From Bernardetia sp. ABR2-2B (GTDB taxonomy: Bacteria; Bacteroidota; Bacteroidia; Cytophagales; Bernardetiaceae), in contig NZ_CP147020.1 in the NCBI RefSeq assembly GCF_037126435.1, positions 4,725,001 through 4,789,000 of the forward strand: a DNA stretch of 64,000 nt, written 5' to 3'. Both the position numbers and the translations under genes were made by a program. Shown here in pieces: positions 1-64,000 of this stretch; position 1 is the first letter of the stretch; every line of letters begins with the position of its first letter. The notes beneath the pieces are model-generated. The model was not told the DNA's origin. It did no database searches and saw nothing but the letters and a program-made list of their open reading frames with translations.

Positions 1-39
1 ATCCCTCACATGAAAGTAGAAAAACATTTAAAGCCTTAA
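1..39 (+). CDS. Possible 3' end of an upstream gene
   Basis: Frame 1 is open from the window edge to a TAA at 37-39 and would end ...IPHMKVEKHLKP. It could be the tail of a gene starting outside the window, 20 bases before cutA. Too short to identify, and chance openness is quite possible. Confidence 0.2.
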   Translation: MPHMKVEKHLKP

Positions 40-59
40 CTCTATAAAACTATATTATT

Positions 60-368
60 TTGCCAAAACTTTTACTTTTTTATGTCCCTTGTAAAGATGA
101 AGCAGAAACTTTACATTTATCGAAGCTACTTTTAGATAATAAATTAGTTGCTTGTACTAATTCTATGCCTATAAAAAGTTGCTATTTTTGGCAGGGAAAT
201 ATTGAAAATGATAATGAGCATGTTTTGATTGTCAAGACATTACCTGAAAAGGCAAAAGAAGTTAGTCTTTTTATAGAACAACATCATTCTTATGATATTG
301 CTTGTATTGCTTTTTGGAAAATAAAAGTGAATGAACACTATTTTGAATGGGCAAAAAATCAGCTTTGA
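60..368 (+). CDS. cutA: CutA-like divalent cation tolerance protein
   Basis: A 102-residue protein, the usual CutA1 length. The conserved pattern is visible: an N-terminal beta strand (LLLFYVPCKDEAE), the LVACTN segment followed by FWQG and N/E-rich turn, the VLIVKT strand, and the H-S/Y-D-I-A-C segment near residue 80. CutA1 forms tight trimers in the cytoplasm and has been linked to copper tolerance, though its true role is unsettled. The start is TTG; no in-frame ATG lies upstream within the window. The family call is firm; the start is less so. Confidence 0.85.
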   Translation: MPKLLLFYVPCKDEAETLHLSKLLLDNKLVACTNSMPIKSCYFWQGNIENDNEHVLIVKTLPEKAKEVSLFIEQHHSYDIACIAFWKIKVNEHYFEWAKNQL

Positions 369-459
369 AATTGATTTCTAAAATTATAGATTTTTTAGAG
401 TGCTTTTTTTATAAAAACGAGTAAATTTGTAGAGATTGTAGATTATTTGTGAAGTTTTT

Positions 460-492
460 AAACCCTAAGGGTCTTAAAGAACCTTAGGGTTT
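460..492. repeat. Perfect 11-bp inverted repeat upstream of porQ
   Basis: AAACCCTAAGG at 460-470 pairs exactly with CCTTAGGGTTT at 482-492 around an 11-nt loop. It sits between cutA and porQ, 27 bases before the porQ ATG. There is no downstream T-run, so it is a weak candidate terminator; it may be a leader hairpin or a small palindromic repeat. Confidence 0.5.
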
Positions 493-519
493 GGACAGAC
501 TATAAAGCCACTTTGAGAA

Positions 520-1587
520 ATGTATAAATTATTTTTTCTAACTTCTTTTTTTATTTTACTTCTGTTAGCTCAAAATTTAACTTTTGCACAAGTTGGGGGA
601 AAGACATCTTTAGAGTTTATAAATCTCCCTACACATGCACGAGTAATTGGACTTGGAGGGGCAAATATTACTTCTCAAGATGCAGGAAGTCAGCAAGATA
701 TAAATATGCACATCGAAAACCCTGCTTTATTGACAGAAAAAACACACGACCGTTTTTCTTTGGCTTATTATGGCTATTCAGCAGGAATTAGCAATGTAAA
801 TTTGGCTTATGGACACAATTTCAAGAAGTTAGGAGCTTTCTCAAACCTTGCTTTTTCATTTCAATATCTTGATTATGGAAATATCGAAAGTTATGATGCC
901 CTAGGAAATTCTTTAGGAGAAGTAAATGCAAGTGAATATAGTTTTGGTGTTAGTCATTCTCAAAAATTTGATGCCTTTCGTGTTGGTGGAACGCTCAAAA
1001 TCGCAGGTTCGCAGTTAGCTGGGTTCAATGCAACAGGTGTTTATTTAGATTTGGGAGGAACGCTCACACATCCAGACAAAGATTTGCGTTTTGGGTTAGT
1101 TATGAATAATTTAGGTTTTCTGATTAGTAACTATTCGCCTACTTCGGAGTATGAGATGCCAATGAATATTCTTTTGGGAGCTTCTTTAAAGCCTGAAAAG
1201 ATGCCAGTTCGGTTTTCATTAACTTTACACCAACTATTTAGAAAAAATATTGCTTATAACGACCCTGCAAGAAGCACAACATTAGACGCTAACGGACAAG
1301 TTGTGGTAGAAGAAACAAGTGCCATCGATAAAGCATTTCGAAGAGTTGTTTTGGGAGCAGAAATAATTTTTAGTAAGAATTTTAATCTTCGTGCAGGATA
1401 TAATTTTTTGCGTCGTCGTGAATTAGTTGTAACAACTAGACCTGCCTTTGTAGGATTCTCATTTGGTGGAGTGGTGCGTATTCGTTCTTTTGAGTTTGCA
1501 TATTCTCGTTCTTTGGCACATATTGCAGGTGGAACAAATAACTTTACACTGACATTAGATACAAAAAAGTTATTTCGAAAAAAATAA
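520..1587 (+). CDS. porQ: Type IX secretion system protein PorQ
   Basis: 355 residues with a cleavable signal peptide (hydrophobic residues 5-20, cut after FAQ about residue 24). The mature protein shows the PorQ pattern: early G-G-K-T-S-L-E-F, a GLGG-x-N segment, then N-x-H-x-E-NPALL, followed by alternating aromatic/polar strands of an outer-membrane beta-barrel. In studied T9SS bacteria PorQ works at the outer membrane with PorU, PorV and PorZ in cargo attachment. It stands alone here, but sprA (14.0 kb) and a T9SS cargo nuclease (48.7 kb) lie in the same window. Length and N-terminal motifs match the family. Confidence 0.85.
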   Translation: MYKLFFLTSFFILLLLAQNLTFAQVGGKTSLEFINLPTHARVIGLGGANITSQDAGSQQDINMHIENPALLTEKTHDRFSLAYYGYSAGISNVNLAYGHNFKKLGAFSNLAFSFQYLDYGNIESYDALGNSLGEVNASEYSFGVSHSQKFDAFRVGGTLKIAGSQLAGFNATGVYLDLGGTLTHPDKDLRFGLVMNNLGFLISNYSPTSEYEMPMNILLGASLKPEKMPVRFSLTLHQLFRKNIAYNDPARSTTLDANGQVVVEETSAIDKAFRRVVLGAEIIFSKNFNLRAGYNFLRRRELVVTTRPAFVGFSFGGVVRIRSFEFAYSRSLAHIAGGTNNFTLTLDTKKLFRKK

Positions 1588-1643
1588 CTTTGCCTTTTAC
1601 TCCTTTAGGAGTTTCATATTGATAATTTTTAAATAACATTTTC

Positions 1644-2519
1644 ATGTTAAAAGATATAATTAGTAAACTTCGTAAATATGAGGTTTTGATTCGTAAGGCA
1701 GTCAATACGAGTATGCAAGGCGAAAGTCATTCAGTTTTTAAAGGCTCAGGATTAGAGTTTGATGATGTCCGTCAGTACAATTACGGCGATGATATTCGTA
1801 CTATCAACTGGAATATTTCGGCAAAAGGACAAGGAACATATATCAATACCTACAAAGAGGAAAAAGAACAAAATGTATTTTTCGTGCTTGATGTGAGTGC
1901 TTCGCAGCGTGTGGGTGCAAAAGGACTGCAAAAACTAGATATTGGAAAAGAAATTTGTGGTGTCTTGACGATTTCTGCTTTGAATGAACAGAGTTCGGTA
2001 GGTCTTCTTTGTTTTAGTGATAAGAGAGAGCGTTATGTTCGTCCAGATAAAGGCAACAGACAAGCTGCCCAAATTTTGAAAGTAATTTTTGATTTGAATC
2101 CTTCTTCTGACCAAACGAACCTTCAAAAAGCCATTACAATGGCAATGAATATCATTAAGCGAAAAAGTGTAATGATTCTGGTTTCTGATTTTATTGATGA
2201 AAATTATGAAGCTGCACTAAAAGGAGTTGCCAAACAACATGATTTAATTTGTATTCACTTAGGCGACCCAAGAGAACAGGATTTGCCACAGCTCGGTATT
2301 GTTCAAATTTATGATAAAGAATCTGGAAAATCCGTTTGGGTAAATACTTCATCAAAAGAATATCGACAGCATTTTGAAAAACAGTTTGTACAGAAGAGGG
2401 AGGAACTAGAAAATCTTTGTAAACGCTATGGAGCAGATTATTTGTATTTGAGTACGCATGATGACTATGTTCCTAAGCTGATAAAACTCTTTAAATTGAG
2501 AAAGACGAGAAGAAAATAA
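1644..2519 (+). CDS. DUF58 domain protein
   Basis: 291 residues, no signal peptide. The DUF58 signature is plain near residues 34-60: GSGLEFDDVRQY, then GDDIRTINWN. A von Willebrand-like fold follows, with VFFVLDVSAS near residue 80, and ILVSDFID near residue 178. DUF58 proteins are usually encoded beside MoxR ATPases and BatA/BatB proteins (aerotolerance-type clusters); here no MoxR neighbour is present, so the partner genes must lie elsewhere. The gene follows porQ by 56 bases, possibly co-transcribed. Molecular function is not established. Confidence 0.88.
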   Translation: MLKDIISKLRKYEVLIRKAVNTSMQGESHSVFKGSGLEFDDVRQYNYGDDIRTINWNISAKGQGTYINTYKEEKEQNVFFVLDVSASQRVGAKGLQKLDIGKEICGVLTISALNEQSSVGLLCFSDKRERYVRPDKGNRQAAQILKVIFDLNPSSDQTNLQKAITMAMNIIKRKSVMILVSDFIDENYEAALKGVAKQHDLICIHLGDPREQDLPQLGIVQIYDKESGKSVWVNTSSKEYRQHFEKQFVQKREELENLCKRYGADYLYLSTHDDYVPKLIKLFKLRKTRRK

Positions 2520-2610
2520 TTTTTTTTATTAGATAATTCTCTAAAAATCAACATTTTATAAAGAGCCTCAAAAATAAAAGTAAAATTTACGTCTTTTTTT
2601 TGAAAGTTTA

Positions 2611-2642
2611 TTTGCAGAGTAAAAAAAAACGTCTTACCTTTG
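2611..2642 (+). promoter_or_regulatory. Bacteroidota-type promoter (distal, tRNA-Thr)
   Basis: TTTG at 2611-2614, a 20-nt spacer, then TACCTTTG at 2635-2642, a full match to the Bacteroidota -33/-7 consensus. No open frame follows before tRNA-Thr, so it would make a leader of about 140 nt upstream of the tRNA. The 14 bases GTCTTACCTTTGCA around the -7 box are identical to those of the rpsL promoter. Confidence 0.65.
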
Positions 2643-2748
2643 CATTGCATTAAGGGAAAAGAAATAGAGAAATAATAATAAAAGTAGTTGTTGTTTTGTC
2701 TTATTAAAATATAAAGAGTAATAAAAGTAAAATAATTTTTTATTTTTG

Positions 2749-2779
2749 TTGTAAATCTAAAAAATACTCTTTACCTTTG
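2749..2779 (+). promoter_or_regulatory. Bacteroidota-type promoter (proximal, tRNA-Thr)
   Basis: TTG at 2749-2751, a 20-nt spacer and TACCTTTG at 2772-2779. The tRNA begins 14 nt after the -7 box, which fits a short 5' trailer. Confidence 0.7.
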
Positions 2780-2792
2780 ATGTATCAAAAAA

Positions 2793-2865
2793 GCCTTCTT
2801 AGCTCAGCTGGTAGAGCAATTGATTTGTAATCAATAGGTCAACGGTTCGATCCCGTTAGAAGGCT
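2793..2865 (+). tRNA. tRNA-Thr (anticodon TGT)
   Basis: A 73-nt cloverleaf. Acceptor arm GCCTTCT (2793-2799) pairs with AGAAGGC (2858-2864). The D arm contains AGCTCAGCTGGTAGAGC. The anticodon stem is ATTGA/TCAAT with loop TTTGTAA, giving anticodon TGT (2826-2828), which reads ACA. The T arm has the standard GGTTCGATCC core. CCA is not encoded. Two promoters lie upstream. Confidence 0.97.
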
Positions 2866-3031
2866 CAATATTATTTTATAGATTCGTTTATAAAATATTG
2901 AAGTGTAAGAGTGATAAATTGCACAAAATACTAAATTCCGATTCAGACTAAAAACTTTAGGTAAGTTTTAGATTGAATCGGTTTTTTTATGCCTTTTGTT
3001 TTTATCAAAAGTTTCTAGTTTTTATATTTTG

Positions 3032-3039
3032 TATCTTTG
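3032..3039 (+). promoter_or_regulatory. -7 box of the beta-helix lipoprotein gene
   Basis: TATCTTTG matches TANNTTTG 36 nt before the ATG at 3076. No clear -33 TTG at the right distance is visible. The box overlaps an in-frame TTG at 3037 that could be mistaken for a start codon. Confidence 0.5.
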
Positions 3040-3075
3040 TCATCCACAAAAATAATCAAAATACGCTCTCAAAGA

Positions 3076-4497
3076 ATGAATCCTATAATCCAATCAGCCA
3101 AACTATTTTCTATAAAAAATAGCTTTTATTTTATCCTCTTTAGTGTTTTATCAGTTTCTCTTTTTTCTTGTGAGCCAAAAGATGAAATGATTAGTGCAGA
3201 TACAAGTAATAGAATTAGCTTTTCGCCTGATACTGTCTTTTTTGATACGCTTTATACTGGATTTGAGTCGCCTGTCAGACGTGCTAGTATCAAAAATTTT
3301 AATGAAGAAGCTCTAAATATTTCACGTCTTTATCTTCAAACTGGAGAAAATTCGCCTTTTCGTCTGACGATAAATGGAGTAGAACAGCAAGAAGCAACTG
3401 ATATTTTTTTAAGAGGAAATGATAGTTTACGTGTTTTTGTAAATATTCTTCCTCCTACTTTGAATACTGATGAAATAACAAAATTAGAAGATTTTTTGGT
3501 GGTTGAAAGTAATGGAAACACGGAGCGATTGCCTTTGGTAGTTTGGTTACAAGACGGAATTTTATTGGAAGATTCTGTTTTGGATTGTCAGACGGTTTGG
3601 AGTGGGCAAAAACCATATATTGTTAAAGGAAGTGTTTTGGTAGAGGAAAATTGTAAACTGACAATAGAGGCAGGAGTAAAAGTAGCTTTTCTGACAGATG
3701 CAGCACTTTTGGTAGCAGGTTCGTTAGAAATTAATGGAAATATGACAGAAAATGTAGAGTTAGGAAGTTTTAGAAATGATGGAAGTTTTGAAAATGCCTT
3801 AGGACAATGGTTTGGCGTTTTGTTTGGAGAAAACAGCAAAAATAACAGAATCTCTTATGCTACTATCGAAAATGCTACCGTAGGAATCCGTTTCGGAACG
3901 CCTGATAATGATACAATTCCAGACTTGATTATTGAGAATACAGAAATTAGAAATATGGCTGATGTAGGTGTTTTTTGTCTAAACTCTGATGTTTTGATTC
4001 AAAATACACTTATTCATAATTGTTTGAACCGTACTTTTTCGGCTGGAGCAGGAGGAAATTATTATTTTTATAATAATACCTTTTCCAATTTTGGATTCAA
4101 CTTTTTCAGAGATGAACCTTCTTTTGAGCTTTCAAATACTTTAGCATTTGTAGATACGTTAGGAAATCAGCAAATTATTAGAGACAATCTAAGAGCCTAT
4201 TTAATAAATAATATTATTTGGGGAAGTATAGATGAAGAACTAATTTTGTTTGCTTCTCCAGAAGCTAGTTTTCAAACCTTTTGGAACTCTAATTTAGTCA
4301 AAACACAGCTTTTAGATACTTCATTACCAAATATTTTGAATGAAAATCCTAAGTTTGTAGATGCTTTTAATGGAAAGTATGGGTTAGATTCGCTTAGTCC
4401 AGCCATAGATACTGGTCTTAATATTGACTTACAGATAGATTTGGAAGGCAAAGTTAGGGGTGATCAGCCTGATATTGGTGCTTTTGAGAGGGAATAA
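3076..4497 (+). CDS. Lipoprotein with right-handed beta-helix repeats
   Basis: The start is set at ATG 3076 (473 residues), because an upstream in-frame TTG at 3037 lies inside a -7 promoter box. A lipoprotein signal peptide ends in LFSC (Cys about residue 32), followed by E-P-K-D. Residues about 45-160 form a beta-rich domain (SPDTVFFDTLYTG). Residues about 180-440 show the beta-helix pattern: a GSVLVEENCKLTIEAG segment, repeated N-x-I/T-x-N-A turns, then the C-terminal SPAIDTGLN and DIGAFE signature typical of choice-of-anchor-Q type proteins. Likely a surface or periplasmic lipoprotein that binds or processes polysaccharide; no catalytic residues are clear. Confidence 0.8.
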   Translation: MNPIIQSAKLFSIKNSFYFILFSVLSVSLFSCEPKDEMISADTSNRISFSPDTVFFDTLYTGFESPVRRASIKNFNEEALNISRLYLQTGENSPFRLTINGVEQQEATDIFLRGNDSLRVFVNILPPTLNTDEITKLEDFLVVESNGNTERLPLVVWLQDGILLEDSVLDCQTVWSGQKPYIVKGSVLVEENCKLTIEAGVKVAFLTDAALLVAGSLEINGNMTENVELGSFRNDGSFENALGQWFGVLFGENSKNNRISYATIENATVGIRFGTPDNDTIPDLIIENTEIRNMADVGVFCLNSDVLIQNTLIHNCLNRTFSAGAGGNYYFYNNTFSNFGFNFFRDEPSFELSNTLAFVDTLGNQQIIRDNLRAYLINNIIWGSIDEELILFASPEASFQTFWNSNLVKTQLLDTSLPNILNENPKFVDAFNGKYGLDSLSPAIDTGLNIDLQIDLEGKVRGDQPDIGAFERE

Positions 4498-4503
4498 TGT
4501 TAG

Positions 4504-4535
4504 AATTACGAATTACGAATTACGAATTACGAATT
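4504..4535. repeat. Tandem AATTACG repeat
   Basis: Four exact 7-nt units of AATTACG plus a partial AATT, in the 61-base gap between the lipoprotein gene and the next gene. The same word recurs, in both orientations, between rpsL, rpsG and fusA. Confidence 0.9.
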
Positions 4536-4558
4536 TTTTATTTTAAACAGCAAGAATT

Positions 4559-5065
4559 ATGAAAGAAACCCCAAACTTATATAGGGTAAAAATGCTGACT
4601 TCTGACAAAGATTTTATGATTCAAATTTTGTCAAAAGAAGAAACTCAAAAATTATTAACTTCTGATAATTGGAAAAAAATTGATGATAGAATTGTAATCT
4701 ATGAGAATGAGCAGAATGGAAATATTTTAAATCAAATGAATTATGACGAGATAGATTTATTGTTTTATTCAAAAAGTGATTATGAACGCCAGAATGGGAA
4801 AATCGTAATTACCACGAAAGCAGATAAAAAAACTCTTTATCATTTTCTTTTATTGGACAAAAATGAAGTCAAATTTGCTCTTGAACATTTTGAAGCCGAG
4901 GAAATAAAAGAACTCCGAAATAAACAAAGAAGTCTTGTGTTCTATAGGTTGTCAGATAAAAGAATTTTAGTAGAGTTGAGTGGAGATGTGGGAGAATTAT
5001 TTTTGAATATTGAAGACTATTATATTACAGAAAAACAATTTTCTATGAATGATGAAGAGGAATAG
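4559..5065 (+). CDS. Uncharacterised protein, 168 residues
   Basis: I do not recognise this protein. It has no signal peptide or membrane segment. Composition is charged and mixed alpha/beta, with a Lys/Glu-rich stretch (EAEEIKELRNKQR near residue 123) and an acidic C-terminus (NDEEE). It begins 61 bases after the lipoprotein gene, just behind the AATTACG repeats, and is followed 58 bases later by another unknown gene in the same direction. The ATG start fits the spacing. It may be accessory material, given the flanking repeats. Confidence 0.65.
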   Translation: MKETPNLYRVKMLTSDKDFMIQILSKEETQKLLTSDNWKKIDDRIVIYENEQNGNILNQMNYDEIDLLFYSKSDYERQNGKIVITTKADKKTLYHFLLLDKNEVKFALEHFEAEEIKELRNKQRSLVFYRLSDKRILVELSGDVGELFLNIEDYYITEKQFSMNDEEE

Positions 5066-5123
5066 GGCAATATTTTTTGTGGCAAAAAAACTATTGACAT
5101 TGTTTTTATTTTAAACCTTTTTT

Positions 5124-5582
5124 ATGAAAAATCTACTTTTATTTATTGTACTAGCCATTGTTTTTGCATTTTGTCAAGCACATACAAAAAGAAGGAATAC
5201 TTCAAAACAAAACAAAGATATTCTGATAGGTTATCTAGATTTTAAACTCTCAGATTCTATATCAAAAAAATATACAAAAAAGTCTAACTCTACAAATATT
5301 AAAATGTCTGGGTGTGATAAATGGACGTTGGAGGAAAAAGATTTTGCTGGAATAATGCAAAATATGAAGGAGAGTAGTTATACAGTTATGTATTTGAATT
5401 GTGAAATACTTCCTTGTTATTATAAAACTAAAATTACAAATGACTCAGTAACCTATACTATGTCTGTTTACTTAGGAGGATTCATTACTATTTCTTCTGA
5501 AAGAGAGCAGTTATTTTTTCTAACAGAAGAGGAGAATGATTTATTTATTAGCGTTTGTGATGAGCAGGAACAGAAGGAATGA
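5124..5582 (+). CDS. Uncharacterised exported protein
   Basis: 152 residues, not recognised. An N-terminal signal peptide spans residues 1-20 (KNLLLFIVLAIVFAFCQA). The Cys at residue 17 sits in an imperfect lipobox (AFC), so a lipoprotein is possible but not convincing. The mature part has four further cysteines, two in a YLNCEILPCYY segment, which may form disulphides in the periplasm. It ends directly at a convergent terminator shared with def. Confidence 0.65.
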   Translation: MKNLLLFIVLAIVFAFCQAHTKRRNTSKQNKDILIGYLDFKLSDSISKKYTKKSNSTNIKMSGCDKWTLEEKDFAGIMQNMKESSYTVMYLNCEILPCYYKTKITNDSVTYTMSVYLGGFITISSEREQLFFLTEEENDLFISVCDEQEQKE

Positions 5583-5618
5583 AAAAACGGCTTATTTTCT
5601 ACAAAATAAACCGTTTAA
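5583..5618. terminator. Bidirectional terminator
   Basis: A stem of 14 pairs with one mismatch: AAACGGCTTATTTT (5585-5598) against AAAATAAACCGTTT (5603-5616), loop CTAC. A/T-rich flanks serve both the gene ending at 5582 (+) and def (-). Confidence 0.7.
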
Positions 5619-5635
5619 ATAATAAATATTAAAAA

Positions 5636-6187
5636 CTACTTTTTAGGCAATGTAACTCTATAATCAGCAGTTATTTTTCCTTTACTAATTTTATCTAATT
5701 TTCCTTTCAAAAGTTGTTTTCGAAGTGGAGAAAGATAATCAGTAAACAACACTCCTTCAATGTGGTCGTATTCGTGCTGAATGATTCGGGCAGCGATGCC
5801 ATCAAAGGTTTCATCGTGCTGCTCCCAGTTTTCATCAAAATATTTGATTCTAATTTTTGGTTTGCGAGAAACTTCGCCTCTTATCTGTGGAATAGACAAA
5901 CAACCTTCTTCAAAAGTCCATTCTTCGCCTTCTTCTTCCAAAATTTCAGCGTTGATAAATACTTTTTTGAAGCCGTCTAGTTCTTCGTCCATTGCACCAC
6001 CATCGACAACAAAAATGCGTTTTCCAAGACCAATTTGAGGACCTGCCAAGCCTACACCACTTGCCGAATACATCGTTTCGAACATATCTTTTGAGAGTTC
6101 TTTTACATCAATAGAACCCTCTTTTTTTATATCAGTTGCTTTTTTACGAAGCACAGTATGACCATATACGTATATCGGACGAACCAT
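5636..6187 (-). CDS. def: Peptide deformylase
   Basis: 183 residues. Removes the formyl group from the initiator Met of new proteins. All three active-site motifs are present: GVGLAGPQIG (44-53), EGCLS (94-98, metal-ligand Cys) and HEYDH (138-142, the HExxH zinc/iron site; the family usually has HELDH). The length is normal for a bacterial enzyme. It is a single-gene unit: a TATCTTTG-type -7 box lies 39 bases upstream and a hairpin terminator follows. Confidence 0.97.
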   Translation of the reverse strand: MVRPIYVYGHTVLRKKATDIKKEGSIDVKELSKDMFETMYSASGVGLAGPQIGLGKRIFVVDGGAMDEELDGFKKVFINAEILEEEGEEWTFEEGCLSIPQIRGEVSRKPKIRIKYFDENWEQHDETFDGIAARIIQHEYDHIEGVLFTDYLSPLRKQLLKGKLDKISKGKITADYRVTLPKK

Positions 6188-6225
6188 AATTTCAGATTTT
6201 GATTTTTTGAGAATGAAAATAATGA

Positions 6226-6233
6226 CAAAGATA
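6226..6233 (-). promoter_or_regulatory. -7 box of def
   Basis: On the minus strand this reads TATCTTTG, a match to TANNTTTG, ending 38 nt before the def ATG. No clear -33 TTG was seen. Confidence 0.5.
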
Positions 6234-6274
6234 CGGAAAATAAGGTTTTTTTGTAGAGAATACTAAAATGAAAA

Positions 6275-7147
6275 TTAACCTAAATAAATTTCTCCCTTGT
6301 AAAAATTCCCATAAAAATAACGTAGTCCTTCCAAATCTTTTCTTATAGTTGCCTTAGGAACTTTTACTTCAAATTCTTTTATTAGTTCATCATCATCTGT
6401 TGATAAATTGACTGGTAAAATATTACTGATTTTACTAAAAAATTCAATAAATTTTTCTCTGTTTTTATTAAAATCGTATTCACTAAGACGTAAATGTAGT
6501 GGAAACCACACACCTCCTAAGCGAATAGTAGGAGGCGTGGAAATAGTAATTTCATTTCCTATTAGACTATTCTTTATGCGACTACGGTCGTGATTTATTT
6601 CATGGTCAAAACCATTAAAAAATGTAAAATCTATTTTGTCCAACTGAGAAATTGGGTATCTTTTTTTTCTTCCAAATCCTTTTTTGACATAAATAGCTGT
6701 TTCTTTTACTTCCACTTCTTTTGTTTGAAAAGCATTAAAAATAAAAGGAATACTGATAAGCCCAGCCACAACTCCCCAAAGCCATACTATATTTATAACA
6801 TTTAAAACAAGTAAAATAGAAAGTATAAAACTAATAATTCCTGTCGGAACGGCTACAATTAAAGTTGTATTTCCTCCATAACTTTCAGCCGAAAAAATAA
6901 CCTGCTCTAGCTTCTTTAATTTCTTCACAAACTTAAAACTTTGCCTAGCAGGAACTTGACTAAGCGTTTCTATTTGGTTACAATGTTTCTCCCCTAAATA
7001 CTTCCAACTTCCTTCCAAAAAAGCAGACTTACAACTTGCACAAATCACTACTTTATTGCCTTCTTTTATCAAATCTCCTGTAATTGGGTCTTGACGATTT
7101 TCTTGTAAAATAGGACTGTTTGAGAGAATTGTAATTGAATTTGTCAT
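6275..7147 (-). CDS. Membrane protein with N-terminal Cys/His zinc-binding motif
   Basis: 290 residues from the ATG at 7147. A longer frame starts at 7252, but its extra 35 residues are hydrophobic and unlike the rest, and would leave only 15 bases to the divergent gene. Near the N-terminus lies NRQDPITGDLI followed by ICASCK, then W-K-Y-L-G-x-K-H-C, a C-x2-C...H-C arrangement like a treble-clef or RING-type zinc site. Two adjacent membrane segments follow near residues 105-150 (VPTGIISFILSILLVLNVI; WGVVAGLISIPFIF). The C-terminal half looks like a soluble PH-like or beta domain. Function unknown; the zinc reading is inference from spacing. Confidence 0.65.
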   Translation of the reverse strand: MTNSITILSNSPILQENRQDPITGDLIKEGNKVVICASCKSAFLEGSWKYLGEKHCNQIETLSQVPARQSFKFVKKLKKLEQVIFSAESYGGNTTLIVAVPTGIISFILSILLVLNVINIVWLWGVVAGLISIPFIFNAFQTKEVEVKETAIYVKKGFGRKKRYPISQLDKIDFTFFNGFDHEINHDRSRIKNSLIGNEITISTPPTIRLGGVWFPLHLRLSEYDFNKNREKFIEFFSKISNILPVNLSTDDDELIKEFEVKVPKATIRKDLEGLRYFYGNFYKGEIYLG

Positions 7148-7267
7148 AAATGAATCTGAAAAGAGTGTAAAAGAATCTAATTTTTTACGTATTTTGTAAA
7201 CAAATGGATATGTTGCTTTGCAGAAAAATAAAGCAAGAAAACAAAGAAACAAAAAAATAGCTCAATT

Positions 7268-8584
7268 ATGGAAAATCAAAATCCTTCAAGCAATATAACA
7301 GTAACAGGTGTTCCTTCTGATAATATAAATATAAAGGCTCAAAGTCTAGCTCAAAAACTTCAAAATCATAAAAAAGTAATTGAGGCGAATGGAATCAAGA
7401 TAAACGCACCCTTTGACCCTCGTTACGCTGCCAGTTTGATAAAGCGAATCTTAGAGCCACTTAGTAAATATTATTTCAGAACCGAATTCGTGGGTTTTGA
7501 GGGAGAAGACTACCCAGATAGAAAAACAGATGCCCCTCTGATTTTTGCAAGTAATCACTCTGGAATGGCGTTTCCTTGGGATGCAATTGTGTTCTCTTCG
7601 ATGCTTCTAAAGATTCATAATTATGATATGACAAAAGTAGCTCGTCCACTTACTGCGCCGATGCTTTCACAAAGTAATATGATGAGTCCGTTTGCCATAG
7701 AGAATTTTTGGAAACGAGCAGGTGGAGTAGATGCCACTTCCCTCAATTTTGAAACGATGATGGAACAAGGGAAATTCAATGTTTTGATTTATCCAGAAGG
7801 TGTAGGAGGAATTGGAAAAGGATTTGATAAAAAATATGAACTACAACGCCTTTCTACTTCTACTCTTCGAATGAGTTTGAAACACAAAGCTGATATTATT
7901 CCTTTTGCAACTGTTAATGCAGAATACATCAATCCGTTTAGTTATAGTATAGAATTTTTAGATAATTTAGTTCAAAAACTGGGAATTCCATTTTTGCCTG
8001 TTGGTTTTATGACCGTCTTGATTCCTTTACAGCCTTGGATGTTTTATTTTGCACTTCCTGCAAAACTTATTTTTGTTCGTGGCAGACGCATCAAACCTTA
8101 TAAAATCTTAGGAAAGCCAGTAGAAGAAGCTACCGAAGAAGAAATTTTTGCGCTTCGTGATGCTATCCACGCTATTATGCAAAGAGAACTCAATGAAGCT
8201 GTAGAACATTATGGCGAAAGTCCATACAACTGGAAAGAGTTTTTACTAACAGCACTTTGGAAATGGAAAAAACTACCTGAATACTTGCCTTTTACGTGGG
8301 CATTCCGTTTTATTGACCACGAAAAGCAGTTTCAAAAACGACTTTTTGAGCTTAATAATTTTTCAAATATTCCTCCTACTTTAGAAGAAAAAGTAGTTCA
8401 AGCCCAAGCCATTGCACAGACAAGCGAACTAGAAGAACAGCTAGAAGAAGACAAAGATGTTTTGGATGTGCTAAAAGAAACGGTTGATTTGGTTACCGAA
8501 AATCCAGAAGTTTTGTTGATGTACGTGCCTGTGGTGGGTTGGTTGCCTACAATTTGGAGAGAAGTAAATAAGTTTAGAAGTTAG
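7268..8584 (+). CDS. Lysophospholipid acyltransferase family protein
   Basis: 438 residues. The acyltransferase signature is present: SNHSGMAFPWDA near residue 98 (an NH...D catalytic pair with wider spacing than the usual HX4D) and IYPEGVGG near residue 178 (the FPEG-type block). Hydrophobic stretches near residues 240-275 suggest membrane attachment. The spaced H...D form resembles diacylglycerol-acyltransferase-like and TMEM68-like members more than classical PlsC, so the exact acceptor lipid is uncertain. The C-terminus (about residues 370-438) is an extra helical tail. Divergent from the zinc-motif gene. Confidence 0.82.
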   Translation: MENQNPSSNITVTGVPSDNINIKAQSLAQKLQNHKKVIEANGIKINAPFDPRYAASLIKRILEPLSKYYFRTEFVGFEGEDYPDRKTDAPLIFASNHSGMAFPWDAIVFSSMLLKIHNYDMTKVARPLTAPMLSQSNMMSPFAIENFWKRAGGVDATSLNFETMMEQGKFNVLIYPEGVGGIGKGFDKKYELQRLSTSTLRMSLKHKADIIPFATVNAEYINPFSYSIEFLDNLVQKLGIPFLPVGFMTVLIPLQPWMFYFALPAKLIFVRGRRIKPYKILGKPVEEATEEEIFALRDAIHAIMQRELNEAVEHYGESPYNWKEFLLTALWKWKKLPEYLPFTWAFRFIDHEKQFQKRLFELNNFSNIPPTLEEKVVQAQAIAQTSELEEQLEEDKDVLDVLKETVDLVTENPEVLLMYVPVVGWLPTIWREVNKFRS

Positions 8585-8601
8585 ATTTTAGAAGGTAGAA
8601 T

Positions 8602-8684
8602 CCTCGTTTGACGGCTGCATTTGAGCCTCAACGACGGTTGGTTATTTTGCTGAACCGTCAACGAGCTTAAAAGCGTCGTTGAGG
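8602..8684. repeat. BIME-like double palindrome (copy 1)
   Basis: Four arms in the order A-B-A'-B'. A is CCTCGTTTGACGG (8602-8614), B is CCTCAACGACGG (8626-8637), A' is CCGTCAACGAG (8655-8665) and B' is CGTCGTTGAGG (8674-8684). A can pair with A' and B with B', or the neighbours A-B and A'-B' can form two local hairpins with short loops. Same plan as 22327-22408. It lies in the 179-base gap before the ATPase/HNH pair. Confidence 0.8.
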
Positions 8685-8726
8685 ATTAGAAGACTGTATT
8701 ATTTAAACAAATTCTTCAAAAAATAG

Positions 8727-8734
8727 TATATTTG
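8727..8734 (+). promoter_or_regulatory. -7 box of the ATPase/HNH operon
   Basis: TATATTTG matches TANNTTTG 29 nt before the ATPase ATG. A -33 TTG at the normal distance is not evident. Confidence 0.45.
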
Positions 8735-8763
8735 AAATCATAAAACACCAAAAATATAAGATT

Positions 8764-10353
8764 ATGGAAAGCGAATTGCCTAAAATTGTACAGGAAAAGA
8801 TAGCTTATTATAGGAGAATTATACAAAAGCTGAATGAAATTACAGAGAAGAGTAAAAATCAATCTTTCAAAAACTCAGAAGAAGAAAGTAAATTTTTAAA
8901 AAAGGAAATATCTAAGAACCTTGAAGGTATAAATATACTAAAGTTGATGAGAGAAATTGTATCAGATTTAATAATTATGACACAAAATCCTTTTAATTAT
9001 CAATCTTATGAAAATAAAAATATAGCATATAATATCACTAATGACCATGCAGAAAATGATCAAATAGAATTTATGAGATTAATGGAGAATGCATGGGATA
9101 ACGATATTAACGAAAAAAATAGTATGCTAATAAATATAAAGATTATTGAAGGAATTAAACAACAGTTTGCGGTTAGGTTGAACAAGGCAATACAATACTC
9201 TTTACTAGAAAATGATAAAAATAAATATTATTCAAAGTTTCAAAACTTTGCTCCATTAGAAAAATCTATATTTTTTATAAAAATAAATGATTTTCAAGCA
9301 ATACAAAATATATCAGAGGAAATACCAGTAGATGCTCAGTTTGTCGTTCTTACAGGAGAAAATGGAGATGGTAAAACATCTATTTTACAAGCTATTGGTT
9401 TAGGTCTTTATAATCCTGATGAATTATCTGACAAAGACATAGGAAAGGAAAACAGTAGAATTTCAATAAAATATCAAGAGAAAGATAAATTTTATACTAA
9501 CTACATCTTTAATAACCCTAAACATCCAGTAAAATATGCTATGAGAAGTAGCATGAAATCTCTCAAACAGTTTACTGCTTATGGAGCTGCTCGGCTACGT
9601 GTTTTTGATAACAAAGAAAAACGAAATCCATTATTAAACTTTGATTCAGAAAAAGCAAAATTAACAAATGTTTTTAATTCGTGGTTGCGTGATATTTCTG
9701 CGAATGATGAAAAATTTTTTGAGAAAATTAAATCAATCATTCTTGATATTCTTCCAAATGTATCAGAAATAAAAAAGAAAGACAAAACAAAACCAATTAG
9801 TGATTTTCTATTTATTGAAAAAGGAATTGAAGTAGAATTTAAACATTTGTCAGCAGGACATAAAAGTATTGTTTTGATGATTGGCGACATGATTATGCGA
9901 CTTTCAGAAGCACAACCCGAAATAAAAAATCCTAGTGATTTTACAGGAATTGTCTTGATTGATGAAATAGAAGCACATTTACATCCAAAATGGCAAAAAG
10001 AATTTCCTCATATTCTTTCTACTACTTTTCCTAAAGTTCAGTTTATTGTTACGACACATAGCGCAATTTCTCTATTAGGAATGCCAGAAAATACAGTGTT
10101 TTTTAGAGTTCAGAGAAGTGAAGAAAAAGGAACTTATATTGAGAGAATGGATATTGATGTCAAAAATTTGTTACCAAATGCCATTTATACCTCGCCTTTA
10201 TTTGATATGGAAAGCATACGTTCCACAGAAAATAACGGTATTGAAGAACTAAATGTAGAAGATAACTTTGATGAAATAATTAAGAAAGAAGAGAATAAAA
10301 AACGATTGAAAGAACTAAGCAAAAAGTTTGTTTTTACTCCTCCTAAATCTTAA
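8764..10353 (+). CDS. ptuA: Septu-like AAA ATPase (PtuA)
   Basis: 529 residues. The first 185 are helical and charged. Then comes an ABC/SMC-type ATPase: Walker A GENGDGKTS (about 198-206), a signature-like HLSAGHKS (about 361), Walker B IVLIDEIEAHLHP (about 396) and an H-loop TTHS (about 430). This architecture, followed 9 bases later by an HNH nuclease gene, is that of the Septu anti-phage system, in which the ATPase and nuclease form a complex that cuts nucleic acid during infection. The system call rests on pairing and motifs; a related ATPase/HNH pair also occurs with retrons, but no reverse transcriptase or retron RNA is seen here. Confidence 0.8.
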   Translation: MESELPKIVQEKIAYYRRIIQKLNEITEKSKNQSFKNSEEESKFLKKEISKNLEGINILKLMREIVSDLIIMTQNPFNYQSYENKNIAYNITNDHAENDQIEFMRLMENAWDNDINEKNSMLINIKIIEGIKQQFAVRLNKAIQYSLLENDKNKYYSKFQNFAPLEKSIFFIKINDFQAIQNISEEIPVDAQFVVLTGENGDGKTSILQAIGLGLYNPDELSDKDIGKENSRISIKYQEKDKFYTNYIFNNPKHPVKYAMRSSMKSLKQFTAYGAARLRVFDNKEKRNPLLNFDSEKAKLTNVFNSWLRDISANDEKFFEKIKSIILDILPNVSEIKKKDKTKPISDFLFIEKGIEVEFKHLSAGHKSIVLMIGDMIMRLSEAQPEIKNPSDFTGIVLIDEIEAHLHPKWQKEFPHILSTTFPKVQFIVTTHSAISLLGMPENTVFFRVQRSEEKGTYIERMDIDVKNLLPNAIYTSPLFDMESIRSTENNGIEELNVEDNFDEIIKKEENKKRLKELSKKFVFTPPKS

Positions 10354-10362
10354 TTTATTGTT

Positions 10363-11223
10363 ATGAGAAAAGTGAATAAACCGAGCGAAGTACCAGCAGT
10401 TTTACAAAGAAGACAAGCTGAACTAAAAGAACAGTTAGTAATAAAACAGCCCAAGTTTTGGAAAAATAAGCATTACGCTCAACCTACAAAAAAAGACTTG
10501 AAAGAAATTTATAAAAATAAATGTGGGTTTTGTGAACGAGTTTTGAAAGAAGACCAAAGTTATGAAGGATTTACAGTTGAGCATTTCAGACCCAAAAGTC
10601 ATTATTATTGGTTAGCTTTAGAATGGACAAATTTATTTCCTCTTTGTAGAAAATGTAACAAAATAAAAGATGATAGTTTTCCTACTAAAAATCAAAGTGT
10701 TCAACACCCTCCTATTAATGAAAATGGAAATATTATTTTATCAAAGTGTCTTGCCGATAGTGAAGAGCTTTTAAATGAAAAGCCTTTTTATTTACACCCA
10801 GAAATTGACGAGCCTTTAGATTTTTTTGAGGTAGATAAAAGTGGTCAATTTGTAGCAAAATCGGATTTAAATGGTTTTGATTCTCAACGAGCTAATGAAA
10901 TGATAGATAAATTTTTAGGAAATCAGAATTTAGTAAACGAACGGAAAAAACCAATTCAAAGAATAAAGAATCAATTGGATAGTGTTGTTATCAATTTTAA
11001 AGAATACTGTTCAGAAAATTATACAGACAGAGAAATTAAATTAGCTTTTTTTTCATTGTTTAAAACTCTATTTACTCTAGGGGATAAAGAGCAAGAATTT
11101 TCTCTAGTTGGATACTATATGAATGAAAATTTTGAGGACTTTTTTTTAGAGGAGTATGAATTTGGCGAACAAGAATTAATAAAATATGCTTATAGTTTAT
11201 TTTTAGAAGAAAACGCACCTTAA
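10363..11223 (+). CDS. ptuB: Septu-like HNH endonuclease (PtuB)
   Basis: 286 residues, starting 9 bases after the ATPase stop, so clearly one operon. The HNH core is at residues 50-105: C-G-F-C (C54, C57) and C-R-K-C (C95, C98) as structural zinc ligands, VEHFRPKS (E73, H74) as the catalytic strand, and LEWTNLFPLC leading to the final helix. The C-terminal 170 residues are helical and acidic. The HNH and spacing fit the family seen beside PtuA and in retron-associated modules. Its stop overlaps the stop of the convergent kinase gene by three bases. Confidence 0.82.
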   Translation: MRKVNKPSEVPAVLQRRQAELKEQLVIKQPKFWKNKHYAQPTKKDLKEIYKNKCGFCERVLKEDQSYEGFTVEHFRPKSHYYWLALEWTNLFPLCRKCNKIKDDSFPTKNQSVQHPPINENGNIILSKCLADSEELLNEKPFYLHPEIDEPLDFFEVDKSGQFVAKSDLNGFDSQRANEMIDKFLGNQNLVNERKKPIQRIKNQLDSVVINFKEYCSENYTDREIKLAFFSLFKTLFTLGDKEQEFSLVGYYMNENFEDFFLEEYEFGEQELIKYAYSLFLEENAP

Positions 11224-13388
11224 GCAAACACAAAAATATCATCTACACCATTTCCTTTTGAAGAAGTTTGGCTAATCTCATCCCGATTGGGAATATAGAC
11301 TGAAAAAGTGGTTTTGATAAAGGGAGTAGAATTACAAAAAATATTTCCATCTAATTTATTAACAGCTTTTTTGACAAGATAAAGTCCTAAACCACTTCCT
11401 ATCGAACGCTCCGAAGAACGCACAAACATATTAAAAACAGAACCCAACAAGTCGGTAGGTATTCCTTCTCCATTATCACTCACTTCTATCAAAATTTGTT
11501 CTTTTTCTACTCTAATGAGCAGTTCGATGGTTGGAGTCTCATTCATGTTGTGATACACAAGGGAATTACGAAGCAGGTTGATGATAATTAGACGGAACCA
11601 TTTCTTATCTGTAATGAGTGGTGCGTGGCTTTCAATTTTTGCTTTTATAGATATTCCGTTGGGAGCATAATCATAGGAGGCTGTTTTGGCTTCTTCCACA
11701 AACAAATGCAAATTATCTATTTCTGTAAAATAAGATTCTTCTTCTATCAAATCGTGAAGTTGCATTAGCCTTCGAAGCATTGTATCCATTTGCTTCAAAG
11801 TAGCATCAAATAAATCTATATAGGTATGAACTTCATAAATAGATTGCAGGTTATCATCAGTTTCTAGCCCTTTTGTTACCATTTTTAAGAGGTTGCTCAA
11901 GCCTTCCAAACGCACTAAAGGCGCACGTAAATCGTGAGAAGCTCTATACATAAAGCTATCTAGTTCGTGCCTTACCTCTGCCAAGTTTTCTATACTTTTT
12001 TCTAGCTCTTGTGTTCGTTGCTCTACTTTATCATTAAGACTAAGGTTAAGAGTAGCAATTTTTTCTTTTTGAGTAATAAGCTTTATATTTTGTTCTGCTG
12101 TTTCTTTATTTTTTTCGACTAATTTCTTATTAAGTTGCTTTTTCTGTTGATTTTGATAAAGTAGAATTGTTAGAAAGAATATTGCTGCAAAAAGACCGAT
12201 TGTAGTTGCCCAAATTGTTATTTTTTTATTCTCATTTTCTTTCTCCAAAATCTTTACCTGTGCTAGTGCTTGTCCATTCTCAAAAGCTGATTGTACGGCT
12301 GCTAAGTTGATAGCTATTTCACGGTGTGTAATCGAATCACGAATTATTTTTGCTTCTCTTTCCAGTTTTAAAGCTCTTTGAAAGCTATCTTTTTTTACGA
12401 ATAACTTAGCTTGTTCTTCATAAACAGCAGCTATTGTTTTTTGTAATTTATTTCTTGAAGCAATTTCATAAGCACTATCAAGATAAATACTAGCTTGAAA
12501 ATCATTTTCTCTTTCATTATATATTTTGCCTAACAAAACAAGAGCGTTAGCAGCACTTCCCCAGTTTTTATATTGACTACTCAAACGTACGTCTTCTTCT
12601 AATAAATAAACTGCTTGTCCATAATTTTTCTTTTTATAGAGAATCTCTCCAATATTCCCAGATGCCAAAGCCAAAGCGACTGTATCGTTCATCTGCGTAG
12701 CAACCTGTTTGGCTATCCTATAATAGTAAAGTGAAGAGTCTATCTTTTGAAGTTCTCTATAAGCAACACCTAGATTATTAGCAGTATAACGTTGTTCCCA
12801 CAAAAAATCATTTTTGACAGCATAATTATATCCAGAGTTATAGTTTTTAATAGCTTCTTTATAGTTTTCTGCTTGAAAATAAATATCTCCAATTGTATAA
12901 AGTAATATTACTTTATTTATTTTATCATCTATTTTTGTAAAAATGTCTGAAGCATCTAAGGCATACATAATGGCTTGTTCTTCCAAACCAAGTCGAATAT
13001 AATTACTAGCGAGTAGTTTAGCAGCAAGAGCTCTTTCTGGAAGCAAATTATTATCTTTAGCTAGTTTGTAGGCACTAAGGTTTCGCTCTAATGAAAGTCC
13101 ACGTTTACCAATATCTTCATAAACATATCCCTCTAGCCAATGAACACGTATTTTTGTAGGTATTGGAGTTTTTTCTGTTATCTTTTCTGTTAAAAAGCTA
13201 ATTCGTTGCTGATTTAATTTATTTTCGCCTTTACTAAGCAAATCAACAAGTTTCTCATAATATTCTATATCTTGTGAAGAAAAAAACATCGACTGTATTT
13301 CATTCCATTCTTCATCAGCCTTATCTTGAGCAAATGAAAAAGAAAGCGTAATAAATCCAAAAAATAGCAATAAAAGCCATCTTTTCAT
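11220..13388 (-). CDS. TPR-containing sensor histidine kinase
   Basis: 722 residues. Signal peptide 1-20 (FITLSFSFAQ), then tetratricopeptide repeats over about 50-340 in the periplasm, a membrane segment (TIWATTIGLFAAIFFLTILL) near 390-410, a coiled coil to about 470, and the kinase core. The H box is RASHDLRAPLVRL with phosphoacceptor His near residue 485, the N box is NLLRNSLVYHN, and the ATP lid has DNGEGI and GSGLGLYLVKKAV. This is a common Bacteroidota layout. No response regulator gene is adjacent, so its partner is unknown. Confidence 0.9.
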   Translation of the reverse strand: MKRWLLLLFFGFITLSFSFAQDKADEEWNEIQSMFFSSQDIEYYEKLVDLLSKGENKLNQQRISFLTEKITEKTPIPTKIRVHWLEGYVYEDIGKRGLSLERNLSAYKLAKDNNLLPERALAAKLLASNYIRLGLEEQAIMYALDASDIFTKIDDKINKVILLYTIGDIYFQAENYKEAIKNYNSGYNYAVKNDFLWEQRYTANNLGVAYRELQKIDSSLYYYRIAKQVATQMNDTVALALASGNIGEILYKKKNYGQAVYLLEEDVRLSSQYKNWGSAANALVLLGKIYNERENDFQASIYLDSAYEIASRNKLQKTIAAVYEEQAKLFVKKDSFQRALKLEREAKIIRDSITHREIAINLAAVQSAFENGQALAQVKILEKENENKKITIWATTIGLFAAIFFLTILLYQNQQKKQLNKKLVEKNKETAEQNIKLITQKEKIATLNLSLNDKVEQRTQELEKSIENLAEVRHELDSFMYRASHDLRAPLVRLEGLSNLLKMVTKGLETDDNLQSIYEVHTYIDLFDATLKQMDTMLRRLMQLHDLIEEESYFTEIDNLHLFVEEAKTASYDYAPNGISIKAKIESHAPLITDKKWFRLIIINLLRNSLVYHNMNETPTIELLIRVEKEQILIEVSDNGEGIPTDLLGSVFNMFVRSSERSIGSGLGLYLVKKAVNKLDGNIFCNSTPFIKTTFSVYIPNRDEISQTSSKGNGVDDIFVFA

Positions 13389-13798
13389 AGCAATACGAAC
13401 AAATATGGATTAAATAAAGTAGATAAAAGGTTATTTTTTATATTATTTCACAAGATACTAATTTTAGTAAAAATTATACTTACTTTTAATTTAGTTAGAA
13501 TAAGTAAAAATTACTATTTAAGACTTCAAAATTAGGTAACAATTTTGAAATATCTATTTTTTTGAGAATATTTGTATTCCCTTTCCCTCAAAGTTTTTGA
13601 TAACATTAAAAAAGATAGTTATAAGTTTGTAATAATTACCCATACTATTCGAAAAATAAATTTCAAAAAGCATAATTAAAGTCTGTTCATTCCTCTATGA
13701 TAAAAATCTACTTTTCTATTTAATTGTTTTAGTCAATCCTTTCTAAATTATTAATCATTAAGTTATCTAACTCTACAAAACTTGAATTTTGAATTTAG

Positions 13799-13828
13799 TT
13801 TGTTTTAAATTCTAAAATGCTAATTTTG
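13799..13828 (+). promoter_or_regulatory. Putative sprA promoter
   Basis: TTTG at 13799-13802, an 18-nt spacer, then TAATTTTG at 13821-13828. Transcription would start near 13835 and give a leader of about 175 nt that contains the hairpin at 13851-13871. Confidence 0.5.
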
Positions 13829-13850
13829 TAATTGGCTTGTGATTAAGTAG

Positions 13851-13871
13851 CTGACAGTTTCCAACTGTCAG
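13851..13871 (+). promoter_or_regulatory. Hairpin in the sprA leader
   Basis: CTGACAGTT (13851-13859) pairs perfectly with AACTGTCAG (13863-13871) around a TCC loop. It would lie at the start of the sprA transcript, so it may shield the 5' end or have a regulatory role. Confidence 0.55.
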
Positions 13872-14010
13872 AAATATGGTAGTTCAACCAACATTTGGAA
13901 AATTTTGGCTACAGAAAGCTACACACAATTTTGATAGAAATTCTATTTCAAATTATAAAATGGAATAGAATAAGATAAAAATACGATAACTCTTTTAGCT
14001 ACAACTATTT

Positions 14011-17000
14011 ATGCAGCGAACCCATTTCGCCCAACCAGTTTATAATTTGCTTTCTGCAAATTCTACCTATTTTCGTTTTCTTATTCGTATCACTACATTA
14101 GTTGTCTTTTGTGGTACTTCTACGTTTGTGAATAGCGTTTTTGCTCAAGATACAACCGTAGTCAATAATATAGATTCACTTCTATTTTATGACCAACAAC
14201 TAAAATCAAACGCTAACGAAGGAGAAACTCAAAATCCGATATTAGAGCCTGATTTGTCGTCGCCACTTTTGCAGCTTCCAGACCCTAGAAGTCTTGATGC
14301 TGTTTATAGACTAGATGAAACAGGAGAATTTTATGATGTCTTGCGTCGTGATGGTCCTAATTCTTATACGCCTTTGGGCAGAATTTCGGTAGAAGATTAC
14401 ACAAAATTAAAGACCTATTATGATGATGTAGCCTATTATAAGGAAAAAATACAAGAAGAAAGTGAAGAACAGGCTGCAACGACAAGTTCAGTTCCTAAGA
14501 TTGAAGTGGCTTTGCCTTCTGGATTGGGAAGAGTTTTGGGAGGAGATAAAATTGAAATTCAACCAACAGGTTCAGTGCTTTTAGATTTTGGTGGAAAATG
14601 GCAAAGGATAGATAATCCACAAATTCCAATTCGTCAGCAGCGAAATGGAGGAATTAATTTTGACCAACGTATTCAATTTTCCATTCTAGGAAAGTTAGGT
14701 GAAAAAATGCAACTCAATGCAAACTTTGATACAAAAGCTGCTTTTCAGTTCGAAAACCGTTTCAATCAAGGTTATACAGGTTATGAAGAAGATATTGTTC
14801 AGCAAGTTCAATTTGGAAATGTGAGCCTTGCTACTTCAAATACACTCATTACAGGAAGTCAGAATCTAATGGGTGTTACTACTCGTTTGCGTTTTGGTAA
14901 ACTATGGCTCAATACTTTAATTGCTAATCAACGAGGAGTTTCTGAAAGCATAACGATTAGAAACGGAGCGCAAGGACAAGAATTCGAAATCCGAGCAGAC
15001 CAATACGAAGCCAATCAACACTTTTTCTTAGCACAATTTTTTAGAGATAATTATGAGGAGGCTTTACGTGCCGTTCCAAGTATTGTTTCTGGTGTAAATA
15101 TTACTCGTGTGGAGGTTTATGTAACCAATCGAAATAACGACACCCAAACGCTTAGAAATATTGTTGGCTTTCAAGATTTGGGAGAAGGTGCGCCATACAG
15201 AGAGCGATTTAATGGAACAGGTGGAGCTGCAAGAAACGGAGCAAATAACCTTTTTGAGCAAGTAAAAGACCTTACAAGAACACCAGACCAACTAACACAA
15301 GTTTTGGAAAGTGGAGCATTTAATCTTGAAAATGGAACAGACTATTCTTTCCTTCGTTCGGCTAGAAAATTAAGTAATAATGAGTTTACATTTCATCCAC
15401 AACTTGGTTATATTTCCTTACAACAACCTCTTAGAAATGATGAGATTTTAGCTGTTGCTTACGAATATACATTCAATGGACAGGTTTTTAAGGTAGGAGA
15501 ACTGACAGAAGACTATCAAAATAGAGATGCAAATGCAGTTATTTTTATGAAACTATTAAGTCCTCCAACAATTCGTACTGATTTGCCTTTGTGGGATTTG
15601 ATGATGAAAAATATTTATTCCCTTCAAGCTACACAATTACGTCCAGAAAATTTTCAGCTTCAAGTAATTTATCGTGATGATATTACAGGAATTGATAATC
15701 CAAGTTTGCATGAAGGAAGAAGAACAGAAGATGTTCCTTTAGTTCAGATTACCAATTTGGATAGGTTAAATCCAAATCTTGACCCACAAGTTGATGGAAA
15801 TTTTGATTTCTTAGAAAATATTACTGTCCAATCTGACCAAGCACGTATTATTTTCCCAGTTGTTGAGCCATTTGGAGATAAGTTATTAGAGTTTTTTGAC
15901 CCTGTCGATGAAGTTCAATTTATTGATAAATATGTTTTTAATGAACTCTACGACGGAACACAAGCCGATGCCGAATTTTTAGTTAGTAAAAGTAAATACT
16001 TCTTGAAAGGCTCATATCAAAGCGCAGGAGGAAATGAGGTTGTTTTGCCAGGGATTAATATTTCGGAAGGCTCGGTAATGGTTCGTGCAGGTTCAGTAAT
16101 GCTTTCTGAAGGTGCAGATTATACTGTTGATTATCAGTTTGGTAGAGTTCGTATTCTGAATGAAGGTGTTTTGGCTTCTGGAAAAGATATTACCATTCAG
16201 TATGAAAGAGCAGATTTGTTCAGCGTTCAGCAACGTAATATTATGGGATTGGATGCTGAATATATTTTGAATAAAGATGTAAAATTTTCTGCAACACTTC
16301 TTCACCTCAACGAACGCCCTATTATTACTCGTGTTACTACTGGTTTAGAGCCTGTCAGAAATACAATGATAGGAACAACGGCAAGTATCCAAAAAGAATC
16401 AGGGTTTTTGACAAGAATGGTTGATGCAATTCCAGGGCTTGATACAAAAGAAAAATCGACATTTACTTTTAGAGGAGAATATGCACAGCTAATTCCAGGA
16501 GAAAATAATGTAATTAAACGAAATGGTGGAGAAGCAGCTTCGTATGTAGATGATTTTGAAAGTAGTGAGATTCCGTACGACCTTACTCGCCAACCCTTGA
16601 CATGGAAGCTAGGAAGTACGCCTCAACTTTTCCGTCCAGAAACAGGTTTTGATGGTCTGAATTATTCTTATAAAAGAGCGAAATTATCGTGGCATACAGT
16701 TGATGTAACTGCATTTTTTGTAAGTGGAATTACAAATCAAGTTCCTGATAATATTACAGACGAAGACAAGCAAAACCATTATGTTCGTCAAGTAGAGTTT
16801 AATGAAATTTTTCAACAGCGTGATAACCAGCAAATCAATCCACCAGAGACTACTTTTGATTTGGCATATTATCCGTCTTATCCAGGGCAATATAATTACA
16901 ATCCAGAGCTAAATGTAGATGGAACGCTTCGCAATCCTAGAGAAAATTTTGCTTCCATTACGAAAGGAATTACTTATAATGTCGATTTCGATAATATAAA

Positions 17001-20000
17001 TATTCAATACATTGAGTTTTGGCTAATGGACCCATTCATTCAAGGACAAAACGGACGTGTCGAAACACCAGATGGTGCAGGAGTTTCGAATACAACAGGA
17101 GGAAAGTTTTATATTAACTTAGGAAATATTTCAGAAGACGTAATTCCAGACAGAAGACATGGCTTTGAAAATGGTTTGCCAGTTACTGATGCAGATTTGA
17201 ATGATGTAGAGGAAACGGAATGGGGAAGAGTAACAACACAACAATTTCTGACAGATGCCTTTTCAGCAGAAGATGGAGCAAGAGAAAGACAAGATGTGGG
17301 ATTAGATGGATTAGATGATGAAGCCGAACGTTTTCAATTTAGAGATTATTTAGCAGCCGTTCAGCCACGATTGAGTGCAACTGCTTTTCAAAGGCTTCAA
17401 GCCGACCCATCAAAAGATAATTTTAGGTATTATTTGGGTGGAGACCAAGACGATGCAAACCGAAAAATCTTAGGTCGTTATTTTGATTTTAATGGAATGG
17501 AAGGAAACTCACCTGAAAATGCAGGAACAGCTTCTGCCACAACATTACCAGATAATGAAGATTTGAACCGTGATAATACACTTTCAGATTTGGATGGCTA
17601 TTATCAATACGAATTGGATTTAAGACCAAATCAATTGGAGAATAATAGATATGTTGTTGATAAAGTAACTGTTGATAGAAATGGCGACCAAGTAAATTGG
17701 TATCAATTCCGTATTCCGATTCGTGAATTTGACGACAAAATTGGAAGTATTGATGGCTTTAAGTCTATTCGTTTTATTCGTCTTTTTATGACGGATTGGG
17801 AACAGCCTGTCGTTATGCGTATGGCACATTTTCAGTTTGTGGGAGCGCAATGGAGACCTTATTTTGCTTCTTTGCAAGATGAAGGGTTGAGCCGTCCTGT
17901 TGAGCCTTATGACCCCAATTTTGTTATTTCTACTGTAAATATTGAAGAAAATGGAAGTGATGCAGGAGCAAGTTCGAATGGTATTTCGTACTCTGTCCCT
18001 CCTAATTTTCAGCGTGATACAGACCCAACATCAATTACTCAAGCAAGGTTAAATGAGCAATCCTTACAGCTTTGTGTAGAAGATTTGCAAGATGGAGATA
18101 GCCGTGCAGCCTTTAAAAATATTATTTATGATTTTGTTTTTTATAAGCGAATCAAAATGTTTTTACACGCCAATAGTGCAACAGCTCAAAATGGAGAAGT
18201 AACAGCATTTTTACGTTTGGGAACAGATTTTAAAGAAAATTATTATGAAATAGAAGTTCCTCTAACCATGTCGGCAGCAGGTTCATCATTGCCTAATCAA
18301 ATTTGGCTACAAGAAAACGAAATTGATTTGCCTTTTGATGCACTTTACGATACCAAAACAGAAAGAAATGCAAGTGGACTTAGTGTCAGAGTTCCATATG
18401 AACGGATTTTTGAAAAGTATAAACTGCGTGTGGTCGGAAACCCTGATTTGAGTAGTGTGCAGCTTATTATGATAGGAGTTCGGAATCCAAAAACAACAGA
18501 TGAACAGCCAAAATCAGTCTGTGTGTGGGCAAACGAACTTCGTGTAACCGATTTTAATTTAGAAGGTGGTTGGGCGACAAACCTACAACTTCAAACACAA
18601 CTTGCAGATTTTGCTACCGTAAATGCAGCTTTACGTTATAGTACGCCATTTTTTGGAGGAATACAAGACCGAATTTCTGACCGAACGAGAGAAACCAGTT
18701 TGTTTTATGATGTTTCGGCAGCTACACAATTAGATAAAATATTTCTGAATCGTTTAGGAATTTCTTTGCCTTTATTTGTAGGTTACGAACAGACTAGAAT
18801 AACGCCACTTTTCAATCCTCTTGACCCAGATATTAGATTAGAACGCTCACTTGAAACTTCCTTTGACAATGAAGACGCAAGGCAAGACTATAGAAATTTA
18901 GTTCAAGACAGACTTACAAGACGAAGTATAAATCTTACCAATATTCGAAAACAGCGAGTAAATCCAGATGCAAAAGAAGACTTCTGGGACATCGAAAACT
19001 TTGCTGCTTCGGTTTCATATACAGATTCGAAACGAACAAATATTAGACTTGCTACCGACGAGCTACGAGAAACTAAAGTAGGTTTGGTATATAATTATGG
19101 ATTTGATGTAAAACCATTTGAGCCATTTAAGAAAAATGAATTATTGAATGCGCCTTATCTCAAATTTATTAGAGATTTTAATTTCAATTATCTACCAAAT
19201 AATATCACAGTAGCAGGACAAGTAAATCGTCGTTTCTTAAAAACACAATATCGAAATGCTCAACTCACTACTGATGGTGTTTTGCCATTCTTTCAAAAGT
19301 CATTTTTCTTTGATAGAAATTATACCGTTCAATGGAATTTTACAAAGAGTTTGTTAGCTGATTATAATGCTACGGCTTCGGCTATTATTGATGAACCAGC
19401 AGGAGAACTCAATACACAAGAAAAACGAGATTCTGTTTGGTCGAATGTGCAAGATTTAGGGCGTATGAAATTCTTCTCACAAGCAACTACTTTGAATTAC
19501 CGTGTTCCTTTAGATAAATTTCCAGCAATAGATTTCTTGAATGCTGATATTCGTCGTTCGTCTAATTATACATGGACTGCCAATGCTGTCGGAGTTGCTG
19601 ATACACTTGGTAATATGGCAAGAAGTAGTAGTCAGTTTTTGGTAAATGGACAAATTGATATGCAAAAACTGTATAACAAAAGTCCTTATTTGAGAGAAGT
19701 AACTGCGCCAAAACGAAAAGGAAGAAACAATCAGAATAATGCCACTTCTCGCCCTACGGCATCGCCAAAACAAAAGCGTTTGGAATACAGAATTAAGAAG
19801 TCTAGAGATAAAAAAGCTAGAAAAAATAAAGTCAGAAATATTAAACTAGATAGATTAGTAGATTCTGTCTTAGTAGATTCTGTTATGATTGCTCAAATTG
19901 ATTCCACTAAAGAGGAAAAAATCAATGAAAAATATGATAAGAAAGTTGCCAAGCTAGACAAAAGACAGCAACGCATTGAAGAAAAACTGAAAGCAGAAAA

Positions 20001-21399
20001 AGAAAAACAGAAAGGTAAAAAAGGAGGTTCTTCTGGTGGAGGGGCAGCCGAGGGAGCTGTTAAAGCACTGCTTTCTGTCAAGCGAATAACCTTTAATTAT
20101 TCCATCAATGGAAATACGATGCTTCCAAATCTTTTGACAACACCAACTTACTTAGGACTAGACCAAAACTTTGCAGCCCCTGGATTGCCGTTTGTTTTGG
20201 GAAGTCAGAGTAGAGATAACATTTTGGATATGGCAAATAATGGCTATTTATCAAGGTCGGCAGCACAGACAAATCCGATTGTTCAAGACCAATCCAAAAC
20301 GCTAAGTTTGCGAATAGATATAGAGCCATTAAAGGACTTTCAGTTACAGGTAGAAGGACAACGAACGCAAGGCGCAAATTATTCAGAAGTGCTGCGTTAC
20401 GACCCTTTTACAGATGATTATATTTCAGAAACTGCTGTAAGAACAGGTAATTATAATATTTCGTATTTTAGTTTATCAACTGCTTTTACAAGTGATGATG
20501 AGTTTGGAAATTCTCCTTTGTTTGATGATTTTATTGCAAATAGAGCAACCGTAAAAAGTGCTTTAGATGCCGAAAATGCAGCAGGAGATTATGATATTGG
20601 TTCGCAAGATGTTTTGATTCCTTCGTTCTTGTCTGCTTATTCAGGTAGAAGTACGACCTCCGAATTTCCACGTATTCCGTTACCAAATTGGCGTTTGACT
20701 TATAATGGTCTTACCAATTTAGCGATATTCAAAGACCGTTTCCGTTCTATTAGCATTACACATGGCTATCAATCTACGTATGCTGTGGGTAGTTATACGT
20801 CTTCACTTTTATATGATTTCTCTTATCTGAATTTGGGAATAACAGAATATAATGTTCCTTTAGCAGACCTCATTGACCCAGAAACTGGAAACTTACAGCC
20901 TGTTTTTGTCGTCAATCAAGTGAGTATTACGGAGCGTTTTAGTCCACTTATCGGAATTAATATTCGTACAAATAATGATATTACCTTCCGTTTCAATTTC
21001 AATAAAGACCGTACACTTTTACTGAATCTTTCCAACTCACAACTTGCCGAGCAGAAAAATAATGATTTTGTTTTTGATGTTGGCTTTGTTAGAAAAGGCG
21101 TAAAAATTCCATTTACCGATGTAGTTTTGAAAAATGATTTGACGTTCCGTTGTGCCGTAACACTTAGAGATACAAAAGTGATTCAGCGTAAAATAGATAC
21201 TGACGGAACACAAGACAGCGATTTTACAGGTGGTAATTTCAATTTACAGTTCAAACCAACACTTGCCTACATGGTCAATCAGCGTGTGAATTTGACTGCT
21301 TATTTTGATAGAGCTATCAACCGTCCACGACTGAGTAATTCATTTCCAAGATATAATACTGCTTTTGGTGTGCAGGTAAGGTTTAATTTGGCGCAGTAG
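14011..21399 (+). CDS. sprA: Gliding motility / T9SS translocon protein SprA
   Basis: 2462 residues, the size expected for SprA (Sov), the giant outer-membrane beta-barrel that is the protein-conducting channel of the type IX secretion system. A signal peptide ends in VFAQ near residue 46. Family features include LFDFGGKWQ-like strands after a GDKIEIQPTGS segment, YVDDFESSEIPYDL near residue 845 and long barrel repeats ending in RFNLAQ. An unusual Lys/Arg-rich, low-complexity stretch lies at about residues 1900-2010, ending in KKGGSSGGG. It has its own promoter candidates and a strong terminator. The ATG at 14011 is the first plausible start. Confidence 0.95.
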   Translation: MQRTHFAQPVYNLLSANSTYFRFLIRITTLVVFCGTSTFVNSVFAQDTTVVNNIDSLLFYDQQLKSNANEGETQNPILEPDLSSPLLQLPDPRSLDAVYRLDETGEFYDVLRRDGPNSYTPLGRISVEDYTKLKTYYDDVAYYKEKIQEESEEQAATTSSVPKIEVALPSGLGRVLGGDKIEIQPTGSVLLDFGGKWQRIDNPQIPIRQQRNGGINFDQRIQFSILGKLGEKMQLNANFDTKAAFQFENRFNQGYTGYEEDIVQQVQFGNVSLATSNTLITGSQNLMGVTTRLRFGKLWLNTLIANQRGVSESITIRNGAQGQEFEIRADQYEANQHFFLAQFFRDNYEEALRAVPSIVSGVNITRVEVYVTNRNNDTQTLRNIVGFQDLGEGAPYRERFNGTGGAARNGANNLFEQVKDLTRTPDQLTQVLESGAFNLENGTDYSFLRSARKLSNNEFTFHPQLGYISLQQPLRNDEILAVAYEYTFNGQVFKVGELTEDYQNRDANAVIFMKLLSPPTIRTDLPLWDLMMKNIYSLQATQLRPENFQLQVIYRDDITGIDNPSLHEGRRTEDVPLVQITNLDRLNPNLDPQVDGNFDFLENITVQSDQARIIFPVVEPFGDKLLEFFDPVDEVQFIDKYVFNELYDGTQADAEFLVSKSKYFLKGSYQSAGGNEVVLPGINISEGSVMVRAGSVMLSEGADYTVDYQFGRVRILNEGVLASGKDITIQYERADLFSVQQRNIMGLDAEYILNKDVKFSATLLHLNERPIITRVTTGLEPVRNTMIGTTASIQKESGFLTRMVDAIPGLDTKEKSTFTFRGEYAQLIPGENNVIKRNGGEAASYVDDFESSEIPYDLTRQPLTWKLGSTPQLFRPETGFDGLNYSYKRAKLSWHTVDVTAFFVSGITNQVPDNITDEDKQNHYVRQVEFNEIFQQRDNQQINPPETTFDLAYYPSYPGQYNYNPELNVDGTLRNPRENFASITKGITYNVDFDNINIQYIEFWLMDPFIQGQNGRVETPDGAGVSNTTGGKFYINLGNISEDVIPDRRHGFENGLPVTDADLNDVEETEWGRVTTQQFLTDAFSAEDGARERQDVGLDGLDDEAERFQFRDYLAAVQPRLSATAFQRLQADPSKDNFRYYLGGDQDDANRKILGRYFDFNGMEGNSPENAGTASATTLPDNEDLNRDNTLSDLDGYYQYELDLRPNQLENNRYVVDKVTVDRNGDQVNWYQFRIPIREFDDKIGSIDGFKSIRFIRLFMTDWEQPVVMRMAHFQFVGAQWRPYFASLQDEGLSRPVEPYDPNFVISTVNIEENGSDAGASSNGISYSVPPNFQRDTDPTSITQARLNEQSLQLCVEDLQDGDSRAAFKNIIYDFVFYKRIKMFLHANSATAQNGEVTAFLRLGTDFKENYYEIEVPLTMSAAGSSLPNQIWLQENEIDLPFDALYDTKTERNASGLSVRVPYERIFEKYKLRVVGNPDLSSVQLIMIGVRNPKTTDEQPKSVCVWANELRVTDFNLEGGWATNLQLQTQLADFATVNAALRYSTPFFGGIQDRISDRTRETSLFYDVSAATQLDKIFLNRLGISLPLFVGYEQTRITPLFNPLDPDIRLERSLETSFDNEDARQDYRNLVQDRLTRRSINLTNIRKQRVNPDAKEDFWDIENFAASVSYTDSKRTNIRLATDELRETKVGLVYNYGFDVKPFEPFKKNELLNAPYLKFIRDFNFNYLPNNITVAGQVNRRFLKTQYRNAQLTTDGVLPFFQKSFFFDRNYTVQWNFTKSLLADYNATASAIIDEPAGELNTQEKRDSVWSNVQDLGRMKFFSQATTLNYRVPLDKFPAIDFLNADIRRSSNYTWTANAVGVADTLGNMARSSSQFLVNGQIDMQKLYNKSPYLREVTAPKRKGRNNQNNATSRPTASPKQKRLEYRIKKSRDKKARKNKVRNIKLDRLVDSVLVDSVMIAQIDSTKEEKINEKYDKKVAKLDKRQQRIEEKLKAEKEKQKGKKGGSSGGGAAEGAVKALLSVKRITFNYSINGNTMLPNLLTTPTYLGLDQNFAAPGLPFVLGSQSRDNILDMANNGYLSRSAAQTNPIVQDQSKTLSLRIDIEPLKDFQLQVEGQRTQGANYSEVLRYDPFTDDYISETAVRTGNYNISYFSLSTAFTSDDEFGNSPLFDDFIANRATVKSALDAENAAGDYDIGSQDVLIPSFLSAYSGRSTTSEFPRIPLPNWRLTYNGLTNLAIFKDRFRSISITHGYQSTYAVGSYTSSLLYDFSYLNLGITEYNVPLADLIDPETGNLQPVFVVNQVSITERFSPLIGINIRTNNDITFRFNFNKDRTLLLNLSNSQLAEQKNNDFVFDVGFVRKGVKIPFTDVVLKNDLTFRCAVTLRDTKVIQRKIDTDGTQDSDFTGGNFNLQFKPTLAYMVNQRVNLTAYFDRAINRPRLSNSFPRYNTAFGVQVRFNLAQ

Positions 21400-21410
21400 G
21401 TTTTTGTTTG

Positions 21411-21446
21411 TTTTCGTGTTCTGTGGTACACAGAACACGAAAAATA
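21411..21446 (+). terminator. sprA terminator
   Basis: A perfect 15-bp stem (21411-21425 with 21429-21443) closing a GTA loop. The arms start TTTTCGTGTTCTG and end CAGAACACGAAAA. It begins 12 bases after the sprA stop. Its right arm, GTGGTACACAGAACAC (21423-21438), recurs with one change at 22187-22202. Confidence 0.8.
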
Positions 21447-21485
21447 AAACTTTACAATATAAATGAACTATTTTTAAGTAAGAAA

Positions 21486-22151
21486 ATGAATGATTCAGAT
21501 AAAGATAGAATTCTAAACTTTTTATTAGGCAATGAAAGTATTTCAGAATTCGAACATTGGCTTTATAACACATCTGATTTAGAATCAAGAATTGGAAATG
21601 AGTTATACTTCGATTTAATAGACTTTAATTATCAAAGTAATGACATAATTCATAGGCTAAAGAAAACTATCATAGACAAGTATATAACAGACGAAGAGTT
21701 CAAAACTTTTAAATACTATTCTATACTGAAAAAGGCTGGATGGCTTGAAGGAAGAAAAATTGAAGTGAAAAAGACAGGTTTTCCTGAAACTATTAATGTG
21801 AAACACGCTATCAAAATAATTGAAGAATTTGGAGGTTTGAGTTTCCCTTCAATAAATGAAGTTGATTATTGGATTCCTAGTTCAGTAGACTTTTCGGAGT
21901 CACTTAGTATAGAAGATATGAGTGAGTATGGAGTAAATAAGAATCTAATCTGTTTTGCCTCAGCTGATGATCTGAATGTAAACCTGTATGTTGATGAAAG
22001 TAATAAATTCTACCAATTAGATAATATTGCAAGTGTAAATTTATATGAATATAAAGGATATAATTTTGAGGAAATGATGAGGTCTCTTTTAGGAATTGAA
22101 GATAATATAGATAATTTTCGAATAATTGGAAGAAAATATCAAGAACCTTAA
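21486..22151 (+). CDS. Putative SUKH-type immunity protein
   Basis: 221 residues from ATG 21486. An upstream in-frame ATG at 21408 would place the start within the sprA terminator. The N-terminal part (FLLGNESISEFEHWLY) resembles a domain often seen in immunity proteins. The C-terminal 150 residues have the SUKH-3 look: K-K-A-G-W-L-E-G-R, then IIEEFGGLSFPS. SUKH proteins usually neutralise toxins from polymorphic-toxin or contact-dependent systems. No toxin gene is nearby, so this would be an orphan. It is bounded by near-identical 16-nt repeats. Family assignment is by motif only. Confidence 0.6.
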   Translation: MNDSDKDRILNFLLGNESISEFEHWLYNTSDLESRIGNELYFDLIDFNYQSNDIIHRLKKTIIDKYITDEEFKTFKYYSILKKAGWLEGRKIEVKKTGFPETINVKHAIKIIEEFGGLSFPSINEVDYWIPSSVDFSESLSIEDMSEYGVNKNLICFASADDLNVNLYVDESNKFYQLDNIASVNLYEYKGYNFEEMMRSLLGIEDNIDNFRIIGRKYQEP

Positions 22152-22186
22152 TTTGAAGGGACTTAATCAATTCCTTTCTGTATTTT

Positions 22187-22202
22187 GTGGCACACAGAAC
22201 AC
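22187..22202 (+). repeat. Second copy of the sprA terminator arm
   Basis: GTGGCACACAGAACAC matches 21423-21438 at 15 of 16 bases in direct orientation. The two copies bracket the SUKH-like gene. TTCTGT at 22177-22182 can pair with ACAGAA, giving a weak hairpin. Confidence 0.8.
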
Positions 22203-22237
22203 TCATACCAAAATATCAACACCATAAATAAACAGAA

Positions 22238-22315
22238 ATGAATATGTTTCATCGTCCTAGAAAATCAAAAATGGTTTTGGATGAAGTTTATTTTTGGACA
22301 CATATGATAAAGTAA
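22238..22315 (+). pseudogene. N-terminal stub of a RAYT-type transposase
   Basis: A 25-residue frame MNMFHRPRKSK...VYFWTHMIK followed by TAA. The YFWT-x-x-I pattern resembles the first beta strand of the Y1 transposase fold, seen as GFFTVTILKW in the intact transposase at 32.9 kb. A BIME-like palindrome follows 11 bases later, the place where such transposase genes usually sit. Likely a remnant after deletion of the rest; too short to be certain. Confidence 0.4.
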
Positions 22316-22326
22316 TTTTTTCTTTC

Positions 22327-22408
22327 CCTAAACGACGGCTTCACGCCTCGTTTACGGTTCGTATTTCTTATCTTCAACCGTCGTTTAGGCTTATAGCCGT
22401 AAACGAGG
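22327..22408. repeat. BIME-like double palindrome (copy 2)
   Basis: Arms in A-B-A'-B' order, both perfect 12-mers: CCTAAACGACGG (22327-22338) with CCGTCGTTTAGG (22378-22389), and CCTCGTTTACGG (22346-22357) with CCGTAAACGAGG (22397-22408). Locally, TAAACGA-C-GGC pairs with GCC-TCGTTTA and TCGTTTAGGC with GCC-G-TAAACGA, giving two hairpins with 5-nt loops and one unpaired base each. Sequence and plan match 8602-8684. Confidence 0.88.
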
Positions 22409-22420
22409 ATTTATCTTCTT

Positions 22421-22450
22421 AAACTACGGTTTCACGTCTGTTTTATGGTT
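22421..22450. repeat. Decayed third REP-like unit
   Basis: This stretch aligns without gaps to 22330-22359 (both start AAAC, contain TTCACG and end GGTT), with about seven changes in 30 bases that weaken the hairpin. It ends 14 bases before the ATG of the 3D-domain gene. Confidence 0.7.
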
Positions 22451-22464
22451 AATCAAACCAAATT

Positions 22465-23217
22465 ATGAAAATACTAAGTTTTTGTGCGATGATAGTTTTC
22501 CTGTTGTCTTCATTAAATTTCTGCCTAAATAAGCAGCCTTTATCTTATCAAAAACTCTCAAAAAAAATCACTCAAACAGATAAAGTCTTAGATTCCTTAA
22601 CTTTATGGGCTACCTATTATTACATTCCAACTATTGAGTACAAAGAAAACGGCATTGATTTTTTAGATAAAAATAAGAAACCTTTAGGTATAAAAGTAGA
22701 TTCTTGTGATTGGTGCAAGGCGTGTATAGAAGGCACAGTAAAAGTCCGAAAAGATGGAAAAATCATTACACTAAATTATGAAACTCGTTCGGATTCCTTA
22801 CAATATGATTGTAGAAAGTGTGAAAAATATAAAGATTATACAGGCTATGAAAAAACTGGACAAGTATTGTGGAGCAAAACAGACAGAGGTGCAAAAGGAG
22901 TGCAAGAATATAGGTTAGTTCCCTTCAAGTCAATTGCTGTCGATAGTGCAGTTATTCCTTATGGCAGTACATTATTTATTCCACAAGCAAAAGGTATAGA
23001 ATATACAGGTACAGATAAATCTAAAAAAATACACGATGGATATTTTTTTGCAGCCGATGCTGGTAGCAAAATCAAAGGAAATCATATAGATATTTTTATC
23101 GGAACAGCTACTGAAAGTCCTTTCTCTTTTATAAAGTCAGATAGTTTGGGTACGTTTAAAGCTTATTTTATTAGTGACTCAGTAGCTCAAGAAAAATTAT
23201 TGCAAATTCATAAATAA
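22465..23217 (+). CDS. 3D domain-containing exported protein
   Basis: 250 residues. The N-terminus (MKILSFCAMIVFLLSSLNFC) is a signal peptide, possibly lipid-modified at the second Cys. The C-terminal third carries the 3D (three-Asp) fold of the MltA/RlpA double-psi barrel group: IPYGSTLFIP, then FFAADAGSKIKGNHIDIFIG. Such proteins act on or bind peptidoglycan. Two C-x2-C pairs in the middle (CDWCKAC and CRKC) are an unusual addition that could bind metal. The promoter region has been invaded by REP-like hairpins. Confidence 0.78.
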   Translation: MKILSFCAMIVFLLSSLNFCLNKQPLSYQKLSKKITQTDKVLDSLTLWATYYYIPTIEYKENGIDFLDKNKKPLGIKVDSCDWCKACIEGTVKVRKDGKIITLNYETRSDSLQYDCRKCEKYKDYTGYEKTGQVLWSKTDRGAKGVQEYRLVPFKSIAVDSAVIPYGSTLFIPQAKGIEYTGTDKSKKIHDGYFFAADAGSKIKGNHIDIFIGTATESPFSFIKSDSLGTFKAYFISDSVAQEKLLQIHK

Positions 23218-23267
23218 CTTATGAATCAATTTTAATTAGTAAAATCTAAAAAAGATGTTGAAAACAA

Positions 23268-23302
23268 AAAAGTCATTTCCAAAAATAGAAAATGACTTTT
23301 AT
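23268..23302. terminator. Bidirectional terminator
   Basis: AAAAGTCATTT (23268-23278) pairs with AAATGACTTTT (23290-23300), 11 bp, between the convergent 3D-domain gene and the lipoprotein gene. Confidence 0.75.
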
Positions 23303-23323
23303 ATAACGTAAACTACAAATCAA

Positions 23324-24157
23324 TTAATTACAGTCATATTCATAAGTAGTTTCGTTATTAATTTGGTTGCCTGTTGAATCAAAACTCTGAGTAGATGCTA
23401 TCAAACCACCTTCTATTGTATTTACAGAGCGACTAGTAAATATTCCATCTGTTTCTATAAGGGTACTTTTTAAGGTACAATTCTCAAAAGTTTTTGTCGT
23501 TTTTTCTACTCCAAGTCCTTGTCCTCTAAGGTTTTCGTATGTTTTGATTTTCCACTCTCCTTCTGCTGTGTAATCAGAAAATGTAGTAAGGGAAGTTAGG
23601 ATATTTCGTTGATAGTCTGATTCTTTTATTAAGTTTCCATTTAAATCATACTCCAGTTCTTTATGAGCAACTATTTCATCTTGTAAATTATAAAAATCTT
23701 GTCGTATAGGCTTATCTAATGTTTCATAAGAGTATAAACTGTATGCAACTATGTCATTATTATTACCATAACTGGTGCTTTTTATTACTCGTTCTGGAAT
23801 GGAAGTATCGTACTCGTATGTAATTTTTGAGTTGTTCGAACCTCCATTGAATGTATTGGTAGTAAAAGTTTCAATCAGACGAGCTTGATTATCATATCGA
23901 TTCGTTACTCTTATAGAAGTATTACTGACAAGAATATCCCAATAAGTTTCGGAAAGCAATTTTTTACCTCCTTCTATAACATAGCTTTGACTGATAATTT
24001 GCTGTTCTATTCCGTTTTCAGCGTAGGTTGTTTTGGTTAGAGAACAATCTGTTCTTCCACAGGGAGAGTGATCTTCTTCATTTTTACAAGATGAAACGAA
24101 CAATAATAAAAATAAACCTAAAACAAAAAAAATATATTTTTTCTTTGAATAATTCAT
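23324..24157 (-). CDS. Lipoprotein with YD-like repeats
   Basis: 277 residues. Signal peptide with lipobox VSSC (Cys near residue 24) and a polar K-N-E-E-D start to the mature protein. The body repeats short beta units of the type Y-D-x-x-x-R/N-L-I (NRYDNQARLIETF, LEYDLNGNLIKES, ITYEYDTS), like isolated RHS/YD repeats, and ends TTYEYDCN. Probably a surface lipoprotein; ligand unknown. Monocistronic. Confidence 0.75.
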   Translation of the reverse strand: MNYSKKKYIFFVLGLFLLLFVSSCKNEEDHSPCGRTDCSLTKTTYAENGIEQQIISQSYVIEGGKKLLSETYWDILVSNTSIRVTNRYDNQARLIETFTTNTFNGGSNNSKITYEYDTSIPERVIKSTSYGNNNDIVAYSLYSYETLDKPIRQDFYNLQDEIVAHKELEYDLNGNLIKESDYQRNILTSLTTFSDYTAEGEWKIKTYENLRGQGLGVEKTTKTFENCTLKSTLIETDGIFTSRSVNTIEGGLIASTQSFDSTGNQINNETTYEYDCN

Positions 24158-24308
24158 AGAAATAAAGTTGAGTTAATTAATAATTAAAAAATATAAAACT
24201 ATGTAAATTTATTTCATTGAATTTTTTATACTCTCACTTATTTTAAAGTGTAATAACGTATTTTCTGATAGTTATTGTATCTGAAAGTAAAATAATTATA
24301 TATTCTAT

Positions 24309-24911
24309 TTACTCTTTATTCAACTTCTGAATAACTTTTATATTCGGATTAATAGCAGTAATAGAAACTTCTTTTTCTCCTTCCAAAATATAAAATAAAT
24401 AAGAACTATTCTGACCTACTACATAAACATCTTTTTTAAAGTCATTTATAAAAGTAACACGATGATTGATTTTGAGGTCTTGATTTTTTATTCTCTTTCG
24501 TACACTTGTTCCTCTACCAATTCCTAGTCCTACAAACATACAAAATATGAAAAACAGCATAAACGGTAGTCCTTTATTTTTCTTTATTGATTCTATGGTT
24601 TTATCTGACTTTTCTACACTTTTTGAAATACTATACCATTTCTTGTTTCTGTATTTCTTATGAAACTTTGGCATAAATACATTGATATAAAAATGAGAAA
24701 ATATAATTACGCCGACAAAGAAAATAAATAATAACCAACTTTGAGTGAGAATATTTACAGGACTCAAAAGAATATCTGAAATAGCTGAATAGTTTAGAAT
24801 ATCGACATCTAAAAACCTAAAGTAAATCACATCACTAATTATTCCTAACACAATCAAATAGATATAGCCAAGTGATAAATATTCTTGTAAAGTGAGTTTT
24901 TCTTTGAACAT
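24309..24911 (-). CDS. Uncharacterised membrane protein
   Basis: 200 residues, not recognised. Hydrophobic segments lie near residues 12-30 (YLSLGYIYLIVLGIISDVI), 48-75 (LSPVNILTQSWLLFIFFVGVIIF) and 115-130 (PFMLFFIFCMFVGLGI), with a basic loop between them. The C-terminal 60 residues are a small soluble domain (LKINHRVTFIND...ITAINPNIKV). It sits downstream of trpB on the same strand, but a strong terminator separates them. Confidence 0.65.
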   Translation of the reverse strand: MFKEKLTLQEYLSLGYIYLIVLGIISDVIYFRFLDVDILNYSAISDILLSPVNILTQSWLLFIFFVGVIIFSHFYINVFMPKFHKKYRNKKWYSISKSVEKSDKTIESIKKNKGLPFMLFFIFCMFVGLGIGRGTSVRKRIKNQDLKINHRVTFINDFKKDVYVVGQNSSYLFYILEGEKEVSITAINPNIKVIQKLNKE

Positions 24912-24955
24912 AGTTTTTAAAGTAAAGGTAAGTTTTATTAATCAAAAGTAAATAT

Positions 24956-25001
24956 AAAAACCCTAATCTTCTGCTTTTTGGCAAGAATACTAGGGTTTTT
25001 T
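24956..25001 (-). terminator. trpB terminator
   Basis: AAAAACCCTA (24956-24965) pairs with TAGGGTTTTT (24991-25000), a perfect 10-bp stem 32 bases beyond the trpB stop, with T-runs on the minus strand. Confidence 0.75.
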
Positions 25002-25032
25002 GTAAATGTTATGAAGTAGTATTTTTTAGAGT

Positions 25033-26292
25033 TTATTTATCCAAATATTTTGCATAGGTACTCAAATCTTTATCTCCTCTTCCTGAGAGATTAATAATAA
25101 CTACTTTTTTATCAAAATCTTTATCATCTTCTTTCAAGTTATTCAAAACAGCTAATGCATGAGCTGATTCTATGGCTGGAATAATTCCTTCCAAAAGAGC
25201 TAATTCTTTACCTGCACTCATCGCTTCATCATCTGTAACTGAATAAAATATTGCTCTTTTGCTATCTGCCAAATAGGCATGTAAAGCTCCAATACCGGGG
25301 TAATCCAAACCTGCCGAAATAGAATAAGGCTCTACTACTTGTCCGTCATTAGTTTGCATCAAAAGCGTTTTACTTCCGTGCAATACTCCTAATGTTCCAC
25401 AAGCGATTGTTGCAGCTGTTTCGCCACTAGAAATACCCATTCCTGCTGCTTCTGCACCAATCAGTTGAACATCTTTTTCATCAATATAATGATAAAATGC
25501 ACCTGCTGCGTTGCTTCCACCACCCACACAAGCAATTACATAATCTGGGTTTGGTGTACCCTCTTTTTCTGTAAGCTGGTTTCTCATCTCTTCACTAATC
25601 ACAGATTGAAACCAAGCCACCATTTCTGGATAAGGATGAGGACCAACTACAGAACCAATAATATAATGCGTATCAACAGGATTATTTATCCAATAGCGCA
25701 TCGCTTCGTTGGTTGCATCTTTTAATGTTTTACTTCCTGATGTAGCTGGACGAACTTCTGCACCGAGCATTTTCATTCGCTGTACGTTTGGCTGTTGTCT
25801 TTCAATATCTATTTCACCCATAAAAACAATACATTCCATTCCCATCAGAGCGCAAACGGTTGCTGTTGCTACTCCGTGCTGTCCTGCACCTGTTTCGGCT
25901 ACAATTTTATTTTTGCTTAACTTTTTTGCTAAAAGAACTTGTCCGACAGTATTATTTACCTTGTGTGCGCCTGTGTGATTGAGATCTTCACGTTTTAAAT
26001 AAATTTTTGCGCCATATTTTTGAGATAAACGATTGGCAAGGTAAAGAGGTGTAGGTCTGCCTACATAATCCCTTAATAAATGTTGAAATTCCTTTTTAAA
26101 TTCTTCATCGTTTTGTAAAGCATAATAGGCTTTTTCGATTTCTTCAATATTTGGATACAACATTTCTGGAATATATGCACCTCCAAATTGCCCATAATAT
26201 CCCTTTTCGTCAGCAATTTTAGAGCGTAAAACTGTTTTTTGTATGCCTTGAGGTTCTGACTTCTTTATGAGTGCTTCTGTTTGATTTATCAT
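25033..26292 (-). CDS. trpB: Tryptophan synthase beta chain
   Basis: 419 residues. Converts indole plus serine to tryptophan using PLP. Visible: [10 protein letters not shown] near residue 35, the PLP lysine in HTGAHKVNN (Lys 111), the AETGAGQHG loop, and the phosphate-binding GGGSNAAG. Normal TrpB1 length with about 20 extra N-terminal residues. No other trp gene is adjacent, so the pathway genes are dispersed or trpB is separated from trpA outside the window. Terminators flank it on both sides, so it is its own unit. Confidence 0.97.
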
Positions 26293-26477
26293 TATATGAG
26301 TATATTCTTAGGTAGAAAGTAGTTTTGATTAAAGTATATTGTCTTCCTAATTTTATATTGAATAGTATTTGATGTTAAATAGAATATCTATTCAGACCTA
26401 AATTTACAAACTATTCTTTAGATTGTCTTCTTTTATAATCTATCTGTACTCAAATTATGTTTTGTAAGAATAGAATA

Positions 26478-26520
26478 AAAGCTAACAAGTACGTGGTTCT
26501 AGTTTGGCGTTAGCTTTAAT
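26478..26520 (-). terminator. purN terminator
   Basis: AAAGCTAAC (26478-26486) pairs with GTTAGCTTT (26509-26517), a 9-bp stem between the purN stop and the trpB promoter region. Confidence 0.65.
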
Positions 26521-26547
26521 TTTTTTAATTGCTAGTAAACTTATTAT

Positions 26548-27156
26548 CTATTCCTCTTCTGTAATTTCCTTTGTCTGTTTTTCCTTTTGACGAATTTCTT
26601 CAACTAATTCTTCTATAATTAGGGGATAATAAAGATGCTCTAGAGCGTGGATTTTGTGGGCTAGTATTTCGGCTGTATCTTTTGGTTCTATATTTACTTT
26701 TTCTTGAAAAATAATCTGTCCTTCATCATATTTTTCATTTACCATATGAATTGTAATACCTGATTGTGTTTCCTTATTTTCTATGACAGCTTTATGTACG
26801 TTATCTCCATACATTCCTTTTCCTCCATATTTGGGAAGAAGAGCAGGGTGAATATTGACTATCTTATTAGGAAAAGTAGTTACAAAGTTGGAAGGAATTA
26901 GCCACATAAAACCAGCTAAAATAATCAAATCAATTTCTTTACACTTCAAAAAATTGAGTACACTTTCCGTTTTATAGAGTTCATTCTTTTCAAAAACAGC
27001 TACCTCTACGCCTAACCTTTTGGCTCTTTCAATAACAAAAGCATTTGCATTATTAGACAATACTACAAAAGAAACATCTTTTTGTAATTTGAAATGTTCG
27101 ATAATTTTTGCAGCATTTGAGCCATTACCTGAAGCAAAAATAGCAATTTGAATCAT
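26548..27156 (-). CDS. purN: Phosphoribosylglycinamide formyltransferase
   Basis: 202 residues. The third step of purine synthesis, formyl transfer from 10-formyl-THF to GAR. Motifs: FASGNGSNAAKI at the N-terminus, VNIHPALLPKYGGKGMYG with the catalytic N-I-H, and a second His in SGITIHMVNEKYDEGQII. It ends in a short charged tail. No other pur gene is adjacent. Confidence 0.95.
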   Translation of the reverse strand: MIQIAIFASGNGSNAAKIIEHFKLQKDVSFVVLSNNANAFVIERAKRLGVEVAVFEKNELYKTESVLNFLKCKEIDLIILAGFMWLIPSNFVTTFPNKIVNIHPALLPKYGGKGMYGDNVHKAVIENKETQSGITIHMVNEKYDEGQIIFQEKVNIEPKDTAEILAHKIHALEHLYYPLIIEELVEEIRQKEKQTKEITEEE

Positions 27157-27433
27157 AAAAAATATAAGTGCAAACGAATGTAAAGTTACTCAATAAATCG
27201 TTTTATGTTTAGAAATTGAAATCAATTAATTTAAGGTATAAGTTGTAGGTATTTTATGTAATCTGAATAAGAATAATTTTTTGTCAAAATATTTTATCAT
27301 TTGAATAGCTTGGCTTACTTTATTGGTTACGAATAGAAAGTATTTTTTGTTTGATTATTAAATCACAAAACTATAAAAATATACTCAAGGGATATTATTT
27401 TAATAGACTAGACTGCTTCATAAAAAACAGCAA
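27157..27433. other. Gap upstream of purN, downstream of the tRNA-Asp terminator
   Basis: About 275 AT-rich bases; I see no gene, and no confident promoter for purN. Confidence 0.4.
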
Positions 27434-27470
27434 AAAAAAAGCCTTGTAGAAAACTCCACAAGACTTTTTT
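27434..27470 (-). terminator. tRNA-Asp operon terminator
   Basis: AAAGCCTTGTA (27438-27448) pairs with CACAAGACTTT (27457-27467) with two wobble pairs. On the minus strand it is followed by nine T, a classic intrinsic terminator 13 bases after the tRNA. Confidence 0.8.
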
Positions 27471-27479
27471 GATAAATGG

Positions 27480-27553
27480 CGGTCTGGACGGGACTCGAAC
27501 CCGCGACCCCATGCGTGACAGGCATGTATTCTAACCAACTGAACTACCAAACC
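27480..27553 (-). tRNA. tRNA-Asp (anticodon GTC), second copy
   Basis: On the minus strand a 74-nt cloverleaf begins GGTTTGGTAGTTCAG, has anticodon loop CTGTCAC (GTC), T arm GGGTTCGAGTCCC and discriminator G. Identical over its whole length to the copy at 27631-27704. Confidence 0.97.
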
Positions 27554-27630
27554 ATTTTTTGACTTTACTTTCTGAGTATTGAAAAATATTCAAGATAAAA
27601 TAAGATTTTTAAAAAAACATTCTAAATTAG

Positions 27631-27704
27631 CGGTCTGGACGGGACTCGAACCCGCGACCCCATGCGTGACAGGCATGTATTCTAACCAACTGAACTACCA
27701 AACC
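27631..27704 (-). tRNA. tRNA-Asp (anticodon GTC), first copy
   Basis: Same 74-nt sequence as 27480-27553, 77 bases upstream in the transcript. The pair is a tandem duplication sharing the promoter at 27879-27909 and one terminator. Confidence 0.97.
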
Positions 27705-27878
27705 GTTTTTTTCTACTTATCAGAATATTTTTTCTTAATTAAGATTCAAATATACGAACTTGGTTTTGAAAAAAAAAGTTCATTCGAAATTAAAATTAAA
27801 AATATTTTTCTTGTTTTATTTTTTGTTATTCTTTCAAGAATTGTCAAAAACACCTCGTTCTTTTTCGTAAGTGCGATG

Positions 27879-27909
27879 CAAAGGTAAGATAGTATTTTTG
27901 ATTTTACAA
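27879..27909 (-). promoter_or_regulatory. tRNA-Asp operon promoter
   Basis: On the minus strand: TTG (27909-27907), a 20-nt spacer, then TACCTTTG (27886-27879) followed by CA. The ATCTTACCTTTGCA context matches the rpsL and distal tRNA-Thr promoters at 13 of 14 positions. The leader before the first tRNA is about 170 nt. Confidence 0.75.
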
Positions 27910-28022
27910 GCTATTGATACAAAAAAAAACGTTTTTTTGATAAATTTAAAGCCATTTTGATAGAAGGTGTTGATAATCAATAAATTATAATTTGTTTTTT
28001 TCTGAAAAAAATAATACTTGTT

Positions 28023-28976
28023 TTAAATTGCTTTCAAGCTCATGTCTAAACTTTGATATGAATGCGTAAGCGCACCGACAGAAATTGAATCTACACCTGT
28101 TTTTGAAATATCACTTACAGTTTCTAGAGTAATTCCACCAGAAGCTTCACTCATTATTTTTTTATTTGAAGTAGCATTAAAATTAGTAATTAATGAAACA
28201 GCTTCTTTCATCATTTCATTTGTCATATTATCTAACATCAAGAAATCTATTGGCTCTCCTTTTTTACTTACTTCCAAAACTTGTTTTACCTCCTCTAAGT
28301 TTCTAGTCTCTACTTCTATTTTTAAATTTTTGTTATTTGTTTTACAGTATTTTTGAGCTGATTGTATTGCTTTTTCTATTCCTCCAGCGTAATCTACATG
28401 ATTATCTTTGAGCATTATCATATCAAAAAGACCATAGCGATGGTTTGTTCCTCCTCCAATTTTGACAGCCCATTTTTCAGTAATTCTAGAGTTAGGAGTA
28501 GTTTTGCGAGTATCTAAAATCTTAGTGTTTGTTCCTTCTATGGCTTCTACAAATTGATTTGTAAGTGTAGCAATTCCACTCATTCTTTGCATACAATTCA
28601 AAACTAATCGCTCTGCTGTTAGGATAGATTGAGCATTACCTTCTACAATAAAAGCAATATCACCATGTTTTATTTTATCTCCATCGTTTAAAAAAATATT
28701 TAACTTGAGATTTTTATCTACTTTTGCAAAAATAAGTTTTGCAAGTTCTACTCCTGCCAAAACTCCATCTCCCTTTATAAGTAAGTGTGCCTTTTTTTGT
28801 GCATCAGAAGGAACAGAAGAGAGAGTAGAATGGTCGCCGTCTGCTATATCTTCTTTAAGAGCGAGGGTTATAAATTGGTCTAGAGAATCTGGGGTAAGGT
28901 AATTGTACACTTTTAAAGAGGTTTTGTGATAATGAAAGTTTTGATAAAGAAGTAACTTCGTGTATTTTTTACACAA
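28023..28976 (-). CDS. nadC: Nicotinate-nucleotide pyrophosphorylase (carboxylating)
   Basis: Quinolinate phosphoribosyltransferase, the step that makes nicotinate mononucleotide in NAD synthesis. Motifs: EDIADGDHST near the N-terminus, ERLVLNCMQRMSGIAT, the DTRKTTP phosphoribosyl site, KIGGGTNHRYGL, and KDNH. The listed ATG gives 317 residues, longer than usual. A GTG at 28910 would give 295 residues starting just before YNYLTPDSLDQF, where relatives start, so that is the likelier true start. No nadA or nadB nearby. Confidence 0.95.
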   Translation of the reverse strand: MCKKYTKLLLYQNFHYHKTSLKVYNYLTPDSLDQFITLALKEDIADGDHSTLSSVPSDAQKKAHLLIKGDGVLAGVELAKLIFAKVDKNLKLNIFLNDGDKIKHGDIAFIVEGNAQSILTAERLVLNCMQRMSGIATLTNQFVEAIEGTNTKILDTRKTTPNSRITEKWAVKIGGGTNHRYGLFDMIMLKDNHVDYAGGIEKAIQSAQKYCKTNNKNLKIEVETRNLEEVKQVLEVSKKGEPIDFLMLDNMTNEMMKEAVSLITNFNATSNKKIMSEASGGITLETVSDISKTGVDSISVGALTHSYQSLDMSLKAI

Positions 28977-29171
28977 ATAAAACTATTTTTATTGAAATAA
29001 TCAAAAAAACAGGCTTGAATTAATTTTAGAAAAAGAACACTTTATAGATAGTTAATTATTTAGTATTATATTTATAAGGTTTTTTCTGAAAGAATTTTTG
29101 AGAAAAAAAATAAAATTTAGAAAAAAATAAAATCATTTAAGGTTTTTGTTCGTTTTAAAAATAGAGTTTTC

Positions 29172-29206
29172 TTTGAGAAACCTTTTACTTTTACTTAATA
29201 ATTTTG
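29172..29206 (+). promoter_or_regulatory. Promoter of the first paralogous secreted-protein gene
   Basis: TTTG at 29172-29175, a 23-nt spacer, and TAATTTTG at 29199-29206, 45 nt before the ATG at 29252. Confidence 0.5.
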
Positions 29207-29251
29207 TTAGCTTAGTGATTAGATTATTTTATAGCATTTAATTTTACGTTC

Positions 29252-30079
29252 ATGAAAACATTTACATTTTCTTCCATAGTATCCAAAGTATCAAAAAAAA
29301 TTATAGGTACACTTGCTTTTTGTGCCTTTTTTGGTGTGGGAGGAGATTCTGTATTTGCACAAAATAATTTGCATGTAAAACTTCCTTACGACCCTAATAA
29401 TAATCCTGCAATTTGGGCGCAATTACAAAAAAATCCTTTAGATTCTTTGCTGTGGCAAAAGTATATGCATAGACAATGGACAGAAATGCCTTTGAAGCAG
29501 CGTTTGCAAGTAAAATTATGGATTCAAGAAATGTGGCTAAATAAATTGAATGGAAACACAAATGAATTATTAGTAACTACAAAGACTGAAAAAAAATCTG
29601 AAAAAATAGAACCTAAAAAGATAGAGAATACAACGACTGCTCAAGTTACAAAGTCTGAAAATACAGTCGCAACAAAAAAAGAAGAAGTTCAAAATACTAT
29701 AACTGTTCCTAAAGAAGAAGCAAAAGAAATAGCAACTTCTACGAAATCGCTCAGTAAATCTCAAAAGATAAATGAACTATTAGCAAAACCAGAAGTAAAA
29801 AGTTTTATAAATGATTTGGAAGAATCATTTTTGGCAGAATCGACAGAGATGGAAGAATTAAAAGAAAATTTATATGAAAATTTTTTTATTTTAGAAGCTG
29901 TTTTGGCAGATGAGTTTGAAGCATTGGGAGCTGATTATGTTTTTTATAAACAAAAATACCCAAAAGGAAATTATAGCGAATCTCGCTGGATGATGGAAAA
30001 AGAACAAGAACTCAAAAAACTCAAAACCAAAAAACTGGAAGAAGTTAAACAGGCTTTCTTAGAACGACAAATCAATTAG
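29252..30079 (+). CDS. Secreted protein of unknown family, paralogue 1
   Basis: 275 residues with a signal peptide ending in VFAQ (about residue 37). Residues 45-90 form a helical region: PAIWAQLQKNPLDSLLWQKY. The middle (about 105-170) is a Lys/Glu/Thr-rich linker. The C-terminal 90 residues are helical: MEELKENLYENFFILEAV, then YPKGNYSESRW. Both ends match the next gene, so the two are tandem paralogues. I do not recognise the family. Probably periplasmic. Confidence 0.75.
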   Translation: MKTFTFSSIVSKVSKKIIGTLAFCAFFGVGGDSVFAQNNLHVKLPYDPNNNPAIWAQLQKNPLDSLLWQKYMHRQWTEMPLKQRLQVKLWIQEMWLNKLNGNTNELLVTTKTEKKSEKIEPKKIENTTTAQVTKSENTVATKKEEVQNTITVPKEEAKEIATSTKSLSKSQKINELLAKPEVKSFINDLEESFLAESTEMEELKENLYENFFILEAVLADEFEALGADYVFYKQKYPKGNYSESRWMMEKEQELKKLKTKKLEEVKQAFLERQIN

Positions 30080-30433
30080 ACTACACCAAAACGACTTAAA
30101 TAGTGCAATTTATTAAAGGAATAATTATTTTTTGAATTATTTTTTCATTCAAAATGATACTTAAGTAGCTGATTTTCACATAAATAACTATTTTTAAAGA
30201 TATTACATAAAAATAATGCAAATGTGCAAAATAGAGTAGCAAAACAGGATTCTACACAAAATACTTTGTTTGCTTAACTTTTCGCTCTATTTTCTCACAT
30301 GGACGTTTTTACCTCTTTATTGTTTTATCAAAAACATTCTGTACTTTTATAGTTGTATAGAAAATCCTTCTGTATTTTTCTATATAAACAAACTAATCTA
30401 TCCTAAATCTATCATTTTTTATATTTTACTATT
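30080..30433. other. 354-base gap between the two paralogues
   Basis: No convincing gene. The plus strand has a hydrophobic open frame (30270-30509) overlapping the next gene's start, but its composition is that of AT-rich noncoding DNA. No terminator or full promoter is clear. Confidence 0.4.
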
Positions 30434-31063
30434 ATGCTTATATCTAAACATACTTTATGTTCTAATTTTAATGTTTTTTCAAGGTTTATGTTCTCTTTTA
30501 CATTTTTAGTTTTGCTATTTTTGGTAGGAGCAGTAGATGCTCAAAATGCAGAGCAAGACCCAATGAATAAGCCCGATATATGGCAAAAACTCCAGCATAA
30601 TCCTAATGACCAAGTTCTTTGGGAAACTTATTTAGGAAAAAAAATACAAGATTTTACGGATGAAGATAATGATAAAGTAGCTACTTGGCAAGAGCAGTTA
30701 ATGGTCTTACAGTCTGAACATGCAGATGTAGTGATTACTTCGAAAGCAGATACTGATGCTGCAGATGAGGAAATACTGAGAGATATGCAAGTTAGTGATT
30801 GGCAAAATTTGGAAGAAGTAGTAATGAGTACAGGCTCAGAAATACAAGAAATGCGTCAGAATGTAGATGCTAATTTTGCCCTTTTAGAAGATTTGTATTC
30901 AGAATCTTTTGAAGAACAAGGATTAGAATATATTAGTTACAGTGAGGCACATCCAGATGGAAAATATTCAAAGACAGCTTGGATAGAAGCACAAGAAAAT
31001 AAATTGCGTGAAGCAAAGATGGAAGAGTTACAGGCGTTACGTAGGCAAGTTAAAAAGAATTAA
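30434..31063 (+). CDS. Secreted protein of unknown family, paralogue 2
   Basis: 209 residues from ATG 30434; the ATG at 30488 (191 residues) gives a tidier signal peptide, MFSFTFLVLLFLVGAVDAQ. Mature part: DIWQKLQHNPNDQVLWETYL, matching IWAQLQKNPLDSLLWQKY in paralogue 1, and a C-terminal block NVDANFALLEDLYSESFEEQ and HPDGKYSKTAW matching the other's C-terminus. The long Lys/Glu linker of paralogue 1 is replaced by a short acidic one. Function unknown. Confidence 0.75.
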   Translation: MLISKHTLCSNFNVFSRFMFSFTFLVLLFLVGAVDAQNAEQDPMNKPDIWQKLQHNPNDQVLWETYLGKKIQDFTDEDNDKVATWQEQLMVLQSEHADVVITSKADTDAADEEILRDMQVSDWQNLEEVVMSTGSEIQEMRQNVDANFALLEDLYSESFEEQGLEYISYSEAHPDGKYSKTAWIEAQENKLREAKMEELQALRRQVKKN

Positions 31064-31277
31064 TTATTTTGTTTACACTTACTTTGTTTCTTAATCATTT
31101 GATAATATTTGAAACAAAAAGAGTTAATAAATAGTAGTAGTGATGCATAGTAAAGTTGAAAGACTTAATTTTGCATACCTGCTAATAATAAGAGTAAAAG
31201 GTATTGTATTAATTTTAAATTAATAACTCAAATACTGCTTATTTTTTAAGTTAGTGATAGGTAAATTTGGTGATTCA

Positions 31278-31310
31278 AAAACATCGGTAATCTTTTACCG
31301 ATGTTTTTTT
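31278..31310. terminator. Bidirectional terminator
   Basis: AAAACATCGGTAA (31278-31290) pairs with TTACCGATGTTTT (31295-31307) around TCTT, a perfect 13-bp stem with T/A runs, between the convergent paralogue 2 and bioA. Confidence 0.9.
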
Positions 31311-31320
31311 TGTTCAAACT

Positions 31321-32586
31321 TTATACTTCCAAGAACTTCAAAATCTCCTTATAAACTAAATCTAATTCTTCATTTGTGATAATATAAGGAGGAATCATAT
31401 AAATAACATTTCCCAAGGGGCGAAGCAAAATATTTCTATCTAAGAAATAATTGTAAATATTCTTGCGCCATTCATTGAAATAAGAAGTCTGTTCTTCTGT
31501 TTTGAGTTCTAAAGCGAAAATTGTCCCACAAGTTCGAACTTCTAAAACTCGGTTTTCTAATTCTTTATTTGAATTTATTTGTTTTGCAAAGTGAAGGTGT
31601 TTTTCTGCGATTCGTTTTCTGTTTTGAAAACACTCATCACTCAATAAAATCTCTAAACTAGCATTGGCAGCAGCACAAGCAATTGGATTCCCTGTATAAG
31701 AATGACCGTGAAAGAAAGTTTTTAAAATATCATTGTCATAAAAAGGTTGTGCAACTTCTTTTGTGCAAAGCGTAACAGCCAAAGGCAAAAAACCACCAGT
31801 AATTCCTTTCGAAAGACAAATCAAATCAGGTTTTTCTTCTAAATATCCAGAGGCAAAAAGATGATCTGTTCTGCCAAAACCTGTCATTATTTCATCAGCA
31901 ATACAAAATGTATTTTTATTGTGAGCTAATTTGATAAGCTCGTCTAAATGTTTGGGAGAATAAGTTTGCATTCCTCCTGCACCTTGAATAATTGGCTCAA
32001 AAATGAAAGCAGCCACTTCTTCATTTTCCAAAATACGTGTAAATCTTTCTTTTACTTCTGACCAATTTTTTTGTGTTGGGCGTGGAATAAACTCTACATC
32101 AAAAAGCATAGAATTAAAAGGCGCATTGAATGGTGTTCGCTCACAAACAGCCATTGCCCCAAACGTATCTCCATGATAAGCTCCTTCTATAGCAATTATT
32201 TTGGTTCTGGTCGCATTCTTATTTCTGTTATGGAAATGTTGCAAACAAATCTTTAAAGCAACTTCAATAGCTGTTGAACCATCATCTGAAAAAAAGACTT
32301 TATTCATTGAAGGTAACAAATCTATTAGGCTTTGAGCTAATTTTTCGGCTGGTTGATGTGTGAAACCTGCAAAAATAACGTGTTCCAAACTGTGGGCTTG
32401 TTCTGAAATAGCCGTTGCAATTTTTTTGTTTGCGTGTCCGTGGATATTTACCCACCACGAAGAAACAGCATCAAGAATTTTGCGCTCATCTTTTGTATAA
32501 ATATAAACTCCGTCTGCTTTTACAATTTCTAAAGGGTCGTAGCCTTCAGCAAGTGGTGTGAAAGGATGCCAAATATTTTGATTCAT
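31321..32586 (-). CDS. bioA: Adenosylmethionine-8-amino-7-oxononanoate aminotransferase
   Basis: 421 residues. PLP enzyme that makes 7,8-diaminopelargonate in biotin synthesis. Signs: WHPFTPL at the very N-terminus, SSWWVNIHGHAN (the substrate-site aromatic pair of BioA), DEIMTGFGRTD, and the PLP lysine in LSKGITGG (Lys 260). The WW and HPF motifs separate it from ornithine/GABA aminotransferases. Other bio genes are not in the window. A TAGTTTTG -7 box lies 26 bases upstream. Confidence 0.96.
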   Translation of the reverse strand: MNQNIWHPFTPLAEGYDPLEIVKADGVYIYTKDERKILDAVSSWWVNIHGHANKKIATAISEQAHSLEHVIFAGFTHQPAEKLAQSLIDLLPSMNKVFFSDDGSTAIEVALKICLQHFHNRNKNATRTKIIAIEGAYHGDTFGAMAVCERTPFNAPFNSMLFDVEFIPRPTQKNWSEVKERFTRILENEEVAAFIFEPIIQGAGGMQTYSPKHLDELIKLAHNKNTFCIADEIMTGFGRTDHLFASGYLEEKPDLICLSKGITGGFLPLAVTLCTKEVAQPFYDNDILKTFFHGHSYTGNPIACAAANASLEILLSDECFQNRKRIAEKHLHFAKQINSNKELENRVLEVRTCGTIFALELKTEEQTSYFNEWRKNIYNYFLDRNILLRPLGNVIYMIPPYIITNEELDLVYKEILKFLEV

Positions 32587-32611
32587 TGATTTAGTAATTT
32601 TTGTTTTTACA

Positions 32612-32619
32612 CAAAACTA
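32612..32619 (-). promoter_or_regulatory. -7 box of bioA
   Basis: Reads TAGTTTTG on the minus strand, 26-33 nt before the ATG. The -33 part is not clear. Confidence 0.4.
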
Positions 32620-32771
32620 CTCATACTCTTTCATAAATGCGATATAAATATAAAATCAAATTGTACGATTTAAAATTTTAGACTATTTTTAATCTGATTT
32701 TAGATTGAACCTAAGTTAGAATAAAACGACACAAAAATACTGACCAATGATTTTCATAAATTACTATGTTT

Positions 32772-33498
32772 GCCGTTACGATGACCAACAACTCATACAC
32801 GCACAGAAGTCAATCACTTTTCCAAAACTTCATTGACTAGCCCATCAAAAACATATAAAAAATGAATCAAGAGGAAATCAGAGAGGAACACGAATACATA
32901 GGTTTTTTCACAGTTACTATTTTGAAATGGCAAAGATTGCTTAAACTTCATAAATACAAACAGATTATTTTAGATAGTTTGAAGTATTTGGTAGAACAGA
33001 AAAAAATAAAGGTCTATGCTTTTGTGATTATGCCAAATCATATTCATTTGCTTTGGAAAATAAACGAACCTTATCTTTTAGAAGATGTGCAACGAGATTT
33101 TTTGAAGTTTACAGGACAAGCTATGTATCGTAATTTGCTCAAAAATCATAAAGAGGTATTAGCTCTTTTTAGAGTAGATTTAAAAGATAGAAAATATCAA
33201 TTTTGGAAACGTAACTCTCTCACTACTTTTTTGTACTACCGAAAAACAATAGAACAAAAACTAGATTATATTCATAACAATCCAGTACAAGGAATATGGG
33301 AATTAGCAGAATCATTAGACAAATATCCGTACAGTTCATATAATTTCTATGAATTTGATGATACAACTACCTATCCTTTTCTAACGCATTATATGGAAGA
33401 ATTTGAATAAAAGTCTGTTTTTTTTGATTTCAGCTTTTTGGTTGTGTGGGAAGTTAGTAGATTTGTGGGGTATGTTTGTTGTTGGTCATCGTAACGGC
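32772..33498. mobile_element. RAYT unit bounded by 21-nt inverted repeats
   Basis: A 21-base sequence starting GCCGTTACGATGACC at 32772-32792 recurs as its exact reverse complement at 33478-33498. Between them is a single gene, a REP-associated tyrosine transposase. A further palindrome AAGCCG...CGGCTT (33499-33527), containing another ACCAACAACGGC, and a T-run follow. This matches known RAYT loci, in which the gene lies between REP sequences in opposite orientation. Confidence 0.8.
32862..33410 (+). CDS. REP-associated tyrosine transposase (Y1/HUH family)
   Basis: 182 residues, intact. The Y1 transposase core is visible: GFFTVTILKW (first strand), VYAFVIMPNHIHLLW (HUH-type metal-binding His pair, about residues 55-70), DVQRDFLKFTGQ, and K-L-D-Y-I-H-N-N-P-V-Q-G near residue 140, whose Tyr is the candidate nucleophile, then YPYSSYNFY. 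Such single-domain enzymes, related to IS200/IS605 transposases, cut and join single-stranded REP palindromes. The flanking perfect 21-nt inverted repeats are its likely substrate. Intactness suggests it is or recently was active. Confidence 0.88.
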   Translation: MNQEEIREEHEYIGFFTVTILKWQRLLKLHKYKQIILDSLKYLVEQKKIKVYAFVIMPNHIHLLWKINEPYLLEDVQRDFLKFTGQAMYRNLLKNHKEVLALFRVDLKDRKYQFWKRNSLTTFLYYRKTIEQKLDYIHNNPVQGIWELAESLDKYPYSSYNFYEFDDTTTYPFLTHYMEEFE

Positions 33499-33536
33499 AA
33501 GCCGAAACTAAAGACCAACAACGGCTTTTTTTTAAT

Positions 33537-33647
33537 GTTTTGGGATTTTTGGAAGACCAACAAGAACGCAGAGTTAAAAATGCTGTAAAAGAATTGAATT
33601 TAGGTAGTGATGACATGAAAACCAAAACATTTAATTTTAAACAATAA
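33537..33647 (+). pseudogene. Possible C-terminal remnant of a lost gene
   Basis: An open stretch with protein-like composition and no start codon (FLEDQQERRVKNAVKELN, then DDMKTKTFNF and TAA) begins right after the RAYT unit's T-run. It may be the tail of a gene truncated when the RAYT unit arrived. Chance is not excluded. Confidence 0.3.
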
Positions 33648-33668
33648 TGATTATTCTATTTGATTAAT

Positions 33669-34175
33669 ATGGAAATTTTAAAATACGATAATAGTAATTT
33701 AACTAATGCGAGGATATTCGTTTCTTTTTTAAAGAATGATAGAATTTCATACTATTGGACGATTGAAGTCGGTAACGATGTAAACACTTTTATCTGTCTT
33801 GACTTTTTAGAAATTGAAGGTATATACCTACCAGCTCAATTAGAAAGGAAAATTGTTATTCAAAATAGGGAGGAAGAGTTAATCTTACATACTATAATAA
33901 TAGACAATTCTGGAAATAAAGTTTTTTCATCTATGTCAATTGAATTTTTACTATTTGATAGTGTAAAACAAGAGTTTAAATTAAATTTTTTACTAAAAAA
34001 ACTAGATTTAGAAGTTAGTTTTAATGGTATTGTTTCTTTTAGTGGTTTCTTCTTACATAATTTCGATAAACAATCTGCTATTTTTTTTTCTAAAAAATTA
34101 GATATAAGTGGGAATTTAAAAGAATTATTGAATAAAGATAACAGAAGATTATATTACCATTTATCCCAGCTGTAG
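33669..34175 (+). CDS. Uncharacterised protein between two RAYT loci
   Basis: 168 residues from ATG 33669 (an in-frame TTG lies three codons earlier). Not recognised. No signal peptide; beta-rich N-terminal two thirds (ARIFVSFLKNDRISYYWTIE, VIQNREEELILHTIIID) and a polar C-terminus. AT content and isolation among mobile and repeat sequences suggest an acquired gene. Possibly another immunity-type or accessory protein, but nothing in the sequence proves it. Confidence 0.55.
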   Translation: MEILKYDNSNLTNARIFVSFLKNDRISYYWTIEVGNDVNTFICLDFLEIEGIYLPAQLERKIVIQNREEELILHTIIIDNSGNKVFSSMSIEFLLFDSVKQEFKLNFLLKKLDLEVSFNGIVSFSGFFLHNFDKQSAIFFSKKLDISGNLKELLNKDNRRLYYHLSQL

Positions 34176-34215
34176 CCCCCGTTGCACGTAGTGTTCCAAA
34201 AAAATAGTAGTTGTT

Positions 34216-34438
34216 AAGCCCCAGTTGGGCTTAGAATGAAAAAATAAAATTGTTAAGCGTTGTCTATGACTACGATTTATCAGTTCAGCAAATCTTAGAT
34301 TTGCAAGTCCAGTAGGTATTTTCAGATTTGCGAGTGGTAGTAAGTATTTACTTGATAACATAAATCTGAAGATTTATATAATTGATAGATCTTAGTTATA
34401 AACTAAGCTCAACAACTAAACAAGTATTTTAATACTTG
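34216..34438. repeat. Cluster of successive hairpins
   Basis: Perfect stems in order: AAGCCC/GGGCTT (34216-34232), GCAAATC/GATTTGC (34288-34304), AAGTA/TACTT (34342-34353), ATAAATCT/AGATTTAT (34360-34377), CTTAGTT/AACTAAG (34391-34407), CAAGTATT/AATACTTG (34421-34438). In addition TTCAGATTT (34321-34329) pairs with AAATCTGAA (34362-34370), which excludes the 34360 hairpin. AGATTTGC-A/G-AGT occurs twice (34297, 34325). No gene overlaps. It lies directly before the RAYT pseudogene. Confidence 0.85.
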
Positions 34439-34497
34439 CTTTACAGTGTATGAGTTTACTTTTTCTATAAAAAACTGTATCTTTCCAATAAAAAAGT

Positions 34498-35052
34498 ATG
34501 AGTGAAAGAGCATACAGTATCAATAATCCTGATGGTATTTATTTTGTTACTTTTTCTGTTGTGAATTGGATAGATATTTTTGTTCGACAAAGGTATAAGG
34601 ATATTATTGTAGATAGTTTAAAGTATTGCTAAACTAACAAAGGACTAGAGATTTTTGGTTGGTGTCTAATGAGTAGCCATATTCATTTAATTATACGAGC
34701 AAAAGAGAGCTATAACTTATCTGATATTTTGCGTGATTTTAAAAAGTTTACTTCTTCTCGTCTTATAAAATCTATTTCAGATAGAGATGAGCCAGAAAGC
34801 AGAAGAGAATGGATGTTGTGGATGTTCGAAAGAGCAGCCAAGAAAAATAGTAGAAACACAAATTATCAACTTTGGCAACAAAACAATCACGCAGAAGAAC
34901 TTTTTAGTGATAAATTTTTGCATCAAAAGCTAAATTATATCCATAATAATCCTGTTGTTGAAGGCATTGTAGAAGAGGCAGACCACTATTTATACAGTAG
35001 TGCCAAAAACTATCAAGATGAAAAAGGGTTGATAGAAGTGATTTTTATTTGA
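34498..35052 (+). pseudogene. REP-associated tyrosine transposase broken by one stop
   Basis: The reading frame from ATG 34498 runs to TAA 35050-35052 with one internal TAA at codon 45 (34630-34632). Either side is good RAYT sequence: IYFVTFSVVNWIDIF before, then GLEIFGWCLMSSHIHLII (HUH motif), DILRDFKKFTS, YQLWQQNNHAEEL and KLNYIHNNPVVEGIV after. Relatives usually have Gln at the stop position, so one CAA-to-TAA change would explain it. It belongs to a different subgroup from the intact copy at 32.9 kb. Reinitiation at ATG 34669 would lack the first strands. Confidence 0.85.
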
Positions 35053-35068
35053 TTTTTTGTGGGGAGTA

Positions 35069-35094
35069 CGTCGTTTGTGAGGACACAAACAACG
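35069..35094. repeat. REP-like hairpin downstream of the RAYT pseudogene
   Basis: CGTCGTTTGTG (35069-35079) pairs with CACAAACAACG (35084-35094), one C-A mismatch, loop AGGA. Its reverse complement begins GCCGTTGTTTGTGT, identical over 14 bases to the solitary hairpin at 61801. Confidence 0.8.
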
Positions 35095-35127
35095 GCAAAA
35101 CGGAGTGTGTTTAAATTTTAGAATTAC

Positions 35128-35158
35128 TTGCAAAGCAATAAAATTAGTCTTACCTTTG
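35128..35158 (+). promoter_or_regulatory. rpsL promoter
   Basis: TTG (35128-35130), a 20-nt spacer and TACCTTTG (35151-35158), in the context GTCTTACCTTTGCA shared with tRNA promoters. The leader to rpsL is about 280 nt and holds no gene; I see only AT-rich sequence in it. Confidence 0.8.
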
Positions 35159-35440
35159 CAGTTCTGAAAAAACACATATTTCCTTGCAAAAAGAACGAAT
35201 TGTATCAAATTCATTTTTTATAAAAAGAAAATCAATTTTTCAGACGTTGCTAAACTTATTAAATTTTATTCTAGCACACTGCTTAAATTCCTCACCTACG
35301 ATATACTTTTTTATTAGTAAGATAATAGAATTACTACTAGGCTTAGGAGTGTTTGAAGAACAGACTGGCAGAGTTTCAGTTTTGTTCCAATAGACTTTTA
35401 GAGAAGAACAGTATTTAAGTGGTCTAAACAGTTTCAAGAA

Positions 35441-35842
35441 ATGCCTACTATTCAACAATTAGTTCGCAAGGGACGCAAAGAAATCATTAAAAAATCGAAA
35501 TCTCCAGCGTTGGACTCTTGTCCTCAAAAACGTGGAGTTTGTACTCGTGTTTATACGACTACACCAAAGAAACCAAACTCAGCAATGCGTAAGGTATCTA
35601 AAGTTCGTTTGTCTAATGGTATTGAAGTAATTGCATACATCCCAGGCGAAGGACACAACCTTCAAGAACACTCAATCGTACTCGTCCGTGGTGGTCGTGT
35701 AAAAGATTTACCAGGTGTTCGTTATCATATCGTTCGTGGTGCTTTGGATACCTCTGGAGTTCAAGGTCGTAAGCAATCACGTTCTAAGTATGGCGCAAAA
35801 CGCCCTAAACCAGGTGCTGCCGACGCTACAAAGAAAAAATAA
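35441..35842 (+). CDS. rpsL: 30S ribosomal protein S12
   Basis: 133 residues. Decoding-centre protein. The conserved [13 protein letters not shown] loop and [12 protein letters not shown] segment are intact, with the lysines at the two classic streptomycin-resistance positions (E. coli K43 and K88 equivalents) unchanged. It is the first gene of the str cluster, but 230 bases separate it from rpsG, far more than usual. Confidence 0.98.
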
Positions 35843-35865
35843 TGTAGTCTGAATTAAGAATTATC

Positions 35866-36049
35866 AATTACGAATTACGAATTTTTTGTAGTTGAATTAT
35901 TTCGATGTTCATCATTAATTTTCTTGATTGTTTCCCTTTTATAACTATTTAGAAATATGAATTATTCAAGTTGCTGTTACTGAAATTGCTTTAATTAATG
36001 TATAGTTAGAAGTTTAATTTCGTAATTCGTAATTTTCAATTCGTAATTC
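35866..36049. repeat. AATTACGA inverted repeats between rpsL and rpsG
   Basis: AATTACGAATTACGAA (35866-35881) is the exact reverse complement of TTCGTAATTCGTAATT (36019-36034), followed by one more TTCGTAATT (36040-36048). The arms could close a loop of about 137 nt containing the spacer. Same word as 4504-4535 and 36731-36761. Confidence 0.85.
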
Positions 36050-36072
36050 AATATAAACCCTTGAGATAACTC

Positions 36073-36555
36073 ATGAGAAAGCATAAACCAAAAAAGCGAG
36101 ATATTCTTCCTGATCCAAAATTTGGAGATACAGTAGTAACTAAGTTTGTAAATAACTTAATGTACTCTGGTAAGAAGAGTTTAGCTTACGAAATCTTCTA
36201 CGGTGCTTTAGACCGTATTGAAGATAAAATGAAAAAAGATACTCCTGATGTAAATGGATTGGAAATTTTCAAAAAAGCATTGACTAATGTAACACCAGGT
36301 GTTGAAGTTAAAAGCCGTCGTGTAGGTGGAGCTACGTTCCAAGTACCGACAGAAGTTCGTCCAGAGCGTAAAATGGCGCTAGGTATGAAATGGCTTATCA
36401 ATTTCTCTCGTCGTCGTAACGAACGCAACATGACTGACCGTTTGGCTGCCGAATTTATGGCTGCTGCAAAAGGTGAAGGTGCTGCTGTTAAGCGTAAAGA
36501 CGATACACACCGTATGGCAGAGGCGAACAAAGCGTTCTCTCACTTCCGTTTCTAA
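36073..36555 (+). CDS. rpsG: 30S ribosomal protein S7
   Basis: 160 residues, slightly longer than the 156 of many bacteria. Signature near the N-terminus: R-D-I-L-P-D-P-K-F, then [13 protein letters not shown]; also [12 protein letters not shown] and the helical C-terminus ending KAFSHFRF. Binds the 16S 3' major domain and nucleates head assembly. Bounded by repeats on both sides. Confidence 0.98.
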
Positions 36556-36629
36556 ACTAATTGATACTTTTGAAGTATCGTTATTTTATCAAAATGGAAT
36601 TAATGCCATTTACAACTGGTTAAAAATAA

Positions 36630-36668
36630 AAAATGTAGTAACTTGATTTATTCAGGTTATTACATTTT
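36630..36668 (+). terminator. Terminator between rpsG and fusA
   Basis: AAAATGTAGTAAC (36630-36642) pairs with GTTATTACATTTT (36656-36668), 13 bp with one G-T pair. A smaller GATACTT/AAGTATC hairpin lies just after rpsG (36563-36579). Confidence 0.65.
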
Positions 36669-36730
36669 GTTTATGAAAATAAATTAGGTTGTTCGTATTG
36701 ATTTTCAATTAGCTTCGCTGCTTTGGCAGG

Positions 36731-36761
36731 TCGTAATTCGTAATTTACTAATTCGTAATTG
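36731..36761. repeat. TCGTAATT repeats upstream of fusA
   Basis: Three TCGTAATT words (36731, 36738 and 36753 starts) in the same orientation as 36019-36048. Confidence 0.8.
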
Positions 36762-36827
36762 ATATTAACCATTTGTTAATCAGCTACATCAAGTCTTGAG
36801 GATAGTAAATAATTGAAATAAATTTCG

Positions 36828-36835
36828 TACTTTTG
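36828..36835 (+). promoter_or_regulatory. -7 box of fusA
   Basis: TACTTTTG matches TANNTTTG 95 nt before the fusA ATG. No -33 at normal distance (the nearest TTG is only 12 nt away), so this is tentative. Confidence 0.35.
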
Positions 36836-36929
36836 TGCAACTTAATAAAACAGACTTATTTATTCTCACTTGATATAGCAACTTACTAATACATAGAAGT
36901 TTTCTATCTCATTATACATTTAGTTTACA

Positions 36930-39080
36930 ATGTCTAAAAAAGACCTAAAATTCCGTCGAAATATTGGCATCATGGCTCACATTGATGCTGGAAAAACAAC
37001 CACAACAGAGCGTATTCTCTACTACACAGGTATTAGCCACAAAATTGGTGAAGTACATGATGGAGCTGCGACTATGGACTGGATGGAGCAAGAGCAAGAA
37101 CGTGGTATCACTATTACGTCTGCTGCTACAACAACTAGCTGGAAATATCCTACTGATGATAAGAGTATGGATATTGCTGGTAAAACAAATGAATATCAAA
37201 TTAACATCATTGATACTCCTGGTCACGTTGATTTTACCGTAGAGGTAGAGCGTTCACTTAGAGTTCTTGATGGTTCTGTTGCTCTTTTCTGTGCAGTTTC
37301 TGGGGTTGAGCCTCAATCTGAAACTGTTTGGAGACAAGCAGATAAATATGGAGTTCCTCGTATTTGTTTTGTAAACAAAATGGATAGAGCAGGAGCAGAT
37401 TTTTTTAGTGCAATCAAAGACATCAAAGCTACTTTAGGTGCAAATGCAGTTCCTCTTCAAATTCCAATTGGAGCAGAAGACAAATTTGTAGGTGTAGTAG
37501 ATTTGATCGAAAAACGTGCTATCGTATGGGATGATGCTACTCAAGGTATGGCATTCAATACAATCGAAATTCCTGAAGACTTGAAAAACGAAGTAGAGGA
37601 ATATCGTAACAATCTTTTGGAAGAAGTAGCTGTAATGGATGAAGATTTATTCATGAAATATGATGAAGATCCAGAATCTATCACTCCTGACGAAATCCGT
37701 AGAGCAGTACGTAAGGCTGTAATGGCAATGACAATCTTCCCAGTATTCTGTGGTAGTGCGTTTAAAAATAAAGGTGTTCAAGCTGTTCTTGATGCTGCTT
37801 GTGCTTACCTTCCTTCTCCTCTTGATTTGCCACCAGTTACTGGTACAAATCCTGATACAGGAGCAGAAGAAGTACGTCAGCCAAATGAAGATGAGCCTTT
37901 TACTGCCCTTGCATTTAAGATTGCTACTGACCCATTTGTAGGTCGTCTTTGCTTTATGCGTGTTTATGCAGGTGCTTTGGACGCAGGTTCTTACATCTTG
38001 AATAACCGTACAGGTAAAAAAGAGCGTATTTCTCGTTTGATGCAAATGCACTCTAACAAACAAAATCCTATTGATAGAGTAGGTGCTGGTGATATTTGTG
38101 CAGGTGTTGGTTTCAAAGAAATCAAAACTGGTGATACACTTACATCAGAAAAAAATCCATTAGTTTTGGAAGAACTTACGTTCCCAGAGCCAGTAATTGG
38201 ATATGCTATTGAGCCAAAACAACAAGCAGACCAAGACAAACTTGCTTTAGCTATTACCAAACTTGTTGAGGAAGACCCTACGCTTCGTGTAAATACAGAC
38301 GAAGAAACAGGACAAACTATCATCAGAGGAATGGGAGAGCTTCACCTTGAAATTATCATGGATAGAATGAAGCGTGAGTTTAAAGTAGAAGTAAACCAAG
38401 GTGCGCCACAGGTTGCTTATAAAGAGGCTTTCACTAAGAGTGTTGAACACCGTGAAGTTTATAAGAAGCAGTCGGGTGGTAAAGGTAAATTTGCTGATGT
38501 TCAGTTTGAAATCGGACCAGCAGAAGAACCAGAAAACCAAAAAGAAGGCGTTCTTGAATTCGTTGATGAGATTAAAGGTGGTGTAATTCCTAAAGAATTC
38601 GTTCCTGCAATCAAAAAAGGATTTGAGGAAGCAATGAAAAATGGTGTACTTGCAGGTTTCCCAGTTGTGGGTATGCGTGTACGTGTATTCTTTGGTTCAT
38701 TCCATAGTGTCGATTCAGATGCTGTTTCTTTTGAAATGGCTGCAAAAATGGGTTACAAAACTGCTGGTAAAAGTGCAGGTGCAAAAATTCTTGAGCCAAT
38801 TATGGACGTAGAAGTTGTTTGTCCTGAAGAATTTACTGGTTCTGTAATCGGTGACCTCAACCGTCGTCGTGGAATGCCTAAAGGTCAGCAAATGAAAGGT
38901 ACTGGAGTTGTAATTAAAGCAGATGTTCCTTTGTCAGAACTATTTGGTTATGTTACTTCACTTCGTACAATCACTTCTGGTCGTGGTGCTGCTTCTCTTA
39001 CTTTTGCTCATTATGCAGAAGTTCCTAACAACGTAGCAGAAAAAGTTATTGCAGATGTTCAAGGCATGAGAGCCAACTAA
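36930..39080 (+). CDS. fusA: Elongation factor G
   Basis: 716 residues. GTPase that moves tRNAs and mRNA after peptide bond formation. G1 [15 protein letters not shown] (from residue 16), switch [13 protein letters not shown]3 [13 protein letters not shown]4 NKMDRAGAD; domain IV ([11 protein letters not shown]) and a normal C-terminus. A hairpin terminator and a possible promoter upstream suggest partly independent transcription from rpsL-rpsG. Confidence 0.98.
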
Positions 39081-39132
39081 TCTGTCTTAACAGAATCTAT
39101 ATATTTACTATTTCAGTAAAGATTTGGTTTAG

Positions 39133-39171
39133 ATAATAAGGGTTTAGGTATTATGCTTAAATCCTTATTAT
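39133..39171 (+). terminator. Hairpin between fusA and rpsJ
   Basis: ATAATAAGGGTTTA (39133-39146) pairs with TAAATCCTTATTAT (39158-39171), 14 bp with one G-T pair. The T-run is poor, so it could be an attenuator or processing site. Confidence 0.55.
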
Positions 39172-39235
39172 TTGAATAATGAAAAACAATATGTTTTTAT
39201 ACAAGTCTTTCAAAAAAATCTAACTCCATACAAGG

Positions 39236-39541
39236 ATGTCTCAAAAAATTAGAATCAAACTTAAATCTTACGACCACAATTTGGTTGATAAGTCGGCTGA
39301 AAAAATTGTTAAGGCTGTAAAGAATACAGGTGCAGTAGTTAGTGGTCCAATTCCATTGCCTACTAAGAAAGAAAAATTTACTGTACTTAGTTCGCCTCAC
39401 GTAAACAAGAAAGCTCGTGACCAGTTCCAGCTTTGTACTTACAAACGCCTTATCGATATTCATTCAAGCAGCCCAAAAACGGTTGATGCTTTGATGAAAT
39501 TAGAATTAGCTTCTGGTGTTGATGTAGAAATTAAAGTGTAA
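39236..39541 (+). CDS. rpsJ: 30S ribosomal protein S10
   Basis: 101 residues. Contains the S10 signature: [21 protein letters not shown], shown in part by the SYDHNLVD block, then [17 protein letters not shown] and [11 protein letters not shown]. In most Bacteroidota S10 is followed at once by rplC and the rest of the S10 cluster. Here a terminator and a non-ribosomal gene follow, so the cluster has been split. Confidence 0.97.
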
Positions 39542-39564
39542 TTCTGAATTACATTTGATTTTAT

Positions 39565-39616
39565 AAAAAAGCATTTTCTTACTAAATTTAGGTTTGGTTG
39601 GGAAATGCTTTTTTTG
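39565..39616 (+). terminator. rpsJ terminator
   Basis: AAAAAAGCATTT (39565-39576) pairs with AAATGCTTTTTT (39603-39614), followed by more T. Its right part is duplicated at 40198-40237. Confidence 0.85.
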
Positions 39617-39636
39617 TTTTAAATTAAAAAAATAAA

Positions 39637-40086
39637 ATGATTTCAGCAGAAGACCCTATTTTTGAAAGTTTAGAAGGTTGTTATGGAAATTATAATCCGA
39701 TTCCAAGACTAAAAAAACTGGAAGAAAATAGTGATAATGATGAGTTACGTACAGAAATTCTAGATGAGTTTCTTGATAACCTTTATCATCAAGGTAGTGT
39801 GTATTTAGTTTCTTTCTTGACTATTCCTTTATTGATTCGCATAGCTTTAAAATATAAATTTTTTGACGCAAGAATAATTTATTTAGTAGGAATGGTAGAA
39901 ATTGCTCGTAAAGAAGATGATTTTCAAATTCCTCAAAAATATTTAGCTGATTATGAAAATGAAATAAGAAATATTATGCTTTTAGCATATTTGAATAAAG
40001 ACTGGGATTATGATTTCACTTTAGTAACTACAAAAACCATTGCTGCTGTGAATGGACAAATAAAATTTGCAAATTCTATAATCTAA
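39637..40086 (+). CDS. Putative HEAT-like immunity protein
   Basis: 149 residues. The stretch DNLYHQGSVYLVSFLTIPLLIRIAL fits a helical, HEAT-like family common among orphan immunity and polymorphic-toxin loci, where a L-W/Y-H-Q-G-T/S-V-Y-x-A-S-x-x-x-P-x-L-x-x-I-A pattern is usual. The N-terminus (EGCYGNYNPIPRLKKLEE) is polar. It lies 21 bases after the rpsJ terminator and is enclosed by two near-identical copies of that terminator's right half. The family reading is by pattern only. Confidence 0.55.
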   Translation: MISAEDPIFESLEGCYGNYNPIPRLKKLEENSDNDELRTEILDEFLDNLYHQGSVYLVSFLTIPLLIRIALKYKFFDARIIYLVGMVEIARKEDDFQIPQKYLADYENEIRNIMLLAYLNKDWDYDFTLVTTKTIAAVNGQIKFANSII

Positions 40087-40122
40087 TGACTCATCAACTT
40101 TAATGATGTAAAATTAAAACGA

Positions 40123-40179
40123 ATGACAAAAGCTGAAAGATTTAAAGGCTGTATAATTGGTGGAGCGATTATTCCATAG
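40123..40179 (+). pseudogene. N-terminal stub of an ADP-ribosylglycohydrolase-like gene
   Basis: 18 codons, MTKAERFKGCIIGGAIIP then TAG. The ERFKGC-x-x-GGAI start is the hallmark N-terminus of the ADP-ribosylglycohydrolase family, normally continuing GDALG. Here it breaks off and runs into the duplicated terminator, so the rest was deleted. Confidence 0.5.
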
Positions 40180-40197
40180 ATTTTATATAAAAGTATC

Positions 40198-40237
40198 TTC
40201 TAACTAAATTTAGATTTGTTTGGGAAATGCTTTTTTT
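40198..40237. repeat. Duplicated part of the rpsJ terminator
   Basis: Aligns without gaps to 39576-39615 with three changes in 40 bases (for example both contain TGGGAAATGCTTTTTTT). Weaker similarity continues upstream. The left stem arm has changed, so the second copy is a poorer hairpin. The copies bracket the immunity-like gene and the stub. Confidence 0.88.
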
Positions 40238-40291
40238 ATTAACATCAATATTTTTTAGTAAATTACAGACACATTACTAAAAAATAGAATT

Positions 40292-41089
40292 ATGGAACAC
40301 AAAACAAATGTCAATTATAATAAAGAATTAATTAGGCTTCAGAGAGAACTCGTCAAACTTCAGTTTTGGGTAAAAGAAAAAGGACTGAAAATAGCTATTA
40401 TTTTTGAAGGAAGAGATGCAGCAGGAAAAGGAGGAGCAATAAAAAGAATTTCAGAAACGCTAAATCCTCGTTTTTGTAAAATTGTTGCTTTAGACAAACC
40501 TAATGAAAGAGAATCTACACAATGGTATTTTCAGCGTTATGTTACTCACTTACCAGCAACAGGAGAAATAGCTTTATTTGATAGAAGTTGGTATAATCGT
40601 GCAGGAGTAGAGCGTGTGATGGGTTTCTGTACTGAAGAGGAATATCAAGAGTTTTTGCGTTCGTGTCCAGAATTTGAAAATATGCTGATTCGTTCGGGTA
40701 TTATTTTAATAAAATATTGGTTTTCAGTCAGCGCAGAAAAACAAAAAGAACGTTTTGAAGAGCGAACTGAAACACCTAGGAAAAGGTGGAAACTTAGTGG
40801 AATGGATTTGAAAGGTAGAGAAAAATGGCACGAATACTCAAAAGCAAAAGATGTTATGTTTGCCCACACTGATACAAAAACTTCACCTTGGAATGTCATT
40901 GATTCTGACCACAAAAAATCTGCTCGTCTGAATTGTATTGCTCACATTTTAAGTCAGATAGAATATGAAGATGTATTACCAAAAGCTGTTTCTATTCCAG
41001 ATATTGATGAAAAAAACCATTATGCCAGAACACCAATAGATGAACAGAAATTTGTGCCTAAGATTTATGTAAAGGAAAGCTTTAAATAA
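40292..41089 (+). CDS. ppk2: Polyphosphate kinase 2
   Basis: 265 residues. Transfers phosphate between polyphosphate and nucleotides, usually favouring nucleoside triphosphate formation. Walker A FEGRDAAGKGG (38-48), lid-region NERESTQWYFQRY, Walker B LFDRSWYNRAGVE, then ERTETPRKRWKLS and the W-N-V-I-D-S-D-K-K-like segment. One-domain class of PPK2. Monocistronic. Confidence 0.95.
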   Translation: MEHKTNVNYNKELIRLQRELVKLQFWVKEKGLKIAIIFEGRDAAGKGGAIKRISETLNPRFCKIVALDKPNERESTQWYFQRYVTHLPATGEIALFDRSWYNRAGVERVMGFCTEEEYQEFLRSCPEFENMLIRSGIILIKYWFSVSAEKQKERFEERTETPRKRWKLSGMDLKGREKWHEYSKAKDVMFAHTDTKTSPWNVIDSDHKKSARLNCIAHILSQIEYEDVLPKAVSIPDIDEKNHYARTPIDEQKFVPKIYVKESFK

Positions 41090-41218
41090 TTGTAGTCTAA
41101 TAAGTAAATCTAAAATATATCATTTTAATCTTACATACTTTTGAAATAGCGTTAGTATAGATTGTTTCTTAACTTTTGTTTCTCTATCATTGAGAATGAT
41201 ACTATTTACCTAAACAAA

Positions 41219-43810
41219 ATGAACTATTACATAACAGCAATCAAGTATTTTAATCTTACTATCTTGTTATCTTTTGTTTTCTATAATACAAGTTATGCTC
41301 AAGATGAGGTGCTTGATTCTTTACAAGGAGTTATAGACAACTCAAATGTTTCTATAGAGGATAAAATTGATACGTATAATCAACTTGCTAATCAAACACC
41401 ATTAGATGATTCTACAAATTTTTTCCTTTACATAAATAAATCTCGTAAGTTATCAAAAGAAAATGACTATGTAGAAGGCTTGATAGATGCAAATAATATC
41501 TCTGGCTATTACTACATTAGGCAAAAAGATTTTGAAAAAGCACAACTAATCTATGAAACTTCTATAAAAAAAGCTAAAGAAAATAAGTATAAAGAAGGAG
41601 AAGCTGATGGACATTATTCCTTGGGAAAGTTGTACAGAACTCAAAGAAATTTTCAAGGTGCTATAGAAAAATACAATGAAGCTATAGTCATTTATAAAAA
41701 TACAGATGATCAAGAAAAAGTAGGAAAAACGTATAAAGATATTGCATTGGCTTATATTTATCTTGGAGAATATGATAAGTCTATTATTTCTTACAAAACA
41801 GCTATTCAAATTTATGAGAGTTTAGAAAACTATAAAGAGTTAGCAAGTATTTATAATAATTTAGGAGTCGTATACAAAAGAAAAAGTGAGTATGATAGAG
41901 CCTTAGAGTATTATGAAAAGGCAGTGAAAATTGAGGAAACGCTTGGTAATGATAAAGGAATTGTCAAATTATATAATAACCTTGGTAGTATGCAAGAGGC
42001 TAGAGGTTTTTATGCTCAAGCTCTTCAATATTATCAGAAGTCTTTAAAAATCAAGGAAAAACTAGGAGATAAAGAAAGTCTAGGGGTAGCTTATATAAAT
42101 ATTGGAAGCATACATCAAGTACAGGCTTCTTATGACCTAGCCTTAGAATATTATCAGAAAGCCAAAGAACTTTATAAAGAAGTAGATAGCCAAGACTACC
42201 TATCTTACGCATACATAAACTTAGGAAATGTATATGAGCTAAAAACTGAGTATGACATTGCTACAATGTATTACGAAAAAAGCCTAAAACTGATGGAGCA
42301 ATTAGGTGATAAAAGTGGTAAAGCTACTATTTATCACAGCTTTACCAACCTAAATCTTATCAAAGAACAGTACCAAGCTGCTATAGAGTTTGGAAAGTTA
42401 TCAATACAATTAAGGGAAGAGCTAGGAGAAAAAGCCGCTTTAGCTAATTCTTATATAGAGTTAGGAAGAGTATATTATCAATTAAAAGATTATAAAAGAG
42501 CCCTTCCTATTTTAAATAAAGGAGTAGATTTAGGAAAAGCACATCAAGAGCTACAAGCTGTGCGTACAGGTGCACAAATGCTTTCTACAATATATTCGGA
42601 ACAAGGCAACTACCAACAAGCGTATAAAAATGAAGTGTTGTTTAGAGAAATGAAAGATAGTCTTTCAAATACAGAAAATACAAAATTAATTACTCGCCTA
42701 GAATCAGAATATGCTTTCCAAAAAGTAGAGGATTCTCTTCATAAAGAAAACATAATACAAGCTGAACAAATAGAAAAAGATAAAATTGAGAGTAAATTTC
42801 AAAGAAATATCAATATTCTAATTTTAGTAATTCTTATTATTGTATTCATAGCTGCTGTTTTTATTTATCGTAGCCAAACCAAGACAAAAAAATTAAATAA
42901 TCAATTAAACCAACAGAAGAAAACATTAGCAGAAGTAAACGGAGAGCTTCAAGGCTTAAATGAAGAATTACAACAAAACCAAGATGAAATAATTGCTCAG
43001 AGAGATTCTATTGAGTCTCAAAATCAACTTCTTGAAGAGCAGCATCAAAATATAGCACAAAGTATCAATGCTGCTCAAACTATACAAGATGCTATTTTGC
43101 CTTATGAAGAGCGTATGAAAGAAGAGTTAAAAGACTTTTTTCTTATATACCGTCCTCGTGATGTTGTTTCAGGAGATTTTTATTGGTTGAGTAGTCAGAA
43201 TGGTAAAAAAATAGTTGGGGCATTAGACTGTACAGGACATGGCGTTTCGGGTGCATTTATGAGTATGATTGGTTTTACTCTACTCAACGAAATCATAAAT
43301 ACCAAAAAAGTTACAGAGCCTGCTCAAATTTTGGAGCAATTAAGAAGTGATATTAGAATAGCTCTAAGACAAAATGAAACAGGAATGAGTAATGGAATGG
43401 ATGCTGTCTTTGTTACAATAGAAGATGATAATGATTCTCAAATGAAAAAAGTTACTGTTGCAGGGGCAAAATGTCCGTTGTGGTACGTAAATGCAGATAA
43501 AAACGAAGTAGAAAAGATTAAAGGAAGTAATATCTCTATCGGTTTGAATTATAAAGAGGTACGGAATTTTGAATCAACAACTTTACTATTGCCTAAGGGT
43601 AGTCTGTTGTACTTCGGCTCAGATGGAATCATTGACCAAAATGATATTAATAAAAAGAAATTTGGTTCTGTTAGATTGAAAGAAGTTTTAGAGCAAAATA
43701 CTACCCTTTCTTTACAAGAACAGAAACAAAATCTTGAAAATCAAATAGACAATCACATGAAAAATACTACACAACGTGATGATATATTATGGATAGGAAT
43801 TAGAGTGTAA
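41219..43810 (+). CDS. TPR protein with SpoIIE-type serine phosphatase domain
   Basis: 863 residues from ATG 41219; an in-frame TTG at 41162 would add residues before the signal peptide, which is cleaner from 41219 (ending SYAQ, about 28). Eight or more TPRs over about 60-480, each with the Y-x-x-A-x-x-Y-Y-x-K pattern; a membrane segment near 560-580 (ILILVILIIVFIAAVFIY); a coiled coil to about 630; then PP2C/SpoIIE phosphatase: RPRDVVSGDFYW, GALDCTGHGVSGAFMSM (metal-binding Asp), and GSDGIIDQND. Senses something in the periplasm and likely dephosphorylates an anti-sigma-antagonist-type target in the cytoplasm. Confidence 0.88.
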   Translation: MNYYITAIKYFNLTILLSFVFYNTSYAQDEVLDSLQGVIDNSNVSIEDKIDTYNQLANQTPLDDSTNFFLYINKSRKLSKENDYVEGLIDANNISGYYYIRQKDFEKAQLIYETSIKKAKENKYKEGEADGHYSLGKLYRTQRNFQGAIEKYNEAIVIYKNTDDQEKVGKTYKDIALAYIYLGEYDKSIISYKTAIQIYESLENYKELASIYNNLGVVYKRKSEYDRALEYYEKAVKIEETLGNDKGIVKLYNNLGSMQEARGFYAQALQYYQKSLKIKEKLGDKESLGVAYINIGSIHQVQASYDLALEYYQKAKELYKEVDSQDYLSYAYINLGNVYELKTEYDIATMYYEKSLKLMEQLGDKSGKATIYHSFTNLNLIKEQYQAAIEFGKLSIQLREELGEKAALANSYIELGRVYYQLKDYKRALPILNKGVDLGKAHQELQAVRTGAQMLSTIYSEQGNYQQAYKNEVLFREMKDSLSNTENTKLITRLESEYAFQKVEDSLHKENIIQAEQIEKDKIESKFQRNINILILVILIIVFIAAVFIYRSQTKTKKLNNQLNQQKKTLAEVNGELQGLNEELQQNQDEIIAQRDSIESQNQLLEEQHQNIAQSINAAQTIQDAILPYEERMKEELKDFFLIYRPRDVVSGDFYWLSSQNGKKIVGALDCTGHGVSGAFMSMIGFTLLNEIINTKKVTEPAQILEQLRSDIRIALRQNETGMSNGMDAVFVTIEDDNDSQMKKVTVAGAKCPLWYVNADKNEVEKIKGSNISIGLNYKEVRNFESTTLLLPKGSLLYFGSDGIIDQNDINKKKFGSVRLKEVLEQNTTLSLQEQKQNLENQIDNHMKNTTQRDDILWIGIRV

Positions 43811-43835
43811 GCAAGAGGTTTTAGATGAAGGATTG

Positions 43836-43843
43836 TATTTTTG
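43836..43843 (+). promoter_or_regulatory. -7 box of recQ
   Basis: TATTTTTG matches TANNTTTG 37 nt before ATG 43880 and covers the in-frame TTG at 43841. No clear -33. Confidence 0.45.
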
Positions 43844-43879
43844 TATAAACTTCATTCACCATTCACAATTCTACAAAAA

Positions 43880-45802
43880 ATGTCTACTCTACCACAAAAA
43901 ATTCTAAAAAAATACTGGGGGTACGATGCTTTTCGTGCTATGCAGGAAGAGATTATCGATGCTGTTTTGGAGAGAAAAGATACGTTGGCACTTTTGCCGA
44001 CAGGTGGAGGAAAGTCTATTTGTTTTCAAGTTCCTGCAATGGCTTTGGAAGGGGTTTGTATTGTGGTTACGCCACTTATTGCGCTGATGAAAGACCAAGT
44101 ATTTCAACTCAATAAGCGTGGAATTTCGGCAAAGGCAATTTATTCTGGAATGTCAAAACGAGAAATTGATATTACGCTAGATAATTGTGTTTATAACAAA
44201 AACATAAAGTTTCTTTACCTTTCTCCCGAACGCCTCAAAACAGATTTGTTTCAAGAGCGAGTTTCAAGAATGAATGTTTGTTTGTTAGCAATTGATGAGG
44301 CGCATTGTATTTCTCAATGGGGCTATAATTTTCGCCCTGCTTATTTGGAAATTGCAGCCGTTAGAGAGCGTATTCCGAATGCTGCTTGTATTGCCCTTAC
44401 GGCTACGGCTACCTTACAAGTTCGTCAAGATATTCAAGATAAGTTAGAATTTAGAGAGGGAAGTAGAGTCTTTACAAAGAGTTTTTCAAGAAAAAATTTA
44501 TCGTATTCGGCTTTTTTGGAGGAAAATAAAAATCAAAAAATGCTACAAATCTTAAATAATGTAAAAGGAACAGGAATTATTTATGTCAGAAATAGAAAAC
44601 GATGTAAAGAAATTGCGCTTTGGTTGCGTAGTCAAAAGATTTCAGCTGATTTTTATCATGCAGGACTTACACACGCACAACGAAATCACGTACAAGAATC
44701 TTGGATAAATAATAAAATTCGTGTCATTGCAGCTACAAATGCTTTCGGAATGGGAATTGATAAGCCAGGCGTTCGCACTGTTATTCATACCGATTTGCCA
44801 GACTCATTAGAAGCCTATTATCAAGAAGCAGGAAGAGCAGGAAGAGATGAAAAAAAAGCGTACGGAATTGCTCTTTTTGATAAAAATGATTTGCTTACTT
44901 TAGAAAAACGAACTCGTCAAGCGCATCCAGAACCACAAATTATAAAGAAAGTCTATCAAGCCTTAGCCAATTATTTCAAAATTGCTGTGGGGAGTTTTCC
45001 AATGGAAAGTTTTGATTTTGATATAAATGAATTTTATCGTCGCTTTTCAATTCCCTATATCGAAACCTACAATTCTATCAAAATATTGGAAGAACAAGGC
45101 TTTTTACAGCTTTCGGAAAGTTTTTATACGCCTTCAAAAGTTTGGATAAAGGTAGATAATGCAACTTTATATAATTTTCAAATTGCAAATCCCAAATCAG
45201 ATACGGTCATAAAAGCAGTTTTGAGAGCGTATGGAGGAGCTTTTCAGCAGTTTGTTTCTATTTCTGAACAAAATCTAGCGACCTTTTTAAAGATGTCAAA
45301 AATGGACGTTACGGCACAACTGAATTATTTAGCACAGCAAAATATTATCGAATATCAACCTCAAAAAGATGTTCCTCAACTTTCCTTCCTTACAGCTCGG
45401 CACAACGCAAACGACTTGCCTTTAGATTTAGAGCTTTTGGAAACACGAAAGAAAGAGGCTCTACAAAAAGCTTTTTCAGTCATCAATTATGTTGGTAATG
45501 ATATGCGCTGTCGGACGCAGATTTTACTTCATTATTTTGGAGAAAAAACAGATAAAATTTGTGGTGTTTGTGATAACTGTATTCAAAATAAAAAGGCTTT
45601 AAATTATTCAAATCAAAATCAAAAAAGCGAAGAATTGAAGGAGCAGGTTTTGGAAAAAATAGATAGAGAACCAATTCCTGTTCATAAGTTAAGTTCTGTT
45701 TTTGTACACGTTGATGGGAAGGTTTTGGGAAAGACAATTCAAGAAATGGTAGCTGTGGGACTGATTGGTTATGATAAAATGGGGAATTTGGTTAGGAAAT
45801 AG
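43880..45802 (+). CDS. recQ: RecQ-family ATP-dependent DNA helicase
   Basis: 640 residues. Start at ATG 43880, because the longer frame from TTG 43841 begins in a promoter box. Motifs: zero region near WGYDAFRAMQ, Walker A LPTGGGKS (39-46), IDEAHCISQWGYNFRPAY (DEAH box and aromatic loop), ALTATA, AFGMGIDKPGVR, and QEAGRAGRDE. The RecQ zinc site is partly visible as C-R-T...C-G-V-C-D-N-C. No HRDC domain follows; the tail is a short helical region. Typical of the shorter second RecQ of Bacteroidota. Confidence 0.93.
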   Translation: MSTLPQKILKKYWGYDAFRAMQEEIIDAVLERKDTLALLPTGGGKSICFQVPAMALEGVCIVVTPLIALMKDQVFQLNKRGISAKAIYSGMSKREIDITLDNCVYNKNIKFLYLSPERLKTDLFQERVSRMNVCLLAIDEAHCISQWGYNFRPAYLEIAAVRERIPNAACIALTATATLQVRQDIQDKLEFREGSRVFTKSFSRKNLSYSAFLEENKNQKMLQILNNVKGTGIIYVRNRKRCKEIALWLRSQKISADFYHAGLTHAQRNHVQESWINNKIRVIAATNAFGMGIDKPGVRTVIHTDLPDSLEAYYQEAGRAGRDEKKAYGIALFDKNDLLTLEKRTRQAHPEPQIIKKVYQALANYFKIAVGSFPMESFDFDINEFYRRFSIPYIETYNSIKILEEQGFLQLSESFYTPSKVWIKVDNATLYNFQIANPKSDTVIKAVLRAYGGAFQQFVSISEQNLATFLKMSKMDVTAQLNYLAQQNIIEYQPQKDVPQLSFLTARHNANDLPLDLELLETRKKEALQKAFSVINYVGNDMRCRTQILLHYFGEKTDKICGVCDNCIQNKKALNYSNQNQKSEELKEQVLEKIDREPIPVHKLSSVFVHVDGKVLGKTIQEMVAVGLIGYDKMGNLVRK

Positions 45803-45844
45803 TATATTGTATCAAATTTATTTTCAGCAAATCAACCTAGAAAA

Positions 45845-46447
45845 ATGGCAAACTTTTCATTTTTATTCCTTGAAAAATCAGCTTATAAAGAAATTGAAAA
45901 GCTTAAAGATAGATTGGAAAATAGTAGTAAGCAGCTTTATATGAGTAGCATAAGTGGTTTAATTCAAGAAATAAAGACAGAATTAGAACAACAAAAGAAA
46001 GAAAAGGAAGGAGATGAATATCTGAAAAGTACAAGAGACTTTTTATTGATTGATTTAGAAAACTTTGAAGAAGCGTATGAAAGTTGGAGATGGTTTATGC
46101 ATCTTTATATTCATTACCGTTGTATTGTTTCTCCTCGTTATAAGTGGATTGAGTTTGGATATTTACTAGAAGAAAATGATTTCAACTTTTTAGAAAAAAC
46201 TTTTCCTGTTTTTTACAAAAAAATGATAGTTGAAAATTATGATTTTCCAGAAGAAACCTATATTACAGAAGAAATTTTTGAAGGTCTTTTATTAATTGAT
46301 TTAAACCCTTCTGCTTTAGATAGATACCTAGAAATAGATAAATCGGATGTAAATAAAATAGAAAATTCACAAAATCGCTGGTTAGCTAATCAGTTACATA
46401 GGTCTTTGTATGGCGAAATTCATTGTATTTTAAAGATAGAACAGTAG
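45845..46447 (+). CDS. Uncharacterised helical protein
   Basis: 200 residues, not recognised. Charged, largely helical, with a coiled-coil-like N-terminus (YKEIEKLKDRLENSSKQL) and an aromatic central block (YESWRWFMHLYIHYRC). No signal peptide. It lies 42 bases after recQ and could be co-transcribed. A MITE-like element follows 46 bases after the stop. Confidence 0.6.
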   Translation: MANFSFLFLEKSAYKEIEKLKDRLENSSKQLYMSSISGLIQEIKTELEQQKKEKEGDEYLKSTRDFLLIDLENFEEAYESWRWFMHLYIHYRCIVSPRYKWIEFGYLLEENDFNFLEKTFPVFYKKMIVENYDFPEETYITEEIFEGLLLIDLNPSALDRYLEIDKSDVNKIENSQNRWLANQLHRSLYGEIHCILKIEQ

Positions 46448-46493
46448 TTTTATATCTATGAAACAGAACCAACATATTAGGCAGGTTCATAAA

Positions 46494-46581
46494 AACTTTG
46501 TCAGTAGTTTTTGGTAATCCAAAATAACTCTGACAATAGTTTAGTTACAGACAAGCTTACTTTTCAATTGTTGACAAAGTT
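46494..46581. mobile_element. MITE-like element, copy 1
   Basis: Ends are perfect 10-bp inverted repeats AACTTTGTCA (46494-46503) and TGACAAAGTT (46572-46581). The first 55 bases match the reverse complement of 62472-62531 with few differences (shared GGTAATCCAAAA and CTGACAATAGTTTAGT). No coding capacity. It sits between two convergent genes. Confidence 0.75.
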
Positions 46582-46658
46582 AAAAAAAACTATAATTTAT
46601 TTGATTAAACGTATTTACAAGCTCAATTATTTTTTATGAACATGCTCTGACCAAAATA

Positions 46659-48188
46659 TCAAACCACCTTCTTACAAAGGTTCAAAATCAACTCTTCCAT
46701 TCTTTCATAACAACCAAATTCTGTAAAATTATAATGTTCCTTTGGTAGTTCTAATTTATTCTCTTCCAAAAAAGTAATATTAAAGTCATTTTGAGCTAGT
46801 TTTATTAAATATAAAACAAATCCTCGCAAACGCTCATCTTTCGAATCTTTCAAATGACGCTGATAATAATTTCTAAAATTATTTGATTCTGAAACAAAAT
46901 CTTCCATTCCAGTATAAAACAAAAACAAGACTTTTATCCAAATTCGGACGATATTATAGCCTGTTTTATCTTTTGTAATTGGCTCGTCGGGAAGTTGTAA
47001 GAGTAGGTTTTTTCTATAAAAATTAGGCGTAAATTTTTTCACTAATTTTGGGTCTTTATCCTGTAAAATTAGAAACAGATAAGCCTCACGCAATCTCCAC
47101 GAAGATTTATCCCATTTATCAAGCCTTTCAAATTGTGGTGTTTCAATAACTTCTAATAAAATAAGAGCAGCTTGTTTGTAGCCGTGTTTGGGTTCATTTA
47201 TCTTCAAAAGCGTATCAAAATACAGTTCTTGAATCTTAAATTTATTGAAGGCTTGGTAGGTTGTGAGCTTGACAGCTTTTTTTATTAATTGCAAGGCTTG
47301 TAAAAACTCTCCTGCATAACGATGTGTATAAATTTGAGCAATTAGAAGTTCTAAATTTCGTGTTGGTGTGTTTAAGTGAGGATAAGTTTGAAAATGTTTT
47401 TGCCAGTTATCTGTATTTTTTTGTAACTCTTCTAGTTTGGGTTGGCTTTGTAAAAGATGAGTATTTCTGAAACGAAAACCATACAATTGAGCAAGTGGAT
47501 GTGTAATTTTTTCATCATTTTCTATTTTTGAATAACTTTCACTCAACTTTTCGGCTGCGTAGGCTTCTGCTTCCCACTCAGAATACTGACCAATAAAAAA
47601 TTTTGTCTTGGCTTGCATGACTTCCCAATAACTCTTCAAATTATCCAAGAAAATCATTTCTTCTCTTAGTTCTTGTGCTTCCAACGTATATTTTTCAGTT
47701 TCGTTGGCAAATCCTTTCAGCGCATAAATGGTTCGTAATTTTCTCACACATTCCCATTCAATTTCTATCAAATGATGTTCTTTTGCTTTTTGCCTAACTC
47801 TTTCAATGATTTTTTCGGCATTATGATATACATTCTGAACCAATAATTTGTCTGCAATAATTAGATATTGATTTGACAAAAGCTTCGTTTCCTCTTGATT
47901 AAAAATATCTTTTCGTTTACTCTTTCGTATCTTTTTTTCTACTTCCAAATCATTAGAAAGCAAAAGTTCGAAAAGTTTATTGATTAGATTTCGTTTGAGC
48001 ATCAAATAACGCTTGTCAGAAGGAGCAGTTTCATATAAAAAATGAGAAGCCTCTTCATCACTTTGAATAATTCCTTTAGAAACGCCATCAAAGAGTTTTC
48101 TCATTTTAGAATCTTTAGGCAAAATTTGGTCTAAAGACTTGAGAGGATATTTAGAAAGAATAAAGGCGAGTTCGAGAAGTAAATCCAT
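46659..48188 (-). CDS. Uncharacterised helical-repeat protein
   Basis: 509 residues, not recognised. No signal peptide. Almost wholly helical, with regularly spaced aromatic and Leu residues and blocks such as NAEKIIERVRQKAKEHH and AGEFLQALQLIKKAV that resemble TPR-like solenoid helices. Possibly a scaffold protein. Single gene with a long upstream gap. Confidence 0.65.
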   Translation of the reverse strand: MDLLLELAFILSKYPLKSLDQILPKDSKMRKLFDGVSKGIIQSDEEASHFLYETAPSDKRYLMLKRNLINKLFELLLSNDLEVEKKIRKSKRKDIFNQEETKLLSNQYLIIADKLLVQNVYHNAEKIIERVRQKAKEHHLIEIEWECVRKLRTIYALKGFANETEKYTLEAQELREEMIFLDNLKSYWEVMQAKTKFFIGQYSEWEAEAYAAEKLSESYSKIENDEKITHPLAQLYGFRFRNTHLLQSQPKLEELQKNTDNWQKHFQTYPHLNTPTRNLELLIAQIYTHRYAGEFLQALQLIKKAVKLTTYQAFNKFKIQELYFDTLLKINEPKHGYKQAALILLEVIETPQFERLDKWDKSSWRLREAYLFLILQDKDPKLVKKFTPNFYRKNLLLQLPDEPITKDKTGYNIVRIWIKVLFLFYTGMEDFVSESNNFRNYYQRHLKDSKDERLRGFVLYLIKLAQNDFNITFLEENKLELPKEHYNFTEFGCYERMEELILNLCKKVV

Positions 48189-48610
48189 TTTTATATAAGT
48201 GCTATCTATTTTCAGATAAAAATCTAGTTATTGATGCTAATTTTAGTTGATATGAATTTTGAATTACCTCAAAAAGACAAAATTAAACTATCGTTAATGT
48301 TAAAATGACTTTACTATTTTATTGTTTTTTATCAAAGTAATAAAATAATAATAGGTAATTTGATTAACAATTCGTTCACACAAAATTCAATCTATTTTCT
48401 TTTGTCTATAACTCAAAAAAGTTGCTTGAAGTGTTTTGAGCATATCTTTATACTATTTTTTCTACTACAAAGTTCGCATTAACTTATTAGTAATCAATCC
48501 TTTTACTGTGAACAAATTGATAACAAAACTTTACATATTTGTATCTTATACACAATAAAACTTACTAATTCTTACACAAAAATCACTTTACTATCTTAAC
48601 CATTTTTTGA
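48189..48610. other. Gap upstream of the T9SS nuclease
   Basis: About 420 AT-rich bases between divergent genes; no gene or strong hairpin seen. The promoter of the plus-strand gene is at its right end. Confidence 0.45.
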
Positions 48611-48641
48611 TTGTCAGCGCAAAGCAAAGGGCGTAGTTTTG
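48611..48641 (+). promoter_or_regulatory. Promoter of the T9SS nuclease gene
   Basis: TTG (48611-48613), a 20-nt spacer and TAGTTTTG (48634-48641), 80 nt before the ATG. Confidence 0.65.
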
Positions 48642-48721
48642 AAGATATTAGAACTAAACGAGTTCTTTTATCCCCTTTTCAATAAAAATTTATTTATAAA
48701 GTTCCCTTTCCCTTTTCAAAA

Positions 48722-51223
48722 ATGACTACGAATTTACGCTTCCAATTTTTTTCTCTGTTACTTATTTTTCTTTGTTTTACTTTTTCAGTAAATGCACAAA
48801 CTGCTCCCCCTTCTAATTTATCTGGCTCTGCTCTAAGAACTTGGTACAAACAAAATTATCACGATGGAAAACACAATACGCTAGGCTACTCAACAGCCAG
48901 ACGTTATATGTACAATTACATCGACAACAAAAACAACTCAATTACTGGTGTCTATTCGGGTTTTGTACAGCCTTGGACATACGGAGGGACAGGTACAAAC
49001 CCAGCTCCTATCAACTGCGAACACACCGTTCCACAAAGTTTCTTTGGAAAAGCTGACCCAATGGTTTCTGACATTCATCACTTATTCCCTACTTATGGAA
49101 GTTGGAATAGCACACGTTCGAATTATCCTTTTGCAGAAATAACAGATTCTCAAACGGAGAAATGGATGTTAAATTCTTCACAACAAACTTCTGTTCCGAG
49201 TTCAAATATTGATGCGTATAGTGAATATGCTTCTCAAACTTTTGAGCCTCGTGAAGACCAAAAAGGAAATACAGCTCGTGCAATTTTTTATTTTTATACA
49301 ATGTACCCAACACAAGCAGGTTCGATGAGCCAAGTGGGAGATATTAATGTTTTGTATCAATGGCACTTACAAGACCCTGTTGATGCTGCTGAAATAGACA
49401 GAAATAACAAAATCGAACAATATCAAGGCGACCGTAATCCATATATTGATTATCCAAGTACAGTTGCAACAGCTTGGAATTTGTCTGGTGGCGATACAGG
49501 AGGAGGAACAAATCCTTCTTATTGTGCTTCAAAAGGAAACAGCGTTTCTGATGAGTGGATAAACAGAGTAGTTTTTGGTTCTATCAATAATACTTCTGGC
49601 GCAAATGGTGGTTATAGAGATTATACAAATCTTACTGCAAATGTTACGAAAGGAAATAGTGAAACAATTACAATTTATCCAACTTGGAGTGGCTCACAAT
49701 ATGCTGAAGGTTACGCTGTTTGGATAGATTTGAATAAAGATGGAGATTTTAATGATAGTGGCGAACTTGTTTTTTCTAAAGCAGCTTCTACTTCTTCTTC
49801 TGCAACGGGAAGTATCACAATTCCTTCAACAGCTACAACAGGCACAACTCGTATGCGTGTTTCGATGAAATACAATGGCATTCCTACTTCTTGTGAATCA
49901 TTTTCTTATGGTGAAGTAGAAGATTATACTGTAAATATACAAAGTGGAATAACTGGAGGAGATGGAGGAACAACTCCAACAGGAGCAGAACTTCTAATTT
50001 CTGAATATGTTGAGGGTTCTTCTAATAATAAAGCTATTGAAATTTATAACCCAACTTCTTCATCAGTTAGTCTTTCAAGCTATTCTCTCAAAAAACAATC
50101 AAACGGAGCTGGAAGCTGGGCATCAACACTTTCATTAAGTGGGAGTTTGGCAGCAGGACAGACCTATGTAATCGTTTATTCATCTGCTTCTACCACACTC
50201 AAAAACAAAGCTGATTTGATTACTTCATCTAGCGCACTTGCATTCAATGGAAACGATGCCGTAGGATTATTCAAAAATAGCTCTTTAATTGATGTAGTTG
50301 GTGTTTTTAATAGCTCTGCTACTTTCGGGCAAAATGTAACGCTAGTTAGAAAAGCTACTGTTTCGGCAGGAAATACAACTTATACAGCTTCTGAATGGAC
50401 TTCTTATTCACAAGATACTTTTTCTTATTTGGGAAACGCAGGTAGTGGAGGAAGTACAGGTGGAAATACAGCAGCACCAACAGGATATTGTACCTCAAAA
50501 GGAAATAGTGTTGCCGATGAATGGATAAACAGAGTAGTTTTTGGTTCTATCAATAATACTTCTGGTGCAAACGGTGGTTATAGAGATTATACAAATCTTA
50601 GTACGACGGTAAGCAAGGGAAGTTCACAGACAATAACTATTTATCCTTCTTGGGCTGGAAGCGTTTATAATGAGGCTTATACAGTCTTTATAGATTGGAA
50701 CAGAGATGGAGATTTTAATGATGCTGGAGAAACGACTTATTCTCGTTCGGCTGGTAATTCTTCTTCTGTAAGTGGAACAATCAATATTCCTGCAACGGCT
50801 TCAACTGGAACTACTCGTATGCGTGTAGCAATGAAATATAATGCAAATTCAACGCCTTGTGAAACGTTTAGCTACGGAGAGGTAGAAGATTATCACATCA
50901 ATATTACAGGAACAGCAAAAATTTCAGTAAGAAATAATGAAAATAATAATGAGGAAGCAACAGTTCAGAATGTTGTAAATGAATTTAAAATCTATCCAAA
51001 TCCAACTGTACAATCTGCAAAACTTCAACTATCAGTTGTTGAAGCTCAGAATGTGGTAGTTCGTATGTTTGATGCACAAGGAAAGGTAGTTTCGTTACAA
51101 ACTATCCATGTAAATGGAAGTAAAGAAATTAGTTTGCCTACCAATCGTCTGAAAACAGGACTTTATGTTGTAGAAATTACAGGAAAAGATTTCCGTTTTA
51201 CAGAGAGAGTGATTAAGAACTAA
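48722..51223 (+). CDS. Secreted endonuclease I-family nuclease, T9SS cargo
   Basis: 833 residues. Signal peptide ends VNAQ (about 26). Endonuclease I domain about 30-235, with NCEHTVPQSFF (98-108) and SDIHHLFPTY (about 116), the His-metal catalytic core. Two GEVED domains at about 266-405 and 588-735 (both contain DEWINRVVFGSINNTSGANG and FSYGEVEDY) flank a lamin-tail-like domain at about 420-575 (ELLISEYVEGSSNNKAIEIY). The last 75 residues are a type A T9SS sorting domain: FKIYPNP, then LKTGLYVVEI. Likely exported through SprA to digest extracellular DNA. Confidence 0.93.
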   Translation: MTTNLRFQFFSLLLIFLCFTFSVNAQTAPPSNLSGSALRTWYKQNYHDGKHNTLGYSTARRYMYNYIDNKNNSITGVYSGFVQPWTYGGTGTNPAPINCEHTVPQSFFGKADPMVSDIHHLFPTYGSWNSTRSNYPFAEITDSQTEKWMLNSSQQTSVPSSNIDAYSEYASQTFEPREDQKGNTARAIFYFYTMYPTQAGSMSQVGDINVLYQWHLQDPVDAAEIDRNNKIEQYQGDRNPYIDYPSTVATAWNLSGGDTGGGTNPSYCASKGNSVSDEWINRVVFGSINNTSGANGGYRDYTNLTANVTKGNSETITIYPTWSGSQYAEGYAVWIDLNKDGDFNDSGELVFSKAASTSSSATGSITIPSTATTGTTRMRVSMKYNGIPTSCESFSYGEVEDYTVNIQSGITGGDGGTTPTGAELLISEYVEGSSNNKAIEIYNPTSSSVSLSSYSLKKQSNGAGSWASTLSLSGSLAAGQTYVIVYSSASTTLKNKADLITSSSALAFNGNDAVGLFKNSSLIDVVGVFNSSATFGQNVTLVRKATVSAGNTTYTASEWTSYSQDTFSYLGNAGSGGSTGGNTAAPTGYCTSKGNSVADEWINRVVFGSINNTSGANGGYRDYTNLSTTVSKGSSQTITIYPSWAGSVYNEAYTVFIDWNRDGDFNDAGETTYSRSAGNSSSVSGTINIPATASTGTTRMRVAMKYNANSTPCETFSYGEVEDYHINITGTAKISVRNNENNNEEATVQNVVNEFKIYPNPTVQSAKLQLSVVEAQNVVVRMFDAQGKVVSLQTIHVNGSKEISLPTNRLKTGLYVVEITGKDFRFTERVIKN

Positions 51224-51244
51224 GAAAAAGTGATTATTTTTACA

Positions 51245-51282
51245 TAAAAAATAGAGCTTCAAAAATGAAACTCTATTTTTTA
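51245..51282 (+). terminator. Nuclease gene terminator
   Basis: AAAAATAGAG-C-TTCA pairs with TGAA-A-CTCTATTTTT around an AAAA loop, with a long T-run. Confidence 0.85.
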
Positions 51283-51421
51283 TGTTTTGGTTTAAAATGA
51301 ATAACACCAAATACAAAAATCAATGCAGGATACCGAATACATATTACTCACTCGGCACAGCCAAGCAAGAGCCATTTTTTATTTATTTTTTGCAGCCGAG
51401 ATGGCGCAGGGATGATTTTTA

Positions 51422-52090
51422 TTAAAGCATAAATTGAACTCCAAAGTTAATATTTCCTAAATTAGAAATATAAAATGAACTGTCTTTTCTACTTTCATCC
51501 TTACTAGAATAATAATTGATACCTGTTCCAATTAAGTTCATACTTAACCCAAATCGTTTGGTAGGATGATACAAAAGCCCTGTATAAATATTTGCACTTA
51601 ATCTATATGAATTAGATTCACGTATTTGTGGATTAGATCGTTCGTCCTCTCTCTTTGAATTCCTTTTTAAATAATCTAATTGAGGAGATACAAAAAACGA
51701 AAGTTTTTCCACTATACGTATATACTTTTTATAATAAACTCCTATTCCATAGCCTTTGGTAATACGCTTTTCCTTTGTCATGTTATCTTGTGCCATGTTA
51801 TCTTGAAAGTTTGTTTCACTTAGATATCTTCGCATTTCTAAAGATAATAGTATTCCTACTTCTTGATTTTCTTTGAATATATAACCAAGTGAAGTCGTTG
51901 AATTATAGCCTGTGCTTTTATTGTTGGAGGAGTAAGCATCTACATTGTACTCATAATTGTTAGTATGAAGGCTAAAATTTTCATTTATTATGAAAGTCCC
52001 TTTATCTAACTGTCCGAAAGAAGATGAGCAAATAAACATTGAAATAAAAAATAAAGCAAAAAACACGAAGTTTAAATTGATACGTAGCAT
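51422..52090 (-). CDS. Outer-membrane beta-barrel-like protein
   Basis: 222 residues. Signal peptide ends SSFGQ (about 27). The mature protein is built of alternating polar/aromatic strands (STTSLGYIF, LSFFVSPQLDYL, LSANIYTGLLYH, RFGLSMNLIGTGINYY) and ends in GVQFML, as expected of a small 8-stranded outer-membrane barrel. No specific family recognised. Confidence 0.75.
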   Translation of the reverse strand: MLRINLNFVFFALFFISMFICSSSFGQLDKGTFIINENFSLHTNNYEYNVDAYSSNNKSTGYNSTTSLGYIFKENQEVGILLSLEMRRYLSETNFQDNMAQDNMTKEKRITKGYGIGVYYKKYIRIVEKLSFFVSPQLDYLKRNSKREDERSNPQIRESNSYRLSANIYTGLLYHPTKRFGLSMNLIGTGINYYSSKDESRKDSSFYISNLGNINFGVQFML

Positions 52091-52600
52091 GTAAATGAAT
52101 TGGATTAAATTGTAAATTGATTTGAAATCAAATGTAGTCTTTACTTTATTAAAATTGCAACTATCAAAGTTTAAGTATAATTAATTTTGTTAAATATTTT
52201 GATAATAAATCTAAATATTAAGATATAATAATATTTTAATGATTTATTTGATATAAAAAATACCACTCTATCAAAAATTATATTGATAAAATAGTGTTTT
52301 TACTTTCAATGAAATAAAGGAAATTAGTTTTTGATTTTTCCTGCTGTCTCTCGCAATATTAAAATGACTATCGAAAACTATGGTAAAACCAAATCTAAGG
52401 TAATTAAAAGCTAAGAAAAAACGATTAAAATTTTAGTGGGTTGATAAACGTCTTGCTCTTTTGAGTGAGACGTTTTTTATGTAATGCTACACAAAATCAA
52501 CACAGTTAAAATCCCTTTCGTAAAATAACCCTTGAATTTCTGCTAACAGTACCTTATCTTGCTTTATTATTTCAAATAACAAATTTTAATTTCTTTTTTT
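52091..52600. other. 510-base gap with an unexplained terminator hairpin
   Basis: No convincing gene. A 16-codon frame (52364-52414, MTIENYGKTKSKVIKS) precedes a strong terminator at 52446-52480, suggesting a small transcript. Confidence 0.45.
52446..52480 (+). terminator. Terminator with no upstream gene
   Basis: AAACGTCT (52446-52453) pairs with AGACGTTT (52468-52475), plus an inner CTC/GAG stem around TTTT, followed by a T-run. The nearest upstream gene is on the other strand, so it may end a small RNA or short ORF. Confidence 0.7.
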
Positions 52601-53143
52601 GTGGTTCAGCGTACTACCATCATTACTATTATAAGTGTTTTTGGGCTTACTCTTTTTCTTGTTTTCCTTTTTTTGATACAAAAAGCTGCTTGGAAACAAG
52701 AAAATGATGCTTTAAAGACAGAATTAGACAGCCTTAAAACAAGTAGCCAAAATTTAGCGTTGGAGTTTGAGGAGAAAGTAGAGCAAAGACGTATTTCAGA
52801 TTCGCTTATGCATCGTAAAGTGTACGATAATTATTTTGATGCGTATGATGCTCAAAATTTTAGACTATATGCGCTCTATAAAGATACAGAACGAAGGTAC
52901 GGCTCTACTTCTAGTTTGGCTCGTGCTTTTAATATCGAAAACTCAAACTCAATCAAAAGTAATTCTGTTTTGGGCGAAATGTGGTATATTATCCCTGTCA
53001 AGGGAGTTCATTTTGTAGAAAAAAAACAAACTTGGACAAGTATTGCCAAAAAATATTATCACAATTTAAACGATTCTACCCTACTCAAAACGTTTAATAA
53101 AGAACTAAAGCCTAATCGTTTCGTAATTGTGCCTTTTAATTGA
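52601..53143 (+). CDS. Membrane-anchored protein with LysM-like C-terminus
   Basis: 180 residues from a GTG start. One membrane segment (ITIISVFGLTLFLVFLFLI, residues 6-25), a coiled coil (KQENDALKTELDSLKTS, about 30-65), and a C-terminal 45 residues like a LysM: HFVEKKQTWTSIAKKYY, then LKTFNKELKPNRFVIVP. LysM domains bind peptidoglycan; the coiled coil would bridge the inner membrane and wall. The LysM reading is moderate. Confidence 0.65.
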   Translation: MVQRTTIITIISVFGLTLFLVFLFLIQKAAWKQENDALKTELDSLKTSSQNLALEFEEKVEQRRISDSLMHRKVYDNYFDAYDAQNFRLYALYKDTERRYGSTSSLARAFNIENSNSIKSNSVLGEMWYIIPVKGVHFVEKKQTWTSIAKKYYHNLNDSTLLKTFNKELKPNRFVIVPFN

Positions 53144-53253
53144 TGTAAATCGAATTTTTCTTCTAAAAAAGTTGTAAAGTGTTTTAGTCTTAAATGCGTT
53201 GATTTTTTCTTATTCACTTATCATCTACCATTCATAATTTATCATTGTTTTCA

Positions 53254-54480
53254 ATGGATACTATTTATACAGATAATCAAATTATTTTTATTTCCTCTCT
53301 TGTTCCTGCTTATGCAGTCATTGGAATAGGTTTTTTTTGTGTTTTTATAGGACTTATTTTTTTCAAAAAAGTATATAAAAAAATACGTTTTTTTTGGCTG
53401 ATTTTTGGTATAATTCTGATGGCTTTGGGAGTAATGGACTTGAAAGTAGGCAAAACCAAAAAGGTAATCATTGATAAAGAACAAGCTGCACTTATTGTCT
53501 TGGAAAGAAAGTATTTTGGAGAAGAAGTAAAAACGTCTATTCCCTTTGATAATTTTAGTCATATTGAAGTCATGCGTGATTGGACAATCCGACAGGGAAA
53601 ATTATTTTCTAGAGAAGAACTTACGCTTAGTGTTTCTTTGGTTCGCTGGGGGTTGCAGCCTATTGAATTAGGGATTTATAGTGAAAAAGCCGTCTTAAAA
53701 GAACTCGTAAACAAACTCAGAACAACTGTTTCTTTTCCTGTTTATTTGGTCAGTAACCCAGAAGATAAAAGTTATGCAAACTTTTCTAGGCAGTTTCTGA
53801 ATGCTGATAATGTCGAAATTGCTTATGCTTATCCATTAATGGAAGTTTCCTTGTTGCCAGATTCTCTACAAATAACAGAGCCTACCTATGAGCTTTCTCG
53901 TCCCATAAATATCAGTATTGTTAGGCAAGGAAATGATGATATGGCTATTTGGAATAATACATACAATGTTTTTTGGATTGCTTTGGTAGGGATTCTAACT
54001 TTTGGAGGGTTGTTTTTATTACAAAATTGGGTACTTCCCAAAAAAGGGTTTGGAATTGCCTTTGCACTTTTTTATTCTTCCTTCATTATTGCTGGTGTAG
54101 TTTGGATAGGTTTTGTTTTGTCGGCTTCATTTAGCAAAACTCAAATTGAATTTAGGGAAAGTAATATTTCTTATTCTACTCGTCTTTTTGGAATAAAGGC
54201 TTTCGAACAGATTACACCAAAAGCAGATATTAATGATTTGTTTCCCATACTCAATACGGTCAATCCGACTGATGGGCAACTGACAATGGTTACTGCACAA
54301 GGGTTAGTTTTGATAATGAGTAATATCGTCGAACCCATAGATGCTGTAAATGTAGCTTTCAAAAAGGCACAAAGTACACCAATGGATTATCGTATTTTGA
54401 TTGATGTAGAATCACTTACAATGGGAGAAAGATTATTATTAGAAAAAGAAATGAGAAGATATCTGACAGGAGGAAAATAA
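53254..54480 (+). CDS. Uncharacterised membrane protein with four segments
   Basis: 408 residues from ATG 53254 (an in-frame TTG lies three codons earlier). Membrane segments near residues 17-35 (AVIGIGFFCVFIGLIFF), 45-62 (FFWLIFGIILMALGVMD), about 240-260 (FWIALVGILTFGGLFLL) and 270-295. Between the second and third is a soluble domain of about 170 residues (HIEVMRDWTIRQGKL), and a C-terminal cytoplasmic or periplasmic domain follows. Not recognised. Confidence 0.7.
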   Translation: MDTIYTDNQIIFISSLVPAYAVIGIGFFCVFIGLIFFKKVYKKIRFFWLIFGIILMALGVMDLKVGKTKKVIIDKEQAALIVLERKYFGEEVKTSIPFDNFSHIEVMRDWTIRQGKLFSREELTLSVSLVRWGLQPIELGIYSEKAVLKELVNKLRTTVSFPVYLVSNPEDKSYANFSRQFLNADNVEIAYAYPLMEVSLLPDSLQITEPTYELSRPINISIVRQGNDDMAIWNNTYNVFWIALVGILTFGGLFLLQNWVLPKKGFGIAFALFYSSFIIAGVVWIGFVLSASFSKTQIEFRESNISYSTRLFGIKAFEQITPKADINDLFPILNTVNPTDGQLTMVTAQGLVLIMSNIVEPIDAVNVAFKKAQSTPMDYRILIDVESLTMGERLLLEKEMRRYLTGGK

Positions 54481-54570
54481 TTTAAAGGTCTGATAGTCTA
54501 TTTAAATTATATTTTTAAACGAAAATAATCAATTCAAAATACTTCTAATTAAGTATATAAAAAAAAATTT

Positions 54571-55476
54571 ATGAATAATAAAAAAACTGTATTCTCTTAT
54601 GTGTTAGTTTTGTTTTTACTCATTTTTATAAGTTCATTCAGAAATCAAAAGACAATCTCTAAACAATCGAATCATCTATTAGAGGATAGTATAGATTATC
54701 CTTCTTCCGATTTATACTTATTGAAAGATATAAATAATCAACCTCTTCTAACACAAATTACAAAATATAAAACTGATAAATCAGAAGGAAGTGAGCCAAC
54801 AATCCAAGTCCATCTTTATCCATCTTCTAAAAAGGCAAATGATTCTATTTTATCTGTGGAAGGTTTAGTTTTTGATGTAGGGCAAAATCCTGATGTTGCT
54901 AAATTTAGTGTTTTGGCAGAAGCCATTTCCATGACAAAAGCAGATTCATTAGCAGAAATAAAACGCTTTGAAGGAGTCTTGTATAAAAATGGTAAAAAGA
55001 CTAAACCTGTAAGGTCATGTAAAGGATTGATACAACCTCGTTGTTTGAAACTCTATTCTAAAAACTATGAAAATGATACAACAAACAAAGAAAAACAGAT
55101 AGCAAAGGGAAATATTACTTCAAAATACAAACTACACGAGAGAGAAGAGTTGGTGTTCAAAAAATCACATTCTACATTGAAGTTGATAATTTTGGAAGAC
55201 AGAGGGGAAAAAAATTATGTTCTAAAATTAGATTTTGATGGAGAAAATAAATTTAATAATAACCCAAATGTATATATTCAGCTGATAGGTTATGCAGGAG
55301 AATTTTCAATTCCTTTAGGTACTTTTGTTTCTGATGTCGTAAATCCTACCATATTGTATCTGCCCATCGAAAAAGAGCTAGTAGAGAAACTAATAACAGG
55401 AAAAGCTAACTACTCACTCAAATTTCAAAATCCAGTAGAATATCAGTTCTCCGAAATTAAATTGAATCAGTTCTAA
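54571..55476 (+). CDS. Uncharacterised exported protein
   Basis: 301 residues, not recognised. N-terminal hydrophobic segment (FSYVLVLFLLIFISSF, residues 8-24) without a lipobox Cys, so a signal peptide or anchor. The rest is beta-rich with charged turns and ends in a domain of about 100 residues (FNNNPNVYIQLIGYAGEFSI) that may be an immunoglobulin-like fold. Probably periplasmic. Confidence 0.65.
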   Translation: MNNKKTVFSYVLVLFLLIFISSFRNQKTISKQSNHLLEDSIDYPSSDLYLLKDINNQPLLTQITKYKTDKSEGSEPTIQVHLYPSSKKANDSILSVEGLVFDVGQNPDVAKFSVLAEAISMTKADSLAEIKRFEGVLYKNGKKTKPVRSCKGLIQPRCLKLYSKNYENDTTNKEKQIAKGNITSKYKLHEREELVFKKSHSTLKLIILEDRGEKNYVLKLDFDGENKFNNNPNVYIQLIGYAGEFSIPLGTFVSDVVNPTILYLPIEKELVEKLITGKANYSLKFQNPVEYQFSEIKLNQF

Positions 55477-55516
55477 ACTAACAAAAAGGCTTTTTTTACA
55501 TTTACAAAATTTAGTT

Positions 55517-55524
55517 TATATTTG
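55517..55524 (+). promoter_or_regulatory. -7 box of the orphan ATPase gene
   Basis: TATATTTG matches TANNTTTG 118 nt before the ATG. No clear -33. Confidence 0.35.
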
Positions 55525-55642
55525 TCATTGATAGATTATTAGTTTTACTATTTACGAGATAGAAAAAAGTGATTGAAATAAAGTTCACTTTACCTCCTCA
55601 TTTATATTATTTATTTGAATCGAAATTTTGTTTTGATAGATT

Positions 55643-56878
55643 ATGGAAAGAATACATATCAAGAATTTTAAACAGATTAAAGAAGCAGACCTTTACTTGC
55701 GTAAGCTTAATGTTATTGTAGGTGAGCATACATCAGGAAAAAGTACGCTCATGAAAGTAGCTTATTTTATGCATCATTTGCAAGATGAGATTATAAATGA
55801 AGTTTCGGCAAATGCTCCACAAATTTTTAGACACAACTTTTTTGGGCGCATGAAACAAGCTGTCCGAATTGCTTTTGTACATCATTTTGGCTCTACTAGG
55901 CATTTGGCTGACTTTACGATTGATTATTATACACCTTCTGGCGAGTTAGTTTGTTTTTATGTTAATGATAATAATGATTTAGATTTATTTTTTGTAGATG
56001 ATTTTGGAGATAAAATATTAGATAACTCATTTGCTGCCGTTGAAGAGTTGGTAGAGCTTAAAAATAAAGGTTTAGATAGCACTTCGACAGAATGGCAGGA
56101 AGTTTTAGATGCGCTTAGAGGAAGATTAAACGTTGTCTTTGGAGACAATACACAAGAGCTTTATATTCCAAATAATAGAAGTGTTTGGCTTGCTATTGGA
56201 AACCGTATTCAGACACTTTTTGATGAAATGGAACAAACTCTAAAAAACAAAGGGTTTTTACGTTTTGATTCTGAACACGAACTTTTTCACTTGCGTTTTG
56301 TACAACATATCAAAAATAATGTAGTGCCTGTTTTTAAAAGAAATGCAACACTCAAAGATGTATTTTTTGATGTAATGAAGTTTAGTACAGATGCAAATCT
56401 GACTATTGATTCTACAAGCAAACAAATTGCAGAACTTCTTCAAGGAACATATCAAGCAGATACATTTGGAGAAAAAATATTTTATGAACTTCCTGAAAAG
56501 TATGTTTATCTTCAAAATGCTTCAACGCATCAACAAGAACTTATCCGTATGATTCAAGATTTATTTTTGGCTGCTCTTCGTCAGCAACCTGTTTTGCGTT
56601 TTATCGAACACCCAGAAGCACAAGTAAGAACAGATTTACACGAAACACTTACTGAATTTTTGGTTTGGTTTGCTACTTCTCATCCTGAAAATCAACTTGT
56701 TTTCTCTACACATTCTTCTCAAATGGTCGATACACTCAATAAGATTGTAGGTGAAGGCAAACTCCTCAAAAGTGAAGAAATAAATGTTCTGACTTTAGAT
56801 GATGGAAATTTAGTTACACTTTCTAATCAAGAAACTGGAAAGGTAGAAGATACTTTGACAGAAAAATATTTAGTTTAA
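55643..56878 (+). CDS. AAA-type ATPase with OLD/SMC-like core
   Basis: 411 residues. N-terminal MERIHIKNFKQIKEADLYL and Walker A VGEHTSGKST (about 26-35) are typical of the AAA_15/AAA_21 group. Near the C-terminus lie a Walker B-like VLRFIEHPEAQV and an H-loop FSTHSSQM. The middle is helical with no TOPRIM or nuclease motif. Such ATPases often serve as the motor of two-gene defence systems, but no partner adjoins it here. It carries its own terminator. Confidence 0.75.
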   Translation: MERIHIKNFKQIKEADLYLRKLNVIVGEHTSGKSTLMKVAYFMHHLQDEIINEVSANAPQIFRHNFFGRMKQAVRIAFVHHFGSTRHLADFTIDYYTPSGELVCFYVNDNNDLDLFFVDDFGDKILDNSFAAVEELVELKNKGLDSTSTEWQEVLDALRGRLNVVFGDNTQELYIPNNRSVWLAIGNRIQTLFDEMEQTLKNKGFLRFDSEHELFHLRFVQHIKNNVVPVFKRNATLKDVFFDVMKFSTDANLTIDSTSKQIAELLQGTYQADTFGEKIFYELPEKYVYLQNASTHQQELIRMIQDLFLAALRQQPVLRFIEHPEAQVRTDLHETLTEFLVWFATSHPENQLVFSTHSSQMVDTLNKIVGEGKLLKSEEINVLTLDDGNLVTLSNQETGKVEDTLTEKYLV

Positions 56879-56898
56879 AAAGGAGAATAATCCAGCCC

Positions 56899-56930
56899 TT
56901 GTTGGTGTTTTAGCGCAGCGACACCAACAA
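56899..56930. repeat. Perfect palindrome with REP-like core
   Basis: TTGTTGGTGT (56899-56908) pairs exactly with ACACCAACAA (56921-56930) around a GC-rich 12-nt loop. Not followed by a T-run. TTGTTGGT also occurs in the inverted repeats of the RAYT unit at 32.8-33.5 kb. Confidence 0.65.
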
Positions 56931-56968
56931 ATAAATGAAACAACTTCGATAACTAATCTCATTAAATC

Positions 56969-57004
56969 AAAAATCCTTTTAAAAATAGCTTTGAAAGGAT
57001 TTTT
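56969..57004 (+). terminator. Terminator of the orphan ATPase gene
   Basis: AAAATCCTTT (56970-56979) pairs with AAAGGATTTT (56994-57003), then a T-run, ending 36 bases before mnmE. Confidence 0.75.
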
Positions 57005-57040
57005 ATTTTTTATCAATCTATTTTCCTGCTAACTTTCCTT

Positions 57041-58489
57041 ATGAAATATACTGATTTTTCTGATACTATTATTGCTCTTTCTACACCTGCTGGACGTGGT
57101 GCAATTGCACTCGTTCGTCTTTCTGGAAAAGAGGCTATTTCACAAACACAGACTTTTTTTCAAGGATTAAATGCTAGTAAAAATCTACTAGAACAAAAAA
57201 CGCATACAGTCCATTTTGGCACAATCAGAAATCTTGAAAATGAAATTTTGGACGAAGTAGTAGTTACCATTTTTAAAGCACCAAATTCATTTACAAAAGA
57301 AAATGTAGTCGAAATTTCTTGTCATGGGTCGCCTTTTATTGTAAAAAGAATTATTCAGAATTTTTTAGATAATTCGCCTGTTCGTTATGCAAAAGCTGGA
57401 GAGTTTACACAAAGAGCTTTTCTGAATGGTCGTTTTGATTTGGCACAAGCCGAAGCCGTAGCTGATTTGATTGCAGCAGATTCGGCAGCGTCACATAAAG
57501 TAGCTATTTCACAGCTTCGTGGGGGTTTTTCTTCTCAGATAAAAGAACTTCGCCAACAGCTTCTTGATTTTGTTTCTTTGATAGAGTTAGAATTAGATTT
57601 TGGAGAAGAAGATGTAGAGTTTGCAGAGCGTGAAAAACTAACCCAACTGGTAAAAACAATTCAAACAGTTATTGAGCAATTATTAAGTTCTTTTGAGCTT
57701 GGAAATGCTATCAAAAATGGTGTTCCAACAGTTATTGCAGGAAAACCAAATGCAGGAAAATCTACGCTTCTCAATGCGCTTTTGAATGAAGAAAAAGCTA
57801 TCGTTTCAGAAATTGCAGGAACGACACGAGATTTTATAGAAGATGAAATAAGTATTGAAGGAATTGCATTTCGTTTTATTGATACAGCAGGGCTGCGCTA
57901 TACAGAAGACAAAGTAGAATCTATTGGTGTAGAGAGAGCAAGAAGAAAAATGAGTGAAGCCTCGCTTATTTTATATGTGATTGATTTGTCTGAGTTATTC
58001 AATGGAGTTATAAGTAAAAAAGAATTTTTTGAAGAAATCAAGGAGGTAGAAGAATTGAATATAAATACACTTTTTGTCTTGAATAAATCTGATTTTTGGG
58101 AAAAAATAGAAAATGAGATAGAGAATAAAAAAGATTTTAACTGGCTCAAAACGTGGGCAAAAGAATCAAATACCATTTTTACACAAGCCAATAATACAAC
58201 TGACAGAGAAGACATTGAAAAGCTAAAAACTAAGATTTTAGAAGTTATTCAAGCTGATAATTTTAATGCAGGAGATACGCTTGTTACAAATACTCGCCAT
58301 TATGAGAGTTTGAGAAATGCAAATCTTGCTTTAGATGATGTCTTGAATGCTTTGGAAATGGGACTAACAGGAGATTTGCTTTCTTTAGATTTGCGTACAG
58401 CCTTAGAACATTTGGGTTCGATTACTGGAGAAGTGTCGAACGACGAGATTTTAGGAAATATATTTGGGAAGTTTTGTATAGGAAAGTAA
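57041..58489 (+). CDS. mnmE: tRNA uridine-5-carboxymethylaminomethyl(34) synthesis GTPase
   Basis: 482 residues. With MnmG it modifies U34 of several tRNAs. N-terminal folate-binding domain (TPAGRGAIALVRLSG; later GEFTQRAFLNGRFDL); a G domain inserted in a helical domain, with G1 GKPNAGKST (about 234-242), TTRD, DTAGLRYT (about 280) and NKSD (about 347); C-terminal catalytic FCIGK with the conserved Cys at 479. Complete. The start lies behind a terminator, so it should have its own promoter, which I cannot place. Confidence 0.97.
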   Translation: MKYTDFSDTIIALSTPAGRGAIALVRLSGKEAISQTQTFFQGLNASKNLLEQKTHTVHFGTIRNLENEILDEVVVTIFKAPNSFTKENVVEISCHGSPFIVKRIIQNFLDNSPVRYAKAGEFTQRAFLNGRFDLAQAEAVADLIAADSAASHKVAISQLRGGFSSQIKELRQQLLDFVSLIELELDFGEEDVEFAEREKLTQLVKTIQTVIEQLLSSFELGNAIKNGVPTVIAGKPNAGKSTLLNALLNEEKAIVSEIAGTTRDFIEDEISIEGIAFRFIDTAGLRYTEDKVESIGVERARRKMSEASLILYVIDLSELFNGVISKKEFFEEIKEVEELNINTLFVLNKSDFWEKIENEIENKKDFNWLKTWAKESNTIFTQANNTTDREDIEKLKTKILEVIQADNFNAGDTLVTNTRHYESLRNANLALDDVLNALEMGLTGDLLSLDLRTALEHLGSITGEVSNDEILGNIFGKFCIGK

Positions 58490-58497
58490 GACCACAA

Positions 58498-58535
58498 AAA
58501 GCGATTTGAGAATTTATGTTTTCTCAAATCGCTTT
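58498..58535. terminator. Bidirectional terminator
   Basis: AAAGCGATTTGAGAA (58498-58512) pairs with TTCTCAAATCGCTTT (58521-58535), a perfect 15-bp stem between convergent mnmE and the EEP gene. Confidence 0.9.
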
Positions 58536-58560
58536 AAAAATTAGAATGTAACTACAAATG

Positions 58561-59595
58561 TTATTTAATCAAAAACTTACCATAAAGTGGAAAATGGTCA
58601 GATTCAAAACTTTCTAGTCGTTCAAATTCTACAACAGAAATTTCTTTTGTTACATAAAAATGGTCTAAAGGCCATCTAAAAAAATATGACTTTGCATTAA
58701 ACGTGCTATAAAGCCCTCTACCAATTCTGACATCTTTGAGTTTTGTATTATCTTCTCCAAACAAGCGTTCTGTTCTGCCCCAAGCTACATCATTAAAATC
58801 TCCTCCTACAAGTGATGGATACTCGTCTTTCATCACAAAATTAGCTACTTTAAGCAAACCCATTTCTTTCTTTTGGTCTTCTCCTGTTATTTCCCCAACA
58901 TTATCAGGATATTTATCGCTAGGAACAGGCGCAACTGGATGCACTCCATAAAACTTAAAAATTTTACCAGAAGGAAGTGTTACCAACGTATGAAAAGAAG
59001 GAACTTTAGAGAGATTCAAATGCTTAGATTCAGATTTTGTAAGTGGAAATTTTGAATAAAGAGCCATTCCATAAGCATTATCATAAGGTTCTATCATCGT
59101 ATGAGGATATTCTTCTTTCAAACCCTCTAGTTCACCTACCCACCAATCATCTACTTCCATCGCCAATATCATGTCTGGGTCAGCTTTTTCTATTACTTCC
59201 AAAAATTTAGCAGAGTTTTTATTATCAATAAGTACATTTCCCAAAAGTATGCTTACCGTATTTTTTTCATCCACCGATGCAGCTTCTACACTCTCAACTT
59301 CAGTAGACCACAATAAATAAGGAGCCATCACACTAAGTTGAATCAAAACGGCTGAAATAAGTCCTGTAAGCAAAAGAATTGCAGGTCTGTTCCAACGAAG
59401 TTTTATAATAACAAAATAGATAAGTATAATAATAGACAAAATAAACTGTATCATTCTAGGAAAGTCCAATACCTTCAAATACCATCTTGGTATATCATAA
59501 ATTAAAGATAGAACACTAGAAATAATAATGAGTACACTAAGTACAATAGCTGTGTAAAATGCTCCCTTTCGGAGATTGCTGTATGTTTTGTCCAT
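58561..59595 (-). CDS. Endonuclease/exonuclease/phosphatase family membrane protein
   Basis: 344 residues. Three membrane segments in the first 100 residues (FYTAIVLSVLIIISSVLSLIY; QFILSIIILIYFVII; ILLLTGLISAVLIQLSV). Then an EEP domain: LLGNVLIDN, MILAMEVDDWW (metal-binding Glu), FYGVHPVAPV, VGGDFNDVAWGRT and ESDHFPLYG (catalytic Asp-His). Membrane-attached EEP proteins may act on lipids or nucleic acids in the periplasm; substrate unknown. Followed on the left by a shared terminator. Confidence 0.87.
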   Translation of the reverse strand: MDKTYSNLRKGAFYTAIVLSVLIIISSVLSLIYDIPRWYLKVLDFPRMIQFILSIIILIYFVIIKLRWNRPAILLLTGLISAVLIQLSVMAPYLLWSTEVESVEAASVDEKNTVSILLGNVLIDNKNSAKFLEVIEKADPDMILAMEVDDWWVGELEGLKEEYPHTMIEPYDNAYGMALYSKFPLTKSESKHLNLSKVPSFHTLVTLPSGKIFKFYGVHPVAPVPSDKYPDNVGEITGEDQKKEMGLLKVANFVMKDEYPSLVGGDFNDVAWGRTERLFGEDNTKLKDVRIGRGLYSTFNAKSYFFRWPLDHFYVTKEISVVEFERLESFESDHFPLYGKFLIK

Positions 59596-59749
59596 GTTTT
59601 CTGTAAATGAGATTAAAAAATGAAGACAAATATTAAGGTAGTTCTGTATCTCTAAAAATACTTTTTACAAAAAAATGGATAGTAAAAAGTGAAACAGACT
59701 ATAAAGTTGCCTTATAAAACAATAGAACACACAGAATCCTTAAATGTTA

Positions 59750-60508
59750 TTAATTTTGCTTTTTTATCGTATCAAAAAGCCTTTTGACCTGCAAATCTCC
59801 AAAACCATAAATAGATTCTCTTTTCGAAAACTCTCTAAAAACAGGTGCAAATTCTTTCGTATCTAAATCTTTCATTATTTGAAGAAGTGATTCTGTGGGT
59901 CTCCCTAATTTTCCTTCACTAGAAAATCGTTGAAGATGTGCATCTATGGCAGGAAGAATAAAAGCATAATTTTCATCCAGTCCTTTAGCTGTTTGTAGTA
60001 ATTTTTCGGTGTCATTATTTTTGTAATGCTCCCAAAGAAGAGCAATTTTATGTAGCTCATTCTGACCAAGAGACAAACGATTTTCATAAATAGAAATCAA
60101 TTCAGATTCATCAAGACCACCAAAACCGTACTGCGTATGTTCTTTCGGACGAACTAAAAAAATAGAATTTTTCTGATTATTTTTATTCAAAAGATGCACC
60201 ACAAACCAAAAATTTACTTGGCAAAACAAATCATCTTCAAACCATAGATTAATATCTACCTCACTAGGAATAGCCTGTATTTTCTCAAATTCAGAAACCG
60301 TTTTTTCAAAATAATCTTCTTTGCTATATCCTGCGTAATGGCTACTAATAAATGTAGCTCTCGTTTCATAAAACTCCTCCAAACTCTCTCCTTCCACATT
60401 TCCATCTACCAAAGCCTCTCTAGCAACGATAATTTTGCCTTTAATAGGTTTTGGGAATTGTGCTTTTAAAGAATCTCCGTTTAGAATGTGGTATTGTTGA
60501 GGTTTCAT
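59750..60508 (-). CDS. DUF1835 domain protein
   Basis: 252 residues. The DUF1835 pattern is clear: YHILNGDSLKAQFP at the N-terminus, VAREALVDGNV, then LWFEDDLFCQVNFWFVVHLL in the middle, shown here in part as the FEDDLFCQ block. C-terminal helical part includes FGFGDLQVKRLF-like sequence. Function of the family is unknown. Its start follows the stop of the upstream 89-residue gene with no gap, so they form an operon. Confidence 0.82.
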   Translation of the reverse strand: MKPQQYHILNGDSLKAQFPKPIKGKIIVAREALVDGNVEGESLEEFYETRATFISSHYAGYSKEDYFEKTVSEFEKIQAIPSEVDINLWFEDDLFCQVNFWFVVHLLNKNNQKNSIFLVRPKEHTQYGFGGLDESELISIYENRLSLGQNELHKIALLWEHYKNNDTEKLLQTAKGLDENYAFILPAIDAHLQRFSSEGKLGRPTESLLQIMKDLDTKEFAPVFREFSKRESIYGFGDLQVKRLFDTIKKQN

Positions 60509-60778
60509 TTAATTCAAATCATTTAAAAGGCTTTCAAAAGAATCTTCATCAGCTAATTTCCCTTGCATATTTTTTATATTTTGCATAGAAAAATGGTGTT
60601 CAGAAATAAATAAATTTACATCAAATTTTTCTTTGATTGTTTTTACATATTTCAAAGCAGGATTTGAATATTCTACCAAATCATAAATCATTTTCTCCAA
60701 AGAATTAAATAATTCTTCTTGTTTGATTTCTTCAATAGCTCTAAATAGTCTGTCTTTTCTGTGTTCTAAATTTTGCAT
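60509..60778 (-). CDS. Small uncharacterised protein
   Basis: 89 residues, helical and charged, no signal or membrane segment (EHRKDRLFRAIEEIKQEELF; HHFSMQNIKNMQGKLADE). Directly abuts the DUF1835 gene in the same direction. Not recognised; the tight coupling suggests a functional link. Confidence 0.6.
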   Translation of the reverse strand: MQNLEHRKDRLFRAIEEIKQEELFNSLEKMIYDLVEYSNPALKYVKTIKEKFDVNLFISEHHFSMQNIKNMQGKLADEDSFESLLNDLN

Positions 60779-60789
60779 TGGTTTCTGGT

Positions 60790-61263
60790 TTATTTATTCA
60801 ATCTTTTACCAATTCTAAAATCCCCACCTTTATCATCATAATTGTAATATTTACCCCAAATATCTTTATATTCCAGTTGAAAGATAAAATTTCTTGATGA
60901 ATCATATTTACAATCATAGTGGTATTTATCAAATAAGGGAGTGTAAGAAATTATTTTCCAAGTTATATTATTATTGAGTTCTTTTGGAACAGTTTGATTA
61001 TTAGCATCATAGTAATTAAATAACATGCTTACTACTTTTCGTCCTTGTTTTTCATAAGCTCTATCAACTGAGGATAAAAAGACAATTCCACTTAAAGAAA
61101 GAGAAATAAGAAGTCTTGGAAACAACTTTAATTCTTTAAGAGTAGAATATACGACTAGAGCAATAGTTAAACAATACATCCATAATCCTATGTTTGGTAA
61201 AAGATAGAATAAAAATAGCGAGGTTAGTATGGATATTAATTTGAGTGTTATTGATTTATTCAT
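60790..61263 (-). CDS. Small membrane protein, unknown
   Basis: 157 residues from ATG 61263; an ATG at 61305 would add 14 polar residues. Two hydrophobic stretches at about residues 5-22 (TLKLISILTSLFLFYLLP) and 25-65 (LWMYCLTIALVVYSTL; LLISLSLSGIVFLSSV), then a soluble part ending GGDFRIGKRLNK. Not recognised. Same strand and close to the 61312 gene. Confidence 0.55.
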   Translation of the reverse strand: MNKSITLKLISILTSLFLFYLLPNIGLWMYCLTIALVVYSTLKELKLFPRLLISLSLSGIVFLSSVDRAYEKQGRKVVSMLFNYYDANNQTVPKELNNNITWKIISYTPLFDKYHYDCKYDSSRNFIFQLEYKDIWGKYYNYDDKGGDFRIGKRLNK

Positions 61264-61311
61264 TTTTAGATATAGATAAAAAACATTTATACTGTGATTC
61301 GTCATCGTACT

Positions 61312-61776
61312 CTAATCCAATTCTATTTCCTTTTCAAGCACCCAATCAGAATGAGCAAGGATTTCTAGTTGTACAAGCTCACTATACTCTTCTTTATCAA
61401 AAAAAGATAGAGAGGCATCTTTTCTAAAGAAAAATTTAAAACCTTCATTTATTTCGATAGGTTCAGTTTCTTTCAATTCATGTCCATTCTCCAAAATCCT
61501 ACCTTTAAAGTGAAACCAACCTCCATAGAGATGTTTCCCTATTTCAAGTCTATAAATGTGATATATTTCAGAATATTTTTTATAGTCGTCTATACCTAAT
61601 TGATTAAGAAGGTTAATAAATTCTTTATGAAAAATACTTTCTTTATTGGCTAGAAAATTTCTGCAACCACTACAATTACAAGAAGGAAGATTACTAAACT
61701 GAATATTATCATAAACTTCTTTAGTTCTGTTAAAATCTACTTCAAGAGTGAAGTTTTTGTAAGTTATTGTTTTCAT
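61312..61776 (-). CDS. Small CxCxxC protein, possibly immunity-related
   Basis: 154 residues. A cysteine motif CNCSGCRNF (about residues 33-41) is followed by a helical region (FHKEFINLLNQLGID) and a beta-rich C-terminal half (GWFHFKGRIL). A C-x-C-x-x-C-x-N-F pattern with this layout occurs in small orphan proteins of many bacteria, some linked to toxin immunity; that link is memory-based inference. Possibly zinc-binding. Confidence 0.55.
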   Translation of the reverse strand: MKTITYKNFTLEVDFNRTKEVYDNIQFSNLPSCNCSGCRNFLANKESIFHKEFINLLNQLGIDDYKKYSEIYHIYRLEIGKHLYGGWFHFKGRILENGHELKETEPIEINEGFKFFFRKDASLSFFDKEEYSELVQLEILAHSDWVLEKEIELD

Positions 61777-61800
61777 TTCTTGTTGTTTATAAAAATCTAA

Positions 61801-61827
61801 GCCGTTGTTTGTGTACCCATAAACGAC
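61801..61827. repeat. Solitary REP-like hairpin
   Basis: GTTGTTTGTG (61804-61813) pairs with CATAAACGAC (61818-61827) with two wobble pairs, loop TACC. Shares GCCGTTGTTTGTGT with the hairpin beside the RAYT pseudogene at 35069-35096 (opposite strand). Confidence 0.7.
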
Positions 61828-61913
61828 ACCATAACTTTTTAGAAATTAGCATTTATCCTGCAATTCATCATAAGAATCATATAAATGACTCGCTAATCCT
61901 ACCCAAGTAGTTC

Positions 61914-62348
61914 TCATTGCTTTGTTTTTTGTCGCCTTAATTTTATGCTTATTATTACTAGCATACACAGAGGTACTATAAATGATGATAAGAGCTGTAC
62001 AAAAAAATGAGGAAAACGATAAATATATCCAAAACTCAAATCAACATACAAATACTCAATTTCAAATACGATTATAGTAGTAAACCAAATTAGGAAAATA
62101 AGAAAGGGAGAAAAAAATATAATCGTTCTTATTACAGCAGAATATAACCAACTCTTTTTATAAAACAGTAATAAAGGAAGAAAAAATACTAAACCTTTTA
62201 CGATAAAACCTCCTATTCCGTACAAATAAACACATATAGCACTTTTTCTATCGAAGTTACTGCATATTAAAGTTAGAGCTAACCAATCAAATATTAAACT
62301 TAGAAGATAAGTTGAAATGTATAATACTAATGGATTTGTAATTTTCAC
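61914..62348 (-). CDS. Uncharacterised membrane protein
   Basis: 144 residues with four likely membrane segments (LVLYISTYLLSLIFDWLAL; GGFIVKGLVFFLPLLLFY; SAVIRTIIFFSPFLIFLIW; FVQLLSSFIVPLCMLVII) and a basic C-terminus. Not recognised. Bounded by the REP-like hairpin and the second MITE copy. Confidence 0.6.
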   Translation of the reverse strand: MKITNPLVLYISTYLLSLIFDWLALTLICSNFDRKSAICVYLYGIGGFIVKGLVFFLPLLLFYKKSWLYSAVIRTIIFFSPFLIFLIWFTTIIVFEIEYLYVDLSFGYIYRFPHFFVQLLSSFIVPLCMLVIISIKLRRQKTKQ

Positions 62349-62427
62349 TTCTGTTTTAATTTGTATGATTTAATAATTTCTCCAATAGCAAAAGCCTTTG
62401 AATTTTTATCAAACTCTTCTTTTTTTA

Positions 62428-62531
62428 GACTTTGACAGTCCTTTCATAAGGCTGTCAATAGTTTAAAAACATGTACACTAAACTATTGTCAGAATTTTTT
62501 GGATTACCAAAAAACTACTAACAAAGTTTTT
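62428..62531. mobile_element. MITE-like element, copy 2 (inverted)
   Basis: Bases 62472-62531 are the near-identical reverse complement of 46491-46549. The left end carries GACTTTGACAG (62428-62438), resembling the terminal repeat, and a local hairpin GACAG-T-CCTT/AAGG-CTGTC (62434-62456). The right end is 9 bases from the methylmalonyl-CoA mutase stop. Confidence 0.7.
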
Positions 62532-62540
62532 AAGTAATCT

Positions 62541-64000
62541 CTACCCCTCCAAAAGCTCCTCCAAAATTTTCATAGCAGCCTTTGCAATTACAGTTCCTGG
62601 ACCAAAAACAGCCGAAACACCTTTTTCATACAAGAAATCATAGTCTTTCGGAGGAATCACACCACCAGCCACAACCATAATATCTTCTCTACCAATCTTT
62701 TTGAGTTCTTCTATCAGCGATGGAACGAGCGTTTTGTGTCCAGCAGCAAGCGAAGACGCACCTACAATATGCACATCATTTTCGGCAGCTTGTTTGGCTA
62801 CTTCTTGTGGCGTTTGAAAAAGTGGACTTATATCCACATCAAAACCCAAATCTGCAAAACTGGTCGCAATCACTTTCGCACCTCTATCGTGTCCATCTTG
62901 TCCCATTTTTGCAATCAAAATACGTGGGCGACGACCTTCAATTTCTGCAAACTCATCAGAGCGTTTTTGAGCTAATTCAAAATCACTATTTTTTGCTGTT
63001 CCGTTTTCTGTTGATTTATCCATTTCATTGGAGTACATTCCTGCAATAAGTTTTGTTTGTGCTTGATAACGACCAAAAACACTTTCCATGGCATCTGAAA
63101 TTTCACCTAAAGTAGCTCTTTCTCGTGCAGCATCTACGGCAAGTTCTAATAAGTTTCCTGTTTTATTTTTGGCTGCATCAGTTAGTTTTTGTAATACAGT
63201 TTTGACTTTTTGCTCGTTTCGCTTTTCTTTTACTTCTTTCAATCTTTTGAGTTGAGATTCTCTAACAGCCACATTATCAACATCTAAAACGTCAATTTCC
63301 ATATTGTCGTCATCTACTTTGTATTTATTCACACCCACAATCGTATCTTTCTGTCCATCTATACGAGCTTGTTTTCGTGCAGCAGCTTCTTCAATTCTAA
63401 GTTTTGGAATACCTGCCTCAATCGCCTTTGTCATTCCTCCTAACGATTCTACTTCTTCAATCAGTTCCCAAGCACGAGTAGCAAGGTCGTAGGTTAAGTT
63501 TTCTACATATTCCGAACCTGCAAAAGGGTCAATCGCTTTTGTAATATCTGTATTATTCTGAATAAATAATTGGGTATTTCGTGCAATACGAGCCGAAAAA
63601 TCCGTCGGAAGTGCGATTGCCTCGTCTAATGAATTAGTATGTAAAGATTGTGTTCCACCAAAAACGGCTGCTAGAGCTTCAATAGTTGTACGAGTTACAT
63701 TATTAAAAGGGTCTTGTTCTGTCAAAGACCAACCTGAAGTCTGGCAATGCGTTCTGAGAGCCATTGATTTCTGATTTTTTGGATTAAATTCTTTGATGAT
63801 ATTCGCCCAAAGCCAACGACCAGCCCGAAGTTTGGCTGTTTCCATAAATGTATTCATTCCAATTCCCCAAAAGAACGACAAACGAGGTGCAAAATTATCA
63901 ATATCTAACCCTACCTCAATTCCTTTTCTGACATATTCCAAACCATCAGCCAACGTGTAAGCAAGTTCAATATCAGCCGTCGCACCTGCTTCTTGCATAT
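62541..64000 (-). CDS. scpA: Methylmalonyl-CoA mutase large subunit, 3' part
   Basis: 486 codons are in the window; the 5' end lies beyond 64000. Interconverts succinyl-CoA and methylmalonyl-CoA with adenosylcobalamin. Visible: [15 protein letters not shown] and [11 protein letters not shown], the TIM-barrel end [20 protein letters not shown] and [15 protein letters not shown], and the C-terminal B12 domain with DGHDRGAK (cobalt-ligand His), then [10 protein letters not shown] and VVAGGVIPP. Ends normally. The full gene is needed to tell ScpA-type from two-subunit forms, but the domain order is that of the catalytic subunit. Confidence 0.95.

What the first reader, a model, noticed from the sequence alone, without database searches (positions are those of the whole stretch)
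34216..34438. Dense run of perfect hairpins with mutually exclusive pairing
Six hairpins follow each other within 225 noncoding bases, most with perfect 5-8 bp stems. One segment (34362-34370) can pair either locally or with 34321-34329, giving two alternative folds, as in attenuators. A 12-base word is repeated with one change. Nothing known to me explains it; it could be a structured RNA, a recombination or packaging site, or an array of tiny palindromic elements used by the adjacent RAYT.
Basis: seen in the sequence. Interest (0 to 1): 0.7.

Follow-up and report, generated by a model that had tools for sequence, protein, structure and literature searches.

The report
RAYT transposase's mobile hairpin repeat
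The run of hairpins is one copy of a palindromic DNA repeat that goes with the transposase gene beside it and is very probably mobile; copies tend to sit right behind small, mostly unclassified genes, sometimes in arrays, which hints that such genes may travel with it.

Summary
The hairpins are real and far above chance. They are one copy of a dispersed repeat: at least 32 places in the window's genome, present in 6 of 6 other same-genus genomes and one other genus. A full copy has C-rich tips and two arms with two hairpins each. Over 41 copies three hairpins covary clearly and the fourth hardly varies; arm-to-arm pairing shows no excess. The "alternative fold" and repeated 12-mer come from a 20-nt insert found in 0 of 34 other copies. 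The repeat is the 5' flank of an IS200-like RAYT gene, broken here by one in-frame stop, open in a sister genome. In 66 of 75 related Bacteroidota RAYT loci the flanks match as inverted repeats; far flanks in 0 of 66. This fits the barely described "atypical secondary structures" of subclass 2.6 tnpA(REP) genes. The new-looking part is placement: 66 of 74 copies with an ORF end nearby (95 in all) lie co-oriented behind a stop codon, often in same-direction arrays of small genes. Best reading: a palindromic element moved as single-stranded DNA (inferred). Boldest open reading: RAYT-driven, integron-like gene cassettes. An RNA attenuator is not supported.

The parts
34176..34218 (+). Left-end fragment of another copy: C-rich tip (34176-34197), linker and the first bases of an arm, directly before the main copy
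   Evidence: 97.7% match of 34176-34219 to a copy in L030; coordinates
34219..34234 (+).
   Evidence: shared tip in the alignment; coordinates; hairpin 34216-34232
34253..34279 (+). Hairpin H1 of the left arm, imperfect here
   Evidence: 33 two-sided changes against 10.1 in shuffles, 0 of 300 (41 copies); coordinates
34288..34304 (+). Hairpin H2 of the left arm, nearly invariant
   Evidence: 94.7% paired; 2 two-sided changes against 0.3, 17 of 300 shuffles reach it
34324..34343 (+). 20-nt insert private to this copy; source of the repeated 12-mer and of the alternative pairing
   Evidence: 0 of 34 other aligned copies
34360..34377 (+). Hairpin H3 of the right arm (the least well kept)
   Evidence: 80.1% paired; 25 two-sided changes against 9.7, 0 of 300
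34388..34410 (+). Hairpin H4 of the right arm
   Evidence: 40 two-sided changes against 16.1, 0 of 300
34421..34438 (+). Further perfect hairpin in the leader between the element core and the RAYT gene; not part of the element core
   Evidence: leader differs among RAYT-bearing copies
34498..35052 (+). RAYT-A (IS200-like Y1 transposase) gene, broken by an in-frame TAA at 34630-34632
   Evidence: stop-to-stop pieces and stop; Y1_Tnp 21.7 bits on the downstream piece, under the 23-bit cut-off; REP_Tyr_transpos 57.9 bits, under the 80-bit cut-off; open homologue in G002
33660..34175 (+). 171-aa ORF of unknown function whose stop lies just before the element
   Evidence: no Pfam match; found in no other of the 59 genomes searched
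33478..33525 (+). 48-nt palindrome of another repeat family (C), directly downstream of the first RAYT
   Evidence: same palindrome downstream of 3 of 3 RAYT-C copies aligned
32862..33410 (+). RAYT-C gene, open; a partial copy of its palindrome lies upstream at 32772-32792
   Evidence: REP_Tyr_transpos 74.7 bits, under the 80-bit cut-off; Y1_Tnp 22.6 bits, under the 23-bit cut-off

Best explanation
The block is a palindromic element of the RAYT / tnpA(REP) kind, standing as the 5' flank of a RAYT gene. Shown: a dispersed multi-copy family with recurring tips, conserved local hairpins of which three of four covary, close linkage to one RAYT subfamily, and presence/absence differences between sister genomes. 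Inferred from the known biochemistry of IS200/IS605 and TnpA(REP): when one strand is exposed (replication, repair) the hairpins fold, the transposase recognises them, cuts near the tips and rejoins the strand elsewhere; most copies are non-autonomous and moved in trans. The RAYT copy here is broken, so this copy depends on another RAYT or no longer moves. The hairpins thus most likely work as single-stranded DNA, not as an RNA switch.
For: At least 32 places in the own genome (40 of 102 first-look candidates scored); 8 of 59 genomes, all 7 of the genus and G008. Local hairpins 92.0% paired, 86 two-sided changes against 31.2 in shuffles (35 copies); 100 against 36.6 with all 41. Element directly upstream of RAYT-A at 9 of 10 places. 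Open G002 homologue passes the REP-associated tyrosine transposase model, 104.6 bits against 80. Flanks match as inverted repeats in 66 of 75 Bacteroidota RAYT loci, far flanks in 0 of 66, mismatched loci 12 of 75. Same plan beside a RAYT of another family, G029. trpS-kbl gap without elements in G001, G004, G005, with elements in G000, G002, G006. One G008 gene with the element at a place where a near-identical copy has none.
Against: Cleavage or transposition was not observed. 'Further standard pair types' is lower than in shuffles (23 against 25.1) and H2 hardly varies. RAYT-A units show no palindrome conserved at the 3' side. 9 of 75 Bacteroidota loci lack matching flanks. Most places of the closest RAYT-A relatives are broken or fragments, and the intact G002 copy lies beside an element without the right arm. 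Most element copies are not beside a RAYT-A. No clean empty site for the window's own copy.
Confidence: 0.8

Rival explanations
1. Extension of the best reading: integron-like cassettes. A RAYT excises and inserts a small gene together with the element behind it, cutting at the like ends of two successive elements, and so builds arrays of exchangeable genes, some of the toxin/immunity kind.
For: 66 of 74 copies with an ORF end within 250 nt stand co-oriented behind a stop codon. Copies cluster: 13 of 27 and 17 of 28 merged places have a neighbour within 3 kb against about 1 at random; same direction in 6 of 8 and 13 of 13 neighbouring pairs. Different genes at trpS-kbl in G000, G002 and G006 before a similar last element. 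One gene recurs in a G001 array with DNA similarity from the end of one element to the end of the next. RHS, Gln_amidase and Imm35 matches among the neighbours.
Against: No excision observed. Homologous recombination between like repeats could build the same arrays. Of three G008 copies of one gene, two share gene and element, the third has only part of the element, and one lacks the upstream element. Three distant homologues (33-37%) of another array gene have no element in their loci. At least 21 of 95 copies have no ORF end nearby.
Confidence: 0.22
2. The elements are passive scattered repeats; arrays and exchange arise by homologous recombination and by displacement of toxin/immunity modules, with elements kept behind genes because they are harmless there.
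For: Near-identical copies offer homology (95.7% over 828 bp in G001 and others). Displacement of effector/immunity modules is proposed for Vibrio (PMC5361080, passages); REPs in general lie mostly downstream of coding regions (PMC3733652, abstract passage).
Against: Harmless placement alone does not explain why the element's direction follows the gene (66 of 74). Does not compete with the element itself being a RAYT element.
Confidence: 0.4
3. A structured RNA element: attenuator, 3'-end stabiliser or terminator of the gene before it.
For: Position behind stop codons; good RNA fold; G-U pairs occur among the kept pairs.
Against: No Rfam match there; 0 terminator-like sites in 33400-35450; arm-arm fold without excess covariation; alternative fold private to this copy; linkage to RAYT genes.
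Confidence: 0.06
4. attC sites of a true integron.
For: Folded sites behind small genes in same-direction arrays; GTTAAGC resembles the attC R' box (recalled).
Against: No match over the TIGR02249 integron-integrase cut-off in the own genome (4 weak matches, as in all 14 control genomes). Linkage to RAYTs instead.
Confidence: 0.02

Closest known systems
Flanking structures of tnpA(REP) subclass 2.6 = RAYT group 5 (PMC6006769; passages seen)
   Same: Bacteroidetes; transposase with W-Q, YIH[QN]NP and SS motifs; flanked by 'atypical secondary structures' with copies elsewhere in the genome
   Different: The passages give no sequence, no covariation and no link to gene arrays. RAYT-A here has SHIH in place of NH[LIV]H and is multi-copy in G001
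TIRtrons / TIRYT (PMC3733652; passages and section 16 seen)
   Same: RAYT gene flanked by terminal inverted repeats, some self-complementary, forming moderately abundant dispersed families
   Different: PMC6006769 assigns most described TIRYTs to subclass 2.1. RAYT-A has its palindrome only upstream; RAYT-B and -C of the genus fit the two-sided plan better
REP / BIME / REPIN with RAYT (PMC6006769, PMC8266576; passages seen)
   Same: Dispersed, intergenic, hairpin-forming repeats next to a RAYT gene
   Different: Classical REPs are 20-40 bp with a GTAG-type foot; here about 200 bp, four hairpins, C-rich tips, and RAYTs in several copies
Orphan effector/immunity arrays (PMC5361080, PMC3482391; passages seen)
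   Same: Strings of small variable genes, partly immunity genes, behind toxin genes
   Different: The passages seen name no palindromic element between the genes, and PMC5361080 states that no integrase evidence exists
Integron cassettes / attC (recalled)
   Same: Gene plus folded recombination site behind it, same direction, arrays
   Different: No integron integrase over cut-off in the own genome; other sequence and a HUH-type enzyme nearby

Membership tests
tnpA(REP) subclass 2.6 / RAYT group 5 system | REP-associated tyrosine transposase of the Y1 / HUH kind | tested here: met
   Open G002 homologue: NF047646 104.6 bits (cut-off 80), PF01797 35.1 (cut-off 23). The window's own broken copy and RAYT-C are under both cut-offs
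tnpA(REP) subclass 2.6 / RAYT group 5 system | Subclass motifs NH[LIV]H, WQ, YIH[QN]NP, SS | tested here: inconclusive
   Read by eye, no subclass profile at hand. RAYT-A: SHIH, WQ, YIHNNP, SS; RAYT-B: SHIH, WQ, YIHQNP, SS; RAYT-C: NHIH, WK, YIHNNP, SS
tnpA(REP) subclass 2.6 / RAYT group 5 system | Gene flanked by secondary structures whose copies occur elsewhere in the genome | tested here: met
tnpA(REP) subclass 2.6 / RAYT group 5 system | Binding, cleavage and strand transfer by the cognate transposase | not testable with these tools
   needs biochemistry
TIRtron | Terminal inverted repeats on both sides of the RAYT gene | tested here: not met
   RAYT-A: no conserved palindrome downstream in the 5 copies aligned; RAYT-B 5 of 7 and RAYT-C 2 of 3 (one of them partial) have both sides
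Classical REP/REPIN | 20-40 bp hairpin with GTAG-type tetranucleotide at its foot | tested here: not met
   About 200 bp with four hairpins; GTAG occurs inside stems and tips, not as a clear foot (by eye)
Integron | Integron integrase | tested here: not met
   0 over cut-off in the own genome; other genomes not searched
Rfam RNA family | Match at gathering score | tested here: not met
   3 tRNAs only in the 64 kb

The most novel reading that the evidence does not exclude
Bacteroidota RAYTs run an integron-like system without an integron integrase: a hairpin-recognising single-strand transposase moves 'gene + palindromic element' cassettes, some of them orphan toxin/immunity genes, and thereby supplies a recombinase for orphan immunity-gene arrays.
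Probability: 0.22. Interest if true: 0.85.

Novelty: new variant of a known kind. Interest (0 to 1): 0.5.

Why it matters
It gives sequence, anatomy and covariation to structures that the survey passages seen (PMC6006769) only call atypical, shows matching inverted flanks at 66 of 75 Bacteroidota RAYT loci examined, and ties one such family to arrays of variable small genes. If the cassette reading holds, it offers a testable recombinase for orphan toxin/immunity arrays; for Vibrio, PMC5361080 states that no integrase evidence exists (passages).

Tried and rejected
Attenuator / RNA switch: rejected, because the switch needs an insert private to one copy and arm-arm pairing shows no excess covariation. 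Known RNA family: none there. Terminator: 0 found in 33400-35450. Integron attC: no integrase over cut-off in the own genome. Clean empty site at the window's own place: not obtained; the gap before rpsL differs in the six sister genomes, both flanks matched only in G002 and G006, and G005 has a lone C-type palindrome there. Replication direction as cause of the orientation bias: in G001 both directions occur within 380-446 kb, following the genes, but replichores were not mapped, so this is weak. Recurrence of the neighbour ORF 33660-34175: none in the other 58 genomes searched. Cassette boundaries: one cross-genome pair fits, the three G008 copies are mixed, three distant homologues (33-37%) of another array gene have no element in their loci. 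A possible displaced toxin tail at about 33528-33648 was not verified. Literature: searches (open-licence PMC only) listed no paper whose title or abstract start links RAYT palindromes to cassette arrays; one search was for a genus name.

Rows and limits: searches scored only part of their first-look candidates (40 of 102; 13 per genome at most; 40 of 144), so copy numbers are lower bounds. The loci for searches were picked from those hits. The 73 ORFs were hand-picked neighbours. Alignment A2 used 35 of 41 full copies (left out: two of L028, L035:8627, L041:3889, L044:2577, L045:4437, which are duplicate or degenerate); the count on all 41 agrees. One search kept 80 of 134 relatives; searches used 75 of these 80 (the rest had too little flank); the far-flank control had 66. 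One search left out L099, which overlaps L040. In one search one minus-strand place of the own genome (1403703) is the right arm of a plus-strand copy and accounts for one of the two discordant pairs.

Full report
1. Observation. The block at 34216-34438 is real. It has 6 perfect hairpins with stems of 5 bp or more against 2.08 in shuffles (3 of 1000 reach 6; 0 of 1000 reach its 39 stem bp); for stems of 6 or more its 34 stem bp exceed the best (29) of 638 windows sampled along the 64 kb. It folds better than all 200 shuffles as DNA (z -5.56) and as RNA (z -6.51).

2. A repeat family. A search of the own genome with the block gives 32 places, with 40 of 102 first-look candidates scored. Of 59 genomes including the own, 8 have it: the own, all 6 others of the genus, and G008 of another genus of the family. 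G001 has 29 places with one of its own copies as query (40 of 144 candidates scored).

3. Anatomy. Aligned copies show a tip such as CCCCAGTTGGGCTTAG or CCCCCGTTGTTCGTAGTGTTCC, an A-rich linker, a left arm with hairpins H1 and H2, a spacer, a right arm with H3 and H4, and, in copies without a RAYT, an end such as CCCAACAAGGGG or CCCAACGGGG. The main copy of the window begins with its tip at 34219 and is preceded by the left-end fragment of another copy, 34176-34218. It carries a 20-nt insert found in 0 of 34 other aligned copies; this insert makes the repeated 12-mer and the alternative pairing on which the attenuator idea rested.

4. Which structure is kept. On 35 copies the four local hairpins have 92.0% of cells paired and 86 two-sided changes against 31.2 (sd 4.9) in shuffles; sliding the partners lowers pairing to 27-42%. 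Against this, 'further standard pair types' is 23 against 25.1 in shuffles. The arm-to-arm fold, though the lowest-energy RNA fold of this copy, has 26 two-sided changes against 24.3, a covariation score that 44 of 500 shuffles reach, and two pairs mismatched in 34 of 35 copies. With all 41 full copies: local 100 against 36.6 (0 of 300 shuffles), with H1 33 against 10.1, H2 2 against 0.3 (17 of 300), H3 25 against 9.7, H4 40 against 16.1; the outer arm-arm pairs 19 against 20.0 (231 of 300). The copies are related, so shuffle counts are not probabilities. The conserved unit is the local hairpin; H2 hardly varies.

5. The transposase. The gene at 34498-35052 is a RAYT with one in-frame TAA at 34630-34632. 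A G002 homologue is open and passes the NCBIfam REP-associated tyrosine transposase model with 104.6 bits (cut-off 80); the window's downstream piece alone gives 57.9. Ten places hold the closest relatives (79% identity or more to the query), most of them broken or fragments. The element lies directly upstream at 9 of them; the tenth, in G006, has only leader and a fragment. The G002 element beside the open copy lacks the right arm. RAYT-A occurs at 5 places in G001, so it is multi-copy there; two of these units are 95.7% identical over 828 bp. RAYT-A copies show no conserved palindrome downstream (5 aligned). Two further RAYT subfamilies of the genus have palindromes of their own: RAYT-B upstream in 7 of 7 and downstream in 5 of 7 aligned copies; RAYT-C downstream in 3 of 3, upstream fully in 1 and partly in 1, the window's. 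The first RAYT of the window is RAYT-C.

6. Beyond the genus. In named genomes 134 relatives were found and 80 loci kept. In 75 with enough flank the 350-nt flanks match each other as inverted repeats in 66; far flanks in 0 of 66; flanks of mismatched loci in 12 of 75. Hairpin content is 18.0 and 14.4 stem bp in the near flanks against 5.9 in far flanks. CCC occurs at the tip in 33 of 66. In G029, of another family of the order, an element of the same plan with other stem letters lies upstream of a RAYT (by eye); that genome gave 36 matches, several being two hits on one copy.

7. Placement. 95 oriented left arms were placed, in loci of 6 genomes. 74 have an ORF end within 250 nt on the left; in 66 the ORF is co-oriented, so its stop faces the tip (binomial p 1.8e-12, but copies are not independent); on the right, 51 of 76 are co-oriented (p 0.004). 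Copies cluster: 13 of 27 merged places in the own chromosome and 17 of 28 in G001 have a neighbour within 3 kb, against means of 0.77 and 0.91 at random; neighbouring pairs point the same way in 6 of 8 and 13 of 13. Of 73 hand-picked neighbour ORFs at most 25 match any Pfam family at E 0.01; the matches include RHS repeats (4), Gln_amidase (2) and Imm35 (2).

8. Movement. Between trpS and kbl the own genome has three small genes each followed by an element, the last one incomplete; G001, G005 and G004 have about 70, 100 and 235 nt between the conserved flanks and no element found; G006 and G002 have other genes before a similar last element; in G003 only the kbl side matched. One gene of this array recurs in a G001 array at 75% protein identity, its DNA similarity running from the end of one element to the end of the next. 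A G008 gene occurs three times: two copies share gene and element over 770 bp at 95.7%, the third has only part of the element, and one copy has an upstream element where another has none. Three distant homologues of another array gene have no element in their loci. The window's segment of about 32766-35128 was not found before rpsL in the six sister genomes, apart from a lone C-type palindrome in G005; both flanks matched only in G002 and G006.

9. Explanation. TnpA(REP) cuts and rejoins folded single-stranded palindromes in vitro (PMC8266576, passages). [quoted passage not shown] The element fits that. Shown: family, structure, linkage, presence/absence. Inferred: recognition, cutting, transposition in trans. 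The cassette reading is compatible but not demonstrated; homologous recombination between repeats is the simpler account of the arrays.

10. Verdict. Observation confirmed, interpretation partly supported. The element is a new variant of a known but hardly described kind; the placement behind genes is the interesting part.

Noticed in passing
L029:5217-6754, L030:2650-4256, L048:4117-4193 and 2680-4071, L050:4526-6049: An IS4-family transposase gene (463 aa, NF033590 290.7 bits against 160) stands at four places of the own genome with pieces of the element on one or both sides, as if this IS prefers the palindrome as target; one copy is interrupted.
   Followed up: partly
L026:4187, L036:5245, L037:2655, L050:3915: Unrelated proteins end in similar tails (PPSWA, PPSGLE, PPDGRSVPKK, PPDERSVPKQ); for PPSWA the frame runs into the element tip, which supplies the stop. 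The other three were not checked base by base.
   Followed up: partly
L041 (G002:C3, 37.7 kb contig) and L052 (G000:C2, 35.0 kb contig): The open RAYT-A copy and an open RAYT-B copy lie on small contigs that may be plasmids; a ParA-like reading frame lies beside the RAYT-B copy (by eye).
   Followed up: no
L035 and L036 (G001), e.g. L036:3491-4040: In G001 arrays about 550-bp compound repeats recur, made of our element and a second palindromic family.
   Followed up: partly
window 33528-33648: A short reading frame between the RAYT-C palindrome and the 171-aa ORF could be a displaced C-terminal toxin tail; unverified.
   Followed up: no
window about 32766-35128: The gap before rpsL holds different genes in the sister genomes and looks like a hot spot for gene turnover.
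   Followed up: partly
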